Shown here in pieces: positions 1 to 64,000 of a stretch of DNA of 64,000 nt. Positions within the stretch are counted from its first letter, which is position 1. Each line of letters begins with the position of its first letter. The notes below the pieces were generated by a model. It had not been told where the DNA came from, did no database searches, and saw only the letters and a list, made by a program, of their open reading frames with translations. Source of the stretch: Acinetobacter sp. TGL-Y2 (GTDB lineage Bacteria; Pseudomonadota; Gammaproteobacteria; Pseudomonadales; Moraxellaceae); contig NZ_CP015110.1 in the NCBI RefSeq assembly GCF_001612555.1, forward strand, positions 2,604,001-2,668,000, in the 5' to 3' direction. A program made the position numbers and the translations under genes.

Positions 1-1
1 A

Positions 2-145
2 ATTAACGGGGACAAAAAACTGATTAGCCAATATAAAATTGATGCCACGAACAATAGCTTATTGATTGACTTTGACGCAGATGCTTTAGCTGCCATTAAA
101 GATGGCAAACGCATTATCGAACCTGAAGCAAATAACTATGAATAA
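2..145 (+). CDS. C-terminal end of an unidentified protein (cut by window start)
   Basis: An open frame enters from the left edge and ends at TAA 143-145. The visible 47 residues are hydrophilic, rich in Lys, Asp and Asn, and end in EPEANNYE. No motif allows a family assignment. A strong hairpin terminator follows 15 bases later, which supports this as the genuine 3' end of a gene convergent with bfmS. Confidence 0.5.
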   Translation: MNGDKKLISQYKIDATNNSLLIDFDADALAAIKDGKRIIEPEANNYE

Positions 146-160
146 GCTCTATCCAAAAGA

Positions 161-187
161 AAAAAAAGCGCCTATGGCGCTTTTTTT
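161..187. terminator. Bidirectional intrinsic terminator
   Basis: A-rich arm, GCGCC, loop TAT, GGCGC and a run of seven T. The A and T runs on the two sides let it serve the plus-strand gene ending at 145 and the minus-strand bfmS ending at 247. Confidence 0.8.
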
Positions 188-246
188 AATATTGTGACAC
201 TAAGGTTTGATGTTTTTCAAATCAGAGCGATGATTTGAGGTACTGC

Positions 247-1869
247 TTATTTTTTCTTTTTAAAGCGCTGTGCAGGCCACTCCATAACAAAACGCGCCCC
301 ACCGAGTTTCGGGCTTTGATCAACACAAATACTCCCACCGAACCAATATGCAATTCGACTCACAATAGAAAGTCCTAAACCATACCCCCCTGAAGCACGG
401 GTACGACTATCATCAAGTCGCGCAAAGGCTTCAAAGACACGTGCGCGATCTTCCTCTGGAATACCCGCTCCATCATCTTCCACACAAATATAAGCCATAC
501 CCTGCGCGTTAATTCCACCACTGACTTGCACGGTATTTTCACAGTAACGCACCGCATTTCCGACTAGGTTTTGCACCACACGGTGTAAGTAACGGCGCTC
601 AGCATCTACTGTTAAATTGAGCGGCGGTGACAGTAGTTCTATATTCTTATTGGTTTTTAAGGCTTCGGTTTCAACCACAACCTGATCTAAAACCTCAAAG
701 AGTACAATTTCTTCAAGGTCTAGTGAGGGCATGCCCTGCTCAAGTTTGGCATAAGTCATGATTTCGTCAATTAAAGTATTCAGTTCCTCAATATCTTTAT
801 CAATCATTTCAACCTGTTGCTGGCGATACTCATACTCTTCTTCATCCACCAACATTTCCATACCAAAACGAATTCTCGCTACAGGTGTGCGCAGTTCATG
901 AGACACCGCACGCATCAACTCTCGCTGTGCTTCAATTAAACGCTGAATATGATCCGACATACTGTTATAGCTCGATGCCAAACTTGCCATTTCGTCATTC
1001 CCTTCTACAGGAACACGAATCGACATATCACCTTTTTGCATTACATTCAGCGCATTATTCACCTGTTTTAGTTTTCGCTGCATCGGTACGATTAAGCCGT
1101 ATACGCCTAAGCACAAAATAAACATACTGAGTAAGGTAATACCCGCTGCTAATTGAAATGGCATCCAGTTAAACATCGGGATTGGACCCATCACCAAAAC
1201 CTCACCTGGTGCATTAGGCATTGGAGAAAGAATCGAAATGGTGGTTCCTCGAACACTGGCGCTATCTTGATATAAAATCACGCCCTGATCTGAACGCAAG
1301 CGACCAATTTGCTCGGAATCTAAAGTTAACTGCGAAATATTTTGAATATCGACTTTATAATAGAAATGCTTTTGAATTTTTTCTAAGTATTCTTTTTCTT
1401 GGCCCGGATAATAAACCAAATAATCTAAGATAAAGATTGGCAGCGCTTTCATTTGGCGCTCACCAATTCCATCAATTTTTAAATATAAAAAATGAGAAGG
1501 ATCATCTTTTATCCCCATCACCACAAAAGCGACACCCTGTTTGGCATCATAACGTACCACGGCCTGCTGGTTTTTTACCCGCTTGACTTCAGCACGAGAT
1601 AAATCGACTTTTGCGGCTTCGAGATAATAAATCGGGAGCTCCAGTAGATCTGAAGCATCCGATATCCAATCCATTTTTTGTTGAGTATTTTGCTGTCGTG
1701 CAACGCCTTCACTAATGACAAAAGCAATACCATCGGTTAAAGACTCTCGATACTCCTGCGCGCGCTGATAATTGATAATTTGTACCAACAAATAACCAAA
1801 AATTGCCACAAGAACAACCAAAATGACAAGTCCTGCATAGATACGCAAGAAAATACTGTGTTTAGACAC
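247..1869 (-). CDS. bfmS: Sensor histidine kinase BfmS (RstB-like)
   Basis: Membrane sensor kinase partner of BfmR; in Acinetobacter this pair controls envelope, capsule, biofilm and stress traits. The 540-residue protein has an N-terminal membrane segment (about residues 10-30), a periplasmic sensor region, a second membrane segment (about 238-262) and a HAMP linker. The H-box is AVSHELRTP with phosphoacceptor His324. The ATPase domain shows the N-box NLVGNAVRY (about 434-442), the G1 box DDGAGIPEED and the G2 box GGYGLGLS. The start is GTG at 1869, with an AAGG upstream. It lies 47 bases downstream of bfmR on the same strand, so the two are almost certainly co-transcribed. All catalytic motifs are intact. 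Confidence 0.93.
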   Translation of the reverse strand: MSKHSIFLRIYAGLVILVVLVAIFGYLLVQIINYQRAQEYRESLTDGIAFVISEGVARQQNTQQKMDWISDASDLLELPIYYLEAAKVDLSRAEVKRVKNQQAVVRYDAKQGVAFVVMGIKDDPSHFLYLKIDGIGERQMKALPIFILDYLVYYPGQEKEYLEKIQKHFYYKVDIQNISQLTLDSEQIGRLRSDQGVILYQDSASVRGTTISILSPMPNAPGEVLVMGPIPMFNWMPFQLAAGITLLSMFILCLGVYGLIVPMQRKLKQVNNALNVMQKGDMSIRVPVEGNDEMASLASSYNSMSDHIQRLIEAQRELMRAVSHELRTPVARIRFGMEMLVDEEEYEYRQQQVEMIDKDIEELNTLIDEIMTYAKLEQGMPSLDLEEIVLFEVLDQVVVETEALKTNKNIELLSPPLNLTVDAERRYLHRVVQNLVGNAVRYCENTVQVSGGINAQGMAYICVEDDGAGIPEEDRARVFEAFARLDDSRTRASGGYGLGLSIVSRIAYWFGGSICVDQSPKLGGARFVMEWPAQRFKKKK

Positions 1870-1916
1870 GTAAGTTTAACCTTAGCAAGTTGCACTGCAA
1901 ATAACCCAAAGGGATA

Positions 1917-2633
1917 TTAAGTTCCATTGGTTTCTTTAACAAATAAATAACCTTTGCTACGTACGGTTTTAATACGTTTAGGATTTTCTGGATCATCGCC
2001 AATTTTTGGACGAATACGCGAGATGCGTACATCAATTGAACGGTCCTGACCGTCATATTCAATACCGCGAAGACGCTCAAAGATATCTTCACGTGAAAGA
2101 ATTCGACCTGCGTTTGATGCCAATAACCACAATAAATCATATTCAGCACTGGTGAAATCGACCAATTCACCATTTAAGGTGACTGAACGACCACCATTAT
2201 CAATGACCAAGTCATCAAATTCGATACGCTGTGCTACTTCATCTTCAGGGGTTTTGTCTGTACGACGAAGCAATGCTCGAATACGCGCTAAAAGTACACG
2301 TGGTTGCACAGGTTTCGCTACATAGTCATCTGCACCCATTTCAAGGCCCAAAACTTGGTCCATATCTTCAGTACGTGCGGTCAACATTAAAATTGGTTGA
2401 TGATAGTGTGGACGAACTTCTCGACAAACTGTCAAACCGTCTGCACCTGGAAGCATCACATCAAGCACCACCATATCTGGTTGCTCAGCAATAATACGAC
2501 GAATCGCACGATTACCATCAGGTTCAACCCCAACTTCAAGCCCATTACGAATTAAGTATTCTTGCGTTAAGCGTGCAAGGCGCTCATCGTCTTCAACGAT
2601 CAGAATTTTAGGTAACTTTTCTTCTTGGCTCAT
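1917..2633 (-). CDS. bfmR: Response regulator BfmR (OmpR/RstA family)
   Basis: DNA-binding response regulator of the BfmRS system. With the start chosen here the protein is 238 residues, the usual BfmR length: receiver domain about 8-120 with acidic pocket EDD (14-16) and phosphoacceptor Asp58 in VVLDVMLPGADG, and a C-terminal winged helix with SIDVRISRIRPKIGDD and RTVRSKGYLF-type motifs. An in-frame ATG 15 codons upstream (2678) exists, but AGGGG sits six bases before the ATG at 2633, so the shorter start is preferred. First gene of the bfmR-bfmS operon. A perfect dyad, GTTTACA-T-TGTAAAC, lies about 80 bases upstream and may be an operator. Confidence 0.95.
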   Translation of the reverse strand: MSQEEKLPKILIVEDDERLARLTQEYLIRNGLEVGVEPDGNRAIRRIIAEQPDMVVLDVMLPGADGLTVCREVRPHYHQPILMLTARTEDMDQVLGLEMGADDYVAKPVQPRVLLARIRALLRRTDKTPEDEVAQRIEFDDLVIDNGGRSVTLNGELVDFTSAEYDLLWLLASNAGRILSREDIFERLRGIEYDGQDRSIDVRISRIRPKIGDDPENPKRIKTVRSKGYLFVKETNGT

Positions 2634-2712
2634 ATGCTGCCCCTGTATTTGTTTAGATATCCGTTGAATTTCGTTCACAGATTTAACACGCTATGATATG
2701 CAATATACACAC

Positions 2713-2727
2713 GTTTACATTGTAAAC
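2713..2727. promoter_or_regulatory. Perfect 15-bp dyad in the bfmR promoter region
   Basis: GTTTACA, one T, TGTAAAC: seven-base arms with no mismatch, 80 bases upstream of the bfmR start. OmpR-family regulators often act on their own promoters, so this is a candidate autoregulatory or other operator site. The binding protein is inferred, not shown. Confidence 0.4.
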
Positions 2728-2923
2728 AAGATCCCATTCACCAAACTGATACACGAGCGTAGCATTTTGTTAAATTTTATTAGCCATTGAATTATAGAGG
2801 CTTTTACTGAATTGCCAATTTGATCACAACACTGAAGAACACTTAGTTCGATTTGTCTTGAGCATCTTTTAAACAAATTGTTTCATAAAATCTATTTGAG
2901 TGACGCTTTCATCAGTTTTTGAG

Positions 2924-2932
2924 TTATCCACA
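2924..2932 (+). promoter_or_regulatory. Perfect DnaA box upstream of nrdA
   Basis: TTATCCACA matches the consensus DnaA 9-mer exactly. A weaker relative, TTATCTATA, follows within 15 bases. It lies about 300 bases upstream of nrdA in the long bfmR-nrdA intergenic region. In E. coli the nrdAB promoter carries DnaA boxes that link dNTP supply to replication initiation, so the placement is meaningful, although a single 9-mer can occur by chance. Confidence 0.5.
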
Positions 2933-3090
2933 ATCTTATCTATAAGCACTCTATGAACTCTCTGTTATGCTGAGCACCCGTAGAATCAAACGATACCGAA
3001 ACGGATTTTCGCTCTAAAAAACACCAATAAATAGAACCAAATTTTTTGGAAAAAAAATATCAAAATGTCAATATTGATCTACTCTGAAAT

Positions 3091-3138
3091 TTACCGTATC
3101 TTGTGCCTTATATTAAATTAAACCACTAAGTCTTGTGT
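3091..3138 (+). promoter_or_regulatory. Two tandem NrdR-box-like sites before nrdA
   Basis: Two 16-mers resemble the NrdR box (ACACTATATCTTGTGT-like): 3091-3106 TTACCGTATCTTGTGC and 3123-3138 CCACTAAGTCTTGTGT. The second matches at 13 of 16 positions by eye, the first at 11. They start 32 bp apart, about three helical turns, which is the usual NrdR-box spacing. They lie about 95-145 bases upstream of the nrdA start and predict repression of nrdA by NrdR when dATP is high. Confidence 0.55.
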
Positions 3139-3233
3139 TTACCCGTGAAAAGTCATGATCTAAAATCTACCGATTTTGTCTGATTAAAATGGTCTATAAA
3201 CATAATAATGAAGACAATGGAGCACCGCTGACA

Positions 3234-6062
3234 ATGAGCGCTAATACAACCCCTGGTCAACTTCAAGTGATTAAACGCACTGGTGACGTTGCCTCTTTTG
3301 ATGCAGAGAAAATTTCTGTAGCCATTGGTAAAGCTTTTTTGGCTGTTGAAGGTCAACCGAGTGCAGATTCGAGCCGTATTCACGATCGTATCGAGCAATT
3401 AACAGATATGGTGATGAACACGTTCAACCGTCGTTTACCGTCTGGCGGCACGATTCATATTGAAGAAATTCAAGATCAAGTTGAATTGGCACTCATGCGT
3501 ACTGGCGAACAAAAAGTTGCTCGTGCCTATGTCATTTACCGTGAACAACGTTCTGAAGCGCGTAAACAGTTGGGTGCACATCATCACCCGACCTTACAAA
3601 TCACGGGTACAGATGGTCAGTTACAGCCGCTGGATTTAAGCCGTCTTGAAGCAACGATTTCTAAAGCCAGTGAAGACTTAGAAGGTATTGACGTTCAAGC
3701 GATTATTGATGAAACGGTCAAGAACCTTTATAACGGTGTAAAAGCGACAGACATCTCAACCACCATGATGATGGCAACGCGTACTCGTATTGAACAAGAA
3801 CCTAACTATACCTATGTGACTGCACGTTTACTTCGTGACAACTTGGTTGCAACAGGTCTTGAGTTCTTAGGTTTAGCGACAGATACCCCTGAAGGCGAAG
3901 CTTTAGAAACGTTCTTGAATAAAGGGATCGAGCTTGATCTTTTATCTCCAGAACTGCTTAACTTTGACCTTGCAAAATTGGCTGCTGCGATCAAACCTGA
4001 ACGCTCAAACCAATTTACCTACTTAGGTCTACAGACTTTATTTGATCGTTACTTCATCCATTCAGATGGCGTACGTTTCGAATTACCGCAATTATTCTAC
4101 ATGCGTGTTTCGATGGGTCTAACCCTCAACGAAGAAAACCGTGAAGATCGTGCGATTGAGTTCTATAACCTCTTGTCAAGTTTCGACTATATGGCGTCTA
4201 CCCCGACCCTATTTAACTCAGGAACTTTACGTCCTCAGTTGTCGAGCTGCTACTTAACCACGATTGATGATGACCTGTATGACATCTATGGCGCAATGCG
4301 TGATAACGCCATGTTGTCTAAATGGGCAGGCGGTTTAGGGAACGACTGGACACCTGTTCGCGCCTTAAACTCGTACATCAAAGGCACAAACGGTAAATCT
4401 CAAGGTGTTGTTCCATTCTTGAAAGTGGCGAACGATACTGCAGTTGCCGTAAACCAAGGTGGTAAGCGTAAAGGTGCTGTTTGTGCATACCTTGAAACTT
4501 GGCATTTGGACATTGAAGAATTCCTAGAGCTACGTAAAAACACCGGTGATGACCGTCGTCGTACCCATGACATGAACACAGCAAACTGGGTTCCAGATTT
4601 GTTCATGCAACGTGTATTTGAAGATGGCGCGTGGACACTATTCACTCCTTCTGAAACGCCAGATCTCCATGATTTGATGGGTGCAGAATTTGCTGAACGT
4701 TATGCTTACTACGAAGGCATTGCCAAAGAAAACAACATGCTACACAAAGTTATTCGTGCGAAAGACTTGTGGCGTAAAATGCTGTCGATGTTGTTTGAAA
4801 CAGGTCACCCGTGGATCACATTCAAAGACGTATGTAACTTACGTTCACCACAACAACACGTAGGCGTGGTGCATTCATCTAACTTGTGTACTGAAATCAC
4901 CTTAAACACAAATAAAGATGAAATTGCAGTCTGTAACTTGGGTTCAATCAACTTAGTACAACACGTTAAAGGTGGTGTACTCGATCGTGAAAAGCTTGCA
5001 CGCACAGTAAAAACTGCGGTTCGTATGCTCGATAACGTGATTGACATCAATTACTACGCTGTTCCACAAGCACGTACTTCAAATATGAAGCATCGTCCAG
5101 TGGGTATGGGGATCATGGGCTTCCAAGATGCATTGTATGAAATGAATCTTGCCTATGGTTCTGATGCGGCGGTTGAGTTTGCAGATGAATCAATGGAAGT
5201 GATTTCTTACTATGCAATTTCGACATCAAGTGATTTGGCTGTTGAACGTGGCGCTTATGAGACATTTAAAGGTTCACTTTGGGATCAAGGTATTCTCCCA
5301 ATTGATTCTTTAGAAATCGTGGCGAAATCGCGTCCAGATCGTATGTTTGAAGTAGACCGCACCACTCGTTTGGATTGGGATACGTTACGTGCCAAAGTTC
5401 AAAAAGACGGTATGCGTAACTCAAACGTGATGGCGATTGCACCAACAGCAACCATTTCTAATATTTGTGGTGTATCTCAGTCTATCGAACCAACCTTCCA
5501 AAACTTGTATGTGAAATCTAACCTGTCAGGTGAATTCACAGTGATCAACCCGTACCTCGTACGTGCGTTAAAAGATCGTGGTCTTTGGGATTCTGTGATG
5601 GTGAATGACTTGAAACATTTTGAAGGTTCTGTTCAAAAGATTTCTCGTATTCCAGATGAGTTAAAAGCCATCTTTGCAACCGCGTTCGAAGTTGAGCCAC
5701 GTTGGATTGTAGATGCTGCGTCTCGTCGTCAAAAATGGATCGATCAAGCACAGTCGCTTAACCTTTACATCTCTGGTGCAAATGGTAAGAAACTCGATAT
5801 GACTTACAAAATGGCATGGTTACGTGGTCTTAAAACGACGTATTACCTTCGTGCATTGGGTGCAACATCTGCTGAGAAATCAACCATTAACACTGGCGCA
5901 TTAAATGCCGTTAAAAACAGTGCTGTAACCTCTGCACCTGTTGCAGCGGCTGCACCTGTAGTTGAAGCAAAAGCTGAAACTGCTGATGAAGATTTCGCAC
6001 AAGCTGCACCAGTGCCGTTGGCATGTTCAATTGACAATCCTGATTGTGAGGCGTGTCAGTAA
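3234..6062 (+). CDS. nrdA: Class Ia ribonucleotide reductase, alpha subunit
   Basis: Large subunit that reduces ribonucleoside diphosphates to deoxy forms, partner of NrdB. The N-terminus appears to hold two ATP-cone modules: one starting near QLQVIKRTGDVASFDAEKI and a second near LDLSRLEATISKASEDL. Barrel cysteines are visible in QLSSCYLTT, NLCTEITL and EIAVCNLGSINL. The C-terminal redox tail DCEACQ carries the two cysteines that relay electrons from thioredoxin or glutaredoxin. The ATG at 3234 is chosen because GGAG lies 11 bases upstream; an in-frame ATG at 3189 would add 15 residues but has no visible ribosome site. It is followed by a small membrane protein gene and nrdB in the same direction. 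Confidence 0.95.
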   Translation: MSANTTPGQLQVIKRTGDVASFDAEKISVAIGKAFLAVEGQPSADSSRIHDRIEQLTDMVMNTFNRRLPSGGTIHIEEIQDQVELALMRTGEQKVARAYVIYREQRSEARKQLGAHHHPTLQITGTDGQLQPLDLSRLEATISKASEDLEGIDVQAIIDETVKNLYNGVKATDISTTMMMATRTRIEQEPNYTYVTARLLRDNLVATGLEFLGLATDTPEGEALETFLNKGIELDLLSPELLNFDLAKLAAAIKPERSNQFTYLGLQTLFDRYFIHSDGVRFELPQLFYMRVSMGLTLNEENREDRAIEFYNLLSSFDYMASTPTLFNSGTLRPQLSSCYLTTIDDDLYDIYGAMRDNAMLSKWAGGLGNDWTPVRALNSYIKGTNGKSQGVVPFLKVANDTAVAVNQGGKRKGAVCAYLETWHLDIEEFLELRKNTGDDRRRTHDMNTANWVPDLFMQRVFEDGAWTLFTPSETPDLHDLMGAEFAERYAYYEGIAKENNMLHKVIRAKDLWRKMLSMLFETGHPWITFKDVCNLRSPQQHVGVVHSSNLCTEITLNTNKDEIAVCNLGSINLVQHVKGGVLDREKLARTVKTAVRMLDNVIDINYYAVPQARTSNMKHRPVGMGIMGFQDALYEMNLAYGSDAAVEFADESMEVISYYAISTSSDLAVERGAYETFKGSLWDQGILPIDSLEIVAKSRPDRMFEVDRTTRLDWDTLRAKVQKDGMRNSNVMAIAPTATISNICGVSQSIEPTFQNLYVKSNLSGEFTVINPYLVRALKDRGLWDSVMVNDLKHFEGSVQKISRIPDELKAIFATAFEVEPRWIVDAASRRQKWIDQAQSLNLYISGANGKKLDMTYKMAWLRGLKTTYYLRALGATSAEKSTINTGALNAVKNSAVTSAPVAAAAPVVEAKAETADEDFAQAAPVPLACSIDNPDCEACQ

Positions 6063-6076
6063 TCTGACAGGTTTTA

Positions 6077-6120
6077 AATCCTCCCCAACTCTCTTTTTAA
6101 GAGAGGGATTTAGGGAGATT
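6077..6120. repeat. Imperfect intergenic palindrome downstream of nrdA
   Basis: An interrupted inverted repeat: AATC-TCCC and CTCTC on the left pair with GAGAG and GGGA-GATT on the right around a TTTTTAA loop. It has the look of the short intergenic palindromes scattered in Acinetobacter genomes. It could attenuate or stabilise the nrdA transcript before the small downstream genes. There is no T run, so it is not a clear terminator. Confidence 0.45.
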
Positions 6121-6144
6121 AAAAATAAATACAAGGAAAAGACC

Positions 6145-6324
6145 ATGTTACATATGACCCATAACTACACGTTAGGACTCGCTGTTCTGGTCTTTTGCTT
6201 TATTTTCTTTTACACCCCAATGGTCTATACATTTTTGGCCATTCGTAAACAAAAGCGTATAGTAAAGACACCCTCGTTTGCGAGATGTCGCAAAAACAGA
6301 TATAAGCAACGAAGAGAGAATTGA
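6145..6324 (+). CDS. Small single-pass membrane protein between nrdA and nrdB
   Basis: A 59-residue ORF with a good ribosome site (AAGGAA, six bases before the ATG). Residues about 9-33 form one hydrophobic segment, followed by a strongly basic tail rich in Arg and Lys (RKQKR and NRYKQRREN), which predicts an N-out/C-in single-pass inner-membrane protein by the positive-inside rule. The stop codon ends one base before the nrdB start, so it is probably translationally coupled to nrdB. I do not recognise a family. The position inside the ribonucleotide reductase operon is the only functional clue. An alternative start lies three codons downstream. Confidence 0.6.
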
Positions 6325-6325
6325 T

Positions 6326-7609
6326 ATGTCTATCCTAAGTTGGGACGATTTCGAAGATGATTCGCAAAAACCGGCTACACCTGAACACCAGTCTGCGCCC
6401 GTCGAACCGCAAAAAGCGGCTCATTCGCAGGTGGTACCTAATGCAAGCAACGAACCGACGCGTGTGGCAGCTACACAACCCGCTCGCACCGCTTCAAGTC
6501 GATCAACAGATCAAACCGATCCGTTGGCAAGAGCATCTAACGCCTTAGAAACGCTAGATGTCGCACCTGGTCTAGAAGAACTAGAAATGGGCGCACAGCG
6601 TGTGCAAGTTGACGACAAAGCGATGATTAACTGTCGTGCTGACTTGAACCAACTTGTACCATTCAAATATGAATGGGCTTGGCAGAAGTATCTAGATGGT
6701 TGTGCAAATCACTGGATGCCTCAAGAAGTCAACATGAACCACGACATCGCGCTTTGGAAGTCTGAGAATGGCTTAACTGAAGACGAACGTACCATTGTGA
6801 TGCGTTCACTTGGTTTCTTCTCGACTGCGGATTCTTTGGTTGCAAACAACTTGGTACTTGCGATTTACCGTCACATTACCAACCCTGAATGCCGTCAGTA
6901 CATTTTGCGTCAAGCATTTGAAGAAGCGATTCATACCCATGCTTACCAATACTGTATCGAGTCGCTAGGTATGGATGAAGGCGAAGTCTTCAACATGTAC
7001 CGTGAAGTGCCATCAGTTGCACGTAAAGCAGCTTGGGGCTTGAAGTACACACAATCTTTGTGTGACCCTACTTTCAAAACAGGTACACCTGAAAACGATC
7101 AAATTTTGCTGCGCAACTTGATCGCGTTCTACTGTGTACTTGAAGGGATCTTCTTCTACTGTGGTTTCTCTCAAATCCTATCTATGGGTCGTCGTAACAA
7201 GATGAATGGTGTTGCTGAGCAATTCCAATACATCTTACGTGATGAATCAATGCACTTGAACTTTGGTATCGACATGATTAACCAAATCAAGATTGAGAAC
7301 CCGCACCTATGGACTGCTGAGTTCCAAGAAGAAATCGTTCAAATGATTCTTGAAGGTACAATACTTGAAATCGAATATGCACGTGACACTATGCCACGTG
7401 GTGTACTCGGTATGAATGCTGCGATGATGGAAGAATACTTGAAGTTCATTGCAAACCGTCGTTTGGCGCAGTTGGGCTTGCCTGAGCAGTTTGCTGGCGT
7501 GAATAACCCATTCCAGTGGATGTCTGAGATGATGGACTTGCGTAAAGAGAAGAATTTCTTTGAGACGCGTGTGACGGATTATCAAACCGGTGGTGCGTTA
7601 AGCTGGTAA
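6326..7609 (+). CDS. nrdB: Class Ia ribonucleotide reductase, beta subunit
   Basis: Radical-generating diiron subunit of ribonucleotide reductase. The 427-residue protein begins with about 75 residues of low-complexity sequence rich in Ala, Pro, Gln and Ser, which looks disordered and is longer than in E. coli NrdB. The ferritin-like fold follows. EEAIHTHAY carries iron ligands Glu and His and the radical Tyr in the E-x2-H-x3-Y arrangement; further ligands are in [10 protein letters not shown] and [10 protein letters not shown]. The start is MSILSW at 6326, with GAAGAGAG upstream; a longer in-frame start at 6278 lies inside the upstream small gene and is less likely. A terminator follows about 110 bases after the stop. 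Confidence 0.95.
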
Positions 7610-7631
7610 GTTTTTCGTCACGCGCGTCACG

Positions 7632-7712
7632 CGACACAAGGTTTGTCATAAACGACACATTGTTTGTCATAAAACTATGTAGCATGACGTCACACGACAC
7701 ATAAGTTGTCAT
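7632..7712. repeat. Three phased 18-bp dyad repeats after nrdB
   Basis: Three 18-mers of the form CGACACA-N4-TTGTCAT occur at 7632-7649, 7653-7670 and 7695-7712. Each contains the dyad GACA...TGTC. Start-to-start distances are 21 and 42 bp, close to two and four helical turns, so the sites face the same side of the helix. They lie between the convergent nrdB and the next gene remnant, so a promoter operator is not the obvious reading. No protein can be assigned. Confidence 0.6.
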
Positions 7713-7716
7713 TGAG

Positions 7717-7743
7717 AAAACCGCCATTAATGGCGGTTTTTTT
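7717..7743. terminator. Intrinsic terminator after nrdB
   Basis: A perfect palindrome: AAAACCGCCATT followed directly by its reverse complement and further T residues. It is symmetrical, so it can end nrdB transcripts and also transcripts coming from the right. Confidence 0.8.
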
Positions 7744-7772
7744 AACTTAACAACCCTTATATTAGTTAAAAC

Positions 7773-8073
7773 TTATGCATGATTTAAATTATTAAAAAAA
7801 TTTGAATAAAATTTCTGTTCAATTTTATCAGCCTCTAAATAAATACCTAATTCATGATAGAGATCGTTATTCTTATAGTTACCTGAAGAATCAGAAGACA
7901 TCCAGTTTAAGCTTGTGACAACAATATGATTTTTATCCCAAGCCAACACTTTGGCATGGCTATGATTTCCAGAAGGTGGAGAATGAAGTTTTAATGCAAT
8001 TTTATCGTTATCTATACTGTTAGAAAACTTTTGCACTTGCTTATGATCAAAAATTTCTTTATCGACTGTAGAG
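7773..8073 (-). pseudogene. 3' remnant of a phospholipase-D-like (HKD) gene
   Basis: The minus-strand frame remains open from the IS edge at 8073 to the TAA at 7773 and encodes the C-terminal end of a PLD-superfamily protein. HSHAKVLAWD matches the H-x-K-x4-D catalytic motif, and IVVTSLNWMSSDS matches the strand and G/S-S-x-N-region that follows it. A GTG at 8036 is an accidental start; the true 5' part was removed at the IS junction. Bacterial PLD-like nucleases of this type occur in defence and helicase-associated systems, but the truncated piece does not show which. Confidence 0.7.
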
Positions 8074-9113
8074 GGCTTTGTTGCACAAAGCTGTTCTTAA
8101 AGGCATCTTCATCAATATAATTTCTAAATGAATAAGCCAACACCTAAAATCTATCGGACAACCAATTGGTCTTCCTATAATCGAGCCTTAATCAACCGAG
8201 GAAATATCTCCATTTGGTTTGATCCTAACACTCAATGGTATGCTCAGCCAAAAGGTAAACAAGGTCGAAATCAAACATATTCCGATACAGCTATTCAATG
8301 CTGCTTAATGATCAAATCCTTATTTCGACTCTCTTTACGTATGGTCACAGGCTTTGTCCAAAGCCTCATTAAACTTTGTAGATTAGGCTGGACCGCACCA
8401 GATTACTCTACCCTCTGCAGAAGACAAAAGCACATTGATATTGCGGTTAGTTACCAAAAGAGCCGTGATGGACTGCATCTACTTATAGACTCCACTGGCT
8501 TAAAGTTTCTAGGTGAAGGTGAATGGAAACGTAAGAAACATCAGCCTGAATACCGTCGCCAATGGCGTAAACTTCATATCGGTATAAATGCTGAAACCCT
8601 GCAAATACGTGCTGTTCAGCTCACGACGAACAATGTGAGTGACTCTCAGGTTCTTGGCAACTTGCTTGCTCAAATTCCATTGGATGAGCAGATTGACTCT
8701 GTCTATACAGATGGGGCTTATGACACGAAACACTGCTGACAAGTCATTTCAGATCGACAAGCGCATGCTGTGATTCCGCCAAGAAAGAATGCAAAGCCTT
8801 GGAAAGACAAACAAGCGAGGTCTATAGAGCGGAATGAGTTATTGAAAACAGTCAAAACGGCTAGGAAGAGCCCTTTGGAAAAAATGGTCCGGTTATCATC
8901 GTCGAAGTTTGGTAGAAACCAAGATGCATTGCATCAAATTATTGGGAGATAAATTAACGGCAAGGAGTTTCTCTAGTCAGGTGAATGAGATTCATGCACG
9001 TGTAGCAGTCTTGAATAAATTCACGGAATTAGGCCGCCCTCATACCCAAATTGTATCTTAAATTTGGATCCTTTGGGATAGCTCTGCCTCTCAAGCATTT
9101 GTGCAACAAAGCC
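8074..9113 (+). mobile_element. IS5-family, IS903-group element (IS17-like), copy 1
   Basis: A 1040-bp element with matching terminal inverted repeats GGCTTTGTTGCACAAA and TTTGTGCAACAAAGCC. The internal transposase is inactivated. The 9-bp flanks (left ACTGTAGAG, right GAGTAAAAG) are not a target duplication, so one side has been rearranged since insertion. A second copy, 1039 bp, lies in the same orientation at 18868-19906. Confidence 0.9.
8128..9061 (+). pseudogene. Inactivated IS5-family transposase, copy 1
   Basis: DDE transposase of the IS903 group. The reading frame runs from ATG 8128 through STLCRRQKHID and LLIDSTGLKFLGEGEW but meets a TGA at about 8737, where the aligned second copy reads a sense codon (AGA). 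A one-base insertion follows near 8855 (AAAACGG here, AAACGC in copy 2), which shifts the frame before the conserved C-terminal YHRRSLVETKMHCIKLLGD region. Translation past the stop resumes with VISDRQAHAVIPPRKNAK, so the inactivation is by point changes and not by loss of sequence. Confidence 0.9.
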
Positions 9114-9401
9114 GAGTAAAAGTGAAACATTAATATTTTTGGTAGTGCTAAAAACCAACGTGTAATAATTCATTTATATATTTTAATATCAATAACTTAT
9201 TATTTTTATCACGTCGTATTCATGCACTACCAAATTTTTATCTACTGCAAGACCAGGAATAGCAGCTGAAGTTTTGTCAAAACTTAAGATGAAAACATAG
9301 TTTTTTAATATACCCTCAAACATTTTGTATAATTCTGCTGCTTCTTTTATTGATGAGGAAATAGCAATTTCAGCTATAAGTTCTTTTAAGCCTAAATTCA
9401 T
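9114..9401 (-). pseudogene. Gene remnant interrupted by a MITE and cut by IS copy 1
   Basis: A minus-strand frame starts at ATG 9401 and encodes MNLGLKELIAEIAISSS... up to AVDKN, then runs into the 91-bp repeat at 9141-9231. Removing that repeat and one copy of its 8-bp target duplication rejoins the frame as VDKNINVSLLL, which continues until the IS edge at 9113. The original protein was therefore longer and has lost its C-terminus. No family is recognised. The apparent C-terminal residues VVHEYDVIKIISY are encoded by the repeat. Confidence 0.6.
9141..9231. mobile_element. MITE-like 91-bp element, copy 1
   Basis: Begins GGTAGTGC and ends GCACTACC; the terminal repeats extend imperfectly to about 22 bp, ending in a shared ACGTG. 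It is flanked by ATATTTTT and AAATTTTT, a target duplication with one mismatch. It is identical over its whole length to 18347-18437. It has no coding capacity, so it is a non-autonomous element. The 8-bp duplication and the GGTAGTGC end loosely resemble IS1-type termini, but the parent element is not in the window. Confidence 0.75.
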
Positions 9402-9565
9402 ATTAAATTATCTCTAAGGGTAAGTTTGTGCAATAAATCCATTATGATTTGTAAAGCTTTTAAAGTCATAACTTCTATCAGTATGTAAGATTTACGATTC
9501 AATTAAGTGTAATTTTGATTCAAGATCATGTGTAAACTTATTTCAGAACAGAAAAGTTCTATCAA

Positions 9566-9594
9566 AGAAAAAGCCTCACTTAAGTGTGAGGCCT
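9566..9594 (-). terminator. Terminator of the indC-tautomerase-MFS operon
   Basis: On the minus strand: GCCTCAC, ACTTAA, GTGAGGC, then TTTTTCTTT. It lies just after the MFS stop codon and closes the pigment operon. Confidence 0.75.
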
Positions 9595-9603
9595 TGTGAA
9601 CTT

Positions 9604-10821
9604 TTAAGCTCTATGGCCTATCTTAAAACCATGCTTCCTATTTTTAAATACTATAAAAATAGCAATTATTGATAGAATACTCATTGTTATTGTGAATGAA
9701 GATGGACCCACTTTCTGAAGTAAAATCCCCCCTAAAATCCCACCACTAGCAACTGCAAGGTTAAAAATGGTAACAAGCATTGCTTGTGCTATATCGGCTT
9801 CACTTCCAGCAGTATCTGCCATTGCTGTTTGAAGCAGTGTAGGTGCTCCACCAAATGACACACCCCACAATACAATGCCAGCTAATACAAACCAAGTTTG
9901 AGTTATATCGATGCCGATTAAAATAGCCGATAAAGCAAAGCCAAATAAGCTTATTATCGTAAGAGCACGTAAAGAACTATCGATAAAAGCACCTGTAACC
10001 CAAATTCCAAAAATTGATGAGATACCAAACAATAGAAGTATTAAGTCAAGTTTCGCACCTAGTCCAACATATGTTAAATATGGTGAAATAAAGGTGTAAA
10101 GTATATTGTGAGCAAATATCCATAAAAATATTACAGCTAATACTGAGCGAATACCCGGATGTAAAAATACATCTTTAACAGATGGTCTTTTTTCAACTTT
10201 TTGCCCAAGTATATTTGGAATAATCGTCTGAACCCATACCAATAAAAGTATAGCTAAGGCTGAAATTATCCAGAATACCCCTCTCCATCCTAAAAGACTC
10301 CCCAACCATGTTCCAAGTGGAACTCCCATGCATAAAGCAATAGGTTGCCCAACTCCAACAATTGCTAAAGCCTTTCCTTGTAGGTTTGGTGAAACTATAT
10401 TCCGAGCATATCCGGCAAGTAACCCCCAAATAATGCCTGCAGCCATTCCGGCAATTAACCTAGCTATTAGTATTACGGTATAACTAGAGGACAAGGCTGT
10501 TATCGTATTGAAAATTAGTAAACCAGCTATTGCAAATAAAAATAAAGGTTTACGTGACCAACTACGAGTTGAGGCGACAACAGGGATTGCAGCAATTACG
10601 GACCCTAATGCATACACTGAAATTAATTGCCCTGCATAAGCCTCCGATACATTTAAGTCTGAACTTATTAAGCTTAACAAGCCAGCTGGTATGGTTTCAG
10701 TCATAATGGTGATAAAACCAGCTAAAGCAAAGGCTAATAATTTTAATATTGGTAATTTCTCTTTACCATTCAAACTATTTTCTGCTCCACTACTTTCCAA
10801 AGTATTATTTTGAGTACTCAT
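9604..10821 (-). CDS. MFS efflux transporter (DHA1, AraJ/YdhP-like)
   Basis: A 405-residue integral membrane protein with a hydrophilic N-terminus (about 1-25) and about twelve hydrophobic segments. The motif-A-like loop between TM2 and TM3 reads STRSWSRKPLFL, and GKALAIVGVGQPIALCMGVPLGTWLG resembles the motif-C-type glycine-rich helix of drug-H+ antiporters. It is the last gene of a tight operon, nine bases after the tautomerase gene and terminated by the hairpin at 9566-9594. The context suggests export of the pigment, its precursor or a related toxic product; sugar or drug efflux is the family alternative. It is intact and visibly A/T-rich like the rest of the cluster. Confidence 0.85.
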   Translation of the reverse strand: MSTQNNTLESSGAENSLNGKEKLPILKLLAFALAGFITIMTETIPAGLLSLISSDLNVSEAYAGQLISVYALGSVIAAIPVVASTRSWSRKPLFLFAIAGLLIFNTITALSSSYTVILIARLIAGMAAGIIWGLLAGYARNIVSPNLQGKALAIVGVGQPIALCMGVPLGTWLGSLLGWRGVFWIISALAILLLVWVQTIIPNILGQKVEKRPSVKDVFLHPGIRSVLAVIFLWIFAHNILYTFISPYLTYVGLGAKLDLILLLFGISSIFGIWVTGAFIDSSLRALTIISLFGFALSAILIGIDITQTWFVLAGIVLWGVSFGGAPTLLQTAMADTAGSEADIAQAMLVTIFNLAVASGGILGGILLQKVGPSSFTITMSILSIIAIFIVFKNRKHGFKIGHRA

Positions 10822-10830
10822 TTAGCAATC

Positions 10831-11055
10831 CTAATAATTTGGAGATTTATGTAATAAATTTGCACGATTAAGAATCTCAGGTATATAAACTTTTTGATTC
10901 CATTCAGTTGCTTTGATTGGTTCAAGTGCAATGGAGATAGCACCAGCCTCACATTCAAAAATGCTTAAAAATACCTGAGAGATTCCCTCATTGATTTTTA
11001 GTAATTGATCATCCGTTAAAGGTTGTTCAAAATATTTAATGTTGATATGTGGCAT
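10831..11055 (-). CDS. 4-oxalocrotonate-tautomerase-family protein (PptA-like)
   Basis: A 74-residue protein that starts Met-Pro, so removal of Met exposes the N-terminal Pro that acts as the catalytic base in this superfamily. The beta-alpha-beta unit is visible: PHINIKYFE, helix QLLKINEGISQVFLSIF, then AISIALEPI. The YIPEIL segment near the end is also typical of the PptA-like group. It sits 11 bases after the synthetase and nine before the MFS gene, so it is part of the same transcript. A role in shuttling the imine/enamine or keto/enol forms of the pigment precursor is plausible but inferred. Confidence 0.8.
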   Translation of the reverse strand: MPHINIKYFEQPLTDDQLLKINEGISQVFLSIFECEAGAISIALEPIKATEWNQKVYIPEILNRANLLHKSPNY

Positions 11056-11066
11056 TAATTAATTCT

Positions 11067-14000
11067 CTAAGCTAATTTATTTTTTTGATTTTTAAAAACT
11101 TCAATTTCTTCGATTAGATCGATAATCTCATCAACACCATCTGGTTTTAAAATTTTGTAGTGATCTGTTAAAATATCTAGTACAAGTGGCTTTTCTGTTA
11201 AATGCTCTATGACTTGCTCAACAAATGAATAATCATCACCTACGGCTTTAAAAATAGTTATAGGCGCATTCACTTTATGTTCTAACATTTCTGTAAAGGT
11301 ATATTTAAACTCATATGTAAGTTCGACAATGTTAGAAATTTTTTGAATTAGGCCGCGATCTAGACCAGATAATTGATCAATAATTAATTCAATAAATTTA
11401 GCTTTGGTATCTATTTTTTCTAAAGTTTCAGCTATTTTATTATCGGGTAGTCTGCCTGCAAATACTGAATATAAAATCGATAAAAAAGCATCATCTGAAT
11501 AACAGTATTGTCCGTCTTCTTTAAAAGCTGCTGTTCTGATTTTTGGAGAACCTGGTGCGATCAATAGAAGATTATCTACAATATCCCCCATTGCTTCCAA
11601 CTGGTAAGCTACTTCAAATGCAACACGAGCTCCAAATGAATACCCCCATAGTGTATAGGGACCATGTGGCTGATGTTGCTTAAGCATTGCTACATCATTT
11701 TTTGCCATATCAGCGATAGATGAATAGGGTTCTTCACCATCATTAATACCAAATGCTTGAATACCCAAAAAAGATCTATTCCTTCCAATCTTAAAAGCAA
11801 GTGATCGAAGATTCATAGGATAGCCACCTAAACCTGGCCAACAATATATAGGACGCTTTAAATACTTCCCATTATTGAGATTAACAAGTCGAGAAGTTTG
11901 ATTTTGGGTTGTCTCATCTACTTTGATAGCTAAAGATTCAATAGTAGAGTTACTAAAAATAGTTTGAAGAGGAAGTTTGATATTTAGGGATTTATTAATA
12001 AAATGAATTATTGATACAGCTGACAATGAATCACCACCAATTTCAAAGAAATCATCCAAAATAGAAATCTCTTCTATCTCCATTACCTTTCTCCAAATAT
12101 CGGCAATTTTATTTTCTATGGTATTCCGTGGTAGAACTATATCTCGCTTAAGCTGCACGTACTTAATGTTCGCCTTCAATTGCTCGACATTGACTTTCCC
12201 ATTCGCAGTGAGGGGGATTTCATCAAGTATAACGATCTGACTAGGCACCATATAAGTTGGAAGTATATTTTCTAAATCTTGTTTTAATATCTCAGATGGA
12301 CCTTTTGCATGAATCGAATCTTCTTTCATACATTCGTTAAGCAGTTGTTTTTCACTAACGCCTCCAGCCAATGCAAAATATGAAGCATGGTGTTTTAACC
12401 CACTCTGACTTAGTAAATGCTCTAAGCGTTTAGCAGTTGCCAAATCATTTCCAGTTTTGGAGCTATATCCAGAAGACATCAAACCAATTCTTTGATCATT
12501 CATTTGTAATGTCTGTAAACTCCGTCCAAACTGAATATAATCATCCCATTTCGATTCATTTAATTTGACTATAGCGACCCCGAAACTTGCCTGCTCATAA
12601 GTTCTTTGATTGATTGCAATAACGTGTTTTTTTTGTATTACGTCTTCAGAATTTTTTTTTAATTTACCTTGATCATAATGATAAAGACCCTTTGGCAAAT
12701 CACTGACTGTATCTGCTTGAACAAAAAAATCTAAATTTGAATAATTATCAATATGTTCATATTGAATTAATGGGTAACTACCAAGATATTTATGTCCAGC
12801 TCCACAATATAGCGTATCCATGATTTCCGGGGCTAGAAAACCCGTTCCAACACCTAAGCCATATTCTGGTAATACATTATCTAATAGACCTAAAAGATGA
12901 CCAGCTTCCATTTCTAGCACTTCTATTACATTATTTTTATAGACAGCTTCGATGGCACTTTCTTTACCAACTAAATGAACAGTAATTTTTTCAAAATTAC
13001 TGTTCATTGTTAGTTTACTAATCTGTATCAGTTCATGAGATAGTGGATTAAAGTAATATATCCCTGCTTCAATACCATTTAAGCCCTCAATCTGTAGATA
13101 CATTTGATTTGCATACAATGCCCCAGGTGATGCATATGCATATTTTGGCAATAAACGTTCTTCACTGTAGAATGGTCCTAAATTCCTTAAAATCTCACCT
13201 AATAGATCTAAAGATATTTGTTGCGTTCCTATTAAGTTCTTATTTTTAATTTCGAAATTAAGTAAGTCAGTTATACATTTTTGACTAATTTCATCTCCCT
13301 CATAGAACCTATATGATTTTCGAGCAAATGCTCGAGAATGTTGTTTTTGATTAGCTTGTTTTCCTGAAAGTGGGATCGTTAAATTATCTAAATTATTAGT
13401 ATGGCGTATTCCTAGTTGGCTTAATTGAGCCTTTACTTGGGTACGACTAGTCTTAGAGAGATGATGATCGCCTTGATCCATAAGTATTGCTTCACGAGGA
13501 TTAAGTTCTATACAAGCAACTAAATTTTCAATGTGAGTATCATCATCTTTGTTGACAAAAACAGCAGCACTTTTAACCCAATCGTGGTTTTCGACAGCAA
13601 CTCGAATTTCATCTAGCTCTATCCGATGTCCACGTAATTTAATTTGATTGTCTGCACGACCAATAAACTGAATAGTGCCATCAGTATTTTTACTAACTAA
13701 GTCCCCAGTCTTATAAGCTCTTACTGTTTCTTGATTAATATTTATTGTAATAAAAGTTTCTGCAGTTTGTTCAGGTTTAGCTAAGTAACTGCGAGCAACT
13801 TGAAGACCAGAAATATATAATTCACCAATAGTATTGAAATCCTCTACCAAACTTCTATTTTCTTGGTCAAGAATATAGTAATGAGTATTGGAAACTGGAA
13901 AGCCAATTGACACTACTTTGGGAGATTTATCTAAATATTCTGAAGTTACAGTTAATGCGGAGCTATTGATTGTACACTCAGTTGGTCCGTATAAATTAAC

Positions 14001-14942
14001 AAGAATAGTTTCGGGCATTATATTGAGACAAGATCTAGCTAATTTTCTTGTTAAAGCCTCTCCTCCACTAAATATATAATTCAATGAATTACATTCTGTA
14101 AATTCAGGTTCACTGATTAATGCTTGAAGCAATGTAGGAACACACTGTAAAACGGTTACGTTATGTTTTTTTATGGTTTCAATCAGCGCAAACGGATCAC
14201 GATAAGCTCCTGGTGCAGCCATTACTACCGTTGCTCCTAGAACAACAGATAATAATTCCCACTGTGCCGCATCGAAACTCATTGGGGTTTTACGCAAAAT
14301 AATTTGTTGACTATTAATTTGATATACTGTGTTTAGCCAAAGCAGTTGATTAACTATGCTTTTATGCTGAATTTCTACTCCTTTAGGTCGGCCTGTCGTT
14401 CCTGATGTGTAAATTACATAAGCAAGTGATTCAGTGTCAGTAAACTGCTTTTCTTCGTTTATTTCACTATTAGTTGCTAAACTTTCTATTGTTAAAAAGA
14501 TTACATCTTTTAGACCAAGATTTTTCAGGGTTTTTAGAAAAATTGACTGTGTAAAAATAATTTTTAAACCTGAATCTTCAATCATGTAGCGAATACGATC
14601 TTCCGGATATTCTGGAGCTAAAGGCAGATATGAGCATCCTGCTTTAAGTATTCCAAATGTACCAACCATCATATCAATAGAGGGCTCTACATAAATTCCA
14701 ACACAACTTTCTTGTGTTACACCTTTTGCTATTAACGCCTGTGATACTAGGTTGCTTTGATCATCTAATTCCTTAAACGTTAAATTTCCATTTTCTGTTA
14801 TGACTCCTGTTTTTTGTGGAGTTAATCGCACTTGGATTTCAAATAAATCCATAACTGTTTTTGGGTATAACATATTAAGATTTTCATCTTTATAATCAAT
14901 ATTTAGGGAACTTTCTTGCTCTAGTAAAACTTTATTTGACAT
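11067..14942 (-). CDS. indC: Indigoidine-type NRPS (A-Ox-T-TE), BpsA/IndC-like
   Basis: Single-module nonribosomal peptide synthetase of 1291 residues, the length and order of blue-pigment synthetases that turn two L-glutamines into indigoidine. Adenylation domain about 25-480 with YVIYTSGTTGRPKG (A3), SFDAAQWE (A4), NLYGPTECT (A5), YKTGD (A7) and GRADNQIKLRGHRIELDE (A8). An FMN-type oxidase is inserted before A10, about 535-870, with KSYRFYEGD, YASPGALYANQMY, VYKNNVIEVLEME and MSSGYSSKTGN. A10 is LTANGKVN near 912. The carrier domain has DDFFEIGGDSLS with phosphopantetheine Ser972. The thioesterase has GYSFG (Ser1102) and His1261. All core residues are present. No phosphopantetheinyl transferase is in the window, so one elsewhere must activate it. 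Expressed from its own promoter region with a perfect palindrome 100 bases upstream. Confidence 0.93.
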   Translation of the reverse strand: MSNKVLLEQESSLNIDYKDENLNMLYPKTVMDLFEIQVRLTPQKTGVITENGNLTFKELDDQSNLVSQALIAKGVTQESCVGIYVEPSIDMMVGTFGILKAGCSYLPLAPEYPEDRIRYMIEDSGLKIIFTQSIFLKTLKNLGLKDVIFLTIESLATNSEINEEKQFTDTESLAYVIYTSGTTGRPKGVEIQHKSIVNQLLWLNTVYQINSQQIILRKTPMSFDAAQWELLSVVLGATVVMAAPGAYRDPFALIETIKKHNVTVLQCVPTLLQALISEPEFTECNSLNYIFSGGEALTRKLARSCLNIMPETILVNLYGPTECTINSSALTVTSEYLDKSPKVVSIGFPVSNTHYYILDQENRSLVEDFNTIGELYISGLQVARSYLAKPEQTAETFITININQETVRAYKTGDLVSKNTDGTIQFIGRADNQIKLRGHRIELDEIRVAVENHDWVKSAAVFVNKDDDTHIENLVACIELNPREAILMDQGDHHLSKTSRTQVKAQLSQLGIRHTNNLDNLTIPLSGKQANQKQHSRAFARKSYRFYEGDEISQKCITDLLNFEIKNKNLIGTQQISLDLLGEILRNLGPFYSEERLLPKYAYASPGALYANQMYLQIEGLNGIEAGIYYFNPLSHELIQISKLTMNSNFEKITVHLVGKESAIEAVYKNNVIEVLEMEAGHLLGLLDNVLPEYGLGVGTGFLAPEIMDTLYCGAGHKYLGSYPLIQYEHIDNYSNLDFFVQADTVSDLPKGLYHYDQGKLKKNSEDVIQKKHVIAINQRTYEQASFGVAIVKLNESKWDDYIQFGRSLQTLQMNDQRIGLMSSGYSSKTGNDLATAKRLEHLLSQSGLKHHASYFALAGGVSEKQLLNECMKEDSIHAKGPSEILKQDLENILPTYMVPSQIVILDEIPLTANGKVNVEQLKANIKYVQLKRDIVLPRNTIENKIADIWRKVMEIEEISILDDFFEIGGDSLSAVSIIHFINKSLNIKLPLQTIFSNSTIESLAIKVDETTQNQTSRLVNLNNGKYLKRPIYCWPGLGGYPMNLRSLAFKIGRNRSFLGIQAFGINDGEEPYSSIADMAKNDVAMLKQHQPHGPYTLWGYSFGARVAFEVAYQLEAMGDIVDNLLLIAPGSPKIRTAAFKEDGQYCYSDDAFLSILYSVFAGRLPDNKIAETLEKIDTKAKFIELIIDQLSGLDRGLIQKISNIVELTYEFKYTFTEMLEHKVNAPITIFKAVGDDYSFVEQVIEHLTEKPLVLDILTDHYKILKPDGVDEIIDLIEEIEVFKNQKNKLA

Positions 14943-15040
14943 AGGTATTGTTTCCTAATTTATTTTGTCAATTAATAATTGAATGACAAACACCGATACT
15001 TCCTATATTGGTAATATTTATGTTTGATAATTTCTACTTA

Positions 15041-15064
15041 GTACTGGAATGATCATTCCAGTAC
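15041..15064. promoter_or_regulatory. Perfect 24-bp palindrome: operator candidate for indC
   Basis: GTACTGGAATGA followed by its exact reverse complement, between the racemase-like gene and the synthetase, about 100 bases upstream of the indC start. Related sites occur at 16850-16873 (17 of 24 identical by eye) and 17575-17598 (14 of 24). The shared core is CTGGAA...TTCCA. The set fits operators of the cluster's own TetR regulator. Confidence 0.7.
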
Positions 15065-15076
15065 TTGGCAAAAAAA

Positions 15077-15826
15077 TTAGTGTCTCTCAAGTAAACTACC
15101 AAAATTACTTAAATTATCTTGAATTCCACTTTCGCGTAACGCATGCCAATATAAGACGACATTATTAGATATCACTGGCTTATTTAACCACTTTTCAGCA
15201 ATCATGGCAGCTCTAGCCATTGTCACATTCGTTCCAACTTGAACAATTGCCTCAACAGACTGCGTATCAACATCTTTAATTGCACTAAATATTTGTTGCT
15301 CAGTGATATGTGAAATACGTTCAGGACTAGCTCCCCCCAAACCTTTAATAGCTACAACATCATAGCCATTTTCAGTAAAAAAACGACTAACTGTATTATC
15401 ACCTACAGGTAAATAGGGTGTTAATACAGCAATACGCTTTATATTGCCTAATACATTCAAGGCCGCTTTATATGCATCTGGACTAGTTGTAATGGGGATA
15501 CCTTTACTCATAGACTCAAAAGACCCTACAGTCTTTTCATGACTACCGAATCCATCCCAATAACTTTCTGGAGATACCCCAACAATAATTCTATCTGGTT
15601 TACATGTAGCTAAACTTTCAATAGCAGCTTCAGTTGAAAGTCTGATATCTTTAATTACATTCTGGAAACCAGGCTGTTGTTCCATCAATCGATCTTTAAT
15701 CAACATTCTACTTGTATGATTAGTTACACCATAAGGACGTAATGCCTCAGTTTCAGGTTGCATAGAGGTATTTGTCGAGGGTAGGATTAAACCCATTTTT
15801 AAACGAAAACCTAGTGAAAAGCTCAT
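15077..15826 (-). CDS. Asp/Glu racemase / maleate isomerase-like protein
   Basis: A 249-residue protein of the aspartate/glutamate racemase superfamily, closest in pattern to maleate isomerase/arylmalonate decarboxylase: MGLILPSTNTSMQPE near the N-terminus, IIVGVSPESYWDG at about 80-92, RIAVLTPYLP at about 131-140 and IVQVGTNVTMAR at about 194-205. The two catalytic cysteines expected after the third strand and in the (C)TN motif are not there: the positions read V-S and G, and the only Cys is Cys75 in LATCKPDR. It may be a non-racemising member. It lies between the HIBADH-like gene and indC on the same strand. A role on glutamine, glutamate or the cyclic imide is speculative. Confidence 0.75.
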   Translation of the reverse strand: MSFSLGFRLKMGLILPSTNTSMQPETEALRPYGVTNHTSRMLIKDRLMEQQPGFQNVIKDIRLSTEAAIESLATCKPDRIIVGVSPESYWDGFGSHEKTVGSFESMSKGIPITTSPDAYKAALNVLGNIKRIAVLTPYLPVGDNTVSRFFTENGYDVVAIKGLGGASPERISHITEQQIFSAIKDVDTQSVEAIVQVGTNVTMARAAMIAEKWLNKPVISNNVVLYWHALRESGIQDNLSNFGSLLERH

Positions 15827-15901
15827 TAAAATCTCTCAAAGCCGATATATAATATCGGCATCATTTAAAAATATAATTATTAAAAAGATTGGTGCTTATT
15901 T

Positions 15902-16777
15902 TTATTTTGCGAAGTAAGTTGCTGCCATATCTTTATCACCATGTCCTGCATCTTGAGCTCGTTTGAAACGAGCTAAGCCAGCTTCAACACCATCAACTTT
16001 TACACCAGCTTTCTTAGATGCATCTATCACTAAATTAGCATCTTTGACAGCATTATCTAGTGAAAAGCTTGCGTCAAAATTTCCAGATAAAATTGCGGCT
16101 GACTTTAATTGAAAATACATATTATCCATTGGTCCACCTTTAACTACTTCAATGATATTAGCAGGATCTACATCAAGAGCCTCTGCGATTGATAATGCTT
16201 CTGCAATACCATGAGTCAGTGCAAAAGCCCAACTATTTAATGCAAGTTTAAGCTTACTGCTTTCGCCTGGTTTATCTGATACCCATACAGTTCGTTGACC
16301 AATCGCATCAAAGACACCCTGAGCAATATCTTTGTCCTCATTAGGACCTGAAGCAATAATAATTAATTTACCTTGCTCTGCTGGCCCTTTTGTACCTTGC
16401 ACTGGAGCATCGTAATACTTCAAACCATTGTCTAAAGCAAATTTCTCAAGTTCAGCATTACCTTCAATCCCAACTGTACTTGATTGGATCCAAATGGTCC
16501 CTTTTGCCAAAGCAGGCAAAGCTAATTTCATTGCATTTAGTACAGCTGGACCATCAGTAAGCATAGTCAAAACAATATCTGCACCACGAACCGCATCACT
16601 AGCATGTTCATAAACTGAAATATCAGAATCCAACAATGCTTTAGCTTTGTCTAAGCTACGATTCCAAGCTTTAACTTCAAAACCATTTTTTTGTAAGTTT
16701 CTTGCTATTGCAGCACCCATAACTCCAGTACCTAAAACTGCAACTGTCAAATCATTTACGTTTACCGGCTTGTTCAT
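15902..16777 (-). CDS. NAD(P)-dependent beta-hydroxyacid dehydrogenase-like enzyme
   Basis: A 291-residue member of the 6-phosphogluconate/3-hydroxyisobutyrate dehydrogenase superfamily, which also contains glyoxylate and imine reductases. Rossmann motif VLGTGVMGAAIARNL near the N-terminus, with AWNRS after the second strand suggesting NADP(H). The substrate loop is DAPVQGTKGPAEQGKL, and the catalytic Lys lies in SSKLKLALNSW, the spacing of GLYR1-type enzymes. The start at 16777 is chosen because GGAGG lies just upstream; a TTG 12 bases earlier overlaps that ribosome site. An operator-like dyad lies 73 bases upstream of the start. The substrate is unknown; reduction of a keto or imino shunt product of pigment synthesis would fit the context. 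Confidence 0.8.
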   Translation of the reverse strand: MNKPVNVNDLTVAVLGTGVMGAAIARNLQKNGFEVKAWNRSLDKAKALLDSDISVYEHASDAVRGADIVLTMLTDGPAVLNAMKLALPALAKGTIWIQSSTVGIEGNAELEKFALDNGLKYYDAPVQGTKGPAEQGKLIIIASGPNEDKDIAQGVFDAIGQRTVWVSDKPGESSKLKLALNSWAFALTHGIAEALSIAEALDVDPANIIEVVKGGPMDNMYFQLKSAAILSGNFDASFSLDNAVKDANLVIDASKKAGVKVDGVEAGLARFKRAQDAGHGDKDMAATYFAK

Positions 16778-16849
16778 TTTTACCTCCAATGTTTGTTAAA
16801 TATTAAAATTTGATTTAGATAAATTAAAAAAATATCTCCAATAAATACA

Positions 16850-16873
16850 CACCTGTAACGACCATTCCAATAC
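16850..16873. promoter_or_regulatory. Operator-like dyad before the HIBADH-like gene
   Basis: CACCTGTAACGA then CCATTCCAATAC; 17 of 24 positions match the palindrome at 15041-15064, and the downstream context (TACTT-GCAAAAAA) is also shared between the two sites. It is in the promoter region of the HIBADH-like gene, which it probably controls together with the racemase-like gene. Confidence 0.55.
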
Positions 16874-16983
16874 TTTGCAAAAAAAATTACATTTGTTAAG
16901 CAGTGAAAATTTGTGTCATTACCCAAGTATATATCTGAATATAAATATCATTCACATTCAGATATATACTCAAAATAAATTCT

Positions 16984-17565
16984 TTAAATTACACTTAGTG
17001 CAATTTCTACAATATCTTCTAAACGAGATGCTTGCTTTTCTTCCCCCGCACCTTTACTTACCACACGAATTCCTTGAATTGTACTAACAATAAAATGGGC
17101 TAAGGCGTCTGAATTTTTATTAGAATCGATTTCCCCGTTAGCTTGTCCACGTATTATTAAAGTACTAATAGCTCTTTCCATTCGCATTAAATTCTTGGCT
17201 ACTAATTCTGCAATACCTTGATCATGCCTCGCCATCTCTAGTGATGCATTCGCTACCATACAACCAATATTTTCAATATCATTTAGTTCCTCCGATACTA
17301 TTTTCATAAGTAAGCGGCGAATTAAATCTTTGGCAGTGCCTTCTTCCGATAAAAGGGCAATATTGCTAGCCGTTAATTTATAATATTGCTTCAAAGAAAA
17401 CTGATAGATGCCATGTTTACTACCAAAGGCATTGTAAATACTGCCACGACCAATACCAGTAGCGTCTACTAGATCCTGAATGCTAGTAGCAGCATAACCA
17501 CGTTGCCAAAAAACTTTCATAGCTAATTCGGCTATGGCTTCTAATTCAAACTCTTTAGGTCTCAT
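16984..17565 (-). CDS. TetR/AcrR-family transcriptional regulator
   Basis: A 193-residue regulator with an N-terminal TetR helix-turn-helix: AMKVFWQRGYAATSIQDLV then GIGRGSIYNAFGSKHGIYQ (about 15-55). The ligand domain contains ENIGCMVANASLEM, a cysteine-bearing segment common in one TetR subgroup that includes electrophile-responsive regulators such as NemR; sensing by that Cys is only a suggestion. It is divergent from ridA with 104 bases between them, and that gap holds an operator-like dyad (17575-17598). Similar dyads before the HIBADH-like gene and indC make it the probable cluster regulator. Confidence 0.88.
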   Translation of the reverse strand: MRPKEFELEAIAELAMKVFWQRGYAATSIQDLVDATGIGRGSIYNAFGSKHGIYQFSLKQYYKLTASNIALLSEEGTAKDLIRRLLMKIVSEELNDIENIGCMVANASLEMARHDQGIAELVAKNLMRMERAISTLIIRGQANGEIDSNKNSDALAHFIVSTIQGIRVVSKGAGEEKQASRLEDIVEIALSVI

Positions 17566-17574
17566 ATTAATCCA

Positions 17575-17598
17575 ATTCTGGAACAGTCGTTCAAATTA
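17575..17598. promoter_or_regulatory. Operator-like dyad in the tetR-ridA divergent promoter
   Basis: ATTCTGGAACAG then TCGTTCAAATTA, with the inner dyad GAAC-AGTC-GTTC. It matches the 15041-15064 palindrome at 14 of 24 positions, including CTGGAA and TTC. It starts ten bases upstream of the TetR start codon, as expected for an autoregulated TetR gene divergent from its target. Confidence 0.5.
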
Positions 17599-17669
17599 AT
17601 GTATCATTGCATTCGCTACAACGTCAATAGAATCTTTTACTAATCATTAAATATAAAACGGTAAATTAT

Positions 17670-18110
17670 ATGAATAAAATTACACGAATGGGTTCTGATC
17701 AAGCTCAATATGCCGAATCAATTACAATTCCAAGTAATGCTTCGTTAGTATATGTTAGTGGAATTCTTCCAAACATATACGACGACAACGCTGAACTTGG
17801 AAGTACTTATTCTTATGGTAATACCAAAGTTCAAGCCCATTCAGTCTTAACGAAAATACAGAATATTCTAGCGAAAAAAAATTTAAAAATGAAAGACATC
17901 ATTCAAATGCGTGTTTTTTTGGTAGGTATACCTGAACTTGATGGAAAACTTGATTTTAAAGGCTTTCAAGAAGCGTATGTAGAGTTCTTTCCAGAACACA
18001 ATGTGCAGACCAAGCCAACAAGAACAGCTGTTCAAGTTGTTTCACTGCCGCTTCCTGGTACTCTTGTAGAAATTGATGTGATTGCCTCTACAGTTATTGA
18101 TTTAATATAA
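17670..18110 (+). CDS. RidA/YjgF-family enamine/imine deaminase
   Basis: A 146-residue RidA-family protein. These trimeric enzymes hydrolyse reactive enamine/imine intermediates, such as 2-aminoacrylate, to ketones and ammonia. The family landmarks are present: LVYVSGILP, QAHSVLTKIQNILAKKNLKMKDIIQM-type helix, and PTRTAVQVVSLPLPG with the substrate-binding Arg, followed by VEIDVIAS. It is slightly longer than housekeeping RidA (about 128 residues) and belongs to the broader Rid group. It is the only plus-strand gene of the cluster, divergent from tetR. Its substrate may be the aminated pigment precursor or its imine; that is inference. Confidence 0.85.
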   Translation: MNKITRMGSDQAQYAESITIPSNASLVYVSGILPNIYDDNAELGSTYSYGNTKVQAHSVLTKIQNILAKKNLKMKDIIQMRVFLVGIPELDGKLDFKGFQEAYVEFFPEHNVQTKPTRTAVQVVSLPLPGTLVEIDVIASTVIDLI

Positions 18111-18113
18111 AAA

Positions 18114-18144
18114 AGTAGTCCCATATTAAGTATATGGGACTACT
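18114..18144 (+). terminator. Hairpin after the ridA-like gene
   Basis: AGTAGTCCCATAT, loop, ATATGGGACTACT: a 13-bp stem four bases after the stop codon. The T run is missing on the plus strand, so termination may be weak, while an A run upstream would give U residues to a minus-strand transcript. Confidence 0.55.
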
Positions 18145-18242
18145 AGACCTCTCGCACAAAATCATTTTTACTCATTTCCATATTGACATAATACGTTGCG
18201 CTGATGTGTCTGAGTTAACAGGATACTTTCACTTAGGAAACT

Positions 18243-18721
18243 CTAGGCAGCTAACTTATGAAAGCGCTCTATCATTTCATTTGGTATTTTAAATACCTAA
18301 TCCTTTTAAATTATTTAAAGATTATAAGATAGCTCAATATATTTTGGGTAGTGCTAAAAACCAACGTGTAATAATTCATTTATATATTTTAATATCAATA
18401 ACTTATTATTTTTATCACGTCGTATTCATGCACTACCATATTTTGTAATATCTGCTTTGGCTTCTTCCTTTGTTTTACAATTACAATGATGAAAAAATCA
18501 TTTTGAGTACGCCCCAGAAAATCTCAATTGGTACATTATCGTAATAATCACCCTTTTTACTCATTGAACTTTGAAAACAATACTTTTCAAACATACTTTG
18601 ATATTCATGACTGCAATATTGACTCCCTTAACTATTTCTGAAATATTGTCATTATTTTTTCGACCGTTTTTATTGTTTCAGTTTTAAATTCAGCTATATA
18701 AAATTTCGATTTTTTGCTCAT
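18243..18721 (-). pseudogene. IS3-family transposase remnant, internally deleted
   Basis: The minus strand starts like an IS3-family orfA (MSKKSKFYIAEFKTETIKT, with AGGAG upstream of the ATG at 18721) and soon joins the end of an orfB: CFQSSMSKKGDYYDNVPIEI then FWGVLK, the DD(35)E C-terminal block. After a one-base change the frame continues as HCNCKTKEEAKADITKY, is interrupted by the 91-bp MITE, and resumes as IELSYN, ending with ERFHKLAA and TAG at 18243. Most of the transposase between orfA and the orfB end is missing. The IS3 copy was therefore already inside this island when the MITE inserted. Confidence 0.75.
18347..18437. mobile_element. MITE-like 91-bp element, copy 2
   Basis: Identical to 9141-9231, with GGTAGTGC/GCACTACC ends. 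Here the target duplication is perfect: ATATTTTG at 18339-18346 and again at 18438-18445. Taking out the element and one duplication rejoins the IS3 orfB reading (DITKY + IELSYN), which confirms the element boundaries. Confidence 0.85.
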
Positions 18722-18867
18722 GGTAAACTCCTAATAAGCGTGCTTATTCTACCAAGTCTAGGTCTCAGTTTTTCTCGAAAAAAATCGTATTATAATATCT
18801 ACACGATTGATCTAGGCTTAGTTTTAAAATGTCCAATAAGTTATATAGCAAGATGTGAGTTTTACAC

Positions 18868-19906
18868 GGCTTTGTTGCACAAACCTACCATCGAAGGCTT
18901 ATTCAACAATATAATTTCCAAATGAATAAGCCTACACCTAAAATCTACCGTACAACGAATTGGTCTTCTTATAATCGAGCCTTAATAAATCGAGGAAATA
19001 TCTCGATTTGGTTTGATCCTACTACTCAATGGTATGCTCAGCTACAAGGTAAACAAGGGAGAAACCAAACTTATTCTGATACAGCTATTCAATGCTGTCT
19101 CATGATCAAATCTCTATTTCGACTCTCTTTACGCATGGTTACAGGTTTTGTTCAGAGCCTCATTAAACTCAGTGGGTTAGATTGGATAGCTCCGGATTAT
19201 TCCACCCTCTGTAGAAGGCAAAAGCATATTGATATTGCGATTAGCTATCAGAAAAGTAGTGATGGACTTCATCTACTTGTGGACTCTACGGGCTTGAAGT
19301 TTTTAGGTGAAGGCGAATGGAACCGCAAGAAACATTAGCCTGAATATCGTCGTCAATGGCGCAAACTCCATATCGGTATAGATGCTAAAACCCTGCAAAT
19401 AAGGGCTGTTCAGTTGACTACGAACAATGTCAGTGATTCGCAAGTACTTGGGGATTTACTTGATCAAATCCCACCAGATGAGAAAATTGATTCTTTCTAT
19501 ACAGATGGCGCTTATGACACAAAATACTGAAGACAAGTCATTTCAGATCGACAAGCACATGCGGTGATTCCGCCAAGAAAAAATGCGAAGCTCTGGAAAG
19601 ATAAAACTCTAAGATCTATACAGAGAAATGAATTATTGAAAACAGTCAAACGCCTAGGAAGAACCATTTGGAAAAAGTGGTCTGGGTATCACCGTCGAAG
19701 TTTGGTAGAAACCAAGATGCATTGCATTAAATTATTGGGCGATAAACTGGGTGCAAGAAATTTTCAAAGCCAAGTCAATGAGATTCATGCACGTGTAGCA
19801 GTCCTTAATAAATTCACTGAATTAGGTCGACCTCATACCCAAGTTGTCACTTAAATTTGAGGCGATATGGGAAACTTTAATTTTTAAATATTTGTGCAAC
19901 AAAGCC
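18868..19906 (+). mobile_element. IS5-family, IS903-group element (IS17-like), copy 2
   Basis: A 1039-bp element with the same terminal repeats as copy 1 and in the same orientation. The 9-bp flanks (GTTTTACAC and GTGATTGAT) do not match each other, nor do the outer flanks of the pair, so there is no direct sign of a recent composite transposition. The two copies differ at many silent and some coding positions. Confidence 0.9.
18922..19854 (+). pseudogene. Inactivated IS5-family transposase, copy 2
   Basis: The full-length frame (310 codons plus stop) is kept without frameshift but carries two nonsense codons: TAG after GEWNRKKH, where copy 1 has CAG, and TGA after GAYDTKY. The C-terminal region missing in copy 1 is readable here, ending HARVAVLNKFTELGRPHTQ. 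The lesions differ from those in copy 1, so the two copies decayed independently. Confidence 0.9.
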
Positions 19907-20346
19907 GTGATTGATAAAAGTTACTAATTGAAAGATATCCAATTGCACAGAATCCTTATGACTTAGCTTTAAAATATTCACTGGAGAGAATTCATAAATT
20001 CATGCAAGAGAGAAATCAGTCAAACAAAACCACTCACATCACAATTGAGAGTAGAGATAAAAAAGCAAATCAAAAACTAGAAAATGCCTTTAACCTTATA
20101 AAGAAGGGCGAAAATTGGAATCAAACACAATTCCAATTTGAAATCGAATTTATAAGTAAAAAGTCTAATTCTACTGGTTTACAAATTGCAGATTTAGTTG
20201 CAGAACCAATCAAATACCGGTTCATGAGACCTGAAAAAAATCATCAAAATTTCAAAAGCTTAGAGTCAAAATTTTATTGTAAAGGTGGTCGTCACTCTGT
20301 TGGTAAAAATTTCCTAGGCTATGGGTTAAAAGTTTTTCCCACATAA
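19907..20346 (+). pseudogene. DUF3800 gene remnant, 5' end lost at IS copy 2
   Basis: The 3' part of a DUF3800-family gene. Directly after the IS edge one frame reads VIDKSY, then a shift and a stop, and the second frame continues ERYPIAQNPYDLALKYSLER and onward through GLQIADLVAEPIKYRFM to TAA at 20346. An ATG at 20002 gives an apparent 114-residue ORF, but the family homology starts before it. DUF3800 proteins are found in mobile and defence-associated DNA and are RNase-H-like; the function is not established here. A terminator follows at once. Confidence 0.7.
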
Positions 20347-20374
20347 AAAAAAAGGCGCACTAAGCGCCTTTTTT
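20347..20374. terminator. Bidirectional terminator
   Basis: A-run, AGGCGC, loop ACTAA, GCGCCT, T-run. It serves the DUF3800 remnant from the left and kbp from the right. Confidence 0.8.
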
Positions 20375-20385
20375 ATAATAATTAA

Positions 20386-20859
20386 TTAAGCAGGAATACG
20401 AAGCACTTGCCCAGGATAGATGTCATCTGCATCTTTCAACAACGGACGGTTTGCTTCAAAAATTTTATTGTATTGATTCGCATCACCATAAAATTCTTTA
20501 GCTACTTTTGACAAATTATCGCCAGATTTAACCGTATAAAACTTACTTTCAGCTGAAGGCGTTGCCACCGTCAATTGATCATCCACTTTTGCAACATGAT
20601 CAACATTCCCTACAGCCAGAATAATCTTCTCACGATCCGCTTGTGTCTGTACTTGACCTTTAATGGTCGCAAGGTCTGAATCACCGTTATAACCGACAGA
20701 CAAGCCTGTTACAGGCAAACCTAAAGCTTTTACATGACCCAATAGTTTGTTTGCAACTTCTTGTGCAGATGGCTCAGTTGGTGTTGCAGGCGCTGCTTGT
20801 TGTTCCGCTGGTGCTGTATTTTTCTTGCCAATGCCTTTTACAAAATCAAAAAGACCCAT
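20386..20859 (-). CDS. kbp: BON-LysM protein, potassium-binding Kbp/YgaU-like
   Basis: A 157-residue protein with no clear signal peptide: N-terminal MGLFDFVKGIG, an Ala/Pro/Gln-rich linker, a BON domain (about 30-95, with LGLPVTGLSVGYNGDSDLATI) and a C-terminal LysM domain (about 106-156, FYTVKSGDNLSKVAKEFYG and YPGQVLRIPA). This architecture is that of E. coli Kbp (YgaU), a cytoplasmic K+ binding protein. It stands alone, with a terminator on its 3' side. It is the first intact conserved gene to the right of the island. Confidence 0.85.
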   Translation of the reverse strand: MGLFDFVKGIGKKNTAPAEQQAAPATPTEPSAQEVANKLLGHVKALGLPVTGLSVGYNGDSDLATIKGQVQTQADREKIILAVGNVDHVAKVDDQLTVATPSAESKFYTVKSGDNLSKVAKEFYGDANQYNKIFEANRPLLKDADDIYPGQVLRIPA

Positions 20860-21022
20860 TGTTATTCTCCGTTATGATTAAAATGACTATTGTTTTAAAT
20901 CGCATGTTGTAAAACATGCTTTAAAAATTAGAACTCTATTTTTATACCTAAAATTTATACGAGATAAGGTTGTCTTTGGTGAATTAAACGTAACTATATG
21001 TAAAGATACAAATGAATGCTCA

Positions 21023-21052
21023 TAAAAAAGCCATCACAAAGGATGGCTTTTC
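21023..21052 (-). terminator. Terminator after acpP
   Basis: On the minus strand: AAAAGCCATC, loop, GATGGCTTTTTT. It closes the fabD-fabG-acpP run. Confidence 0.8.
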
Positions 21053-21080
21053 ATGTTCAGCAAAGCTGAAACATCAACAA

Positions 21081-21317
21081 TTAAGCTAGTTTCTTAGAAA
21101 CATAGTCAATTGCAGATTGAACCGTTGTGATTTCGTTAGAATCTTCATCTGGAATAGTGATGTCAAAATCATTTTCGAAAGACATAACAAGCTCAACTAA
21201 GTCTAAAGAGTCAGCACCTAAATCATCCATAAAAGATGCTTCATTTTTGATTTCTTCAGCCTTAAGACCAAGTTGCTCAGCTACTGCTTGTTTGATACGA
21301 AGTTCGATATCGCTCAC
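21081..21317 (-). CDS. acpP: Acyl carrier protein
   Basis: The fatty-acid synthesis carrier. With a GTG start at 21317 (AGGAG seven bases upstream) the protein is 78 residues, the normal AcpP length; an in-frame ATG at 21332 would overlap that ribosome site. The phosphopantetheine Ser37 is in [13 protein letters not shown]. The protein is strongly acidic with the usual FDITIPDED helix III region. It follows fabG by about 85 bases on the same strand. Confidence 0.95.
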
Positions 21318-21402
21318 AGGAATTCTCCTCATTGCTCGTGGCGGCTTTTTAATGCCTATAGTTTAATTGAATCTGAAAGTTTTTAAAAGTTTATACATCG
21401 CA

Positions 21403-22137
21403 TTACGCCATGTATAAACCTCCATTCACATGTAAAACCGTACCTGTAATGTAACTAGCTTTGTCAGAAGCTAAAAAACTTACAGCATTGGCAATGTCTT
21501 GTGGTTGACCGAAACGGCTTAGGGCCACTTGATCACTCATTTTCTTGCGAATTTCTTCACTCAATTGCTCCGTCATTTCTGTCGCAATAAAGCCCGGTGC
21601 AATACTATTCACCGTAATCTGACGACTGCCCATCTCTTTAGCAAGGCTACGGCTAAATGCCTCAATGCCTGCTTTGGCAGCGGAATAGTTTGCCTGTCCT
21701 GGGTTTGCAAAATGCGCAACCACAGAACTAATATTAATGATGCGACCAAAACGCGCCTTGGTCATGCCTTTCAATACACGCTTAGATAAACGGAACACTG
21801 CTTTTAAATGAATATTTAAAATGTCATCCCAATCATCTTCTGACATACGTAGCAGCAAGTTATCTTTAGTAATACCCGCGTTATTCACCAAAATCATCAC
21901 TGAACCATACTTCTGCTCAATGTCACTCACCAAAGCATCAATCGCGCTTAGATCACGTACATCAAGCACAGCGCCTGTACCTTGCTCCGCAAAACTTGCA
22001 GATAGCTTTTCAGCACCTGATTCAGAGGTCGCGGTACCCACCACAAAAAATCCATCTAAAATCAGTTGCTTGGCAACAGCAGCACCAATCCCTCGACTCG
22101 CACCTGTCACCAGTGCGACTTTACGTTCTTGTGTCAT
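21403..22137 (-). CDS. fabG: 3-oxoacyl-ACP reductase
   Basis: NADPH-dependent reductase of the fatty-acid elongation cycle and a short-chain dehydrogenase of 244 residues. The cofactor motif is TGASRGIG (about 11-18), with NNAG at about 85. The catalytic residues are Ser138, Tyr151 and Lys155 in NISSV and ANYSAAKAG. Its ATG overlaps the fabD stop codon by four bases (ATGA), so fabD and fabG are translationally coupled. Confidence 0.95.
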   Translation of the reverse strand: MTQERKVALVTGASRGIGAAVAKQLILDGFFVVGTATSESGAEKLSASFAEQGTGAVLDVRDLSAIDALVSDIEQKYGSVMILVNNAGITKDNLLLRMSEDDWDDILNIHLKAVFRLSKRVLKGMTKARFGRIINISSVVAHFANPGQANYSAAKAGIEAFSRSLAKEMGSRQITVNSIAPGFIATEMTEQLSEEIRKKMSDQVALSRFGQPQDIANAVSFLASDKASYITGTVLHVNGGLYMA

Positions 22138-23120
22138 GCAATTTTCCCTTCTGCAACTAAAATCGTATTTAAGGCGTCTTCCATACGCGACTTAGTGTCT
22201 AGTGGAAGTGCTTTTTCAATATTCGGTAAACGTTTAGCCAAATTACTCAGCACATTGCCTGGACCACATTCAGCCACAAAGCCAACGCCTTGGTCTTGTA
22301 AATATTGCAATGTTTTGGTCCACTGCACAGATTGATACAACTGTGCGGTTAATGCTTGACGCAGCGCATTTACATCTTTAGCCGCTTCAGCATTGACGTT
22401 TTGAATGACTGGAATGTTGGGCATTACAATATTTGTTTGTTCTAACGCTTCTGCAAACTTTTCAGCAGCAGGTTTCATCAGTGAACAATGCGAAGGAACA
22501 GAGACAGGCAGCGCAATCGCTTTCGCGCCATTTTCTTTTGCAAGAGCCATGACTGCTTCAACGTGTGCAGTTGAACCAGCAACTACCACCTGACCTTGTG
22601 CATTGTAGTTCGCAGCTTCGACAGATCCTTTACCTTCAGCACTGGCTTGTTGGCAAAGCTCAACCACTTTCGCGTCATCTAGACCTAAGATAGCCGCCAT
22701 TGCGCCCTGCCCTTGCGGAACAGCATCTTGCATCAGCTTGCCACGTAAGTTGACCAGCTTAACTGCATCAGCCAAGCTTAAGCTACCAGCTGCAACCAAT
22801 GCGCTGTATTCACCCAGTGAATGACCTGCGAGATATTTTGGTGTAACTCCACCCAATTCCAACCATACGCGCCATAAAGCGATACTTGCGGTTAAGAGTA
22901 CAGGTTGAGTAAATTCAGTTTGGTTTAAGCCTTCACCTGTTTGTGCAATCTGCCACAAATCAAAACCAACCGCTTCTGATGCTTCAGCAAAAGTCGCTTC
23001 CACACTGCTAAATTGTTCTGCAAGTTCAGCCAACATACCCACTTTTTGAGAGCCTTGACCCGGAAATATAAAAGCAGTTTTCGTTGCTACTGCTAAATTT
23101 GAACCTTCTAAAATGGACAT
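22134..23120 (-). CDS. fabD: Malonyl-CoA:ACP transacylase
   Basis: Transfers malonyl from CoA to AcpP. The ATG at 23120 gives 328 residues; GGAAA lies five bases upstream. A start at 23159 would add 13 residues without a ribosome site. The active serine is Ser101 in AGHSLGEYSAL and the partner His211 is in SVPSHCSLM; FPGQGSQ near the N-terminus is also conserved. First gene of the fabD-fabG-acpP group. Confidence 0.94.
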   Translation of the reverse strand: MSILEGSNLAVATKTAFIFPGQGSQKVGMLAELAEQFSSVEATFAEASEAVGFDLWQIAQTGEGLNQTEFTQPVLLTASIALWRVWLELGGVTPKYLAGHSLGEYSALVAAGSLSLADAVKLVNLRGKLMQDAVPQGQGAMAAILGLDDAKVVELCQQASAEGKGSVEAANYNAQGQVVVAGSTAHVEAVMALAKENGAKAIALPVSVPSHCSLMKPAAEKFAEALEQTNIVMPNIPVIQNVNAEAAKDVNALRQALTAQLYQSVQWTKTLQYLQDQGVGFVAECGPGNVLSNLAKRLPNIEKALPLDTKSRMEDALNTILVAEGKIA

Positions 23121-23290
23121 CTGTTTTCCATCTTGTTTGTCTAAACTGAATTGAGGCATAGCTTAACAAGCTTGATTGGCTGTCGCTATCGCAAAAAATA
23201 CCGTTTTTTGGGATTGTTCAGATGCCAGACAACTTAAGGAATGTCGATATATTCAAATGCTAAACCCTTATCTTTTAAAATTTTTTATTA

Positions 23291-23905
23291 TTAACATTGC
23301 ATCATATGCTTTAATCCAATCAATTTTTCGTGATTAAAATACGCATAAATTAACTCATCTTGATTCCATTTTCGAATGCTATAACTCGACGTATACGGAT
23401 ATTGATGGTGGCTCAATCCATCCATTAAATGTCCCTTTTCAGAATGAGCAAACACTTCAGCCTTTAGTTTTTTAATATGATTGGTGCGGGTGTTTTTATC
23501 CAAGACCATCGAGTCAAAAAGCACTTTAAAGTTTTGTGTTCTACTTACAAAAATAATTTGATCAATCGCATATTGGTTTTGATATTGACGATAGTTTATG
23601 CCCTCTAGGCTCAGGGCTTGCTCTTCATCATCGATGATCCCGACACAAAAATCGATTGGATTCGAAATGGCTTTGCTGTTTGAATATTGTGTGGTTTTGC
23701 GAAACTGGTTTGTACTCAGCACTTTTCCCAACAATACAGTCTGAGACGCCTCACCTTCTGCTCGAGCTACATAATCATGAGAAGAAAGTTGTGAGATTTT
23801 TTCAGAAACTTGTGCAAAAACGGGATCATTCAGGCTCATATTTAGCCCCATGCATGTCAACAACCACAAACCCAATGTTAAAATTTTATTCATTTTTATA
23901 CTCAT
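23291..23905 (-). CDS. Secreted protein of unknown function
   Basis: A 204-residue protein with an N-terminal signal sequence (KILTLGLWLLTCMGLNMS...) and a likely cleavage after VFAQ. The mature part has no transmembrane segment and no motif I recognise; it has two Cys, one in DFCVGIIDDEE and one at the C-terminus (MMQC). An alternative ATG 12 bases downstream (23893) fits a signal peptide equally well. It lies between the fab genes and the IS30 copy. Confidence 0.6.
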   Translation of the reverse strand: MSIKMNKILTLGLWLLTCMGLNMSLNDPVFAQVSEKISQLSSHDYVARAEGEASQTVLLGKVLSTNQFRKTTQYSNSKAISNPIDFCVGIIDDEEQALSLEGINYRQYQNQYAIDQIIFVSRTQNFKVLFDSMVLDKNTRTNHIKKLKAEVFAHSEKGHLMDGLSHHQYPYTSSYSIRKWNQDELIYAYFNHEKLIGLKHMMQC

Positions 23906-24020
23906 TTTTTAGGCAGCGCTATTTAATCTTATTTTTTTCATTAACTTAAAGGGTCCGCTTTGTTCCTTGCTTTAGTTACTCTTTTTCATTATTTACCGCA
24001 CTTCTTCTCACTTTTTTACA

Positions 24021-25070
24021 GCTTAGATTCTCAAACGAAGTGCAACAGAGATTAATTTTAGGTAGGAAGTAAAATGAGATAGCATTCTGCTTCCAGACCG
24101 ACCAAAGTCAAAGTTGCATCATGAACTATACTCATCTTACCCAAGAAGAAAGATATCAGATTTATACATTACTACGCGAAGGTTTTTCTACGCGTCATAT
24201 TGCCCTCAGATTGGCTCGTGCTCCCTCTACAATTTGTAGAGAGATCAAACGTAATCGTAATAGAAATGGCTACTTTGCTAAACATGCTCATAAACTGGCT
24301 AAAAGACGCCATATCTCGAATCATAGAACTGTAAGTTCCTCCCTATTGCAACAGATCGAAAGCTATCTTGCTTTGCAATGGAGTCCCGAACAAATCGCTT
24401 CTCACGTAGCTATCAGTATGCATTCAATCTATCGATATATTCAGCAAGATAAACTCAAAGGAGGCAGTCTTTATCTTCATTTACGTTTTAGAAATCAACG
24501 AAAAAGAAAGTATGGACAACCAGAAACTCGTGGGATGCTCAGTAACCGTAAAAGCATTCACGATAGGCCACACATCATTGAGAAGCGATCACGTTTTGGT
24601 GATTTAGAAATAGATACGATTGTGGGCAAAAATCAGCAGCAGTCTTTAGTTTCAATTGTAGATAGGAAAACAGGCTATCTTTGGTTAAAGAAATGTAGCA
24701 CTCGCAAGAGTCAGGCGGTTTGTGAAGCCACTGTTGACTTGCTGGCTCCAATCAAAGAGAAGTTAAAGACGATTACTGCTGATAATGGCAAGGAATTTAG
24801 CCTACATGAACAAATCGCGAATGAACTGGAAATAGAATTCTACTTTGCAGATCCTTACAGTGCATGGCAGAGAGGCACAAATGAGAATACGAATGGTCTG
24901 ATCAGGCAATACATCAGAAAAGGAAGTGATCTAAATAACTACACGGATGAATATATTTCAGAGATTACTAAGCGTTTGAATCATCGCCCAAGAAAAAGAC
25001 TCGGATTTAAAAGTCCGAGTCAGGTATTACTCCAAGAACATGGTGTTGCACTTCAAGTGCTAATCTAAGC
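24021..25070 (+). mobile_element. IS30-family element (ISAba125-like group)
   Basis: About 1050 bp. Terminal repeats GCTTAGATT...GAAGTGCAACA occur on the left (24021-24047) and in reverse complement on the right (25044-25070), with mismatches in the middle. The outermost GCTTA may instead be part of a palindromic target, which IS30 elements favour, so the exact ends are uncertain by about five bases. It is inserted between the fabD side and rpmF. Confidence 0.85.
24121..25068 (+). CDS. IS30-family transposase
   Basis: A 315-residue DDE transposase that appears intact. The N-terminal helix-turn-helix region is THLTQEERYQIYTLLREG and STRHIALRL...PSTICREIKRN. The catalytic core shows FGDLEIDTIVG, TITADNGKEF and YSAWQRGTNENTNGLIRQY, which contain the DDE residues. 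The frame ends inside the right terminal repeat, as usual for this family. Confidence 0.92.
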   Translation: MNYTHLTQEERYQIYTLLREGFSTRHIALRLARAPSTICREIKRNRNRNGYFAKHAHKLAKRRHISNHRTVSSSLLQQIESYLALQWSPEQIASHVAISMHSIYRYIQQDKLKGGSLYLHLRFRNQRKRKYGQPETRGMLSNRKSIHDRPHIIEKRSRFGDLEIDTIVGKNQQQSLVSIVDRKTGYLWLKKCSTRKSQAVCEATVDLLAPIKEKLKTITADNGKEFSLHEQIANELEIEFYFADPYSAWQRGTNENTNGLIRQYIRKGSDLNNYTDEYISEITKRLNHRPRKRLGFKSPSQVLLQEHGVALQVLI

Positions 25071-25072
25071 AG

Positions 25073-25106
25073 ACAAAAAAAAGGGAGCTAAGGCCCCCAT
25101 TTTTTC
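25073..25106 (-). terminator. Terminator after rpmF
   Basis: On the minus strand: GGGGGCC-TTA-GCTCCC (one mismatch) followed by a run of eight T. It lies just inside the IS30 insertion point. Confidence 0.65.
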
Positions 25107-25137
25107 TACTAAGCTTGACGCTTAATACAACCGTATA

Positions 25138-25320
25138 TTATTCAGCAGATGCTTTAGCGAATAATTGACGACCACGGTAAATACCATCTTTAGTCACGTG
25201 GTGACGACGATGGATTTCACCTGTAGTTTGGTCTACAGTTAATGCATTCTCGGTTAAAGCGTCATGTGAACGGCGCATGTCACGGCGAGAGCGACTTTTA
25301 CGGTTTTGCTGAACGGCCAT
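25138..25320 (-). CDS. rpmF: 50S ribosomal protein L32
   Basis: A 60-residue basic ribosomal protein starting [20 protein letters not shown], the typical L32 N-terminus. It is cotranscribed with the upstream yceD gene, 77 bases apart. The usual downstream partner fabD has been separated from it by the IS30 element and a secreted-protein gene. Confidence 0.96.
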
Positions 25321-25397
25321 GATGGCTCCTTACAAAGATCGAAAAAATGGATCAGAACAAATTCAGTTGTCTTATACTAAACAGTATAACACAAAAA

Positions 25398-25955
25398 TTA
25401 GTTAAGTTTACCCTTCAAACCTGCCAAAACATCAAACGGATTATCCCGTTTTTCTTCGGCAAGCTCTTCTGCGGTAGGCTGATGCTTATGCACACAAGCG
25501 TCATGCTTAGGTGACAAAGGCATCAACAATAACAACTCATCCTCTATCAGTGCGAGCAAATCAGCGGTTGCAGGTGCATTAAATGCTCCTTTAGTCGTTG
25601 CTTCACTCTCACCTAAAACGATGAAATCAGCATCCTCATCCAAGCGCTCTATCAGTGACTCATCATCGACCAAGGCTAAATGAAAATCTAAAACGAGAGG
25701 AATTTCAACAGTATCCAAACAACGTTGGCATTCCATTGGTACTTTCGTTTCGACGCTGCCATCTAACCAAACGATACGATGATACGCATCCATTGATAGC
25801 TTACAGTCTATGTTGATCAATTGATTATCAATTGATCCAACAGCTTCACGGGAAATTCGAACAAAACGTGACAACGGCAGGGTTCCTGCCCATGTAAAGC
25901 CTTGCTCTGCCCATTTAAACGGCTCAATCTGTGCCGGAAAGGTATTTGCTGACAT
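25398..25955 (-). CDS. yceD: YceD family (DUF177) rRNA-associated protein
   Basis: A 185-residue DUF177 protein. In E. coli YceD is linked to 23S rRNA accumulation and is coded next to rpmF, as here. The conserved metal-like pair CQRCL is in VPMECQRCLDTVEIPL, and the C-terminal NPFDVLAGLK motif is present. Confidence 0.9.
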   Translation of the reverse strand: MSANTFPAQIEPFKWAEQGFTWAGTLPLSRFVRISREAVGSIDNQLINIDCKLSMDAYHRIVWLDGSVETKVPMECQRCLDTVEIPLVLDFHLALVDDESLIERLDEDADFIVLGESEATTKGAFNAPATADLLALIEDELLLLMPLSPKHDACVHKHQPTAEELAEEKRDNPFDVLAGLKGKLN

Positions 25956-26052
25956 AATTAAGGCGGCAATTCTACAAATTCATAAGTACTCTGTCAAAGA
26001 TTAAGATACAATTTTGCACTTATTCAGACAGATCATTTGGGTAATACAAGTC

Positions 26053-26715
26053 ATGCATCAGTTGCAGCCGCAACCTGAAGTCACCACTTCATTACAGTTA
26101 AACTATCTTTCGACTTCCAATTCAGTAGATTACTTAGACCGCGTGCAACTCGCACCTTGGGTAATTTCTCAAACTGAAGCTCAACAGGTAGATTGGCTTA
26201 TCTTACACTTTAATCATTGGTTTTCCCACCTAAATGTGACTTTGCTAAAAGGTGATTTTGAGCCAGAATATTTCCCTGCAACATCAAATACTTCTGCAAA
26301 AATTCAGTTTGCACATGGTTTTTTCAACAGCGCTCTACATGAAATTAGCCATTGGACCATTGCCGGTGACAAACGCCGACGACTTCCTGATTTAGGCTAT
26401 TGGTATGCACCCGATGGTCGTACAGCCGAACAGCAGGCACTGTTTGAACAGGTCGAAATTAAACCCCAAGCCATAGAATGGTTATTTGCCACCGCGTTTG
26501 GTCGCAAATTCCGTATCTCACTGGACAACCTCAATGGTGAAGGTGGCGATGGGTCAGGCTTTAAAGATCAGGTCTTTGCTCAAGTGCAGCGCTATTTCAA
26601 GGGTGAGACCAAACTTCCTCGTGATGCAAAATACTTCATTGACTGCATTTGTATGTGCTGTCGTGGTGGCAAAACATTACAAAGTGATGAGTTTCATAGA
26701 GAAATGCTGGATTAA
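26053..26715 (+). CDS. epmC: Elongation factor P hydroxylase EpmC
   Basis: Hydroxylates the modified lysine of EF-P. From ATG 26053 it is 220 residues; a TTG at 26014 extends the frame but is unlikely. The metal-binding HEISHW motif lies in NSALHEISHWTIAGDKRRR, followed by DLGYWYAPDGR, both diagnostic of the family. CMCCRGG is near the C-terminus. Confidence 0.88.
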   Translation: MHQLQPQPEVTTSLQLNYLSTSNSVDYLDRVQLAPWVISQTEAQQVDWLILHFNHWFSHLNVTLLKGDFEPEYFPATSNTSAKIQFAHGFFNSALHEISHWTIAGDKRRRLPDLGYWYAPDGRTAEQQALFEQVEIKPQAIEWLFATAFGRKFRISLDNLNGEGGDGSGFKDQVFAQVQRYFKGETKLPRDAKYFIDCICMCCRGGKTLQSDEFHREMLD

Positions 26716-26808
26716 TTTACATAAAGCAAGATTCGCGCATTGAAACCATAGATTGACTCAAGTGATAATGTTGAAAATACCAACAACACTCATCAGGAGA
26801 GAAGAATT

Positions 26809-27426
26809 ATGCTGCATTTAAGAGTACATCCTGAAAATCCACAACTACGACTCATTAGTCAAGCGGTTGAACGAATTCGTGCTGGCGATGTTGTGGTCTA
26901 TCCAACGGACGCTGCATACGCCATTGGCTGCCAAATTGGAAATAAAAATGCCATGGAGCGCATTGCGCAAATTCGTGACTTGGGTGCAAAACATCAGTAC
27001 GCGATTATCTGTGCCGATTTATCCGACCTTGCCACCTATGCCAAAGTCGATAATGCCACCTATCGTTTATTGAAATCCAATACCCCTGCGGTGACCACGT
27101 ACATTTTACCTGCCACCAGTGAAGTACCACGTCGCTTAATGCATCCTAAGAAGAAAACCATTGGATTACGTGTTCCCAGCAATACAGTCTGTCAAATGTT
27201 GCTCAAAGAATTGGGCGAACCACTTTTGACCAGCACCCTGATTTTACCGGGTCATACTGATCCCTTAGATGATCCCTATGATATTGAACAACAACTTGAA
27301 AAACGCATAGATGTTTTTATTGATAGTGGCTTAGGTACACTCACCACCACCAGTATTGTGGACTTAACGGGTGCAAATCCAGAAATTATCCGTCGGGGTG
27401 TAGGTGACGTCAGTGCTTTTGAATAA
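26809..27426 (+). CDS. yciO: YciO, Sua5/YrdC/YciO-family protein
   Basis: A 205-residue YrdC-domain protein. RVHPENPQLRLISQAVE at the N-terminus and TIGLRVPSN, LLTSTLILPG and IRRGVGDVSAFE match YciO and not TsaC. Family members bind nucleotide and RNA; YciO can support threonylcarbamoyl-adenylate chemistry poorly. AGGAGAG lies 12 bases before the start. It is monocistronic, with a terminator at 27475-27510. Confidence 0.88.
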   Translation: MLHLRVHPENPQLRLISQAVERIRAGDVVVYPTDAAYAIGCQIGNKNAMERIAQIRDLGAKHQYAIICADLSDLATYAKVDNATYRLLKSNTPAVTTYILPATSEVPRRLMHPKKKTIGLRVPSNTVCQMLLKELGEPLLTSTLILPGHTDPLDDPYDIEQQLEKRIDVFIDSGLGTLTTTSIVDLTGANPEIIRRGVGDVSAFE

Positions 27427-27474
27427 ATGAGCATGACATTAAATTAGAAGCTCCTTATTTAGAAGCTACTTATT

Positions 27475-27510
27475 AAGTCCAATCGCTTGAAACATCGGTT
27501 GGACTTTTTT
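27475..27510 (+). terminator. Terminator after yciO
   Basis: AAGTCCAA, a 16-base loop region, TTGGACTTTTTT. Confidence 0.75.
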
Positions 27511-27749
27511 ATCAGGCCGAACCAAATGAATAAAATTTAGTCAAAATGCTGATCTCGACACAAAATGTCTCTTTATTTTGTTTTTTTTTCGTAATAACGG
27601 TTTTAGCAATTTATTCACACCTCGTTTTCCTTTAGAATAGGCTTAATATTTTTATGCAATTCGAATCACTGTCTTTTGTACTGATTTCGATAAGTGATCT
27701 CCTGAATCGCCCAACATGCTTTTGAAAATTCGCGTGGCTAATAACTGTA
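27511..27749 (+). promoter_or_regulatory. Intergenic region before scpA with one DnaA-box-like 9-mer
   Basis: The yciO-scpA gap (about 320 bases with the terminator) holds TTATTCACA at 27611-27619, which fits the relaxed DnaA consensus TTATNCACA, and a possible -10 (TAGAAT at 27633). No gene was seen in it. Confidence 0.3.
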
Positions 27750-28541
27750 ATGACTCAAGCAATCCATAATTCGATGGAACCTTCTTCACACATCCGTGTA
27801 TTGGATGAGTGGCAAGATAGCATTCCAGCGGATTTGTACATACCGCCTGCAGCATTCGAAATCCTTTTGGAACATTTCGAAGGACCACTCGATTTTTTAA
27901 TTTACCTGATTCAAAAAAACGGCTTTGATCTTTTACAAGTGGATATTGCACCCATTGCTACACAGTATTTATCGTATATCGATAGCATGAAATCTTTAAA
28001 TATTGAACTGACTGCTGACTATATGGTGATGGCTGCACTCTTGGCAGATTTAAAATCGCGTTTATTACTGCCTAAACCAAAAGCGGTGCATCTTGAAAAA
28101 GATCCAAAGCAAGAATTGATCGACCGTTTAGAAACCTATTTACGGATTAAACAAGCAGCTGAACGCTTAGGGCAAATGCCCATTTTAGAGCGTGATACAT
28201 TTGCGACCAATGTCATGATTGGCCAAACAGCTACCGTTTATGAAGGTTATGAAGCCGACATGCTTCGTGATGCTTTGTTTTGTATTTTTAACCGGCCAGA
28301 ACCGCTGATGCATCATATTCCTCAAGAGCCTGTGCTACTTGAAGAACGGATTGCTTATATTGAGCAGATGGTGGCATCAGGTGAAGTGCTGAGTTTTGAA
28401 AAATTGTTAAGACCGAGTCAAGGTCGTATGGGTCTCGTGGTCACATTTATGGCGGTGCTGGAATTAACTCGACAGCAGAAAGTTCATATTGTGGCTTCAG
28501 GTATTGAAGCGCCCCTCATGATTCAAGGAATGACGGCGTGA
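27750..28541 (+). CDS. scpA: Segregation and condensation protein A
   Basis: The kleisin subunit of the SMC-ScpAB condensin. 263 residues, with FEILLEHFEGPLDFLIYLI near the N-terminus (the kleisin contact with the SMC neck) and the typical helical middle ADLKSRLLLPKP. A few N-terminal residues could be an over-extension (a second ATG is at 27774). Its stop overlaps the scpB start by four bases. The partner smc lies at 43-47 kb in this window. Confidence 0.92.
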   Translation: MTQAIHNSMEPSSHIRVLDEWQDSIPADLYIPPAAFEILLEHFEGPLDFLIYLIQKNGFDLLQVDIAPIATQYLSYIDSMKSLNIELTADYMVMAALLADLKSRLLLPKPKAVHLEKDPKQELIDRLETYLRIKQAAERLGQMPILERDTFATNVMIGQTATVYEGYEADMLRDALFCIFNRPEPLMHHIPQEPVLLEERIAYIEQMVASGEVLSFEKLLRPSQGRMGLVVTFMAVLELTRQQKVHIVASGIEAPLMIQGMTA

Positions 28542-29128
28542 CGATTGATCAAACACAGGTATTTAATGCAGATGAACTTCATCATGAAGTTTTAATGCAA
28601 ATGGAAGCGATTATTTTTGCAAGCGATGCACCGGTATCGGTCGCTCGCTTAAAAGAAGCGTTTCAAGACCAATATTCGAAACAACAGCTGCGGGCTTATT
28701 TACAACAGCTCGCGGTTTTACAACATGGTCGTTCTATTGAGCTGGTCGAAATTGCTCAAGGTTTTCGTTTTCAAGTACGTGCAAAATATAGAAATACCAT
28801 TGCACAAGTTTGGCCAGAGCGTCCAACCAAATTATCACCATCACTGTTAGAGACTCTGGCAGTGATTGCTTACCATCAGCCCGTAACCCGTGCCGATATT
28901 GAGCAAATTCGTGGAGTGACGAATAACAGTCAATTACTGAGAACGTTATTCGAGTGGAACTGGATTAAAGAATCTGGGTTTCGTGAGCTTCCAGGAAGAC
29001 CTGCGTTGTTAGTTACAACGCCACAATTTTTGAACGCATTTGGTCTAAATTCTTTAGGTCAATTGCCTCCCCTTCAGGATGCCAAGGAAGCTTTTATGGC
29101 TTTGGATGTGCAAGCACCCAAGTCTTAA
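28538..29128 (+). CDS. scpB: Segregation and condensation protein B
   Basis: The winged-helix dimer that binds ScpA. 196 residues with a GTG start overlapping the scpA stop (GTGA). The conserved ETLAVIAYHQPVTRADIEQI block and the GRPALLVTT segment are present. Translationally coupled to scpA; rluB follows 41 bases later. Confidence 0.92.
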   Translation: MTIDQTQVFNADELHHEVLMQMEAIIFASDAPVSVARLKEAFQDQYSKQQLRAYLQQLAVLQHGRSIELVEIAQGFRFQVRAKYRNTIAQVWPERPTKLSPSLLETLAVIAYHQPVTRADIEQIRGVTNNSQLLRTLFEWNWIKESGFRELPGRPALLVTTPQFLNAFGLNSLGQLPPLQDAKEAFMALDVQAPKS

Positions 29129-29169
29129 ATAGGTGAACTGTTGATGATTATTTCTAAGGTTATGCTGTT

Positions 29170-30456
29170 ATGAGTGAAAAATTGCAAAAGGTATTGGCAC
29201 GCGTTGGTTTGGGCTCTCGCCGTTATATGGAAGAGGTCATTGCGGCTGGACGTGTTAGTGTCAACGGTCAAATTGCTCAAGTGGGCGAACGCATTGAACC
29301 TACAGATGAGCTTCGCATCGATGGTCGTAAAGTTGCGTTTGAAATTGAAGATGAAATTCGTCGTCGTGTGTTGATTTACTACAAACCAGAAGGCGAAATC
29401 TGTTCACGTAATGATCCAGAAAACCGTCCAACGGTATTTGAACAACTGCCATCGATTCCAGGTGATCGTTGGGTCATGGTCGGTCGTCTTGACATTAACT
29501 CAACCGGTCTACTCATGTTCACAAACGATGGTGAGTTGGCGAATCGCCTCATGCACCCATCGAACGAAATTGAACGTGAATATGCAGTGCGTGTGATGGG
29601 TGAAGTGACACCTCAGATTAAAAAGAACATGACTCAGGGCGTAGTCCTTGATGATGGTCCTGCGAAATTCGAATCGTTCTCTGAAATTGGTGGTGAAGGG
29701 ATTAACCGTTGGTACCAAGTTGTGGTCAAAGAAGGTCGTAACCGTGAAGTACGTCGTATCTTTGAATCACAAGGTCTGAAAGTGAGCCGTCTACTTCGTA
29801 CCCGTTATGGCACCGTAATTCTTCCACGTGAACTTCGTACAGGTCGTTGGGTAGAATTGGACAAAAACGATATCGACAACTTAACCAAAGCGGTTGAGCT
29901 TAAGCCACGTCAAGGAACTGGCTTGTTTGGTATGGCGAAGCGTCGTAACGAACGTATGCAAGATAAGCCATTGGCTGCACGTCGTGGCGGTTATTTACGT
30001 CAACAGCGCCGTGACGAAGGTGATGCTCAACCTGAACAGCGCCGTGATACTCGTCCAGCGGGTGCAGAACAAGGTCGCAGCGACAACCGCCTCCCTCCTC
30101 GTGCGCCGCGTCCTGAAGGTCAAGAAAACCATTTCAACAACCGTGCGCCTCGCGCCCAAGGTCAAGGTCAAGAAAATCGTTTCAATAACCGTACACCGCG
30201 TCCTGAAGGTCAAGAAAATCGTTTCAACAGCCGTACACCTCGTCCTGAAGGTCAAGACAATCGTTTCAACAACCGCACACCGCGTCCTGAAGGTCAAGAA
30301 AACCGTTATAACAATCGTAATACCGATGAAAATCGCGGTAATCGTCCTGAACGTAAAGAAGTCAACGGTAACTCAGTTGATTACCAAAGTCCGAAAGAAC
30401 ATAAGTTTGGTGCACGCAAACCTTTTGGCACCAACAAAGGTTTTAAAAAGTTTTAA
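29170..30456 (+). CDS. rluB: 23S rRNA pseudouridine synthase RluB with repetitive tail
   Basis: Makes pseudouridine 2605 in 23S rRNA. S4 RNA-binding domain at about 1-60 (EKLQKVLARVGLGSRRYMEE), then the RsuA/RluB catalytic domain with VGRLDINSTGLLMFTNDG, in which Asp is catalytic, and GRNREVRRIFESQGL. After about residue 245 the protein becomes a long basic, disordered tail with repeats of the form EGQENRFNNRTPRP, which resembles RNA-binding RG-rich tails. 428 residues in all, far longer than the catalytic core. Third gene of the scpA-scpB-rluB group, with a terminator after it. Confidence 0.93.
   Translation: MSEKLQKVLARVGLGSRRYMEEVIAAGRVSVNGQIAQVGERIEPTDELRIDGRKVAFEIEDEIRRRVLIYYKPEGEICSRNDPENRPTVFEQLPSIPGDRWVMVGRLDINSTGLLMFTNDGELANRLMHPSNEIEREYAVRVMGEVTPQIKKNMTQGVVLDDGPAKFESFSEIGGEGINRWYQVVVKEGRNREVRRIFESQGLKVSRLLRTRYGTVILPRELRTGRWVELDKNDIDNLTKAVELKPRQGTGLFGMAKRRNERMQDKPLAARRGGYLRQQRRDEGDAQPEQRRDTRPAGAEQGRSDNRLPPRAPRPEGQENHFNNRAPRAQGQGQENRFNNRTPRPEGQENRFNSRTPRPEGQDNRFNNRTPRPEGQENRYNNRNTDENRGNRPERKEVNGNSVDYQSPKEHKFGARKPFGTNKGFKKF
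30109..30318 (+). repeat. In-frame 42-bp tandem repeats in rluB
   Basis: About five imperfect copies of a 42-bp unit encoding EGQ(E/D)NRFNNR(T/A)PRP. The differences are mostly silent or conservative. Whole-codon units permit length variation without frame loss. Confidence 0.8.
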
Positions 30457-30484
30457 TGAGTAATTAATTCTTAGCTTAGCATTC

Positions 30485-30514
30485 AAAAAAGCCACTCTGT
30501 TGAGTGGCTTTTTT
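30485..30514. terminator. Bidirectional terminator between rluB and bioD
   Basis: AAAAAAGCCACTC, TGTT, GAGTGGCTTTTTT; a strong stem with A and T runs on both sides, shared by the convergent rluB and bio operons. Confidence 0.85.
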
Positions 30515-30554
30515 GATCTGATACATCAAGCATCATTTAATTAAAGCTTCACGA

Positions 30555-31193
30555 TTAAATGATTGGAATATCGATCCACTGCGCTTGAGGAAAGTTTTGC
30601 GCTAGATAATGCTTAAGGTACGCTGATGTATCGTTTGAGATGATCGGATCTTGTGATTCATCATTTAAGTTATATGCCAAAGCAAAGAGTTCAAGACCGC
30701 GCGTTTTTAAAGCCTCTAAACTTAATAAAGTATGATTAATACTGCCCAAACGTCCTGAACTGACCAGAATAATCGGATATTTTTTCTCGACCAAATAGTC
30801 AATCGTCAGCAGCGTTTTCGTCAACGGCACCATGAGTCCACCCGCACCCTCAAGCAAAACTATCTCGTATTTTTCCGCCAGCTGCTGGGTTGCAGATTCG
30901 ATCTTTTGAAAATCGATTTCTCGAACATCAATTTGTGTGGCTAAATGCGGTGATGCAGGATAACTAAAAATTTCAGGCATGGTCAGCTTCAATTCATCCT
31001 CTTCAAACCATCCTCGCCCCATAATCTCACGGTGCTTTTCAATATCCCCTGAAATACCAACATTACCGGTCTGTATCAATTTTTGTGTGATAACAGACTG
31101 ACCTTGTTCAAACCACAGTTTTGCCAAATAGCCTGTAACGTAGGTTTTACCAATGCCCGTATCGATTCCACTCACAAATAAAACATTTTTCAT
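30555..31193 (-). CDS. bioD: Dethiobiotin synthetase
   Basis: The ATP-dependent ring-closing step of biotin synthesis. 212 residues with P-loop SGIDTGIGKTYV near the N-terminus and LLEGAGGLMVP for the Mg/ATP site. Its ATG overlaps the bioC stop by four bases. Last gene of the bioH-A-F-C-D run. Confidence 0.92.
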   Translation of the reverse strand: MKNVLFVSGIDTGIGKTYVTGYLAKLWFEQGQSVITQKLIQTGNVGISGDIEKHREIMGRGWFEEDELKLTMPEIFSYPASPHLATQIDVREIDFQKIESATQQLAEKYEIVLLEGAGGLMVPLTKTLLTIDYLVEKKYPIILVSSGRLGSINHTLLSLEALKTRGLELFALAYNLNDESQDPIISNDTSAYLKHYLAQNFPQAQWIDIPII

Positions 31194-32065
31194 TGGGCTT
31201 GCTTCCGTGCAATCACGTAAATCGGATGATAACTTAAGGGATAAACTAAATTTTCATGTTCATCCGTACTGATAAATTGACGATAACCCTGATAAAAATT
31301 GTCTAAGGATTGCTTGGTCCAGCGAAATTTCGCAGCCGTTGCAGTGACACCAGTCGCTTTTAAATGCTGTAAGACATGTTTTGGATGTTTAAAATTTAAC
31401 ACACTGACCTGCTCTGAAATATAGAGAACTTCAAAGCCTTGTTGCTCAAGTTTCTGTTGAATGTCGGCGAGGTTACAATAAACTAAACCTTTTTTGGTTA
31501 AGGCCTTAATTTCTTTTAAATTATTTTCCCCAAAAGTCGAAAAACACAATAAGCCATGATTCAATAAAGCCTGATTGGACTTCCCAAAAAGACCGTCTAA
31601 ATCATGCATCCACTGCATGACTGAACTTGAGATAATCAGATTCAGTTGTTGTGGAAATTCAATGACCTCAGCATCACCCATGCGCCATTCAATTGCATCA
31701 TGAGCTTTCATTTCCTGAGCTTTCATTTCCTGAGTATTCACTTGCTCATTTTCCAACTGATCAGCATCAAAATGTTTTTTGACTTCAGGGTACAAATCAT
31801 TCAAGTACAATTTTTCAAAGGACTGATTTTTAATCAAAAGCTTAGTCAGATTACCTGAGCCACAGCCAATCTCAAACACACGTTTTTGATCATGAGCTTG
31901 ATCAGGGTTTTGAACCTTACTTTCATCAGCAGCATCATATTCAGCAATCAGCTCCATCAATCGATGCGCAATTTTTTTTTGAATCACCCCATGCTCATCA
32001 TAGCTTTGCCCTGCTTGCGCAAAGCGACGTGCGATTTGAAACGTATCAATATGCAGTAATTCCAT
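31190..32065 (-). CDS. bioC: Malonyl-ACP O-methyltransferase
   Basis: Methylates malonyl-ACP to start pimelate synthesis on the fatty-acid machinery. A 291-residue SAM methyltransferase: FEIGCGSGNLTKLLI is motif I and LIISSSVMQWMHDL is the family motif with a Trp-Met. A short internal duplication reads TQEMKAQEMKAHD. It is between bioF (7 bases) and bioD (overlap). Confidence 0.9.
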   Translation of the reverse strand: MELLHIDTFQIARRFAQAGQSYDEHGVIQKKIAHRLMELIAEYDAADESKVQNPDQAHDQKRVFEIGCGSGNLTKLLIKNQSFEKLYLNDLYPEVKKHFDADQLENEQVNTQEMKAQEMKAHDAIEWRMGDAEVIEFPQQLNLIISSSVMQWMHDLDGLFGKSNQALLNHGLLCFSTFGENNLKEIKALTKKGLVYCNLADIQQKLEQQGFEVLYISEQVSVLNFKHPKHVLQHLKATGVTATAAKFRWTKQSLDNFYQGYRQFISTDEHENLVYPLSYHPIYVIARKQAQ

Positions 32066-32072
32066 TCAAACC

Positions 32073-33230
32073 TCAGAGCAATGAAACGAAGCGATCAAGA
32101 TCATGCTGATCAATCCGCGTATTGAGACAAATTCTTAAACGAGATGCACCTTGTGGAACAGTCGGTGGACGCACGGGCATGATATAAAATCCGGCGTGTT
32201 GGATGTGCTTTGCTAATGCCACTGTTTGCATAGAATCACCCACAATCACAGGGACAATTTGGCTACTCGATGGACAGTGATAATTTTTTGCGAGAATTTG
32301 AGTACGCAAATTTTCGCTCAGACCTTTTAAGTATTCACGCTGATCATGCATGCTCAATATTTTCTGTAAGATAAAGTTTGTCCAAGCCATACATAGGGGG
32401 GGCTGTGCGGTACTAAAAATCAAGGGGCGCATTTTATTGATTAAAAATTCTCGAATAATAGAATGACAAATCAAATAACCCCCAATCGATGCCATCGCTT
32501 TACCAAAAGTGCCTACCAAAAAGTCAATCTCTGGAATCACTTGGTGTTGTTCAGCACAGCCTAAACCTTGCTCTCCACGCACACCGATGGCATGGGCTTC
32601 ATCGACATACAACATCACTTTAGCGTAAAGCTTTTTGAGCTGAACCAATGCGGTCAAATTGGTTTCGTCACCATCCATACTAAAAATGGATTCGGTCACC
32701 ACAATGATCCGATCAAAATTTTCATCCGCATGATACTGACTAAGCAACTGCTTTAAATGCTCTAAATCATTGTGTCGATAACGAATATATTTAGCACTCG
32801 ACAACTGAATTCCATCAATGATGCTGGCATGAATGAGTTTATCTGCCAGCACTAGTGTTCGTTTGTCACAGACTGCGGGTAAAATCCCGATATTCATATG
32901 ATAGCCACTGTTAAACAGCAGCGCTGCCCGTCCATCAAAAGCATGGCTGAGGCTGGCTTCCAACTGCTCATATTCAGGGAAATTTCCCGTTAAAAGCCGT
33001 GATGAAGAAGAACTCATATGACGCTGGTTAAGCGGCGTTAGGTCAAAGAATTCTTCTCTTAATAATACATTTGATGCCAAGCCCAAATAATCATTAGAAG
33101 ATAGATTGAGCATCTGCTGACCATTGATATAGATATGCCGATCTTGTTGAGTATAGGCGCTCAATTGGCGTAAATTGCCCTGCTGTTTCAGCTCATCTAT
33201 TTGCTGTGCAAAGTGATCAAGCAAGCTCAT
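32073..33230 (-). CDS. bioF: 8-amino-7-oxononanoate synthase
   Basis: PLP enzyme that condenses pimeloyl-ACP and alanine. 385 residues; the PLP lysine is in [14 protein letters not shown], and [17 protein letters not shown] holds the cofactor Asp. The start codon overlaps the bioA stop. Confidence 0.93.
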
Positions 33231-34510
33231 GCAGCCACCTCTTGCAATGATCCGACCACATCAACCAACTGAATTAATAAGGTTTCAAGCTGAGCTTCAG
33301 TGATCACATACGGTGGCATCACGTAGACCAATTTTCCAAAAGGTCTGATCCAAATTCCTCGGTCAACAAATTGCTGTTGCAGCGTTTTCATATCCACATT
33401 GAAACTAAGTTCCACCACGCCTATTGCCCCCAAAACCCGAACATCTTGAACATGGTCATGTTGAATCAAAGGGGCTAAATGCAGGTTTAACTGCTGTGCT
33501 ATGCGCTGAATATTGGTCTGCCAGTCTTGTGCCAACAGTAGTTCCGTACTTTTTAATGCCACTGCGCATGCCAGTGGATTGGCCATAAAGGTCGGACCAT
33601 GCATAAATACACCTGCCTCACCCTGACTAATCACCTCTGCCACATGCTTCGTCGTCAGTGTTGCAGAGAGTGTCATATAACCGCCAGTCAATGCCTTCCC
33701 GATACACATAATATCGGGTTCAACCTGTGCATGTTCCCAAGCAAACAACTTTCCAGTACGTCCAAAGCCCGTGGCAATTTCATCAAAGATGATGAGGACT
33801 TGGTAGTGTTCACAAAGCTTTTTCGCTTGGCGTAAATATTCAGGATGGTAAAAGCGCATTCCGCCTGCACCTTGCACAATCGGCTCGATAATTAAAGCCG
33901 CGATGGATGCATGCTGTGCTGCCAAAAGACGTTCAAGCTCAGCGATATCTGCCTGATCCCACTCATCATAGAAACCTACGCTTGGCGCAGGTACGAAGAA
34001 ACGATTGGGCAAACTCTTGCCAAAAATTTGATGCATTCCTGTCACAGGATCACACACCGACATCGCATTCCATGTATCACCATGGTAGCCTGAGCGTGTG
34101 GTCACAAAGTTGCTTTTTTCTGTTCTGCCTCGTGCTGACCAATACTGCACGGCCATTTTCAAAGCCACTTCAACCGCTACAGAACCTGAGTCTGCATAAA
34201 AAATTTTATCGAGCTTGGGCGGACAGATTTTTAACAGCAGTTTAGCCAAATCAATTGCAGGATCATGAGTAAATCCACCAAACATGATGTGGGACATATT
34301 CTGGAGTTGATCCGTCACGGCTTGATTTAAAGCGGTGTTGTTATAGCCATGAATTGCACACCACCATGAAGACATACCATCAATCAACTGACGTCCGTCT
34401 TCTAACTCAATCATCGCACCATAGGCCTTTTTAACTTTAAAGGTCGGTAGTGGATGGGTCATGGATGTATAGGGATGCCAAATATGTTCTAGATCGAATG
34501 TATCCGTCAT
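33227..34510 (-). CDS. bioA: Adenosylmethionine-8-amino-7-oxononanoate transaminase
   Basis: PLP aminotransferase that makes 7,8-diaminopelargonate with SAM as amino donor. 427 residues; the N-terminal HIWHPYTSM is the BioA signature, [14 protein letters not shown] holds the PLP Asp, and the PLP lysine is in [17 protein letters not shown]. It lies 174 bases downstream of bioH, and that gap could hold a second promoter. Confidence 0.93.
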
Positions 34511-34684
34511 TCATGCCTCAATATTCAATTTTAAATGTTCAGCATTTCGCAGCTACCTGAATAACAGAGCACGAAAGTCTGACTCATGATTTGGCTGTGA
34601 CCAAACCAAGCTCCTTCTTGTCTTTATCTTAACCATTTTGAGTGAAAAGATTAATTGCCTGATCGGACATTCTTTCTATAATTT

Positions 34685-35407
34685 TTAATTTTTCTTTAAA
34701 TATTGAACTATTTTGTGAGTTATCGCTTTGGCTTGAAAAATAATAACACCGTGAGAACCAGTAACCAGTTCAGTTTTTAAAAACTTTGCATTTAAATTCT
34801 TTATATTTTCTATAATTTGGTAATCAACCAGTCCATCATTTTCAGCAAAGAGATGATACTGCTGTCCTTGGTAATTTTTTAAGATACTGACCGTATTTAA
34901 GCGTTGCAGCATCTCTAAGCCTTGAATTTTAAGATTCTTATTATCTTCATTCACTAAAGTTTGCAAGGATTGCCAATCTTGCTTGGATTTTGTGCCCCCT
35001 TGTGTGACTAAATAACAAAACCGTTTTAAGGTCATAAGTGGCATTTTTTCAAAAGATTGCTGAAAGTTTGAAAAGGTCCATGCTGACATGCCGACATCCC
35101 ATGCATCATTCGCAACGAAACAAGGGTTTGATGCAATGGTCATTAAGATTTTATTTTTACCTGTTTTTTCAAAAACACCTTGAGCCAAAAGTGTCGCCAG
35201 TTGTCCACCCAATGACCAGCCCATTAACACATCATAACCTTCGGCTAAATCGATGTGCTTCGCCAAACATATAGTATCTAAAGCATCAAAAATATCGATT
35301 AAATCGACTTGAAAACCCTGATCGGTCAATGTCGTTTGAAACTCCTCAAGCGGACGAGTTCCCACTCCCCACCCACTCATCAATAAAATTTTCTGCACGC
35401 GTGCCAC
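34685..35407 (-). CDS. bioH: Alpha/beta hydrolase, BioH-like pimeloyl-ACP esterase
   Basis: 240 residues of the alpha/beta hydrolase fold. The nucleophile is Ser in MGWSLGGQLA, the acid Asp is probably in AENDGLVDYQ and the His in GSHGVIIF. IASNPCFVANDAW matches the BioH ASSPCFSA region, which with the position at the head of the bio operon supports pimeloyl-ACP methyl ester esterase. The overall similarity to E. coli BioH looks low, so the function is inferred from motif and context. Confidence 0.75.
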   Translation of the reverse strand: MARVQKILLMSGWGVGTRPLEEFQTTLTDQGFQVDLIDIFDALDTICLAKHIDLAEGYDVLMGWSLGGQLATLLAQGVFEKTGKNKILMTIASNPCFVANDAWDVGMSAWTFSNFQQSFEKMPLMTLKRFCYLVTQGGTKSKQDWQSLQTLVNEDNKNLKIQGLEMLQRLNTVSILKNYQGQQYHLFAENDGLVDYQIIENIKNLNAKFLKTELVTGSHGVIIFQAKAITHKIVQYLKKN

Positions 35408-35415
35408 TCCTTAGC

Positions 35416-35458
35416 TGTGGTTTAAGTTGCAGTATATAAAGCTCATACTGAAACCACA
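35416..35458. promoter_or_regulatory. Dyad in the bioH promoter region
   Basis: Two nested inverted segments: TGTGGTTT pairs with AAACCACA and CAGTAT pairs with ATACTG, with a six-base bulge on one side. It starts nine bases upstream of the bioH start codon. It could be an operator or a 5'-leader hairpin. No biotin regulator is coded next to it. Confidence 0.45.
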
Positions 35459-35536
35459 TTGAGAAAATGCGACAAAATACAGGATTTTAATTGATATAAA
35501 AGCTAAATTTATAATATCGTCATGGGCTTTTTAAGG

Positions 35537-35860
35537 TCACTTGGGATGAATCAGATCAATGAGTAAAGTCGCAGGAATCACTTTTTCCCAGTTTTGTTTA
35601 AAGGCTTTGTGAACCTGATCGATAGGAAACTGACTTTTTCTGCCTATTGCTTGTGCGCGAGGAATATCTTCTGCTCTCATGTACGCAATCAGATAATCCT
35701 GTCCTTGCAATGACACATGAAACCACGATTCTATAGAAACATTTTCTGCGCGTAATGTTTCAATCGCCTCTTGCTTACGTTCATTCAATTCATTTTTCCA
35801 CGAATCAACATGATCCAAGGCATTTGATTTTAATTTGATCAACACAGCGCCGACATCCAT
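35537..35860 (-). CDS. DUF6176-type small protein
   Basis: A 107-residue cytoplasmic protein of the ferredoxin-like-fold class annotated DUF6176: VGAVLIKLKSNALDHVDSW, then VSIESWFHVSLQGQDYLIAYM. It has no catalytic motif. The function is unknown. It is divergent from the peroxiredoxin gene. Confidence 0.65.
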   Translation of the reverse strand: MDVGAVLIKLKSNALDHVDSWKNELNERKQEAIETLRAENVSIESWFHVSLQGQDYLIAYMRAEDIPRAQAIGRKSQFPIDQVHKAFKQNWEKVIPATLLIDLIHPK

Positions 35861-35981
35861 ATTCTTATCCTTTCATTGATTTTTATAAGATTCGATCAAG
35901 ATTACTTCAACAACTACATTTTATAAGCATCATTTTTGTTAGGATGATCAAGACCAAACTCGCCTACAGTGTCGAAGGATC

Positions 35982-36542
35982 ATGAATATAAAAATTGCAC
36001 GCATTTGCCTACTCTGCGTATCTACGCTCTTCGTAATGAGCGCAAGTCATGCTGAAAAAAATATTTTTACTCAAAATGAAAATAATCAAAAACAGTGGGT
36101 CGGTAAACCTTCACCGAACTTTAAACTGCAAGATCAACACGCTAAATGGCATGAATTAAAACAATATAAAGGTAAATGGGTCGTTCTCTATTTTTATCCC
36201 AAAGATAATTCTCCAGGGTGTACCGAAGAAGCCCGTCAATTTAAAAACTTATACCCCCAATTTATTAAAAATAATGCCGTGGTGTTGGGTGTAAGCTTAG
36301 ATGACATTGCGTCACATCGAAAATTTTCTGACAAACTGGCACTGCCTTTTCCTATTTTGGCGGATCACCAGCAACAACTTGCGCATGCATTTGGAATAGT
36401 ACGAAATCTAGGCATCACAAAAATTGCAAAACGAGAGACCTTTTTGATTGATCCCAAAGGCAATATTGTCTTTCACTACACCAGTGTGAACACGCAAACT
36501 CATGCGCAAAAAGTTTTACAAGATATTCAAAAGTATTCCTAA
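35982..36542 (+). CDS. Periplasmic peroxiredoxin (Bcp/PrxQ-like)
   Basis: A 186-residue AhpC/TSA-family protein with a signal peptide (residues 1-24, ending SASHAE). The peroxidatic Cys is in YPKDNSPGCTEEA, the Bcp/PrxQ motif with the Pro-x3-Thr/Ser-x2-Cys environment. The resolving Cys five residues later is absent, and no other Cys is seen in the mature part, so it probably works as a 1-Cys enzyme with an external thiol. Thiol peroxide detoxification in the envelope is the expected role. Confidence 0.85.
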   Translation: MNIKIARICLLCVSTLFVMSASHAEKNIFTQNENNQKQWVGKPSPNFKLQDQHAKWHELKQYKGKWVVLYFYPKDNSPGCTEEARQFKNLYPQFIKNNAVVLGVSLDDIASHRKFSDKLALPFPILADHQQQLAHAFGIVRNLGITKIAKRETFLIDPKGNIVFHYTSVNTQTHAQKVLQDIQKYS

Positions 36543-36599
36543 AGCTCCTCAAGAACTCAATGCTTTCTAATGTGACAAATATGGATAAAATTGAAAGCA

Positions 36600-36629
36600 T
36601 AAAAAACCCAGTATTCACTGGGTTTTTTT
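36600..36629. terminator. Bidirectional terminator between peroxiredoxin and bfr
   Basis: AAAAAACCCAGT, ATTC, ACTGGGTTTTTTT. Confidence 0.85.
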
Positions 36630-36662
36630 AAAGCTTAACGCTTATAAATTAAAGTACAAAAC

Positions 36663-37127
36663 TTACATTTGTGATTGGATATAATTTTGCAGACCCACCA
36701 GCTCAATCAAACGCAGTTGTTTTTCCAACCAATAGGTATGGTCTTCTTCGGTATCTGACATTTGCTGACGAAGCATATCACGTGTGATGTAGTCACCCTT
36801 CTCTTCACACAGCTTCACACCTTGGGCCAATTTTTCACGCACTTCATATTCAAGTTTCAAATCTGCCTTAAGGCATGTCACCACATCTTGACCGACATCG
36901 ATGTCTTCGCGGTTCATATTCGGTGTGCCTTCAAGGAAAAGTACACGGCGAATAATCGCATCTGCATGTTGTGCTTCTTCTTGCATTTCATGATCAATAC
37001 GTTCGAAAATTTTGGTCAGGCCCCAATCTTCATACATACGAGAATGAATTAAATACTGATCACGTGCAGCCAGCTCACCACCGATCAACATATTTAGATA
37101 ATCTATTACTTCTGGATTGCCACGCAT
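36663..37127 (-). CDS. bfr: Bacterioferritin lacking the haem-ligand methionine
   Basis: A 154-residue iron-storage ferritin. The ferroxidase ligands are all there: Glu18, Glu51, His54, the Glu in KLEYEVRE and the Glu and His in [10 protein letters not shown]. Aligned with E. coli Bfr without gaps over the first 67 residues, position 52, the Met that binds haem between subunits, is Ala ([12 protein letters not shown]). The subunit therefore should not bind haem on its own, as with the haem-free subunits of mixed bacterioferritins in Pseudomonas. Confidence 0.9.
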
Positions 37128-37287
37128 TTCAATATCTCCATTTCTTTGTGATCATTATGAAGAAAGGCGTCAAGCTTTGCAAAGATTAATTAGTGTAAAT
37201 CTATGATTTATATGGAATTAAAATGAGAAACATACGCATTTACATAGATCAACCACACAATTAACATATATAAAAGAACATCTTGCA

Positions 37288-37446
37288 TCAAGCACAACAC
37301 CAAGCCTTTACCCATAAAAGCACTTTTAGGTTGTATGGATTTTTTGTAACCAAATTCAAAATGATTGCCATATTCCGTTTATCGCGTCCTACACGAATCA
37401 CTTCAAATTGATCCATGACATCATAGCGTCTCGGCACTATTTTCAT
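37288..37446 (-). CDS. Possible small protein upstream of bfr
   Basis: A 52-residue frame in the bfr-rlmF gap: MKIVPRRYDVMDQFEVIRVG then RDKRNMAIILNLVTKNPYNL, a protein-like composition with alternating charged and hydrophobic residues. There is no strong ribosome site. It could also be the remnant of a longer gene. No family is recognised. Confidence 0.3.
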   Translation of the reverse strand: MKIVPRRYDVMDQFEVIRVGRDKRNMAIILNLVTKNPYNLKVLLWVKAWCCA

Positions 37447-37522
37447 AGAACTTAGCTTAAGTTAGCGAAGTCGCGCCCAAAAACCCGCGAACACCCACTT
37501 CATCAGGTCAAAAATCGACGAC

Positions 37523-38512
37523 TTAGGCCTGCATCCAGCGAGCACGCATCCAGTCTTTCTGTTGCTGCGGATCAAGGAAAGTCCAAGCCACAAATCGACT
37601 CGCTTTTTGCCCCTGAGTCATATGAATCGTTTTGACTTCCTTTGCACCCATAGAGCGTAAGGCATGCAACAGAGCCGGCAAGGTGGTTTTCTTCGAGACG
37701 AGCGTGGTAAACCAGAAACATTGCCCAGCAAAATCCACGCTCTCTTCGACCATTTGGCATACGAAACGCTCTTCTCCGCCTTCACACCATAACTCTGTTT
37801 TTTTGCCCCCGAAATTCAATACCAATTTAGCACCGTGCTCGTGCTTGCCGAGATTACGCAGTTTTTTTGTTGCTGTGGCATCGGCTTCTTCTTGCGAAGC
37901 ATGAAACGGTGGATTACACAAGGTCAGATCAAAACGATCTGTCGGTTTAATCATGCCTTTAAAGATGTTCTTCGGAGATTTTTGCAGACGAATATCAATC
38001 GCTTTCGTCAGACGAGGATTCGCTTGTGTAATCAGCTTAGCACTACTCACCGATGTAGGATTAATATCTGCTCCGACAAATTTCCAGCCATAGCTACGAT
38101 GACCAATTATAGGATAGATGCAGTTCGCCCCAACGCCAATATCCAGTACCTGAACGGCATTGCCTCGTGGGATCTGATTGCCATTACAGGCACTGAGTAG
38201 GTCTGCCAAATAATGGATATAGTCTGCCCGTCCAGGAATAGGAGGGCAAAGAAAATCTTGAGGAATGTCCCAGTACTGAATATGATAAAAGTGCTTAAGT
38301 AGCGCTTTATTGAGCATTTTCACTGCTTCAGGATCAGAAAAATCAACGGAAAGGTCATCATATTGATTCAGCGATACAAAAGCAGCAAGTTCTGGACAGC
38401 TCTCAATTAGCTGAGGAAAATCGTAACGACTGCGATGCAGGTTTCGTGGATGTAATTCCGACTTTTGCTTCGAAAAGGATTTCTTGGGTTGCGCCATTTT
38501 TATGCCAATCAT
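37523..38512 (-). CDS. rlmF: 23S rRNA (adenine-1618-N6)-methyltransferase
   Basis: A 329-residue SAM methyltransferase. LHPRNLHRSRYDFPQL at the N-terminus is the RlmF signature, VLDIGVGANCIYPIIG is motif I, and LCNPPFHAS is the NPPF catalytic motif of N6-adenine methylases. The start may be the ATG five codons downstream (38497). A perfect 10-bp hairpin lies in the leader (38537-38561). Confidence 0.92.
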   Translation of the reverse strand: MIGIKMAQPKKSFSKQKSELHPRNLHRSRYDFPQLIESCPELAAFVSLNQYDDLSVDFSDPEAVKMLNKALLKHFYHIQYWDIPQDFLCPPIPGRADYIHYLADLLSACNGNQIPRGNAVQVLDIGVGANCIYPIIGHRSYGWKFVGADINPTSVSSAKLITQANPRLTKAIDIRLQKSPKNIFKGMIKPTDRFDLTLCNPPFHASQEEADATATKKLRNLGKHEHGAKLVLNFGGKKTELWCEGGEERFVCQMVEESVDFAGQCFWFTTLVSKKTTLPALLHALRSMGAKEVKTIHMTQGQKASRFVAWTFLDPQQQKDWMRARWMQA

Positions 38513-38536
38513 TAACTGAGAACGAGAATATCTTGG

Positions 38537-38561
38537 TTATGCAGGATTTAGTCCTGCATAA
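38537..38561 (-). promoter_or_regulatory. Perfect 10-bp hairpin in the rlmF leader
   Basis: TTATGCAGGA, loop TTTAG, TCCTGCATAA. There is no T run on either strand, so it is not a standard terminator. It starts 25 bases upstream of the rlmF start codon. The rest of the 305-base gap to the next gene shows nothing else I can name. Confidence 0.4.
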
Positions 38562-38817
38562 GAACTGGCATTGTACGTGAATTAAATTCAGAGATGGCGA
38601 GCAAATGCGTATCAAAGGCCCACCTCAGTGAACCAGACATATCAAGGATGTTGCACCATAATGAAGTATGCTGGCTCGTCTGAAGTCGACTATCCCAGAG
38701 CTTCACTCAATTATAAATCCCTTTAGAAATGTTAAAGCTTTATCAAATTAGTCAAAGACAAATCTTGAGATTCTCAATATGATAAAAACAAAATTGATGG
38801 ATCAAAGTTGAAAGAAT

Positions 38818-39882
38818 ATGAATACCAAGACAATAACAACCCCCATTTTGGTCACGGGTGCAACAGGATATATTGCCAGTTGGGTGATTAAACAATTGCT
38901 TGAACAAGGCCACACCGTACATGCCACAGTGCGCGACTTAAATAAAAAAGCCAGTGTGCAACATTTAGAGAAAATTGCAGTGCAAAGTAGTGGTGAATTG
39001 AAATTCTTCCAAGCCAATCTACTTGATGAAGGCTCATTTGAACCAGCCATGCAAGGTTGTGAAGTGGTGATTCATATGGCATCGCCTTTTTTGGTGACCA
39101 ATTTTAAAGATCCGATTGCAGACCTCGTCGATCCTGCGGTGAAAGGCACCTTAAATGTTTTGAACAGTGTCAATCGCACGGAATCAGTTAAACGTGTGGT
39201 GCTCACTTCAAGTATTGCTTCGACCTATGGTGATGCGATTGATATTTTAAAAACTGAAAACAATGCCTTTGATGAGAGTCACTGGAATACCACCAGCAGC
39301 GCTGAACATCAGCCGTATTACTATTCAAAAGTTGCAGCGGAACGTAAGGCTTGGGATATGCAGCAGAAGCAATCACGTTGGGATTTGGTTTGTATTAATC
39401 CTGCACTGGTGATTGGTCCATCGCTTACCCCGTCAACGCAGTCTGGCAGTGTCGAAGTGTTACAACAGTTTGGTAATGGCATGACGCGTTTTGGTGTTCC
39501 ACCGCTGTGGAGTGCTTTGGTCGATGTACGCGATGTTGCAGATGCACATTTACGTGCCGCTTTTCAGCCGAATGCCAAGGGGCGTTATATTATCAGCTCA
39601 AAATCACTGACCTTACTGGAAATGGGTCAAGTGCTGGCACGGCATTTTGGCAACAAATACCCATTCCCGAAAATGCATGCACCAAAACCACTATTTAAAT
39701 TGTTTGGCCCTTTATTTGGACATTCACGTAAATATGTTGAGCTCAATGTTGGCTATCCGATTTATTTCAATGCGCAAAAAAGTATGGATGAATTGGATGT
39801 GCAATATCGTGATGTTGAAGGCAGTTTGGTGGAGCATTTTCAGCAGTTGATTGACGATGGTATTGTGAAAAAACGCAGTTAA
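38818..39882 (+). CDS. NAD(P)-dependent reductase, extended SDR (DFR-like)
   Basis: A 354-residue extended short-chain dehydrogenase of the dihydroflavonol-4-reductase/aldehyde reductase group. Cofactor motif TGATGYIASWV (about 14-24), followed by TVRDL, which favours NADPH. Catalytic Tyr and Lys are in YYYSKVAAE, and LTSSIAS carries the Ser. The substrate is unknown; carbonyl compounds are typical. It is monocistronic with a terminator. Confidence 0.85.
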   Translation: MNTKTITTPILVTGATGYIASWVIKQLLEQGHTVHATVRDLNKKASVQHLEKIAVQSSGELKFFQANLLDEGSFEPAMQGCEVVIHMASPFLVTNFKDPIADLVDPAVKGTLNVLNSVNRTESVKRVVLTSSIASTYGDAIDILKTENNAFDESHWNTTSSAEHQPYYYSKVAAERKAWDMQQKQSRWDLVCINPALVIGPSLTPSTQSGSVEVLQQFGNGMTRFGVPPLWSALVDVRDVADAHLRAAFQPNAKGRYIISSKSLTLLEMGQVLARHFGNKYPFPKMHAPKPLFKLFGPLFGHSRKYVELNVGYPIYFNAQKSMDELDVQYRDVEGSLVEHFQQLIDDGIVKKRS

Positions 39883-39892
39883 ATTCACATGT

Positions 39893-39920
39893 AAAAAAGC
39901 CCATCCTGTGGGCTTTTTTT
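39893..39920 (+). terminator. Terminator after the SDR gene
   Basis: AAAAAAGCCCA, TCCTG, TGGGCTTTTTTT. Confidence 0.85.
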
Positions 39921-40078
39921 ACATACAGTGGAACCATCATGCGCGCTTAGCGCTAGTGTTAATCCTATATAAATTTAACGCTGCGTATGATGTAAAGAAA
40001 GCCCATACCTCACCAATCATTTCTGATTTGATCTAAAGATGACGGTCTCAAAGATAATGTTAATCCTAAGCTCAAAAT

Positions 40079-40102
40079 TAAAAAAGGCATCCGAAGATGC
40101 CT
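40079..40102 (-). terminator. Terminator of the smc-zipA-ligA run
   Basis: On the minus strand: AGGCATC, TTCG tetraloop, GATGCCTTTTTT. The TTCG loop makes the hairpin very stable. Confidence 0.85.
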
Positions 40103-40141
40103 AACTAGTTTGTGATTAAATTTATATTTCAACAACTAAAA

Positions 40142-42238
<2,097 letters not shown>

Positions 42239-42321
42239 TTATAAATCAATTTTTATCGTAGACTTCTTTCATCCTGATGTATTGCCCGCTTTATTTTTTT
42301 CATTTTTACATTTTTGCATAA

Positions 42322-42358
42322 ATAAAAATAACGAGGACCAATGAAAGAAGCCTCGCTT
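42322..42358 (-). terminator. Possible terminator between zipA and ligA
   Basis: On the minus strand: GCGAGG, a loop of about 14, CCTCG, then TTATTTTTATTT. The stem is short, so some read-through into ligA is likely. Confidence 0.45.
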
Positions 42359-42374
42359 ATAAAGTCACTACTCA

Positions 42375-43466
42375 TTAAATCGCTTGACCTGGGCGATAAT
42401 CAATCGCCTTATGACGCCAATGTTCTTTGAGCTGTGGGGTGAACTCTAAGTTGTTTTCATCATAGACCGTACCATCGGTTTCGCGTGCGATTAAGCCTGC
42501 AATACTGACCATGCTGTCATAGCCTTTTTGCACATTTGGATGCGGCAATGCCAAGAAGAATGCCAAACCCTGAACCTGCTCAACGGACAAAGCTTCCAAA
42601 TCAAAACCTGCTGGCCCTTGATCGGTAATACGAAGCACAGAGAACATCAGTGGACTGGTGTTTTCAGGGTCTTCATAACGATGGAAGCAATTCATTTCAC
42701 CAAAACGTAAACCATACTTGAGTAATACTTTCAGGGTTTTATCGCCAGACAATGCTTTACGGGGATTGGGATAAACATTTAAAGCAATAATGGTTTCAGC
42801 ATTGGCTAAGGTACTTTCGTCATCAAAACGCTGCTGTTCATGTAAATGCACATCCAAGATACTGCTTTCTTCATCAAAATCTTGAATTTCAGCAGGAGTA
42901 ATATTTGAATTCAGGACAAACTCAGGCTCAGTTTTTGGCTGATCTTTTGAATCAGTTGATGGCTTATGATTTGCCTGGTTATTTAGTTGGATATTTACTG
43001 GGTTATTTGCGTTGCTATCCGCTTCACTATCTACCGACTTCTCACCCAACGGTGCCGAAGTGTCCGCTGAGATAGCGTCAACTGAATCATGATCTGATGC
43101 AGCTATTGAGATATTTTCAGTTTGATTCGATGCTATATCTGCTTGATCCTGATCTGCATTTTGCAGTACAGCTGTCGGCTCTGGCTGTGCAGTGACAGCG
43201 TTAAGCTCAGCATCAGATCTGTGTAACTCTGCTGTATTTAAACTCGGTTCAACCCGCTTGCTCGCATTTGGCTCAATACTTTTTTCTTCAGCCTGTAATT
43301 GATGACGTACATGACGCGGAATCACTGGCTTTTGAGTATCTTGATTGATATGCAGTTCAGAGTCTAAAGAAGGTGCAGCGTCATTCGGCTTACGCAACAT
43401 CATTTTTAAACCCACTAAACACATGATGACTGCGACTACAATACCAATAATTGTGGTGGTTTCCAT
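42375..43466 (-). CDS. zipA: Cell division protein ZipA
   Basis: Membrane anchor of FtsZ. 363 residues: an N-terminal membrane segment (IIGIVVAVIMCLVGLKMML), a long acidic and Gln/Asn/Ser-rich linker (about 30-210), and a C-terminal FtsZ-binding domain (about 225-363) with IIALNVYPNPRKALSG, LRFGEMNCFHRYED and MFSVLRITDQGPAGFD. One base separates it from the smc stop codon. Confidence 0.92.
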   Translation of the reverse strand: METTTIIGIVVAVIMCLVGLKMMLRKPNDAAPSLDSELHINQDTQKPVIPRHVRHQLQAEEKSIEPNASKRVEPSLNTAELHRSDAELNAVTAQPEPTAVLQNADQDQADIASNQTENISIAASDHDSVDAISADTSAPLGEKSVDSEADSNANNPVNIQLNNQANHKPSTDSKDQPKTEPEFVLNSNITPAEIQDFDEESSILDVHLHEQQRFDDESTLANAETIIALNVYPNPRKALSGDKTLKVLLKYGLRFGEMNCFHRYEDPENTSPLMFSVLRITDQGPAGFDLEALSVEQVQGLAFFLALPHPNVQKGYDSMVSIAGLIARETDGTVYDENNLEFTPQLKEHWRHKAIDYRPGQAI

Positions 43467-43467
43467 A

Positions 43468-46400
43468 TTATGACTCCGCGGCTAGACCGTATTCTTTTGC
43501 TTCTTCCAAATTCACAGTGACGAGTTTCGATGTACCGGCTTCAGGCATGGTCACGCCCAAAAGATCAGTGGCCATCGTCATTGCGACTTTATTATGGGTA
43601 ATGTAAATGAATTGCACCTGATCAGAAAGCTCTTTTACCAAATTACAGAATCTTCCTACATTGGCATCATCAAGAGGGGCATCCACTTCATCGAGCACAC
43701 AAAACGGCGCAGGGTTTAATCTAAAAATGGCAAAGACCAATGCCAATGCAGTTAATGCCTTTTCACCGCCTGACAACAGCGCCAAAGAGCTGTTTCGTTT
43801 TCCGGGTGGACGTGCCATCAGTTTAACACCTGATTGCCAGTCATCTTCTAGACTTAAATGTGCTTCACCCCCATTAAAGACTTTTGGAAATAGATGTTGC
43901 AACTCTGCATTGACCTGATCAAAGGTGGTCATGAAGAGCTTTTTGGTTTCCTGATCAATACTTTTCATGGCATCTTTTAATTGACCCACGGTCTGTTCAA
44001 GATCCTGCATTTGATGACTAAGTTCTTCATAACGCTTGGACACATCTTCATATTCTTCTGATGCGGCTAAATTGACTGCGCCCAGTTTATCAAAACTGTG
44101 CTGAGCTTTTTCAAGCTTGGCCTGATGCGCTGTCAGCTCAATATGAAGATGTTCAACAATCTCGCTGTTCAACTCATTGAGCTGTTCTGAATAATGCTGT
44201 AGATCAGATTTTGCCACTTGCCACGCCAAGCGCTTTTCTTCTAACTGGGCTCTTAAGCGTTCATCATTTTGCTGATGCTGATGACGAAGTTCAGTCAAAT
44301 TTTGCTGCTTGGCTTGAACATTATTCAGTTCGACTTGCCATTCTGACCAGGTCTTTTGCAACTTTTCGGTGATCTGGTCTTGCTCAGCAAACTGACTGTG
44401 TAAGCTGGGCAATTCAAGCTGAATCGGATCAATCAATTTTTTCGCCTGCTCAATTTGCGACACAATCTGTTGATATTGTGATTTTAAGAAGGATAGATCT
44501 TTTTCAAGCAATTCAATTTGCTGTTGATTTTGCACGGCTAGACGGCGTGATGCGTTTAAATCAGTTTGTTTTTGCTGGATCTGCTGTTGCAACTGTTCAA
44601 GCTGTTCAGTGAACTCATCCAATTGGCACTGTGCGGTTTTAAAGACAGGTAAATTTTGCTCTAGCTTTAAATTCAGTGCATGCAAATCAATTTCAAGATC
44701 ATCTTTTTGCATTGCATCTTCTTCAAACTGAGCATCGAGCTGTGCCAGTTGCGAATGGAGTTGTTGCTTTTGTATATCGAAGGCCTGCATTGCCGCCTGT
44801 TGTTTGGCAATGCTAACATCTAAGCCTTGTAACTGCGTTTGGTATTGTTTCAGCGACTGCTGTGCTGTATTGAGTTGCTGTTGTTGTTCGACAAGTTGTT
44901 CATTTAGCTGAGGTAGTCGTGATTCGGCCTCTTGCACTTGTGGTGTTAACTCGCGTAAAGCCTGCTCAATCTCATCTAAGCGAATGCGATGACTCAGCGC
45001 GCCTTGTGCAGACTGACTGGCTTCATCAAAGAATAAGCCAATCACCCAATCTCGCCCGACATGATACCCATCGAGGCTTAAAATAGACTGCCCATTTTTA
45101 AGCGCTTGTTGATGATCTAAAGCTGATTTTAAATGTGTGCTGACAGCGACACTCTGCCAAAGTGAATGTTGGGGTGTTTCAATCCAATCGGCTAAACAAT
45201 GCAAATCCGAAATCGCAATGCGATCTGTAGTGGTATTGGCTTTAATTTGACGCGCAATACGCTCTTGGAAAGATTCAGCATCTTCCACAACATGCGCGGA
45301 TAACCATTTTGCCAAAAATTTTTCGATGAGATTGGCATGTGGTTTGGCCTGATCATTGAGTTTCAACACATTCATCAATGGTGTGAGATCAGCTTGCCCT
45401 TTGCTTGTGGTTTTTACCAACAACTGATTTAAATTTTTCTGCTCAGACAGCAACACCTGTAGATCAGATTTTAAGGTCGTAATTTTTGACTTTTGTTCTT
45501 GAATGCTGAGCTGTTGTTGCTCTAACGCCGTTTTAACTTGAACAAGCTGTTGTTCAAGCGATTCTAATTGCAGCTGAACCTTGGCTTTGTCCAAATTCAA
45601 TTCTTCAAGATCTTGCTCTTGATACTGCTGTTGAATCTGAGTGGATTGCGCTTTTAGGGTGTTTTTTTGCTGTTCAATGCGCAGGATATTTTTAGCCAGT
45701 TGCTCACTTTGCGCCAGCATCTGTGCTTTTTGTTGTTGCTGTTTTTCAACTTGATCTTTTATTTGATTAAAGCGCTGCTGTGCTTGAGCATGTTGTGCTT
45801 TGAGATCGGCACATTGTTGATGCGACTGCTGTCCATCACTTTCACTACTTTGCAAATGTTCAGTGTGTAATTCTTGTTGATTATACAAACCTTCAAGTTG
45901 CAGCTCAATCAACTGTATCCGTTCTTTGGTTTGCCCTTTTTGCTGTTCAAGTTGCGCTAAAGTTTCGGTATTTTGTTGAAATAGACTTTGTTTTTGCTCT
46001 AAAGTCATTTTCAATTCGGAGCGTTTTTTCTCTGCCTGCTGCCATTCATTTTGTAAGGGCGTTGACTGTTGAATTAGGCGCTGAAACAGTTCACTGGTGG
46101 CACTTAAATCATGCTCAACTTTGGTCAACTCTGAACGCACTAATGTAAACTTTTCACCTAAATCGGTCATTTCAGCGCTATATTCCTGTTGAATACGCTG
46201 ACTTTGCTCACATTGAAAAGATAATATTTCAATTTTTAAGGTTCGAATTTCAGACGCTAGAGCTTTGTATTGTATGGCCGCTTCGGCTTGTCTTTTTAAA
46301 GTTTTAAGCTGAGATTTAAGCTCGAGCGCAATGTCATCTAAACGGCTTAAATTTTGTGTGGTATGTTCCAAATGCTGCATGGTTTCACGGCGACGTGCCT

Positions 46401-46920
46401 GATAACGAGAAACCCCTGCTGCTTCTTCTATGTAGACCCGCATTTCTTCAGGTTTGGCATCGACCAAGCGGTTAATCATGCCTTGTTCAATAATCGCGTA
46501 TGAACGTGGACCGAGTCCCGTACCTAAGAAAATATCGGTAATATCACGGCGGCGACATTTGCTGCCATTTAAGAAATATTCAGATTTACCGTCACGGTTG
46601 ACTTGGCGTCGAACAGCCAATTCGTTATAGGCATTATACGCCCCACCCAATTTTCCATAGGTGTTTTCAAAGCGTAGCTCTACACTGGCCATGCCCACAG
46701 GTTTACGCTTGGCTGTCCCTGTAAAAATCACATCTTGCATACTGCCGCCACGCAGTTGGCGTGCGCTTGACTCCCCCATCACCCAACGAATGGCATCAAT
46801 CACATTGGATTTGCCACAGCCGTTTGGCCCCACCACCGCAGTCCGGTTGGCTTTAAATTGTAAGGTGCTGCTGTCGGCGAAAGATTTGAAGCCAGAAAGT
46901 TTTAAGCTGCTTAAACGCAT
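43468..46920 (-). CDS. smc: Chromosome partition ATPase SMC
   Basis: The condensin ATPase that works with ScpA and ScpB, coded at 27.8-29.1 kb. 1150 residues: Walker A VGPNGCGKSNVIDAIRW (about 31-47), long Gln-rich coiled coils with a hinge at roughly 500-650, the signature motif LLSGGEKALTALAL and Walker B FCVLDEVDAPLDDANV. The Gln-rich coiled coils are striking but normal for gammaproteobacterial SMC. First gene of the smc-zipA-ligA group. Confidence 0.95.
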   Translation of the reverse strand: MRLSSLKLSGFKSFADSSTLQFKANRTAVVGPNGCGKSNVIDAIRWVMGESSARQLRGGSMQDVIFTGTAKRKPVGMASVELRFENTYGKLGGAYNAYNELAVRRQVNRDGKSEYFLNGSKCRRRDITDIFLGTGLGPRSYAIIEQGMINRLVDAKPEEMRVYIEEAAGVSRYQARRRETMQHLEHTTQNLSRLDDIALELKSQLKTLKRQAEAAIQYKALASEIRTLKIEILSFQCEQSQRIQQEYSAEMTDLGEKFTLVRSELTKVEHDLSATSELFQRLIQQSTPLQNEWQQAEKKRSELKMTLEQKQSLFQQNTETLAQLEQQKGQTKERIQLIELQLEGLYNQQELHTEHLQSSESDGQQSHQQCADLKAQHAQAQQRFNQIKDQVEKQQQQKAQMLAQSEQLAKNILRIEQQKNTLKAQSTQIQQQYQEQDLEELNLDKAKVQLQLESLEQQLVQVKTALEQQQLSIQEQKSKITTLKSDLQVLLSEQKNLNQLLVKTTSKGQADLTPLMNVLKLNDQAKPHANLIEKFLAKWLSAHVVEDAESFQERIARQIKANTTTDRIAISDLHCLADWIETPQHSLWQSVAVSTHLKSALDHQQALKNGQSILSLDGYHVGRDWVIGLFFDEASQSAQGALSHRIRLDEIEQALRELTPQVQEAESRLPQLNEQLVEQQQQLNTAQQSLKQYQTQLQGLDVSIAKQQAAMQAFDIQKQQLHSQLAQLDAQFEEDAMQKDDLEIDLHALNLKLEQNLPVFKTAQCQLDEFTEQLEQLQQQIQQKQTDLNASRRLAVQNQQQIELLEKDLSFLKSQYQQIVSQIEQAKKLIDPIQLELPSLHSQFAEQDQITEKLQKTWSEWQVELNNVQAKQQNLTELRHQHQQNDERLRAQLEEKRLAWQVAKSDLQHYSEQLNELNSEIVEHLHIELTAHQAKLEKAQHSFDKLGAVNLAASEEYEDVSKRYEELSHQMQDLEQTVGQLKDAMKSIDQETKKLFMTTFDQVNAELQHLFPKVFNGGEAHLSLEDDWQSGVKLMARPPGKRNSSLALLSGGEKALTALALVFAIFRLNPAPFCVLDEVDAPLDDANVGRFCNLVKELSDQVQFIYITHNKVAMTMATDLLGVTMPEAGTSKLVTVNLEEAKEYGLAAES

Positions 46921-46930
46921 AGTGTCCTAA

Positions 46931-47626
46931 TTATCTGCGCGATCTCCGCGCCCAAGCCAATTCAATTTGTTTCATACGTGTTAAAGACTCTAACACTAGG
47001 TTACGCAAGTGTCGGCAAAAATCATCCATAAATAAAGTGGCTTGTTGTGATTTTCGGATTAAAATTGCATCAATCACCAGTTTTATTAAATCTAAAGCCT
47101 CTTGAAGCTCACGCTTTGAGGTATTTAAGGTTAAAAAATAACAGCGGCGAATAGACGGAAGCAATTCTTTGTAGAACTTCATCAGGTAGGGATTGCTGAC
47201 CATATCTTGTTGCTGCGCTAGAAACTGAAATACTGCATCATAAAATTTTTCAGTATTGGCCTGCTTGACTTGCTCAATTAACTGCTGCATGAGTTGTTGC
47301 AACGCTTCAGCTTCATAACTGCGCCACGTTTCAGCCATGCGATAGACAATTTGACCCAACAATAATGCACTGGTATCAAACAGTGAACGAACTTGCTGTG
47401 CGGACATTTCAGAGACAATTGCACCACGACGCGGATAAATCTCAATCAAATGCGTACGCGCCAGAAGCAAAAGCGCCTCACGTACAGATCCACGACTCAC
47501 GTCAAGCTCTTTGGCAATCCTTAATTCCTGTATCCGCTCACCTTCGACCAACTCACCACTGATAATTTGTTCACTTATATGTTTGGCAATTTGCTCTGAA
47601 AGGCTATCCACATCTTCCAATTGCAT
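46931..47626 (-). CDS. GntR-family regulator with FCD-like domain
   Basis: 231 residues from the ATG at 47626, which has AGGAA upstream (a longer frame starts at 47659). The N-terminal winged helix is SEQIISGELVEGERIQELRI and SRGSVREALLLLARTHLI (about 15-75). An all-helical C-terminal domain of the FadR/FCD type follows. It is 11 bases from the smc start on the same strand, so the two may be cotranscribed. The ligand is unknown. Confidence 0.85.
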   Translation of the reverse strand: MQLEDVDSLSEQIAKHISEQIISGELVEGERIQELRIAKELDVSRGSVREALLLLARTHLIEIYPRRGAIVSEMSAQQVRSLFDTSALLLGQIVYRMAETWRSYEAEALQQLMQQLIEQVKQANTEKFYDAVFQFLAQQQDMVSNPYLMKFYKELLPSIRRCYFLTLNTSKRELQEALDLIKLVIDAILIRKSQQATLFMDDFCRHLRNLVLESLTRMKQIELAWARRSRR

Positions 47627-47771
47627 AATATTCCTATTTATTTTTCTAGTTTTGCTCAAACCAACCTGAGCGTGTATCTTTGTTTTTATACGATCAGGCT
47701 AGGCGTTGACTATGTCCTTGTCGGACAATTTTAGAAAATTTAAGTCAATTACAGGAAAATGGAGCTAAATT

Positions 47772-48587
47772 TTAAACCCAAAAAGCAATCATTCCCTGAT
47801 AAATGAAATACAGTCCCACGCTTGAGAGTAGCCCGGCAAAACATTGTTTTAAACGTGCAGGGGATAAAGCATGTGCCACTTTTGCACCGAATTTCGCCGT
47901 GATAAAACTCATGACGCTAATGCCAATGAATGCATAAATATGCACATAGCCAATCGCATTTTCAATGGGGGCTTGTGCTTTTGCCCCAAAGTACATAAAG
48001 CCCAAAGCACCTGCTATCGCAATCGGTAGACCACAGGCCGCAGAGGTCGCCACCGCTTTTTGCATCACCACGCCATTTTTATTCAAATATGGTACGGTCA
48101 AGCTTCCACCGCCAATACCAAAAATGGCAGACGCCACGCCAATTCCCCCACCCGCTAAAGTCTGTGCTACAGCAGAAGGTAAGCGTTTCGACTCATCCAC
48201 TTGCACATTCGCCGTTCGCAACATGCGATAAGCCACCCAAAGCGCAAAAGCACCAATGATTAATTGTAAATTGTTGCCTGACAGTAGACCAGCAATACCC
48301 GCACCCAAAAATGAACCCAAGATCAAACCCGGTGCTAAATTTTTAAAAACAGACCACAGTACCGCACCTTTTTTATGGTGTGCAGTCACAGAACTGATAG
48401 AGGTCACCATAATGGTCGCAAGTGAGGTCCCTAGTGCCATGTGCATCACTACATTCGGGTCATAGCCCATTTGGGTAAACACCACATATAAAATGGGTAC
48501 AATAATCAATCCACCCCCGACGCCAAATAGACCTGCGGCAAATCCAGCAATTGCACCAATGGCTAAATATATGATTAACTCCATCAA
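47772..48587 (-). CDS. TauE/SafE-family permease
   Basis: A 271-residue membrane protein with about eight hydrophobic segments. GFAAGLFGVGGGLIIVPIL and ASAIFGIGGGSLTVPYL are the two repeated family motifs. The family exports or imports sulfite, sulfoacetate or other organic anions; the substrate cannot be told. It starts 25 bases from the divergent birA gene. Confidence 0.88.
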   Translation of the reverse strand: MMELIIYLAIGAIAGFAAGLFGVGGGLIIVPILYVVFTQMGYDPNVVMHMALGTSLATIMVTSISSVTAHHKKGAVLWSVFKNLAPGLILGSFLGAGIAGLLSGNNLQLIIGAFALWVAYRMLRTANVQVDESKRLPSAVAQTLAGGGIGVASAIFGIGGGSLTVPYLNKNGVVMQKAVATSAACGLPIAIAGALGFMYFGAKAQAPIENAIGYVHIYAFIGISVMSFITAKFGAKVAHALSPARLKQCFAGLLSSVGLYFIYQGMIAFWV

Positions 48588-48611
48588 TCTTTTACTCTTC
48601 TCATATTCAAT

Positions 48612-49370
48612 ATGGATTTAGAGACTCGTCATCTTCGACAACTGCTCAGTGATGCACAGCAACTTCCCGAAGTTCTCTTGCTCAAACAAATCACCACATC
48701 CACCAACGATGAAGTCAGAGCGCTGGCCAATCGTGGTGTTCAAGGCATTTTGGTGTGTAGTGAAATGCAAACCCAAGGTAGGGGTCAGCATCAAAGAGAA
48801 TGGGTCTCGCCTGCAGGCAATATTTATTTAAGCACATTACTGGAAACACGAACACCCTTAGACGGGCGCTTGTCTCTTGAAATTGCCTTAAATATTTTGC
48901 AGACCCCGAGCTTAAAAAGCCTCAGCGACATACAAATCAAATGGCCCAATGACCTGTACAGCTCACAAGGCAAATGGGGCGGGATTTTGGTTGAACCGAT
49001 TGGTTCGAATCAGGCGATCATTGGTGTTGGGATTAATCTGTTTCCTTTAGAAACACCACTGCCCGATCAGCACACCACCTCATTGATGCAACTGGGTGTG
49101 CAGTACCCGAATCGGATTCAAATCATCAGTGAGCTTTACTTGGCCATTCAACAAGCTGGACAATGGTTTGAGCACGGCAGCTACAACCTGTCAGCTCGCT
49201 TTAATCATTATGCTGCCTTTATGAATCAAGCGGTTGAATTTGAGCAAAGTCATCAAACCATTGAAGGTATCTTTAAGGGCATCTCAGACGATGGTCGCAT
49301 CAATATTTTGATCAACCAAAGCCTGGAAGGCTTTTATCAAGGTCGCCTACGGCTTAAAGTAGCGCAATAA
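48612..49370 (+). CDS. birA: Biotin-protein ligase (no DNA-binding domain)
   Basis: Attaches biotin to acetyl-CoA carboxylase BCCP. 252 residues: [30 protein letters not shown] (biotinyl-AMP loop), IKWPNDLY and KWGGILVE. The protein starts directly with the catalytic domain, so it is a class I enzyme without the HTH repressor domain of E. coli BirA and cannot be the bio operon repressor. coaX follows 16 bases later. Confidence 0.92.
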
Positions 49371-49386
49371 ATCTAGGGAATACAGC

Positions 49387-50118
49387 ATGAAACGTCTTTG
49401 GCTTGATATTGGTAATACCCGTCTAAAATACTGGATCACTGAAGACCAACAGGTGATTGAACAGGCTGCTGAGCTTCATCTTCAGTCCCCTGCAGATTTA
49501 ATGCTGGGTTTGATTCAGCATTTCAAATCCTTAGAGCTGGATCATGTGGGTATTTCTTCAGTTCAAGACAAAAAAAACAATGATCGTATTCTGCGCATTT
49601 TAAGAATGTTAGATGTGCCTGTGACCTTTGCCAAAGTACATGCTGAATATTCAGGTTTAATTTGTGGTTACGACAATATCGGTCAACTCGGTATCGACCG
49701 ATGGTTACAAGTCTTGGCGGTGGCGAGCGCTGAGCAGAATTTATGTGTGGTGAGCTGTGGTACAGCGTTGACGATTGATTTGACTGCAGGCTTGCAGCAC
49801 TTGGGTGGCTATATTTTACCCAATCTGTATTTACAGCGTAACTCGCTCATTCAAAACACCAAAGGCATTAAAATTCCCGATATGGCCTTCTCTGAACTCA
49901 GTCCTGGAAGGAATACCATTGATGCAGTTCATCATGGCATTTTCTTTGGATTGCTCAGTACCATTCGTCAAGTGATGTTGCAATCCCCACGCCAGTTGAT
50001 CCTCACTGGAGGCGATGCTGCTTTATTTGCAGCCTATCTGAATGATTTTAATCCAAGGATTGAGCCAGATTTATTGCTTAAAGGCTTAAAAATCTATATC
50101 GCACAGCAGCCCACGTAA
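49387..50118 (+). CDS. coaX: Type III pantothenate kinase
   Basis: First step of coenzyme A synthesis. 243 residues of the ASKHA fold; [11 protein letters not shown] is the ATP phosphate-1 motif, [10 protein letters not shown] carries the catalytic Asp, and [10 protein letters not shown] is phosphate-2. It is in an operon with birA, an association common in Acinetobacter and Pseudomonas. Confidence 0.93.
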
Positions 50119-50270
50119 AACCAGCCAAATATTGCGCCACGAAATTGTTGAATTTTTGTGATTTTTAAATGATTTAAAAGGTTGATCGCTTTTTTTCACT
50201 TATACTTTGTCAAGTACAGCACAATAATCCAAAAATAGTGTACTTAATCTAAGACTTACGAGTAATAATT

Positions 50271-50978
50271 ATGAATAAAAGCACCATCTTTTCATCTGTC
50301 CTTCTAGGTATGAATGTCTTATTTACCGGCTGTACCAGTATGGCGCCGAATGCGCAAAAAATTCCGCCAGCTGTTCAACAACAGCTCAGCACGAATCAGC
50401 CCATCATTTCCTATTTTAGTAAAACCCCGAATGAGCAAGATTGTGGCTGTGCATCCACCATTGACCCAAGCTATTCACTTATTCCTATTGAAGATGGCTA
50501 TTACCGTAAGCTATTGGGCCGTGATAAAGACGGACGCTTCTTGGTTCAAGACTTCTATCAAAAGACGCAAACTCAGCAGTCTTCTCCACTTTGGATTAAA
50601 GATCCGATCGGATTATTCAGCTTTGAAAACGACTATGTGAGTGGTCCTGTAACGCTATATCATCCAAATGGGAAAGTCTCTTACACAGGTACATTTGAAG
50701 ACGGCAAAGAAGTTGGCCCCTCTCAATCTTTTTACAGCAATGGTAAGCTCGGACTTGAAAGTGAAACCACAGCGGAACTGATCAAACAGCGTCTTTGGTA
50801 TTCATCAGGTACAAAAGCGGCTGAAATTAGCTTAAAAAATAATGAAGACTATGAGTGGGTCGAGAGCAAAATTTGGGATAAGCAAGGTCAATTGGTCGAG
50901 GATGATGAACAAAAATCTGAAATCATCAATGCGATTTATGCCGAATTAGAAGAAGAGATCAACTCATCTTCAACCTGA
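50271..50978 (+). CDS. Lipoprotein with MORN-like (YwqK) repeats
   Basis: A 235-residue protein with a lipoprotein signal peptide and lipobox LFTGC (Cys21). The C-terminal half has MORN/YwqK-type repeats: GPVTLYHPNGKVSYTGTFED and GPSQSFYSNGKLGLE, short beta-hairpin units with the YxNGK core. An envelope lipoprotein of unknown function. A terminator follows 30 bases later. Confidence 0.75.
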   Translation: MNKSTIFSSVLLGMNVLFTGCTSMAPNAQKIPPAVQQQLSTNQPIISYFSKTPNEQDCGCASTIDPSYSLIPIEDGYYRKLLGRDKDGRFLVQDFYQKTQTQQSSPLWIKDPIGLFSFENDYVSGPVTLYHPNGKVSYTGTFEDGKEVGPSQSFYSNGKLGLESETTAELIKQRLWYSSGTKAAEISLKNNEDYEWVESKIWDKQGQLVEDDEQKSEIINAIYAELEEEINSSST

Positions 50979-51008
50979 GCATCTCTATGTTTACATTCTT
51001 AGATTCTT

Positions 51009-51040
51009 AAAAAAGCAGCGTCGAATCGCTGCTTTTTTTT
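51009..51040. terminator. Bidirectional terminator after the lipoprotein gene
   Basis: AAAAAAGCAGCG, TCGAAT, CGCTGCTTTTTTTT. Confidence 0.85.
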
Positions 51041-51048
51041 AATCTTTG

Positions 51049-51204
51049 TCATGGCTTGGCGTGTAATAAAATAGGTTGCACGTATTGCGATGACTGAGGG
51101 AACGCCTCATCACCATCACTGCTTGCAAAATATCCTGCCTGCCTCATTGCCATCATGTGCGCATTCAAGCTGTGTCCGATACAGAGACTGAGTGCTGCGC
51201 GCAT
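51049..51204 (-). CDS. Possible 51-residue protein after the RBBP9-like gene
   Basis: The frame MRAALSLCIGHSLNAHMMAM followed by RQAGYFASSDGDEAFPQSSQ ends at TGA 51049, right next to the terminator. The composition is protein-like and it follows the hydrolase gene by 16 bases. No ribosome site is obvious and no family is recognised. It may be a small gene or the 3' remnant of a longer one. Confidence 0.35.
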   Translation of the reverse strand: MRAALSLCIGHSLNAHMMAMRQAGYFASSDGDEAFPQSSQYVQPILLHAKP

Positions 51205-51220
51205 AGGATCATTAAACCTA

Positions 51221-51787
51221 TTACTCAGTAGGAATCACACCCATAATTTCCTGCCAAACTTCAGGCAATTCAGTGCAATCTTCCGAGTCAATAAAATGTC
51301 CTTGGTGCTGTGCAGCGATCACTCTGGCATTCAGACTTCGTGCCTGTTCCAGACTAAAATCTGGCAAGACTCGGTCATCCCCTTCGGAATAAATCACCAC
51401 CCGCTCTGCAATCTGTTGCTTTAACAACTCAAAATCGATGACCGCTGCATCAATGAAAGCATTGACTTCATTTAGCCGCCCCAGACGACCATTAAAACCG
51501 GCCACCAAAATCAGCTTGCGGATGCGTTGCTGCTGTAATTCATGACTCAGATAATGCAATGTCGCTAGACAGCCTAAACTATGCGCGATCAGTACACTGT
51601 CTTCATTCAAAGATCCCAGCTGATCGTGAATCTGCTGATCCCAGACCTGTAATTTTGGCCGTTCTGAAGGATCAAGACGTAAAACATTCAGATCAATGCC
51701 GTGGAGATCAGCCTTCGCTTGCAACCATGGAAACCAGTTTTCTTCTGGACTTGCGGTATAACCGTGTATGACATTCACTTGCGCCAT
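51221..51787 (-). CDS. RBBP9/YdeN-family serine hydrolase
   Basis: A 188-residue alpha/beta hydrolase. VNVIHGYTASPEENWFPWL at the N-terminus is the family signature. The nucleophile Ser is in LIAHSLGCLATLHYL, the acid in SEGDDRVLP and the His in HQGHFIDSE. Cytoplasmic; substrate unknown. Confidence 0.85.
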   Translation of the reverse strand: MAQVNVIHGYTASPEENWFPWLQAKADLHGIDLNVLRLDPSERPKLQVWDQQIHDQLGSLNEDSVLIAHSLGCLATLHYLSHELQQQRIRKLILVAGFNGRLGRLNEVNAFIDAAVIDFELLKQQIAERVVIYSEGDDRVLPDFSLEQARSLNARVIAAQHQGHFIDSEDCTELPEVWQEIMGVIPTE

Positions 51788-51942
51788 GGGTACTCCTGTT
51801 CATCATCCTGAATAGACTCTATCTTGCCTGAACCCGTCTTCGGAAAATGTGGGGACTTTGCTAAAAACTGTAAGTGACTCGCCCTTTTATATCCCTCATA
51901 CAATGTGACTCATATAATAGCCATCATAGAATGCTCATCATA

Positions 51943-51970
51943 AAAAAAGGTGCACAAGGCACCTTTTATC
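51943..51970 (-). terminator. Terminator after ffh
   Basis: On the minus strand: AAAAGGTGCC, TTGT, GCACCTTTTTTT. Confidence 0.8.
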
Positions 51971-51987
51971 ATGGCTAATGTATCCGC

Positions 51988-53397
51988 TTATTTTTTAGGT
52001 GTGTTGTCACCAAATAACGGACCCATACCCCCACCGCCACCGAATTTCTTCTGCATGCCCGTCAATGATTTCATCATTTTCGCCATACCTGATGGATTAG
52101 AGAATTTCTTCATCATTTTTGCCATCTGAGCATGCTGTTTAATCAGTTTATTCACTTCCACCACATCCATACCGCAGCCTGAAGCAATACGCTTCTTACG
52201 GCTTGGGTTCATCAAGTCTGGATTACGGCGTTCTTTAATGGTCATCGATTGGATAATCGCTTCCATCTTTTTCACTTGCTTTTCAGGGTTGGCTTGCGCA
52301 AGCGCATCTTGAATACCTGAGTTGCTCATGCCCGGCAGCTTGTCCAAGAAGCCCATCATGCCGCCCATTTTATTCATTTGTTCAAACTGCATCAGCATAT
52401 CTTCAAAGTTGAAGCTTCCGCCTTTTTGCAATTTCTGCGCCATTTTTTCGGCTTTTTCTTTATCGACTTTGCGTTCAAGCTCTTCGACCAAAGACAGGAC
52501 ATCACCCATGCCCAAAATACGCTGTGCGATACGTTCAGGATGAAATGGCTCTAAGGCATCGAGCTTTTCGCCCATACCCAAGAATTTGATTGGCTTACCG
52601 GTAATGGCACGCACAGAAAGTGCAGCACCACCGCGTGCATCACCATCAGTTTTGGTCAGGATCACACCGGTTAAAGGTAATGCATCATTAAAGGCTTTGG
52701 CAGTATTTGCCGCATCTTGACCCGTCATGGCATCGACCACGAACAAGGTTTCAGTCGGGTTAATTGCGGCGTGAAGTTCTTTAATTTCGTCCATCATGTC
52801 ATCATCAATATGCAGACGACCTGCAGTATCGACAATGAGCACATCTGCAAATTGGATTTTTGCTTGTTCAATCGCACGATGAACAATGTCAATTGGCTTT
52901 TCATCCGCGCTGGATGCTAAGAAAATTGCACCGACTTCACCCGCAACCGTTTGTAGCTGTTTAATCGCCGCTGGACGGTATACGTCGGCAGACACCATCG
53001 CCACTTTTTTCTTTTGACGCTCACTTAAGAAGCGTGCAAGTTTGGCCGCCGTCGTGGTTTTACCCGCACCTTGTAAACCTGCAAGCAACACCACAACCGG
53101 TGGTTTCGCAGCAAGGTCTAGGCTTTCGTTCGCCGCGCCCATCATTTTGGTCAGTTCATCATGAACAATTTTGACGAAAGCTTGCCCGGGAGAAAGCTGA
53201 GTCATCACTTCTTGACCCAATGCCTCTTCCTTAACTTTCGCGATAAACTCACGAGTTACAGGTAAGGCAACGTCAGCTTCTAGCAGGGCCATACGTACTT
53301 CACGTAGCGTATCTTTAATGTTGTCTTCGGTCAGTTGCCCTGAGCCAGTAACATTTCTTAAACTCTGCGTGAGTCGTTCTGTTAAGGTATCAAACAT
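51988..53397 (-). CDS. ffh: Signal recognition particle protein Ffh
   Basis: SRP GTPase that targets nascent membrane proteins. 469 residues: N domain, G domain with GLQGAGKTTTAAKLA (G1), VDTAGR (G3) and LTKTDGDARGGA (G4), and a Met-rich M domain from about 300 (MLMQFEQMNKMGGMMGF, RIASGCG) ending in a Gly-rich tail (FGGGGGMGP). It is divergent from ypjD, a conserved arrangement. Confidence 0.96.
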   Translation of the reverse strand: MFDTLTERLTQSLRNVTGSGQLTEDNIKDTLREVRMALLEADVALPVTREFIAKVKEEALGQEVMTQLSPGQAFVKIVHDELTKMMGAANESLDLAAKPPVVVLLAGLQGAGKTTTAAKLARFLSERQKKKVAMVSADVYRPAAIKQLQTVAGEVGAIFLASSADEKPIDIVHRAIEQAKIQFADVLIVDTAGRLHIDDDMMDEIKELHAAINPTETLFVVDAMTGQDAANTAKAFNDALPLTGVILTKTDGDARGGAALSVRAITGKPIKFLGMGEKLDALEPFHPERIAQRILGMGDVLSLVEELERKVDKEKAEKMAQKLQKGGSFNFEDMLMQFEQMNKMGGMMGFLDKLPGMSNSGIQDALAQANPEKQVKKMEAIIQSMTIKERRNPDLMNPSRKKRIASGCGMDVVEVNKLIKQHAQMAKMMKKFSNPSGMAKMMKSLTGMQKKFGGGGGMGPLFGDNTPKK

Positions 53398-53540
53398 TGC
53401 AAAATCCGCTTAAAATGGTTGTTGCAAAAAAATCTTTCTTAAAATAGAAAATTTATGCATAAGATGCTATAGGATACTGTAGTTCACATGGAATTTATAT
53501 CTCATCACATGAATATTCAGCATCCAGAAAAAGGTTTGAC

Positions 53541-54350
53541 ATGATTAGCCTCCCTTTGGTTTACACAATTTTAGCATTATTTGCTTATACCACATCTTTT
53601 TGGTATTTGTTTTTACACTTAATGTCAAAACGTACACCAAACCATTGGTTTATCGGTCTTATTTCTGGTTTAGGTCTGCTGTTACATGCGGTGGTTTTAT
53701 ATTTTGACTTGAATACACCGCTGGGCATTAACTATAATGTCTTCAATTTGATGTCCTTTACCTCGGCATTAATGCTGTTACTGAGTTTGCTCTATAGCAC
53801 CTATCGACCTGTGATTGCACTGAATCTGATTGGCATTCCTGTGGCTGCTTTGGGTCTAATCTTTGGCTTCGCGATGAGCCAACCCATCTTAGAATTAAAA
53901 CAAAATTCATTCGGTTTAGATCTACATATTATTCTGTCCTTATCGGCTTATGCGGTTTTACTCATGGCCACCATCCATGCTGTGCTGTTATGGCTACAAG
54001 ACCGTGAATTACGCAATAAACAAAAACATCGCGTTTGGGTCAATCTGCTTCCATCTTTTCAAGCGATGGAATCTCTACTGTTTGATATGCTCATTACCGG
54101 TTTTGCGCTGTTAACTGCTGCCTTGCTGTTTGGCTTCTTCACCATTGATAACTTCTTTGCCCAACACCTAGCGCATAAAACGGCATTTAGTATTGTGTCG
54201 TGGTTTGTGTATGGCGCTTTACTGTTTGGTCATTATCAATTTGGCTGGCGGGGGCAAAAAGCCAGACGTTTTACCATCGTTGGTTTCATTTTATTGGCTA
54301 TTGGCTTTATAGGCTCTAAGTTTATTTTGGAAATGGTCATCGGCAGATGA
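53541..54350 (+). CDS. ypjD: YpjD/CcsA-like inner-membrane cytochrome c assembly family protein
   Basis: A 269-residue protein with about eight membrane segments of the CcmC/CcsA/YpjD type. The usual WWD-like haem segment is not obvious, but DLHIILSLSAYAVLLMATIHAVLLWL and SWFVYGALLFGHYQFGWRG are the family's conserved helices with His residues. The proximity to ffh matches the ypjD locus of other gammaproteobacteria. The function remains unclear. Confidence 0.85.
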   Translation: MISLPLVYTILALFAYTTSFWYLFLHLMSKRTPNHWFIGLISGLGLLLHAVVLYFDLNTPLGINYNVFNLMSFTSALMLLLSLLYSTYRPVIALNLIGIPVAALGLIFGFAMSQPILELKQNSFGLDLHIILSLSAYAVLLMATIHAVLLWLQDRELRNKQKHRVWVNLLPSFQAMESLLFDMLITGFALLTAALLFGFFTIDNFFAQHLAHKTAFSIVSWFVYGALLFGHYQFGWRGQKARRFTIVGFILLAIGFIGSKFILEMVIGR

Positions 54351-54539
54351 GTTTAGATCACATCTAAATTCATCTCGTTCGATAAAAGAAATACCCAGAG
54401 CCATACACTAAAATACTATTTTCACCTATATTTCTGACTTAACTCATCATAAATAAAGTCCAATAAAACAGATTGAAACGTCTATTTATCTTTTATTCAA
54501 AAATAAAAACACTTAAAAGTACTGAATTGAGCAATCAGA

Positions 54540-54998
54540 ATGACCTCTAATTTAAAAAAAGTAATTATAACTATGACTACCTCACTTGCGCTCATTTTGC
54601 CCGTAGTATGGGCACTCATCACTAAATTTGCGCCTCCACCCTATGCCTTTCATGAAAACACGCTACTTGTAGCTAAAATTATTACAGGTTTGTGCATACT
54701 ATTAACGTTCATTATTGCAATAATGTTCAACGGTTGGCGCAGTCTTTTCAAGAATTTTTTCGCTTATTTAGGGTTAATTTTAGTGATCATGCTTTTGGTA
54801 AATATGAGCTTATATTACTTAGCCTTAGTCAGTCTGACGCTGTCGAAATCTGAAGTGGCGACTGTTGAATTAGTCGATAGAAAGTATGGGAGCCGAGGTG
54901 GATGCAGGAAGTGGATAGTCAAGTATGTAGATGGTACTCAAACCATGCCATTTTGCCAAAATCAGCAAGCTTTTGATGACGTTAATCTTAAATCGTAG
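54540..54998 (+). CDS. Membrane protein of unknown function
   Basis: 152 residues with three hydrophobic segments (about 8-28, 43-63 and 73-98) and a C-terminal soluble part, SRGGCRKWIVKYVDGTQTMP, with two Cys. No family is recognised. The start has no strong ribosome site, but the frame is protein-like. Flanked by 189 and 234 bases of A/T-rich DNA without other genes. Confidence 0.55.
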   Translation: MTSNLKKVIITMTTSLALILPVVWALITKFAPPPYAFHENTLLVAKIITGLCILLTFIIAIMFNGWRSLFKNFFAYLGLILVIMLLVNMSLYYLALVSLTLSKSEVATVELVDRKYGSRGGCRKWIVKYVDGTQTMPFCQNQQAFDDVNLKS

Positions 54999-55232
54999 AT
55001 CAATGTAAAATTAACGCGATCATGGTTAGTCGATGAGATTGAATACATCTCCCTAAAAAATAAACCTTAAATATTAAGTTTTATTCTCACGTATCTATAT
55101 TTTAAAATTGGCTTTATTTAGATAATTTGATGCTTCAGGGCGTCAGTTCATTTAGCTTATTTAAACGCCTTTTCTAGACTTCATCTGCAAAAAAACGTAT
55201 AACCCTCTTTTTGATTTAATCAGGTAATTGCT

Positions 55233-56165
55233 GTGAAACTCATCCTTGCCCCCATGGAAGGTTTAACCGACCCAATTATGCGTGATGTGTTGACGCATGT
55301 GGGCAGCTTCGATTGGTGTGTAACTGAGTTTATTCGTGTGACCAATTCTGTGCTGCCTGATCATGTTTATCATAGTTATTGTCCTGAACTTTTAACTGGC
55401 GGTAAAACAGCGGCAGGCACACCTGTACACGTTCAGTTCTTAGGTAATGATCCTGAAATGCTAGCTGCCAATGCATTACGTGCTGTGGCATTGGGTGCGC
55501 CCGCAATTGATTTAAATTTTGGCTGTCCTGCCAAGACCGTAAATAAACACCGTGGGGGTTCGGTTCTACTCGATGAGCCTGAAACGGTACATCTGTTGGT
55601 CAAAGCCGTGCGTGATGCAGTTCCAAATCATATTCCAGTTTCGGCAAAAATGCGCTTGGGCTATATGGATCGAAACTATACCTTGGACAATGCCCATGCC
55701 ATTGAAGATGCAGGCGCCTCATGGCTCACCGTTCATGCACGGACTAAAGCCGAGGGTTATACGCCACCGGCATTTTGGGATCAGCTCAAACCGATTAAAG
55801 ACGCTTTAAAAATTAATGTAATTGCCAATGGTGAAATTTGGACCAATGCCGATGCGAAACAGTGCCAAAATGAGTCAGGCTGTGAAGATTTAATGATTGG
55901 TCGAGCAGCTGTAACCACCCCAGATATCACGCAATGTATCCGTCAAAATACCAATGAACCATTGATCACTTGGGATGAATTGGTCGCACTTCAAGTGCGC
56001 TTTTTGAGTGGCCCCTATAAAAAAGAAATCAATATGGTTGGGCGCTATAAGCAATGGATTGGGATGATGTCGAAGCATTACCCTGAAGCGAAATTGCTTT
56101 GGAATGAAGTAAAGCGAATTAAGCAGTTGACTGAAATTCTTGAAAAGCTCAAAGCAACTCAATAG
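55233..56165 (+). CDS. dusC: tRNA-dihydrouridine(16) synthase DusC
   Basis: FMN-dependent reduction of uridine in tRNA. 310 residues with a GTG start. LAPMEGLTDPIMRDVLTHVG at the N-terminus, the catalytic Cys in DLNFGCPAKTVNKHRGG, SAKMRLGYMD and LTVHARTKAEGY are DusC hallmarks. Confidence 0.92.
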   Translation: MKLILAPMEGLTDPIMRDVLTHVGSFDWCVTEFIRVTNSVLPDHVYHSYCPELLTGGKTAAGTPVHVQFLGNDPEMLAANALRAVALGAPAIDLNFGCPAKTVNKHRGGSVLLDEPETVHLLVKAVRDAVPNHIPVSAKMRLGYMDRNYTLDNAHAIEDAGASWLTVHARTKAEGYTPPAFWDQLKPIKDALKINVIANGEIWTNADAKQCQNESGCEDLMIGRAAVTTPDITQCIRQNTNEPLITWDELVALQVRFLSGPYKKEINMVGRYKQWIGMMSKHYPEAKLLWNEVKRIKQLTEILEKLKATQ

Positions 56166-56191
56166 TCATGGATTATCACTTTGCTATAAAC

Positions 56192-56220
56192 AAAAGCCTT
56201 TGACGTGTTCAAAGGCTTTT
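56192..56220. terminator. Bidirectional terminator between dusC and the T6SS module
   Basis: AAAAGCCTTTGA, CGTG, TTCAAAGGCTTTT. Confidence 0.8.
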
Positions 56221-56229
56221 CAAAATCAT

Positions 56230-56583
56230 TTATTCAGTATCCATATTCAGGATCGATTGAACTTCTTCTGGAGAAAATTCTTTAGAGAGTTCCGATGTAG
56301 GATTTAAAACTAAAGTGGCACCTTGGGTCATTTCCAACATTTTTCGAGTATTGATAGTGAAATGTTCCACCTGTGAACCAAAGGCACTGTAAATGCTTTC
56401 AAGTCCTAGAAAAAAGGGAATGGCTTGTTCACCATCAGCAGTTTCTAAAACTTGAAATTGGATGGTATTGTCAGCGTCTTGAACCCCGAGGCAGTAAACC
56501 TCAGATTCCAAAAGTTGGTCGAGAAACTGCGGAATAAGCTCATAGTTTTCTTGAGTTTGGGTGAAGAGTTTTTGGAGGGTCAT
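56230..56583 (-). CDS. SseB-family protein, T6SS module
   Basis: A 117-residue protein with the SseB N-terminal fold pattern: LLESEVYCLGVQ, AIPFFLGLESIYSAFG and GATLVLNPTSELSKEFSPEE. The stop codon of the upstream DUF3396-like gene and its own ATG are three bases apart, so the two are cotranscribed. SseB-domain proteins often appear as immunity or accessory proteins in effector loci. It may be a second immunity protein. Confidence 0.7.
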   Translation of the reverse strand: MTLQKLFTQTQENYELIPQFLDQLLESEVYCLGVQDADNTIQFQVLETADGEQAIPFFLGLESIYSAFGSQVEHFTINTRKMLEMTQGATLVLNPTSELSKEFSPEEVQSILNMDTE

Positions 56584-56586
56584 TAA

Positions 56587-57855
56587 TTATTCTTCCGCAT
56601 CAAACTGCCAATAAACATCACCCCAATCACTTTCAAAGTTAGGGAAAATATCTCCCTGTTTAAAGTATTGACGTGTGTTTTCTTTGGCAAAGGTGTGCCA
56701 ATAGCCTTCGTGTGGGCATGGGCTTCCTGCTGTAACAATATCAATTCTTTCTTGTTCTTGGACTTCGATGTCCACTCGTTTTAATTCGGGCCAAGTACTG
56801 TCTTCATCAAATCGTGCAATCCACTGTTTCGCACTTACCGCATCAAAGCGTGGATTTGGGTCATCATCCCACGCGTCTAAAGTCGTGAGTTTTAAATTGT
56901 CACAACGAATAGGTTTAATGAGTTCATTCGCCATGACTAATAAATCAGGTACACCCTCTTCAACTGGATAAAGTGAGAGTTCGCCCAAATGTATCCATAA
57001 ACTATATTGATTAGGATTTTCTGAATCCTCTATTTTCGTTATTTCAATACGTGGATCATTCAGCTTTTCTCGAATTTGTTCTTCACTTAAACCCAACTTT
57101 GCTAACCAATACGGTGAAAGTAAAAAGCACCAGGTAGGGGTACGAATACCACCACCTAAAGCATCGCGATCCTCTTCTACAAACATATTTTCATGAGATA
57201 AGTCCATATTTTGATGATCAATATCTAGTCCATAAAAAAATTCTGAAAAGGTTCGTTCAACCGTTTCAAATTCTGGTGAAATGAAAGAAAACTGACCAAC
57301 ATTACCAATCTCATATCCACTATAGGCTTGAATTGGATTAAGTTTAACTAGGCATTTTTTAATAAACGAATTCCAAATTGCCTGATTGGATTTATACCAT
57401 TTATCTCCAAAATTAAATTTAACTTGTGAATACATTGTATTGATTTCTTGAAGACTTCCTTTAAAACCCCATCGTGGACTTTGAAGATTAGAATCAGCAG
57501 TAGTGGCTCCAATGAAGTAAACCATATGCTTATATAGACTAGTTTTCATAATCTCAATAAGTTGTTGTTTATTCTTTTTGGTTTTAATAGCATCCTTCCA
57601 GTCACTTGGATCACTTTGATACCTTAATTTAAATGGTTTATCTATAATTAAATTTTCAAATTCTTCATAAATTTCGATTATTTTATTGCCTATCTGATCA
57701 ATACTTTCATTTTGATGATAAATATAAAATGTGATATATGGACAAACTCCAAATTCATTATTTTCCTCCCCGTAAAGTATGGATGTATCAAGAGGAATAT
57801 CCCTAACTAATTCTATAATTTCTTGTTCATTTAAATATGAATTTGACGTGCTCAT
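56587..57855 (-). CDS. DUF3396-type (TsiV-like) immunity protein
   Basis: 422 residues without a signal peptide or membrane segment. The middle (about 190-345) with RTPTWCFLLSPYWLAKLG and the Trp/Tyr-rich pattern is that of DUF3396 type VI immunity proteins. The last 45 residues contain GSPCPHEGYWHTFAKENTRQ, YFKQGDIFP and WGDVYWQFD, a tail seen in several T6SS immunity proteins. It is 25 bases after the VRR-NUC effector gene, so it most likely neutralises that effector in the cytoplasm. Confidence 0.75.
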   Translation of the reverse strand: MSTSNSYLNEQEIIELVRDIPLDTSILYGEENNEFGVCPYITFYIYHQNESIDQIGNKIIEIYEEFENLIIDKPFKLRYQSDPSDWKDAIKTKKNKQQLIEIMKTSLYKHMVYFIGATTADSNLQSPRWGFKGSLQEINTMYSQVKFNFGDKWYKSNQAIWNSFIKKCLVKLNPIQAYSGYEIGNVGQFSFISPEFETVERTFSEFFYGLDIDHQNMDLSHENMFVEEDRDALGGGIRTPTWCFLLSPYWLAKLGLSEEQIREKLNDPRIEITKIEDSENPNQYSLWIHLGELSLYPVEEGVPDLLVMANELIKPIRCDNLKLTTLDAWDDDPNPRFDAVSAKQWIARFDEDSTWPELKRVDIEVQEQERIDIVTAGSPCPHEGYWHTFAKENTRQYFKQGDIFPNFESDWGDVYWQFDAEE

Positions 57856-57880
57856 CTATAGATCCTTATTTTTTAACCAG

Positions 57881-58885
57881 CTAGTTTCTTCCACGACGAT
57901 TATTAGATGAACCTGCTTGTGGTTTCTCATTATTTGATCCTTCTGGTGTCTTGTCTTCAGGATACCGAAATAACGATAGCTTAAAACCTTCGCTTGTTGT
58001 AACGCCACTCAAATATTTAGCACTTTTACATTGTACATTTAGTTGTCTATATTTATTAAATTGCTCTTCCTGAATTCTATCCCCTTGAAATTTAATTTCC
58101 ACCAAAGCAAAAATATTCGTTAGTGAAAGTGCTTCAGCCCTATATTCTGGTATTGCAATATCAGCACTGATCGTGCCACGTGCGCGACTTGGCATCGGCC
58201 AAAATGGATTAATATCACTACCAGAACGTTTTAGACGTGTTGTTCCATCCATAGGTGGGTTTTGAAATTGATTCATTCTCGCATTAAAAGGAAAACAAAC
58301 TTCAACTTTTAAAGGACCGCGCCATGTCAGTAGTTCATCCATACATTCAATCATGAAATTAACAGCCAGCTGCTTTAATCTAACAATGGTAAATTCTTCA
58401 ATTGAAGCATCTGTGAATTCTTCGACAGTCATACTCAATAATTTAGCGACAATAGTCACTTTGCTTTTTGGAATAGCATCCTTAAATTTTTGACCTTTCT
58501 TCGCACGTAATTGAACCATAGGTAATTGATCAGCTGTTTCACATACTTTACTAATCACAGGTCTAAATGGAATTTTTTGCATAATCGCAACAGGTATACC
58601 AGCCACACTTGCACCTCGACCTGAAGGATTTTTTGTAACTGGACTTTGTTTATCTGATCCTGTTATAGCATTAAGTTGAGCTAATTCAGTTCTTTTATCA
58701 ATATTATCTGAAATCTCTAAATCTAAAGATTTCATCATTTTTTTCATTTCATCTTTAGCTTTTTTAATATTATTTTTATATGCTTCAACTTCCGTATATA
58801 TATTCATTCCCACATGATAAAGCTCATAGGCTGCAATCGCATAACCAGCAATTTTAATAATCCCTAATATAACAGGAACTGCCAT
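57881..58885 (-). CDS. T6SS nuclease effector with VRR-NUC domain (TseV-like)
   Basis: A 334-residue protein immediately downstream of vgrG (stop and start overlap in TAATG). The N-terminus has a hydrophobic stretch (VILGIIKIAGYAIAAYELYH) and a charged helix. The C-terminal part matches the VRR-NUC restriction-endonuclease-like fold: Asp in SADIAIPEY and the E-x-K pair in FALVEIKFQGDRIQEEQFNKY, the catalytic pattern. It is expected to cut DNA in rival cells. The low-complexity tail is Asn/Arg-rich. It is similar in layout to the TseV effectors described in Salmonella; the assignment is by motif. Confidence 0.75.
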   Translation of the reverse strand: MAVPVILGIIKIAGYAIAAYELYHVGMNIYTEVEAYKNNIKKAKDEMKKMMKSLDLEISDNIDKRTELAQLNAITGSDKQSPVTKNPSGRGASVAGIPVAIMQKIPFRPVISKVCETADQLPMVQLRAKKGQKFKDAIPKSKVTIVAKLLSMTVEEFTDASIEEFTIVRLKQLAVNFMIECMDELLTWRGPLKVEVCFPFNARMNQFQNPPMDGTTRLKRSGSDINPFWPMPSRARGTISADIAIPEYRAEALSLTNIFALVEIKFQGDRIQEEQFNKYRQLNVQCKSAKYLSGVTTSEGFKLSLFRYPEDKTPEGSNNEKPQAGSSNNRRGRN

Positions 58886-61749
58886 TAATCTTCTCCTGTG
58901 CGTTTAACCATTGAATCCAATTTGCTTTCCCAATTTTCAGTAATACGCTCACTTTCTCTCATAACAGATTTATAAGTCTCTATTTTTATACTTTTCTCGG
59001 TCACGACCTGTTCTGTAAAACCTTGATTATCGGTGATACCTTCTTTTAAAACATTTCCATTCTTATCTTTAATAAAATATTTGTAACCTTCGAAATTTCG
59101 ACCGTTTGTTTTAAAAAGCTGAAATCTTCCAGAGAAAGGGCCTTCAGCAAGGACTAATTGAGGTAGTTTCGGTAATCGTAATGTTTGATTAGCTCCACCC
59201 ACAAACAAATGCTGCCCTGCCTTCACTTCAAACTTCCCACCAGTGGTAGGAAAAATACCAGATCCATTAATCTTTAATTGCGAGCCATCAGCCGTCAAAA
59301 TAATTTCTTTAGGACTCTTAATCTCAATGGTATCTTCCGTCGATATAATCTGAATACCTTTACGTGCAATAAGATCAGCGCCATCACCTTGCGCTTGTAT
59401 CTCTATTTTACCTTTAGCTGCATATAACCTTGCACCCTCTTGCGCTGCAAATAGGCTAATCTTTTGGCTTGCGTGAGCCACAAGTGACTTCTGTGTAGAA
59501 ATATTAATACTATCGCCTGCACTCTGACTGATCTGACCATCTGCTGAGATATGAATATCTTCATTGGTCGCAAGCGCAATCGAATTTGGCGAAGCAAGTA
59601 ACATGACAGCAGACTTAAACGCATCCGCTTTAGCTTGATCTTCTTTTGCAAGACTTTCAATAAAGCCTTGGATATTTTCCAGTACTTCAAGCGGATCCGT
59701 CTGCTGATTCTTCGCCACTTCACTTAAGGCTTTGGCATTGTTTAAGCTACTTTCGATCTGACTCTTCGCTTCGTTGGCATCCAAATGATGGCCACTGGCT
59801 TCGCCTTGACTATGAGTCGTCAGCAGTAAACCTTGCCCTGCTCTGATTCCACCCCATTGATCGGTTCTGAGTTCAAAGCCTTCACCTCGTCCTTCACTGG
59901 TCTCGGTCTCTTTAGGGTGACTGAGATTACCTAAGTTAAGCTGACTTGCGCCATGACTGCTTTGCAGTTGAGTACTGATCTGTCCTGTGCTGTCATCAAA
60001 GCGCAGTTGTCCATAACCTTCGCCTTGAACTTCTTTGGAACGGATGCCTGCCAACTTTTTGGTCTCTGGCAGTTGGCCTTTGGTGTCAAATTGGGTTGGA
60101 CTGCGCTGTGCTTCATGAATACGACCCACCACAAATGGTCGGTCGATGTTGCCGTCGAAGAAGTCGATGACCACGATTTCATCAATGCGTGGCAGGAAGC
60201 GTGCCCCGTAACCTTCACCTGCCCATGGGGTCAGTACATCCACCCATGCAGAATCGGTGTCGTTGTTGTTGGAGCCTGCGCCACCATCGGCTTGGTTGTC
60301 CTCGGATCTTGAGAACAGGAAGCGGACTTTAATGCGTCCCCATTCATCTACATGAATTTCTTCGCCACTTGGACCGACGACTTTGGCGCGTTGTGGATGT
60401 GCTGCTGGGCGGTGCTCGAGTGGGTTGTATTCTGGAACAGTCGGGATATTGCGGCGTTGCAGCGTTAAGCTGTTGCCTTGGCGTTCTTGTTGATTCGGTT
60501 TTTGATTTGAGTTATGGGTGTTTGTGCTGTTGCCTACTGTCCAATTGCTCTGTTTGAGCAGTTGGTTGATCTGTTCATTCAAGTCTTTGGGCAGGTTGTT
60601 TTGGTTGTAGTAGTGCTTCGCTGTAATCAGAAACTCTTTGTCTGAACCACTATGTTGATCAATCTCTGGGTGTTCGCTCAGTTCAAACCAGTAGCCGACT
60701 TGGGTATCGCGTACCGTTGAGTGGGCAATAAATTGTTTACTTTGCGCATCGTAGTAGTTGCTGAGGTTTTGGTTCAGCTTTTCAATTTGACTGTTGTTTG
60801 AAGCTGTGGCTTGGTCTTCACCTTTCAGGTCTTGCATCCAGGCTGGACTGACGTGCCATGCTTGTTCTAAACCTAAACTTGCATTGTCTTGGTTGTTGCT
60901 ATGTTTGTGTTTGCTTTGGACGGTGCCTGCGCCTTCTTCTTGTTCCAAAACATCGGCTTGCCAGCGTTGCACGTGTACAGCTGTTGGTTGTAGTGTCCGT
61001 TGTCCGATAAAGCTGGTGATGCTGTCTTGTTGTTCTGTGGCACTGCTGCGGTGGAAGCGGATGTTTCTACGTTCAAGCGCTTGGTATTGGCTGTTGTCGT
61101 CAATTAGGCGGAGTTTCTGCGCTTCAATCGGGCTTGCTGATGTGGCAACGATGGCTTGGGCTTCGTCAATAAGCCAATTGATACCCTCGCTTCGGAGCAA
61201 TCGCGTAATAAAATCATAATCCGTTTCATTGCTTTGCATGATGAAGGGACGGACATCGTAGTGTTGCTGCAGACCACTGAGGTCTAGACTTAAGCTCGAT
61301 GCAAACAGTGGACTTTTGTTTTGCCATTCCTGGAACAGGGTTTCGAGCACTTCAACCGCAGACTTGTTCATAAACACGCGGCTGTTACGGCGTTTATGCC
61401 ACAGTGCAGTGGGATCTGACAGCGTTAGTTTGTAAAGCGTGAGAGATCCATCACTTTGCCCTTGAGCGGCTTCAGTGATGATGCCGGTGCTACGAAACAG
61501 TGTGCCTTTGTCCGTCACTTGGTCGACTGCGACTTGACAGCCAATAAATTGCTTCAGAGAAATCGTGGCATTGGTGGATAGACAGATCAGTTCGGCAGTT
61601 GAACCTTGGTTCAATGCATGCTGTCCATCGATGCGTTGTAAAAACACCTCAGTGTTTAATGCAGGATTAGAAAATTGTACGTGAATGGCACGTTTTTGAG
61701 CGCTTAACCCCAATTGCTCTAATGCTGAAAATATATTAGCAATCATCAT
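58885..61749 (-). CDS. vgrG: VgrG, type VI secretion spike with DUF2345 and C-terminal extension
   Basis: 954 residues. gp27-like region (about 1-390), gp5-like OB fold with VVGPSGEEIHVDEWGRIKVRF and VLTPWAGEGYGARFLPRIDE, FFDGNIDRPFVVGRIHEAQ, then DUF2345 (about 690-860) with the long beta-helical repeats (QISQSAGDSINIST, KISLFAAQEGARLYA). The last 90 residues are an extra domain, GPFSGRFQLFKTNGRNFEGY and following, of the transthyretin-like kind thought to hold effectors. Start MMIANIF at 61749. It is the first gene of the vgrG-effector-immunity operon; no tssA-M genes are in the window. Confidence 0.92.
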   Translation of the reverse strand: MMIANIFSALEQLGLSAQKRAIHVQFSNPALNTEVFLQRIDGQHALNQGSTAELICLSTNATISLKQFIGCQVAVDQVTDKGTLFRSTGIITEAAQGQSDGSLTLYKLTLSDPTALWHKRRNSRVFMNKSAVEVLETLFQEWQNKSPLFASSLSLDLSGLQQHYDVRPFIMQSNETDYDFITRLLRSEGINWLIDEAQAIVATSASPIEAQKLRLIDDNSQYQALERRNIRFHRSSATEQQDSITSFIGQRTLQPTAVHVQRWQADVLEQEEGAGTVQSKHKHSNNQDNASLGLEQAWHVSPAWMQDLKGEDQATASNNSQIEKLNQNLSNYYDAQSKQFIAHSTVRDTQVGYWFELSEHPEIDQHSGSDKEFLITAKHYYNQNNLPKDLNEQINQLLKQSNWTVGNSTNTHNSNQKPNQQERQGNSLTLQRRNIPTVPEYNPLEHRPAAHPQRAKVVGPSGEEIHVDEWGRIKVRFLFSRSEDNQADGGAGSNNNDTDSAWVDVLTPWAGEGYGARFLPRIDEIVVIDFFDGNIDRPFVVGRIHEAQRSPTQFDTKGQLPETKKLAGIRSKEVQGEGYGQLRFDDSTGQISTQLQSSHGASQLNLGNLSHPKETETSEGRGEGFELRTDQWGGIRAGQGLLLTTHSQGEASGHHLDANEAKSQIESSLNNAKALSEVAKNQQTDPLEVLENIQGFIESLAKEDQAKADAFKSAVMLLASPNSIALATNEDIHISADGQISQSAGDSINISTQKSLVAHASQKISLFAAQEGARLYAAKGKIEIQAQGDGADLIARKGIQIISTEDTIEIKSPKEIILTADGSQLKINGSGIFPTTGGKFEVKAGQHLFVGGANQTLRLPKLPQLVLAEGPFSGRFQLFKTNGRNFEGYKYFIKDKNGNVLKEGITDNQGFTEQVVTEKSIKIETYKSVMRESERITENWESKLDSMVKRTGED

Positions 61750-61894
61750 TGTTATCTTTATGAATAAATTCTTTAATTTAACTTCACATTTAATCAGAAT
61801 TAAGCTTGCTTTGAATAGTGATAATGGTCACTAAGTTGTATTAAAGTGTAAAAGCTCAGCACTGTAGATTAATCATGTCAATCATGAAATCAGC

Positions 61895-62251
61895 TTAAAA
61901 TACATAGGCATGATCCACCTTATATTCACCCTCTTCAAGAATCATCACCATCTCTGCGACAAAATCTCCTTGTGCTTTGCTATAGCGCTGCCGCCAAATA
62001 AAAGCAATCGAATCAGCTCGACGAAATAAGGCGACAAACTCTCGATCTTGAAAGAAGCCGTATTTTTTTTGGTAGACCTCGCAGACAATTTCAAACTGCT
62101 TTTCATCCAACATACTTTGCGCACGTTTAGAGAAATGCCGAATATGTCGTGCATAGTCCTTTTGGGTCGATGCATCCATTACCTCATTCATCATTTGAGT
62201 GGCAATCTCTAATGCCTCTTGATCATTTAAATCGTTTATTGTTGAAATCAT
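61895..62251 (-). CDS. Conserved small protein of unknown function
   Basis: 118 residues from the ATG at 62251, where AGAGAGG precedes the start; a TTG at 62269 is an artificial extension. It is a soluble alpha/beta protein with FVALFRRADSIAFIWRQRYS and MVMILEEGEYKVDHAYVF, a pattern similar to SnoaL/DUF4864-type folds, though not enough for a firm family call. Confidence 0.65.
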   Translation of the reverse strand: MISTINDLNDQEALEIATQMMNEVMDASTQKDYARHIRHFSKRAQSMLDEKQFEIVCEVYQKKYGFFQDREFVALFRRADSIAFIWRQRYSKAQGDFVAEMVMILEEGEYKVDHAYVF

Positions 62252-62304
62252 AAGATGAGCCTCTCTCAAAAGCTAAAAACTTAAAAATCTAGAAATTTAA
62301 AAAC

Positions 62305-62709
62305 CTAAAAACTTCGGCTGATCACAGTGCCCTCATGCTTTAAACAATCCAGCACGCGTATTTTTTGTATTTCAGAAAGCAGATCAAGTTCAAACCATGC
62401 ATAGGCTGAATGCTCAAGACTCAGCTGAATCTGATACGGCGGTTTTAATTGACATTTGAAGATAAAAGCATGCGCATTCACATTTGCATGAAAATAAGCC
62501 CCAGACAAATATTTAATGTCTACGTGACAACCCAGTTCCTCAAAGCATTCACGGTATAGGGCTTGATGAATGGTTTCTCCATGATCCAAACCACCACCCG
62601 GTAAACCCCAAGAGGCATCAGCATAATTGGCTTTAAGCAATAGAATCTGACCAAATTCATTTTGGATGACTGCATGTGAACTCATGCGATAAAAATCATC
62701 AAATGCCAT
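62305..62709 (-). CDS. Nudix hydrolase
   Basis: 134 residues. The Nudix box is complete: GLDHGETIHQALYRECFEE followed by LGC, with G-x5-E-x7-R-E-x2-E-E-x-G-U. WGLPGGGLDHGE precedes it. The substrate is unknown (a nucleoside diphosphate derivative). Confidence 0.9.
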   Translation of the reverse strand: MAFDDFYRMSSHAVIQNEFGQILLLKANYADASWGLPGGGLDHGETIHQALYRECFEELGCHVDIKYLSGAYFHANVNAHAFIFKCQLKPPYQIQLSLEHSAYAWFELDLLSEIQKIRVLDCLKHEGTVISRSF

Positions 62710-62775
62710 AAGCTATTTACGCTCAGTAAAAGATCAACTCAAAGTGTGCCGATCATTGCTCACTTAAACAAGATA

Positions 62776-63770
62776 TAGCTGCAATCTTATTTTAGGATAC
62801 AATGATAAAAAATTAATTTGTTCAAGATCATGCCTAAAGTATATTCAGTGGATTTACGTGAAAAAGTCATGCAGTTTTATGAAGAAAATAATCACAAATC
62901 ATATACATGTAAAACCTTTAAAATATCTAGAACCACTTTGGATGATTGGATTCTTCTTCAAAACACCACTGGAGAATTGAAACAGCCTAAAATCAATGCA
63001 GGTCGACCCACTAAAATCAAGGATATGGATGCTTTCAAACACTTTATTGAAACTACTGAATTTTCTCAAGTGAAAGATCTCATCCCTTTATTTGAACAAA
63101 AGTTTGGGTATCCAATCCTTTACTCAACCCTGTTAAAAGCCATTCATAGACTTGGTTGGACACGTAAAAAAAGAGTTTTCTCTATAAGCAAGCCGACAAA
63201 ATAACAAGGGCTGTATTCAACTGGTTTCTTCCGCAATGGAAAGAGGAGTTTGGGGAAGATCAGATTCTTTATATTGATGAGTCTGGGATAAACACCACAG
63301 ATACAGCGCAATATGGTTGGTCTAAACTAGGCAGTCGTTGCGCTGCTTTAAAATTGGGTGGTCATGGTAAAAGATTAAGTATCATCAGTGCTGTGAGGTC
63401 TAATTCAGCGTATCAGTTCCTTTACCCTTTGATTTTTCAAGGTTCATGCGATCGAGCAATGTTCACGGGATGGTTGAGATATCTACTTGAAAATTTAACC
63501 AAAGATAATCAAGATAAGACCAAAAGACATCTGCTGATTCTAGATAACGCTTCGATTCATAAGAACGGAGATATCAAAAAACTAGCCAAAGACTTTAACT
63601 GTAGAATCATGTACTTGCCTGCTTACAGTCCAGATTTAAATCCAATTGAAAAAGCATGGTCAGTGCTAAAATCCAAAGTTAAAAGTATCGCTGTCCGTTT
63701 TGACAAAAACATAGAAGAAGCGCTCGATTTAGGCTTGAAGGCAATGTAGCTTAAAATTTAAATCCAGCTA
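62776..63770 (+). mobile_element. IS630-family element
   Basis: A 995-bp element flanked by TA on both sides (62774-62775 and 63771-63772), the TA duplication of IS630/Tc1-mariner elements. Terminal repeats start TAGCTG and continue imperfectly (left CAATCTTATTTTAGG, right GATTTAAATTTTAAG). It appears complete. Confidence 0.88.
62830..63749 (+). CDS. IS630-family transposase, two frames joined by A7 slippage
   Basis: Frame 1 runs from ATG 62830 (MPKVYSVDLREKVMQFYEEN) and ends at 63204. Seven A residues at 63166-63172 allow a -1 shift: after RKK the new frame reads SFLYKQADKITRAVFNWFLP and continues to 63749. The DDE residues are in ILYIDESG, LLILDNASIHKN and YSPDLNPIEKAWSVLK. A Tc1/mariner-type transposase made by programmed frameshifting or polymerase slippage is likely; otherwise the copy is broken. 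Confidence 0.8.
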
Positions 63771-63845
63771 TAAAATGGTGTCTAAAACCGAAGTATCTGC
63801 AGCACACTCAAACCAAGCCTATCGCTATTAAAATACTATAGGTAT

Positions 63846-63876
63846 AAAAAAAGCTTTGTTTGAAGAACAAAGCTTA
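63846..63876 (-). terminator. Terminator for a gene entering from the right
   Basis: On the minus strand: AAGCTTTGTT, CTTCA, AACAAAGCTT followed by TTTTT. It would end a minus-strand transcript coming from beyond about 63.9 kb. Confidence 0.7.
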
Positions 63877-63935
63877 AAAGCTCACAACTTTCAAATGATC
63901 ATTTTCTAAAAGCATTACTTTTAAAAGCATCACTT

Positions 63936-64000
63936 TTAAAGGTGTCGATTTATAAAACCATCAGTTTTCTCATCAAGGCAAACAGACCTTAGGTTAATAA
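63936..64000 (-). CDS. Possible C-terminal end of a minus-strand gene (cut by window end)
   Basis: A minus-strand frame open from the window edge to TAA at 63936-63938 encodes INLRSVCLDEKTDGFINRHL. It is too short to name and rests only on the open frame and the terminator that follows it about 60 bases later. The same stretch has A/T-rich direct repeats (AAAAGCAT(T/C)ACTTTT), so it could equally be non-coding. Confidence 0.25.
   Translation of the reverse strand, partial: INLRSVCLDEKTDGFINRHL

Follow-up and report, generated by a model that had tools for sequence, protein, structure and literature searches.

Does the indigoidine-type synthetase gene of an Acinetobacter sit in a new kind of biosynthetic cluster, or in a known kind with an unfamiliar host? 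The 64,000-nucleotide stretch analysed here (the window; positions 2,604,001 to 2,668,000 of contig NZ_CP015110.1, Acinetobacter sp. TGL-Y2) encodes such a synthetase among enzymes that a sequence-only reading considered an unusual set, noting that the customary partners IndA and IndB were not seen. We compared the locus with synthetase loci from diverse bacteria. We conclude that it is a real and intact cluster of a described kind, in a host where it is seldom found; what is new is a conserved Rid gene, which is probably co-regulated.

Gene content and synthetase

The list of open reading frames confirmed all seven genes of the cluster. Coordinates, strands, the 11- and 9-base gaps that follow the synthetase gene and the core residues of the sequence-only reading were all reproduced in frame and alignment checks (Table 1). 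The first start codon in the igiB frame is TTG; an ATG four codons further on is equally possible. Pfam searches of neighbouring frames covered selected ones, as frame picking in GC-rich DNA gave false frames.

Table 1 Features of the cluster in window coordinates
Feature	Position	Strand	Basis or detail
MFS exporter, igiE position	9604..10821	-	PF07690, E 5e-42
igiF-like tautomerase, 74 amino acids, Pro directly after Met	10831..11055	-	NCBIfam PptA, E 4e-17, below cut-off
igiD, A-Ox-T-TE indigoidine synthetase, 1,291 amino acids	11067..14942	-	Pfam domains and 83-row alignment
igiC, Amdase (PF17645), AMDase/maleate-isomerase family	15077..15826	-	Pfam and alignment
igiB, HIBADH-type, beta-hydroxyacid-dehydrogenase family	15902..16789	-	NAD_binding_2/11 (Pfam)
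igiR, TetR-family regulator	16984..17565	-	PF00440 (TetR_N), E 6e-13
Rid3-like imine/enamine deaminase, divergent from igiR	17670..18110	+	PF01042 (Ribonuc_L-PSP), E 3e-19
Inverted repeat, igiC–igiD gap, perfect 26-bp palindrome	15031..15074		Core 15045–15060, TGGAATGATCATTCCA
Second candidate operator, igiR–igiB gap	16854..16869		2 mismatches
Third candidate operator, between divergent igiR and rid	17579..17594		3 mismatches

Pfam matched the AMP-binding, PP-binding and Thioesterase domains of igiD; the Ox domain had no Pfam match and was positioned by alignment with other synthetases. The protein aligns over its full length with 13 A-Ox-T-TE synthetases chosen among 120 listed homologues. 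A larger alignment of 83 rows comprises the window, 80 loci from GTDB genomes (numbered with the prefix L) and two whole-genome loci, with L001 and L002 omitted because they duplicate the window and L003. All 83 rows of this alignment have the T-domain Ser 972 and the TE residues Ser 1102, Asp 1236 and His 1261. Five of the nine Ox positions that we inspected are also invariant, two are kept in 82 rows and Asn 670 in 75, and position 700 is variable. We read the A-domain code by setting the GrsA positions on the core motifs; it is DAWQFGLINK in igiD and in 70 of the 83 synthetases, including that of Leisingera sp. JC1, and the remaining 13 differ at one position. We take the code, which is common to the window and JC1, to mean glutamine. 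By alignment, igiD has the features of an indigoidine synthetase, namely an Ox domain within the A domain, the T-domain Ser, the TE Ser/Asp/His and a glutamine-type code. Outside the cluster, the genome has a single match to the ACPS family of phosphopantetheinyl transferases, a protein of 217 amino acids whose length suggests an Sfp-like enzyme.

Kinship with the published igi cluster

The GTDB scan gave 423 confirmed synthetase places, and the best 80 were retained. Homologues of igiB and igiC adjoin the synthetase gene in 12 of these 80 loci and in the window, giving 13 loci, referred to here as igi loci, that span Gammaproteobacteria, Alphaproteobacteria and Actinomycetota. They come from Acinetobacter sp. 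A7.4, Pseudomonas fulva, P. entomophila (two loci), P. gingeri, Leisingera sp. JC1, Ciceribacter lividus, Actinokineospora diospyrosa, three Amycolatopsis and Streptomyces thermodiastaticus, in addition to the window. This comparison went against the idea that the accessory set is peculiar to our locus. A wider search at E 1e-150 for more loci of this kind found the synthetase in 3 of 390 Pseudomonadales and 1 of 369 Gammaproteobacteria genomes, our own counted in both; the two further synthetases fall with Zooshikella in the tree and do not belong to the igi type.

In the window, igiB, igiC and igiD lie side by side with a TetR regulator, and the order R-B-C-D-F-E is that of the JC1 locus (L069). 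Table 2 of PMC5014874 lists the genes of that cluster as igiE (CynX), igiF (4-oxalocrotonate tautomerase), igiD (peptide synthetase), igiC (arylmalonate decarboxylase), igiB (hydroxyisobutyrate dehydrogenase) and igiR (TetR), and the same paper reports indigoidine from Leisingera sp. JC1 by LC–MS. Identities between window and JC1 proteins are 46% for D, 53% for C, 47% for B, 40% for R and 41% for F. The accessory genes are thus the already described igi set of Leisingera sp. Y4I/JC1, and the proposal that they form an undescribed branch fails for R, B, C, F and E, which match the set of that table in the same order. The only extra gene is the Rid gene, for which the accompanying guess of a detoxification role may be right. 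The JC1 locus shares the TetR, HIBADH-type, AMDase-type, A-Ox-T-TE synthetase, tautomerase and MFS genes with the window; it differs in having no rid match (approximately 1.4 kb upstream of igiR is covered), an exporter without sequence match and another chromosomal setting.

A synthetase tree supports the same kinship. It is a quick LG+G4 tree of the 83 rows, without bootstrap, outgroup, BpsA, Dickeya IndC or Vogesella IgiD, and it joins the window first to A7.4 (100), then to the Pseudomonas rows (100) and then to JC1, Ciceribacter and Actinokineospora (99). The clade that contains the window synthetase and that of the proven producer JC1 (SH-aLRT 99) has nine members, all of them igi-type. 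On the tree the igi label amounts to two changes, with Amycolatopsis and S. thermodiastaticus forming the second branch. A warning from the tree program concerned long igi rows that come together (L009 with L081 and a further one), which makes the placement of L009 unsure. The rows nearest to the window are L003–L007 (Acinetobacter sp. A7.4, P. fulva, the two P. entomophila loci and P. gingeri), all of which have rid, R, B, C, D and the MFS gene.

Absence of IndA

A profile search of the whole genome found no match to IndA (PF04227), bearing out the absence of this gene, and Pfam found no IndB (HAD phosphatase) among the seven cluster genes. Alignment, the clade shared with JC1 and the IndA search together uphold the recognition of an indigoidine-type A-Ox-T-TE synthetase without IndA in Acinetobacter. 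An IndA-like gene (query from L028, PF04227) occurs in 41 of 70 non-igi loci and in 0 of 13 igi loci (Fisher p 8e-5, a value that ignores kinship and unequal locus lengths); 29 of the 70 have neither IndA nor an igi-type set within the DNA examined. The ind-type locus of Streptomyces lavendulae CCM 3239 (L028) illustrates the split: it shares the A-Ox-T-TE synthetase, with code DAWQFGVINK, but has an IndA gene, has no match to igiB or igiC and lies in another part of the tree. That IndA is found in no igi-type locus is a lead on the pathway.

Accessory enzymes and exporter

IgiC belongs to PF17645 (53.1 bits against a cut-off of 25.9). Its earlier description as similar to Asp/Glu racemases stands at the level of the superfamily and fails at the catalytic cysteines, which the alignment does not place in IgiC. 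Solved members of PF17645 have a Cys at the C-terminal site, and the deposited pairs 4fq5/4fq7 and 2xed/2xec differ there, which is what variants made at a catalytic residue would show; the aligned Cys residues of these members are the catalytic ones. In IgiC the corresponding segment is QVGTN, in which Q, G, T and N are present in 121 of 121 sequences (the window and 120 listed of 6,722 homologues). HMMER sets the C-terminal Cys at G198 or at T199/N200 of IgiC, depending on the chain, and none of these is Cys. IIVGVSPES, the segment opposite the N-terminal Cys in the alignment, is free of Cys in all 13 igi loci. IgiC therefore appears to lack the catalytic cysteines of its family in both halves. 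Elsewhere, C75 is kept in 115 of the 121 sequences and in all 13 igi loci; position 79 is Cys in 38 and 4 of these, respectively, and Arg in the window. Published labels call the protein a ‘glutamate racemase’ (PMC3826127) or an ‘arylmalonate decarboxylase’ (PMC5014874); these do not fit the residues of IgiC and are no guide to its activity.

By Pfam and alignment, IgiB has an NAD(P) fold and the motif [ST]-[KR]-L-K-L, which is kept in 13 of 13 igi loci and contains the catalytic Lys of beta-hydroxyacid dehydrogenases. The APV-S-G-[TS] motif of its two best solved relatives reads APV-Q-G-T in IgiB. We also considered IgiB as an imine reductase and do not favour this, given the retained Lys and the fact that its closest solved relatives are beta-hydroxyacid dehydrogenases. 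According to PMC12826045, igiB and igiC had been linked to pigment production in earlier work, by its context that on Phaeobacter Y4I. The substrate of IgiB and IgiC would be the monomer or a precursor.

The tautomerase scores under the Pfam cut-off (17.7 versus 22 bits) and the NCBIfam PptA cut-off (62.5 versus 83), and it aligns over all 74 residues with tautomerases that adjoin or are fused to other synthetases. Free or fused, a tautomerase occurs in 8 of the 13 igi loci; none was found in the other five (L004, L005, L007, L068 and L074). Such a domain within these synthetases is also described in PMC5818174 and, for MinA, in PMC8724604. The window exporter is 62–72% identical to those of L003–L007 and approximately 56% identical to those of L009, L060 and L076. 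It does not match the JC1 exporter at E 1e-3; both are MFS_1 proteins, and the pair does not qualify as orthologous.

A conserved Rid gene

A Rid gene stands beside igiR in 6 of the 13 igi loci (the window and L003–L007), all from Gammaproteobacteria, and is divergent from igiR in all six. With the window protein as query, tblastn (E <= 1e-3) matched only L003–L007 of the 80 GTDB loci and none of the further 75; the remaining seven igi loci, JC1 among them, therefore have no match in the DNA covered. The nearest solved chains are 9bka (PSPTO3006, E 1.5e-37) and 9bkc (PFL1385, E 6.1e-33), two proteins that PMC5619798 places in subfamily Rid3, and on the strength of these nearest solved sequences we call the window protein Rid3-like. 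The Arg of its PTRTA motif is present in 6 of 6 igi-linked Rid proteins, aligns with PARTA and PARTT of 9bka and 9bkc and corresponds to Arg-105 of RidA.

In vitro, both relatives consume the glutamine imine. According to Table 4 of PMC5619798, PSPTO_3006 and PFL_1385 bring the L-Gln-imine semicarbazone signal from 18 to 0 and 1, respectively; the signal falls with each of the seven Rid proteins listed there, and activity on this imine is thus not special to Rid3. The parts of that paper that deal with the two proteins mention no igi cluster. If the window protein likewise consumes iminoglutamine, its place next to an enzyme that dehydrogenates a glutaminyl group suggests a scavenger of stray dehydroglutamine imine. 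The gene is a conserved and probably co-regulated new element of the igi cluster, with relatives that act on the right type of imine. Among the open-licence PMC papers listed by our searches we found no report of a Rid gene in an igi locus. One paper that matched ‘indigoidine’ and RidA describes a RidA-family gene in a polyketide cluster.

A candidate operator

Only one place in the 3.69-Mb genome matches the degenerate pattern TGGAAYGATCRTTCCA exactly, and it is the 16-base core of the palindrome in the igiC–igiD gap. Within 3 mismatches the genome has 66 places, compared with 16 for the reversed pattern. Within the window alone, three matches are not significant (mean 1.06; at least three in 10 of 100 shuffles). 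Across loci, 26 sites with at most 3 mismatches were found in 12 of the 13 igi loci (261 kb), compared with 11 in 68 non-igi loci (1,471 kb), none of the latter with 2 or fewer mismatches. One of the 26 (L081, position 17299) is far from the cluster, and L009 has no site within 3 mismatches. The pattern was read off the igi loci, and a search with the window core alone avoids part of that circularity: with at most 2 mismatches, 5 of the 12 igi loci besides the window (246 kb) had 7 sites in all, versus 0 in the 68 non-igi loci (1,471 kb). When the threshold was loosened, this contrast was lost: the counts for igi and non-igi loci were 8 and 2 at up to 3 mismatches, and 19 and 21 at up to 4.

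The gap between rid and igiR contains a site with at most 3 mismatches in all six rid-bearing loci. The palindrome is likely to be the IgiR operator, and on that reading rid would fall within the igi regulon, probably co-regulated with the other genes by the same TetR protein. Among the papers listed by our literature search, judged by titles and counts, we found no report of an IgiR operator at indigoidine loci, and the sequence offers a testable lead.

Genomic setting

The cluster occurs in 2 of 175 genomes of the genus, our own included, and the two Acinetobacter clusters have different neighbour genes. GC content is 0.31–0.36 in the ten 1-kb bins from 9001 to 19000, compared with 0.39–0.46 in 17 of the 20 other bins of the first 30 kb. 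Rarity in the genus, low GC and differing neighbours all count in favour of horizontal acquisition by this Acinetobacter.

More specific routes found no support. The transposase frames on both flanks are cut by stops and the 106-bp flanking repeat has 25 near-identical copies dispersed in the chromosome; transfer as a composite transposon was rejected on these grounds. In a comparison with four relatives, matches on the lysM side begin at approximately window position 20345 in three and 20386 in the fourth; the four 19-kb stretches gave no hit to nrdB, and an empty site was accordingly not defined. Window positions 9100–18460 had no megablast match in PLSDB, from which records very near our own genome may be omitted, and a plasmid origin was set aside.

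Proposed pathway and alternatives

We consider it probable that this is a horizontally acquired, igi-type (igiRBCDFE) indigoidine cluster, extended by a co-regulated Rid3-type scavenger, that makes indigoidine. The genes, their order, the A-domain code and the clade are those of the indigoidine producer JC1, which counts in favour of this product; product and Rid3 chemistry are taken from published work on relatives. In the proposed pathway, IgiD would be primed by the genomic Sfp-like phosphopantetheinyl transferase, adenylate and load L-Gln, oxidize its Cα–Cβ bond in the Ox domain, and cyclize and release the monomer by its TE domain; the monomer would then oxidize to blue indigoidine. IgiF may speed the imine–enamine tautomerization of the monomer, and IgiE would export the product or monomer. 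The binding sites of IgiR would be the TGGAAYGATCRTTCCA palindromes that precede igiB and igiD and the one that separates igiR from rid. Dehydroglutamine imine leaking from the synthetase would be hydrolysed by the Rid3 protein, which would protect the cell from a reactive compound.

One synthetase with a phosphopantetheinyl transferase suffices for indigoidine, as with BpsA. The conserved IgiB and IgiC must then have another task, and a minority possibility is that they, perhaps with Rid, tailor the monomer to a modified indigoidine or a colourless aminopyridinedione derivative, with indigoidine as a by-product. Their genes adjoin the synthetase gene on two separate tree branches, and PMC5014874 counts igiC among three ‘indigoidine modification genes’. 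However, JC1 has the same B and C and yielded an enriched extract described as 91.1% indigoidine (0.8% in the ordinary extract; PMC5014874), and most Vogesella strains with igi genes are reported to make indigoidine, two are not (PMC12826045).

An intact but silent or decaying island between broken insertion sequences seems unlikely: seven open frames, intact catalytic residues and the palindromes speak against it, although the interrupted transposases, the rarity in the genus and the silence of some indigoidine loci under standard laboratory conditions (PMC12826045) count in its favour. The initial view of an accessory branch new to indigoidine loci is now hardly tenable. It accords with a genome without IndA and with a Rid gene missing from those igi gene lists that we examined, but the ‘unusual’ set is the established igi set, in its published order, and 13 loci share igiB and igiC. 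We regard a more far-reaching reading as doubtful: IgiC may represent a cysteine-free type of enzyme of the Asp/Glu-racemase superfamily, with the aminopyridinedione monomer as a substrate that it handles together with IgiB, and the co-regulated Rid3 protein of the gammaproteobacterial loci may add a hydrolytic, imine-to-keto branch, such that the pathway would end partly elsewhere than in indigoidine.

Tautomerase genes and fusions

The tautomerase also occurs in fused form, at the C-terminal end of the synthetase: a PF01361 domain was found in 7 of the 120 synthetase homologues, among the matches listed, and is likewise carried by the synthetase ORF of L009, one of the 13 igi loci. A search of the P. 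fulva and P. entomophila igi loci for a tautomerase gave no match.

Repeats and minor features

The two IS-like copies are 81–87% alike across the compared stretches, and stops interrupt the transposase frame in both; judged by eye, they appear to be IS5-like. The 106-bp repeat, with the ends GGTAGTGC...GCACTACC, is present in the genome as 25 near-identical copies and one weak match in reverse, and by its look would be a MITE-like dispersed element. Perhaps the AT-rich inverted repeat serves as a terminator of igiR, the TetR-family regulator gene. The DUF3800-type ORF, the PF12686 match of which covers profile positions 83–148 of 149, is possibly a fragment.

Repeats and other minor features of the window
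Feature	Position	Description
IS-like copy	8069–9114	Same direction as the other copy
IS-like copy	18863–19907	Same direction as the other copy
106-bp repeat	9133–9238	Copies 98% alike
106-bp repeat	18339–18444	Copies 98% alike
Inverted repeat, AT-rich	16926–16970	Arms 21 nt, 90% complementary; directly past the igiR stop
DUF3800-type ORF (PF12686)	20002–20346	Between an IS-like copy and lysM
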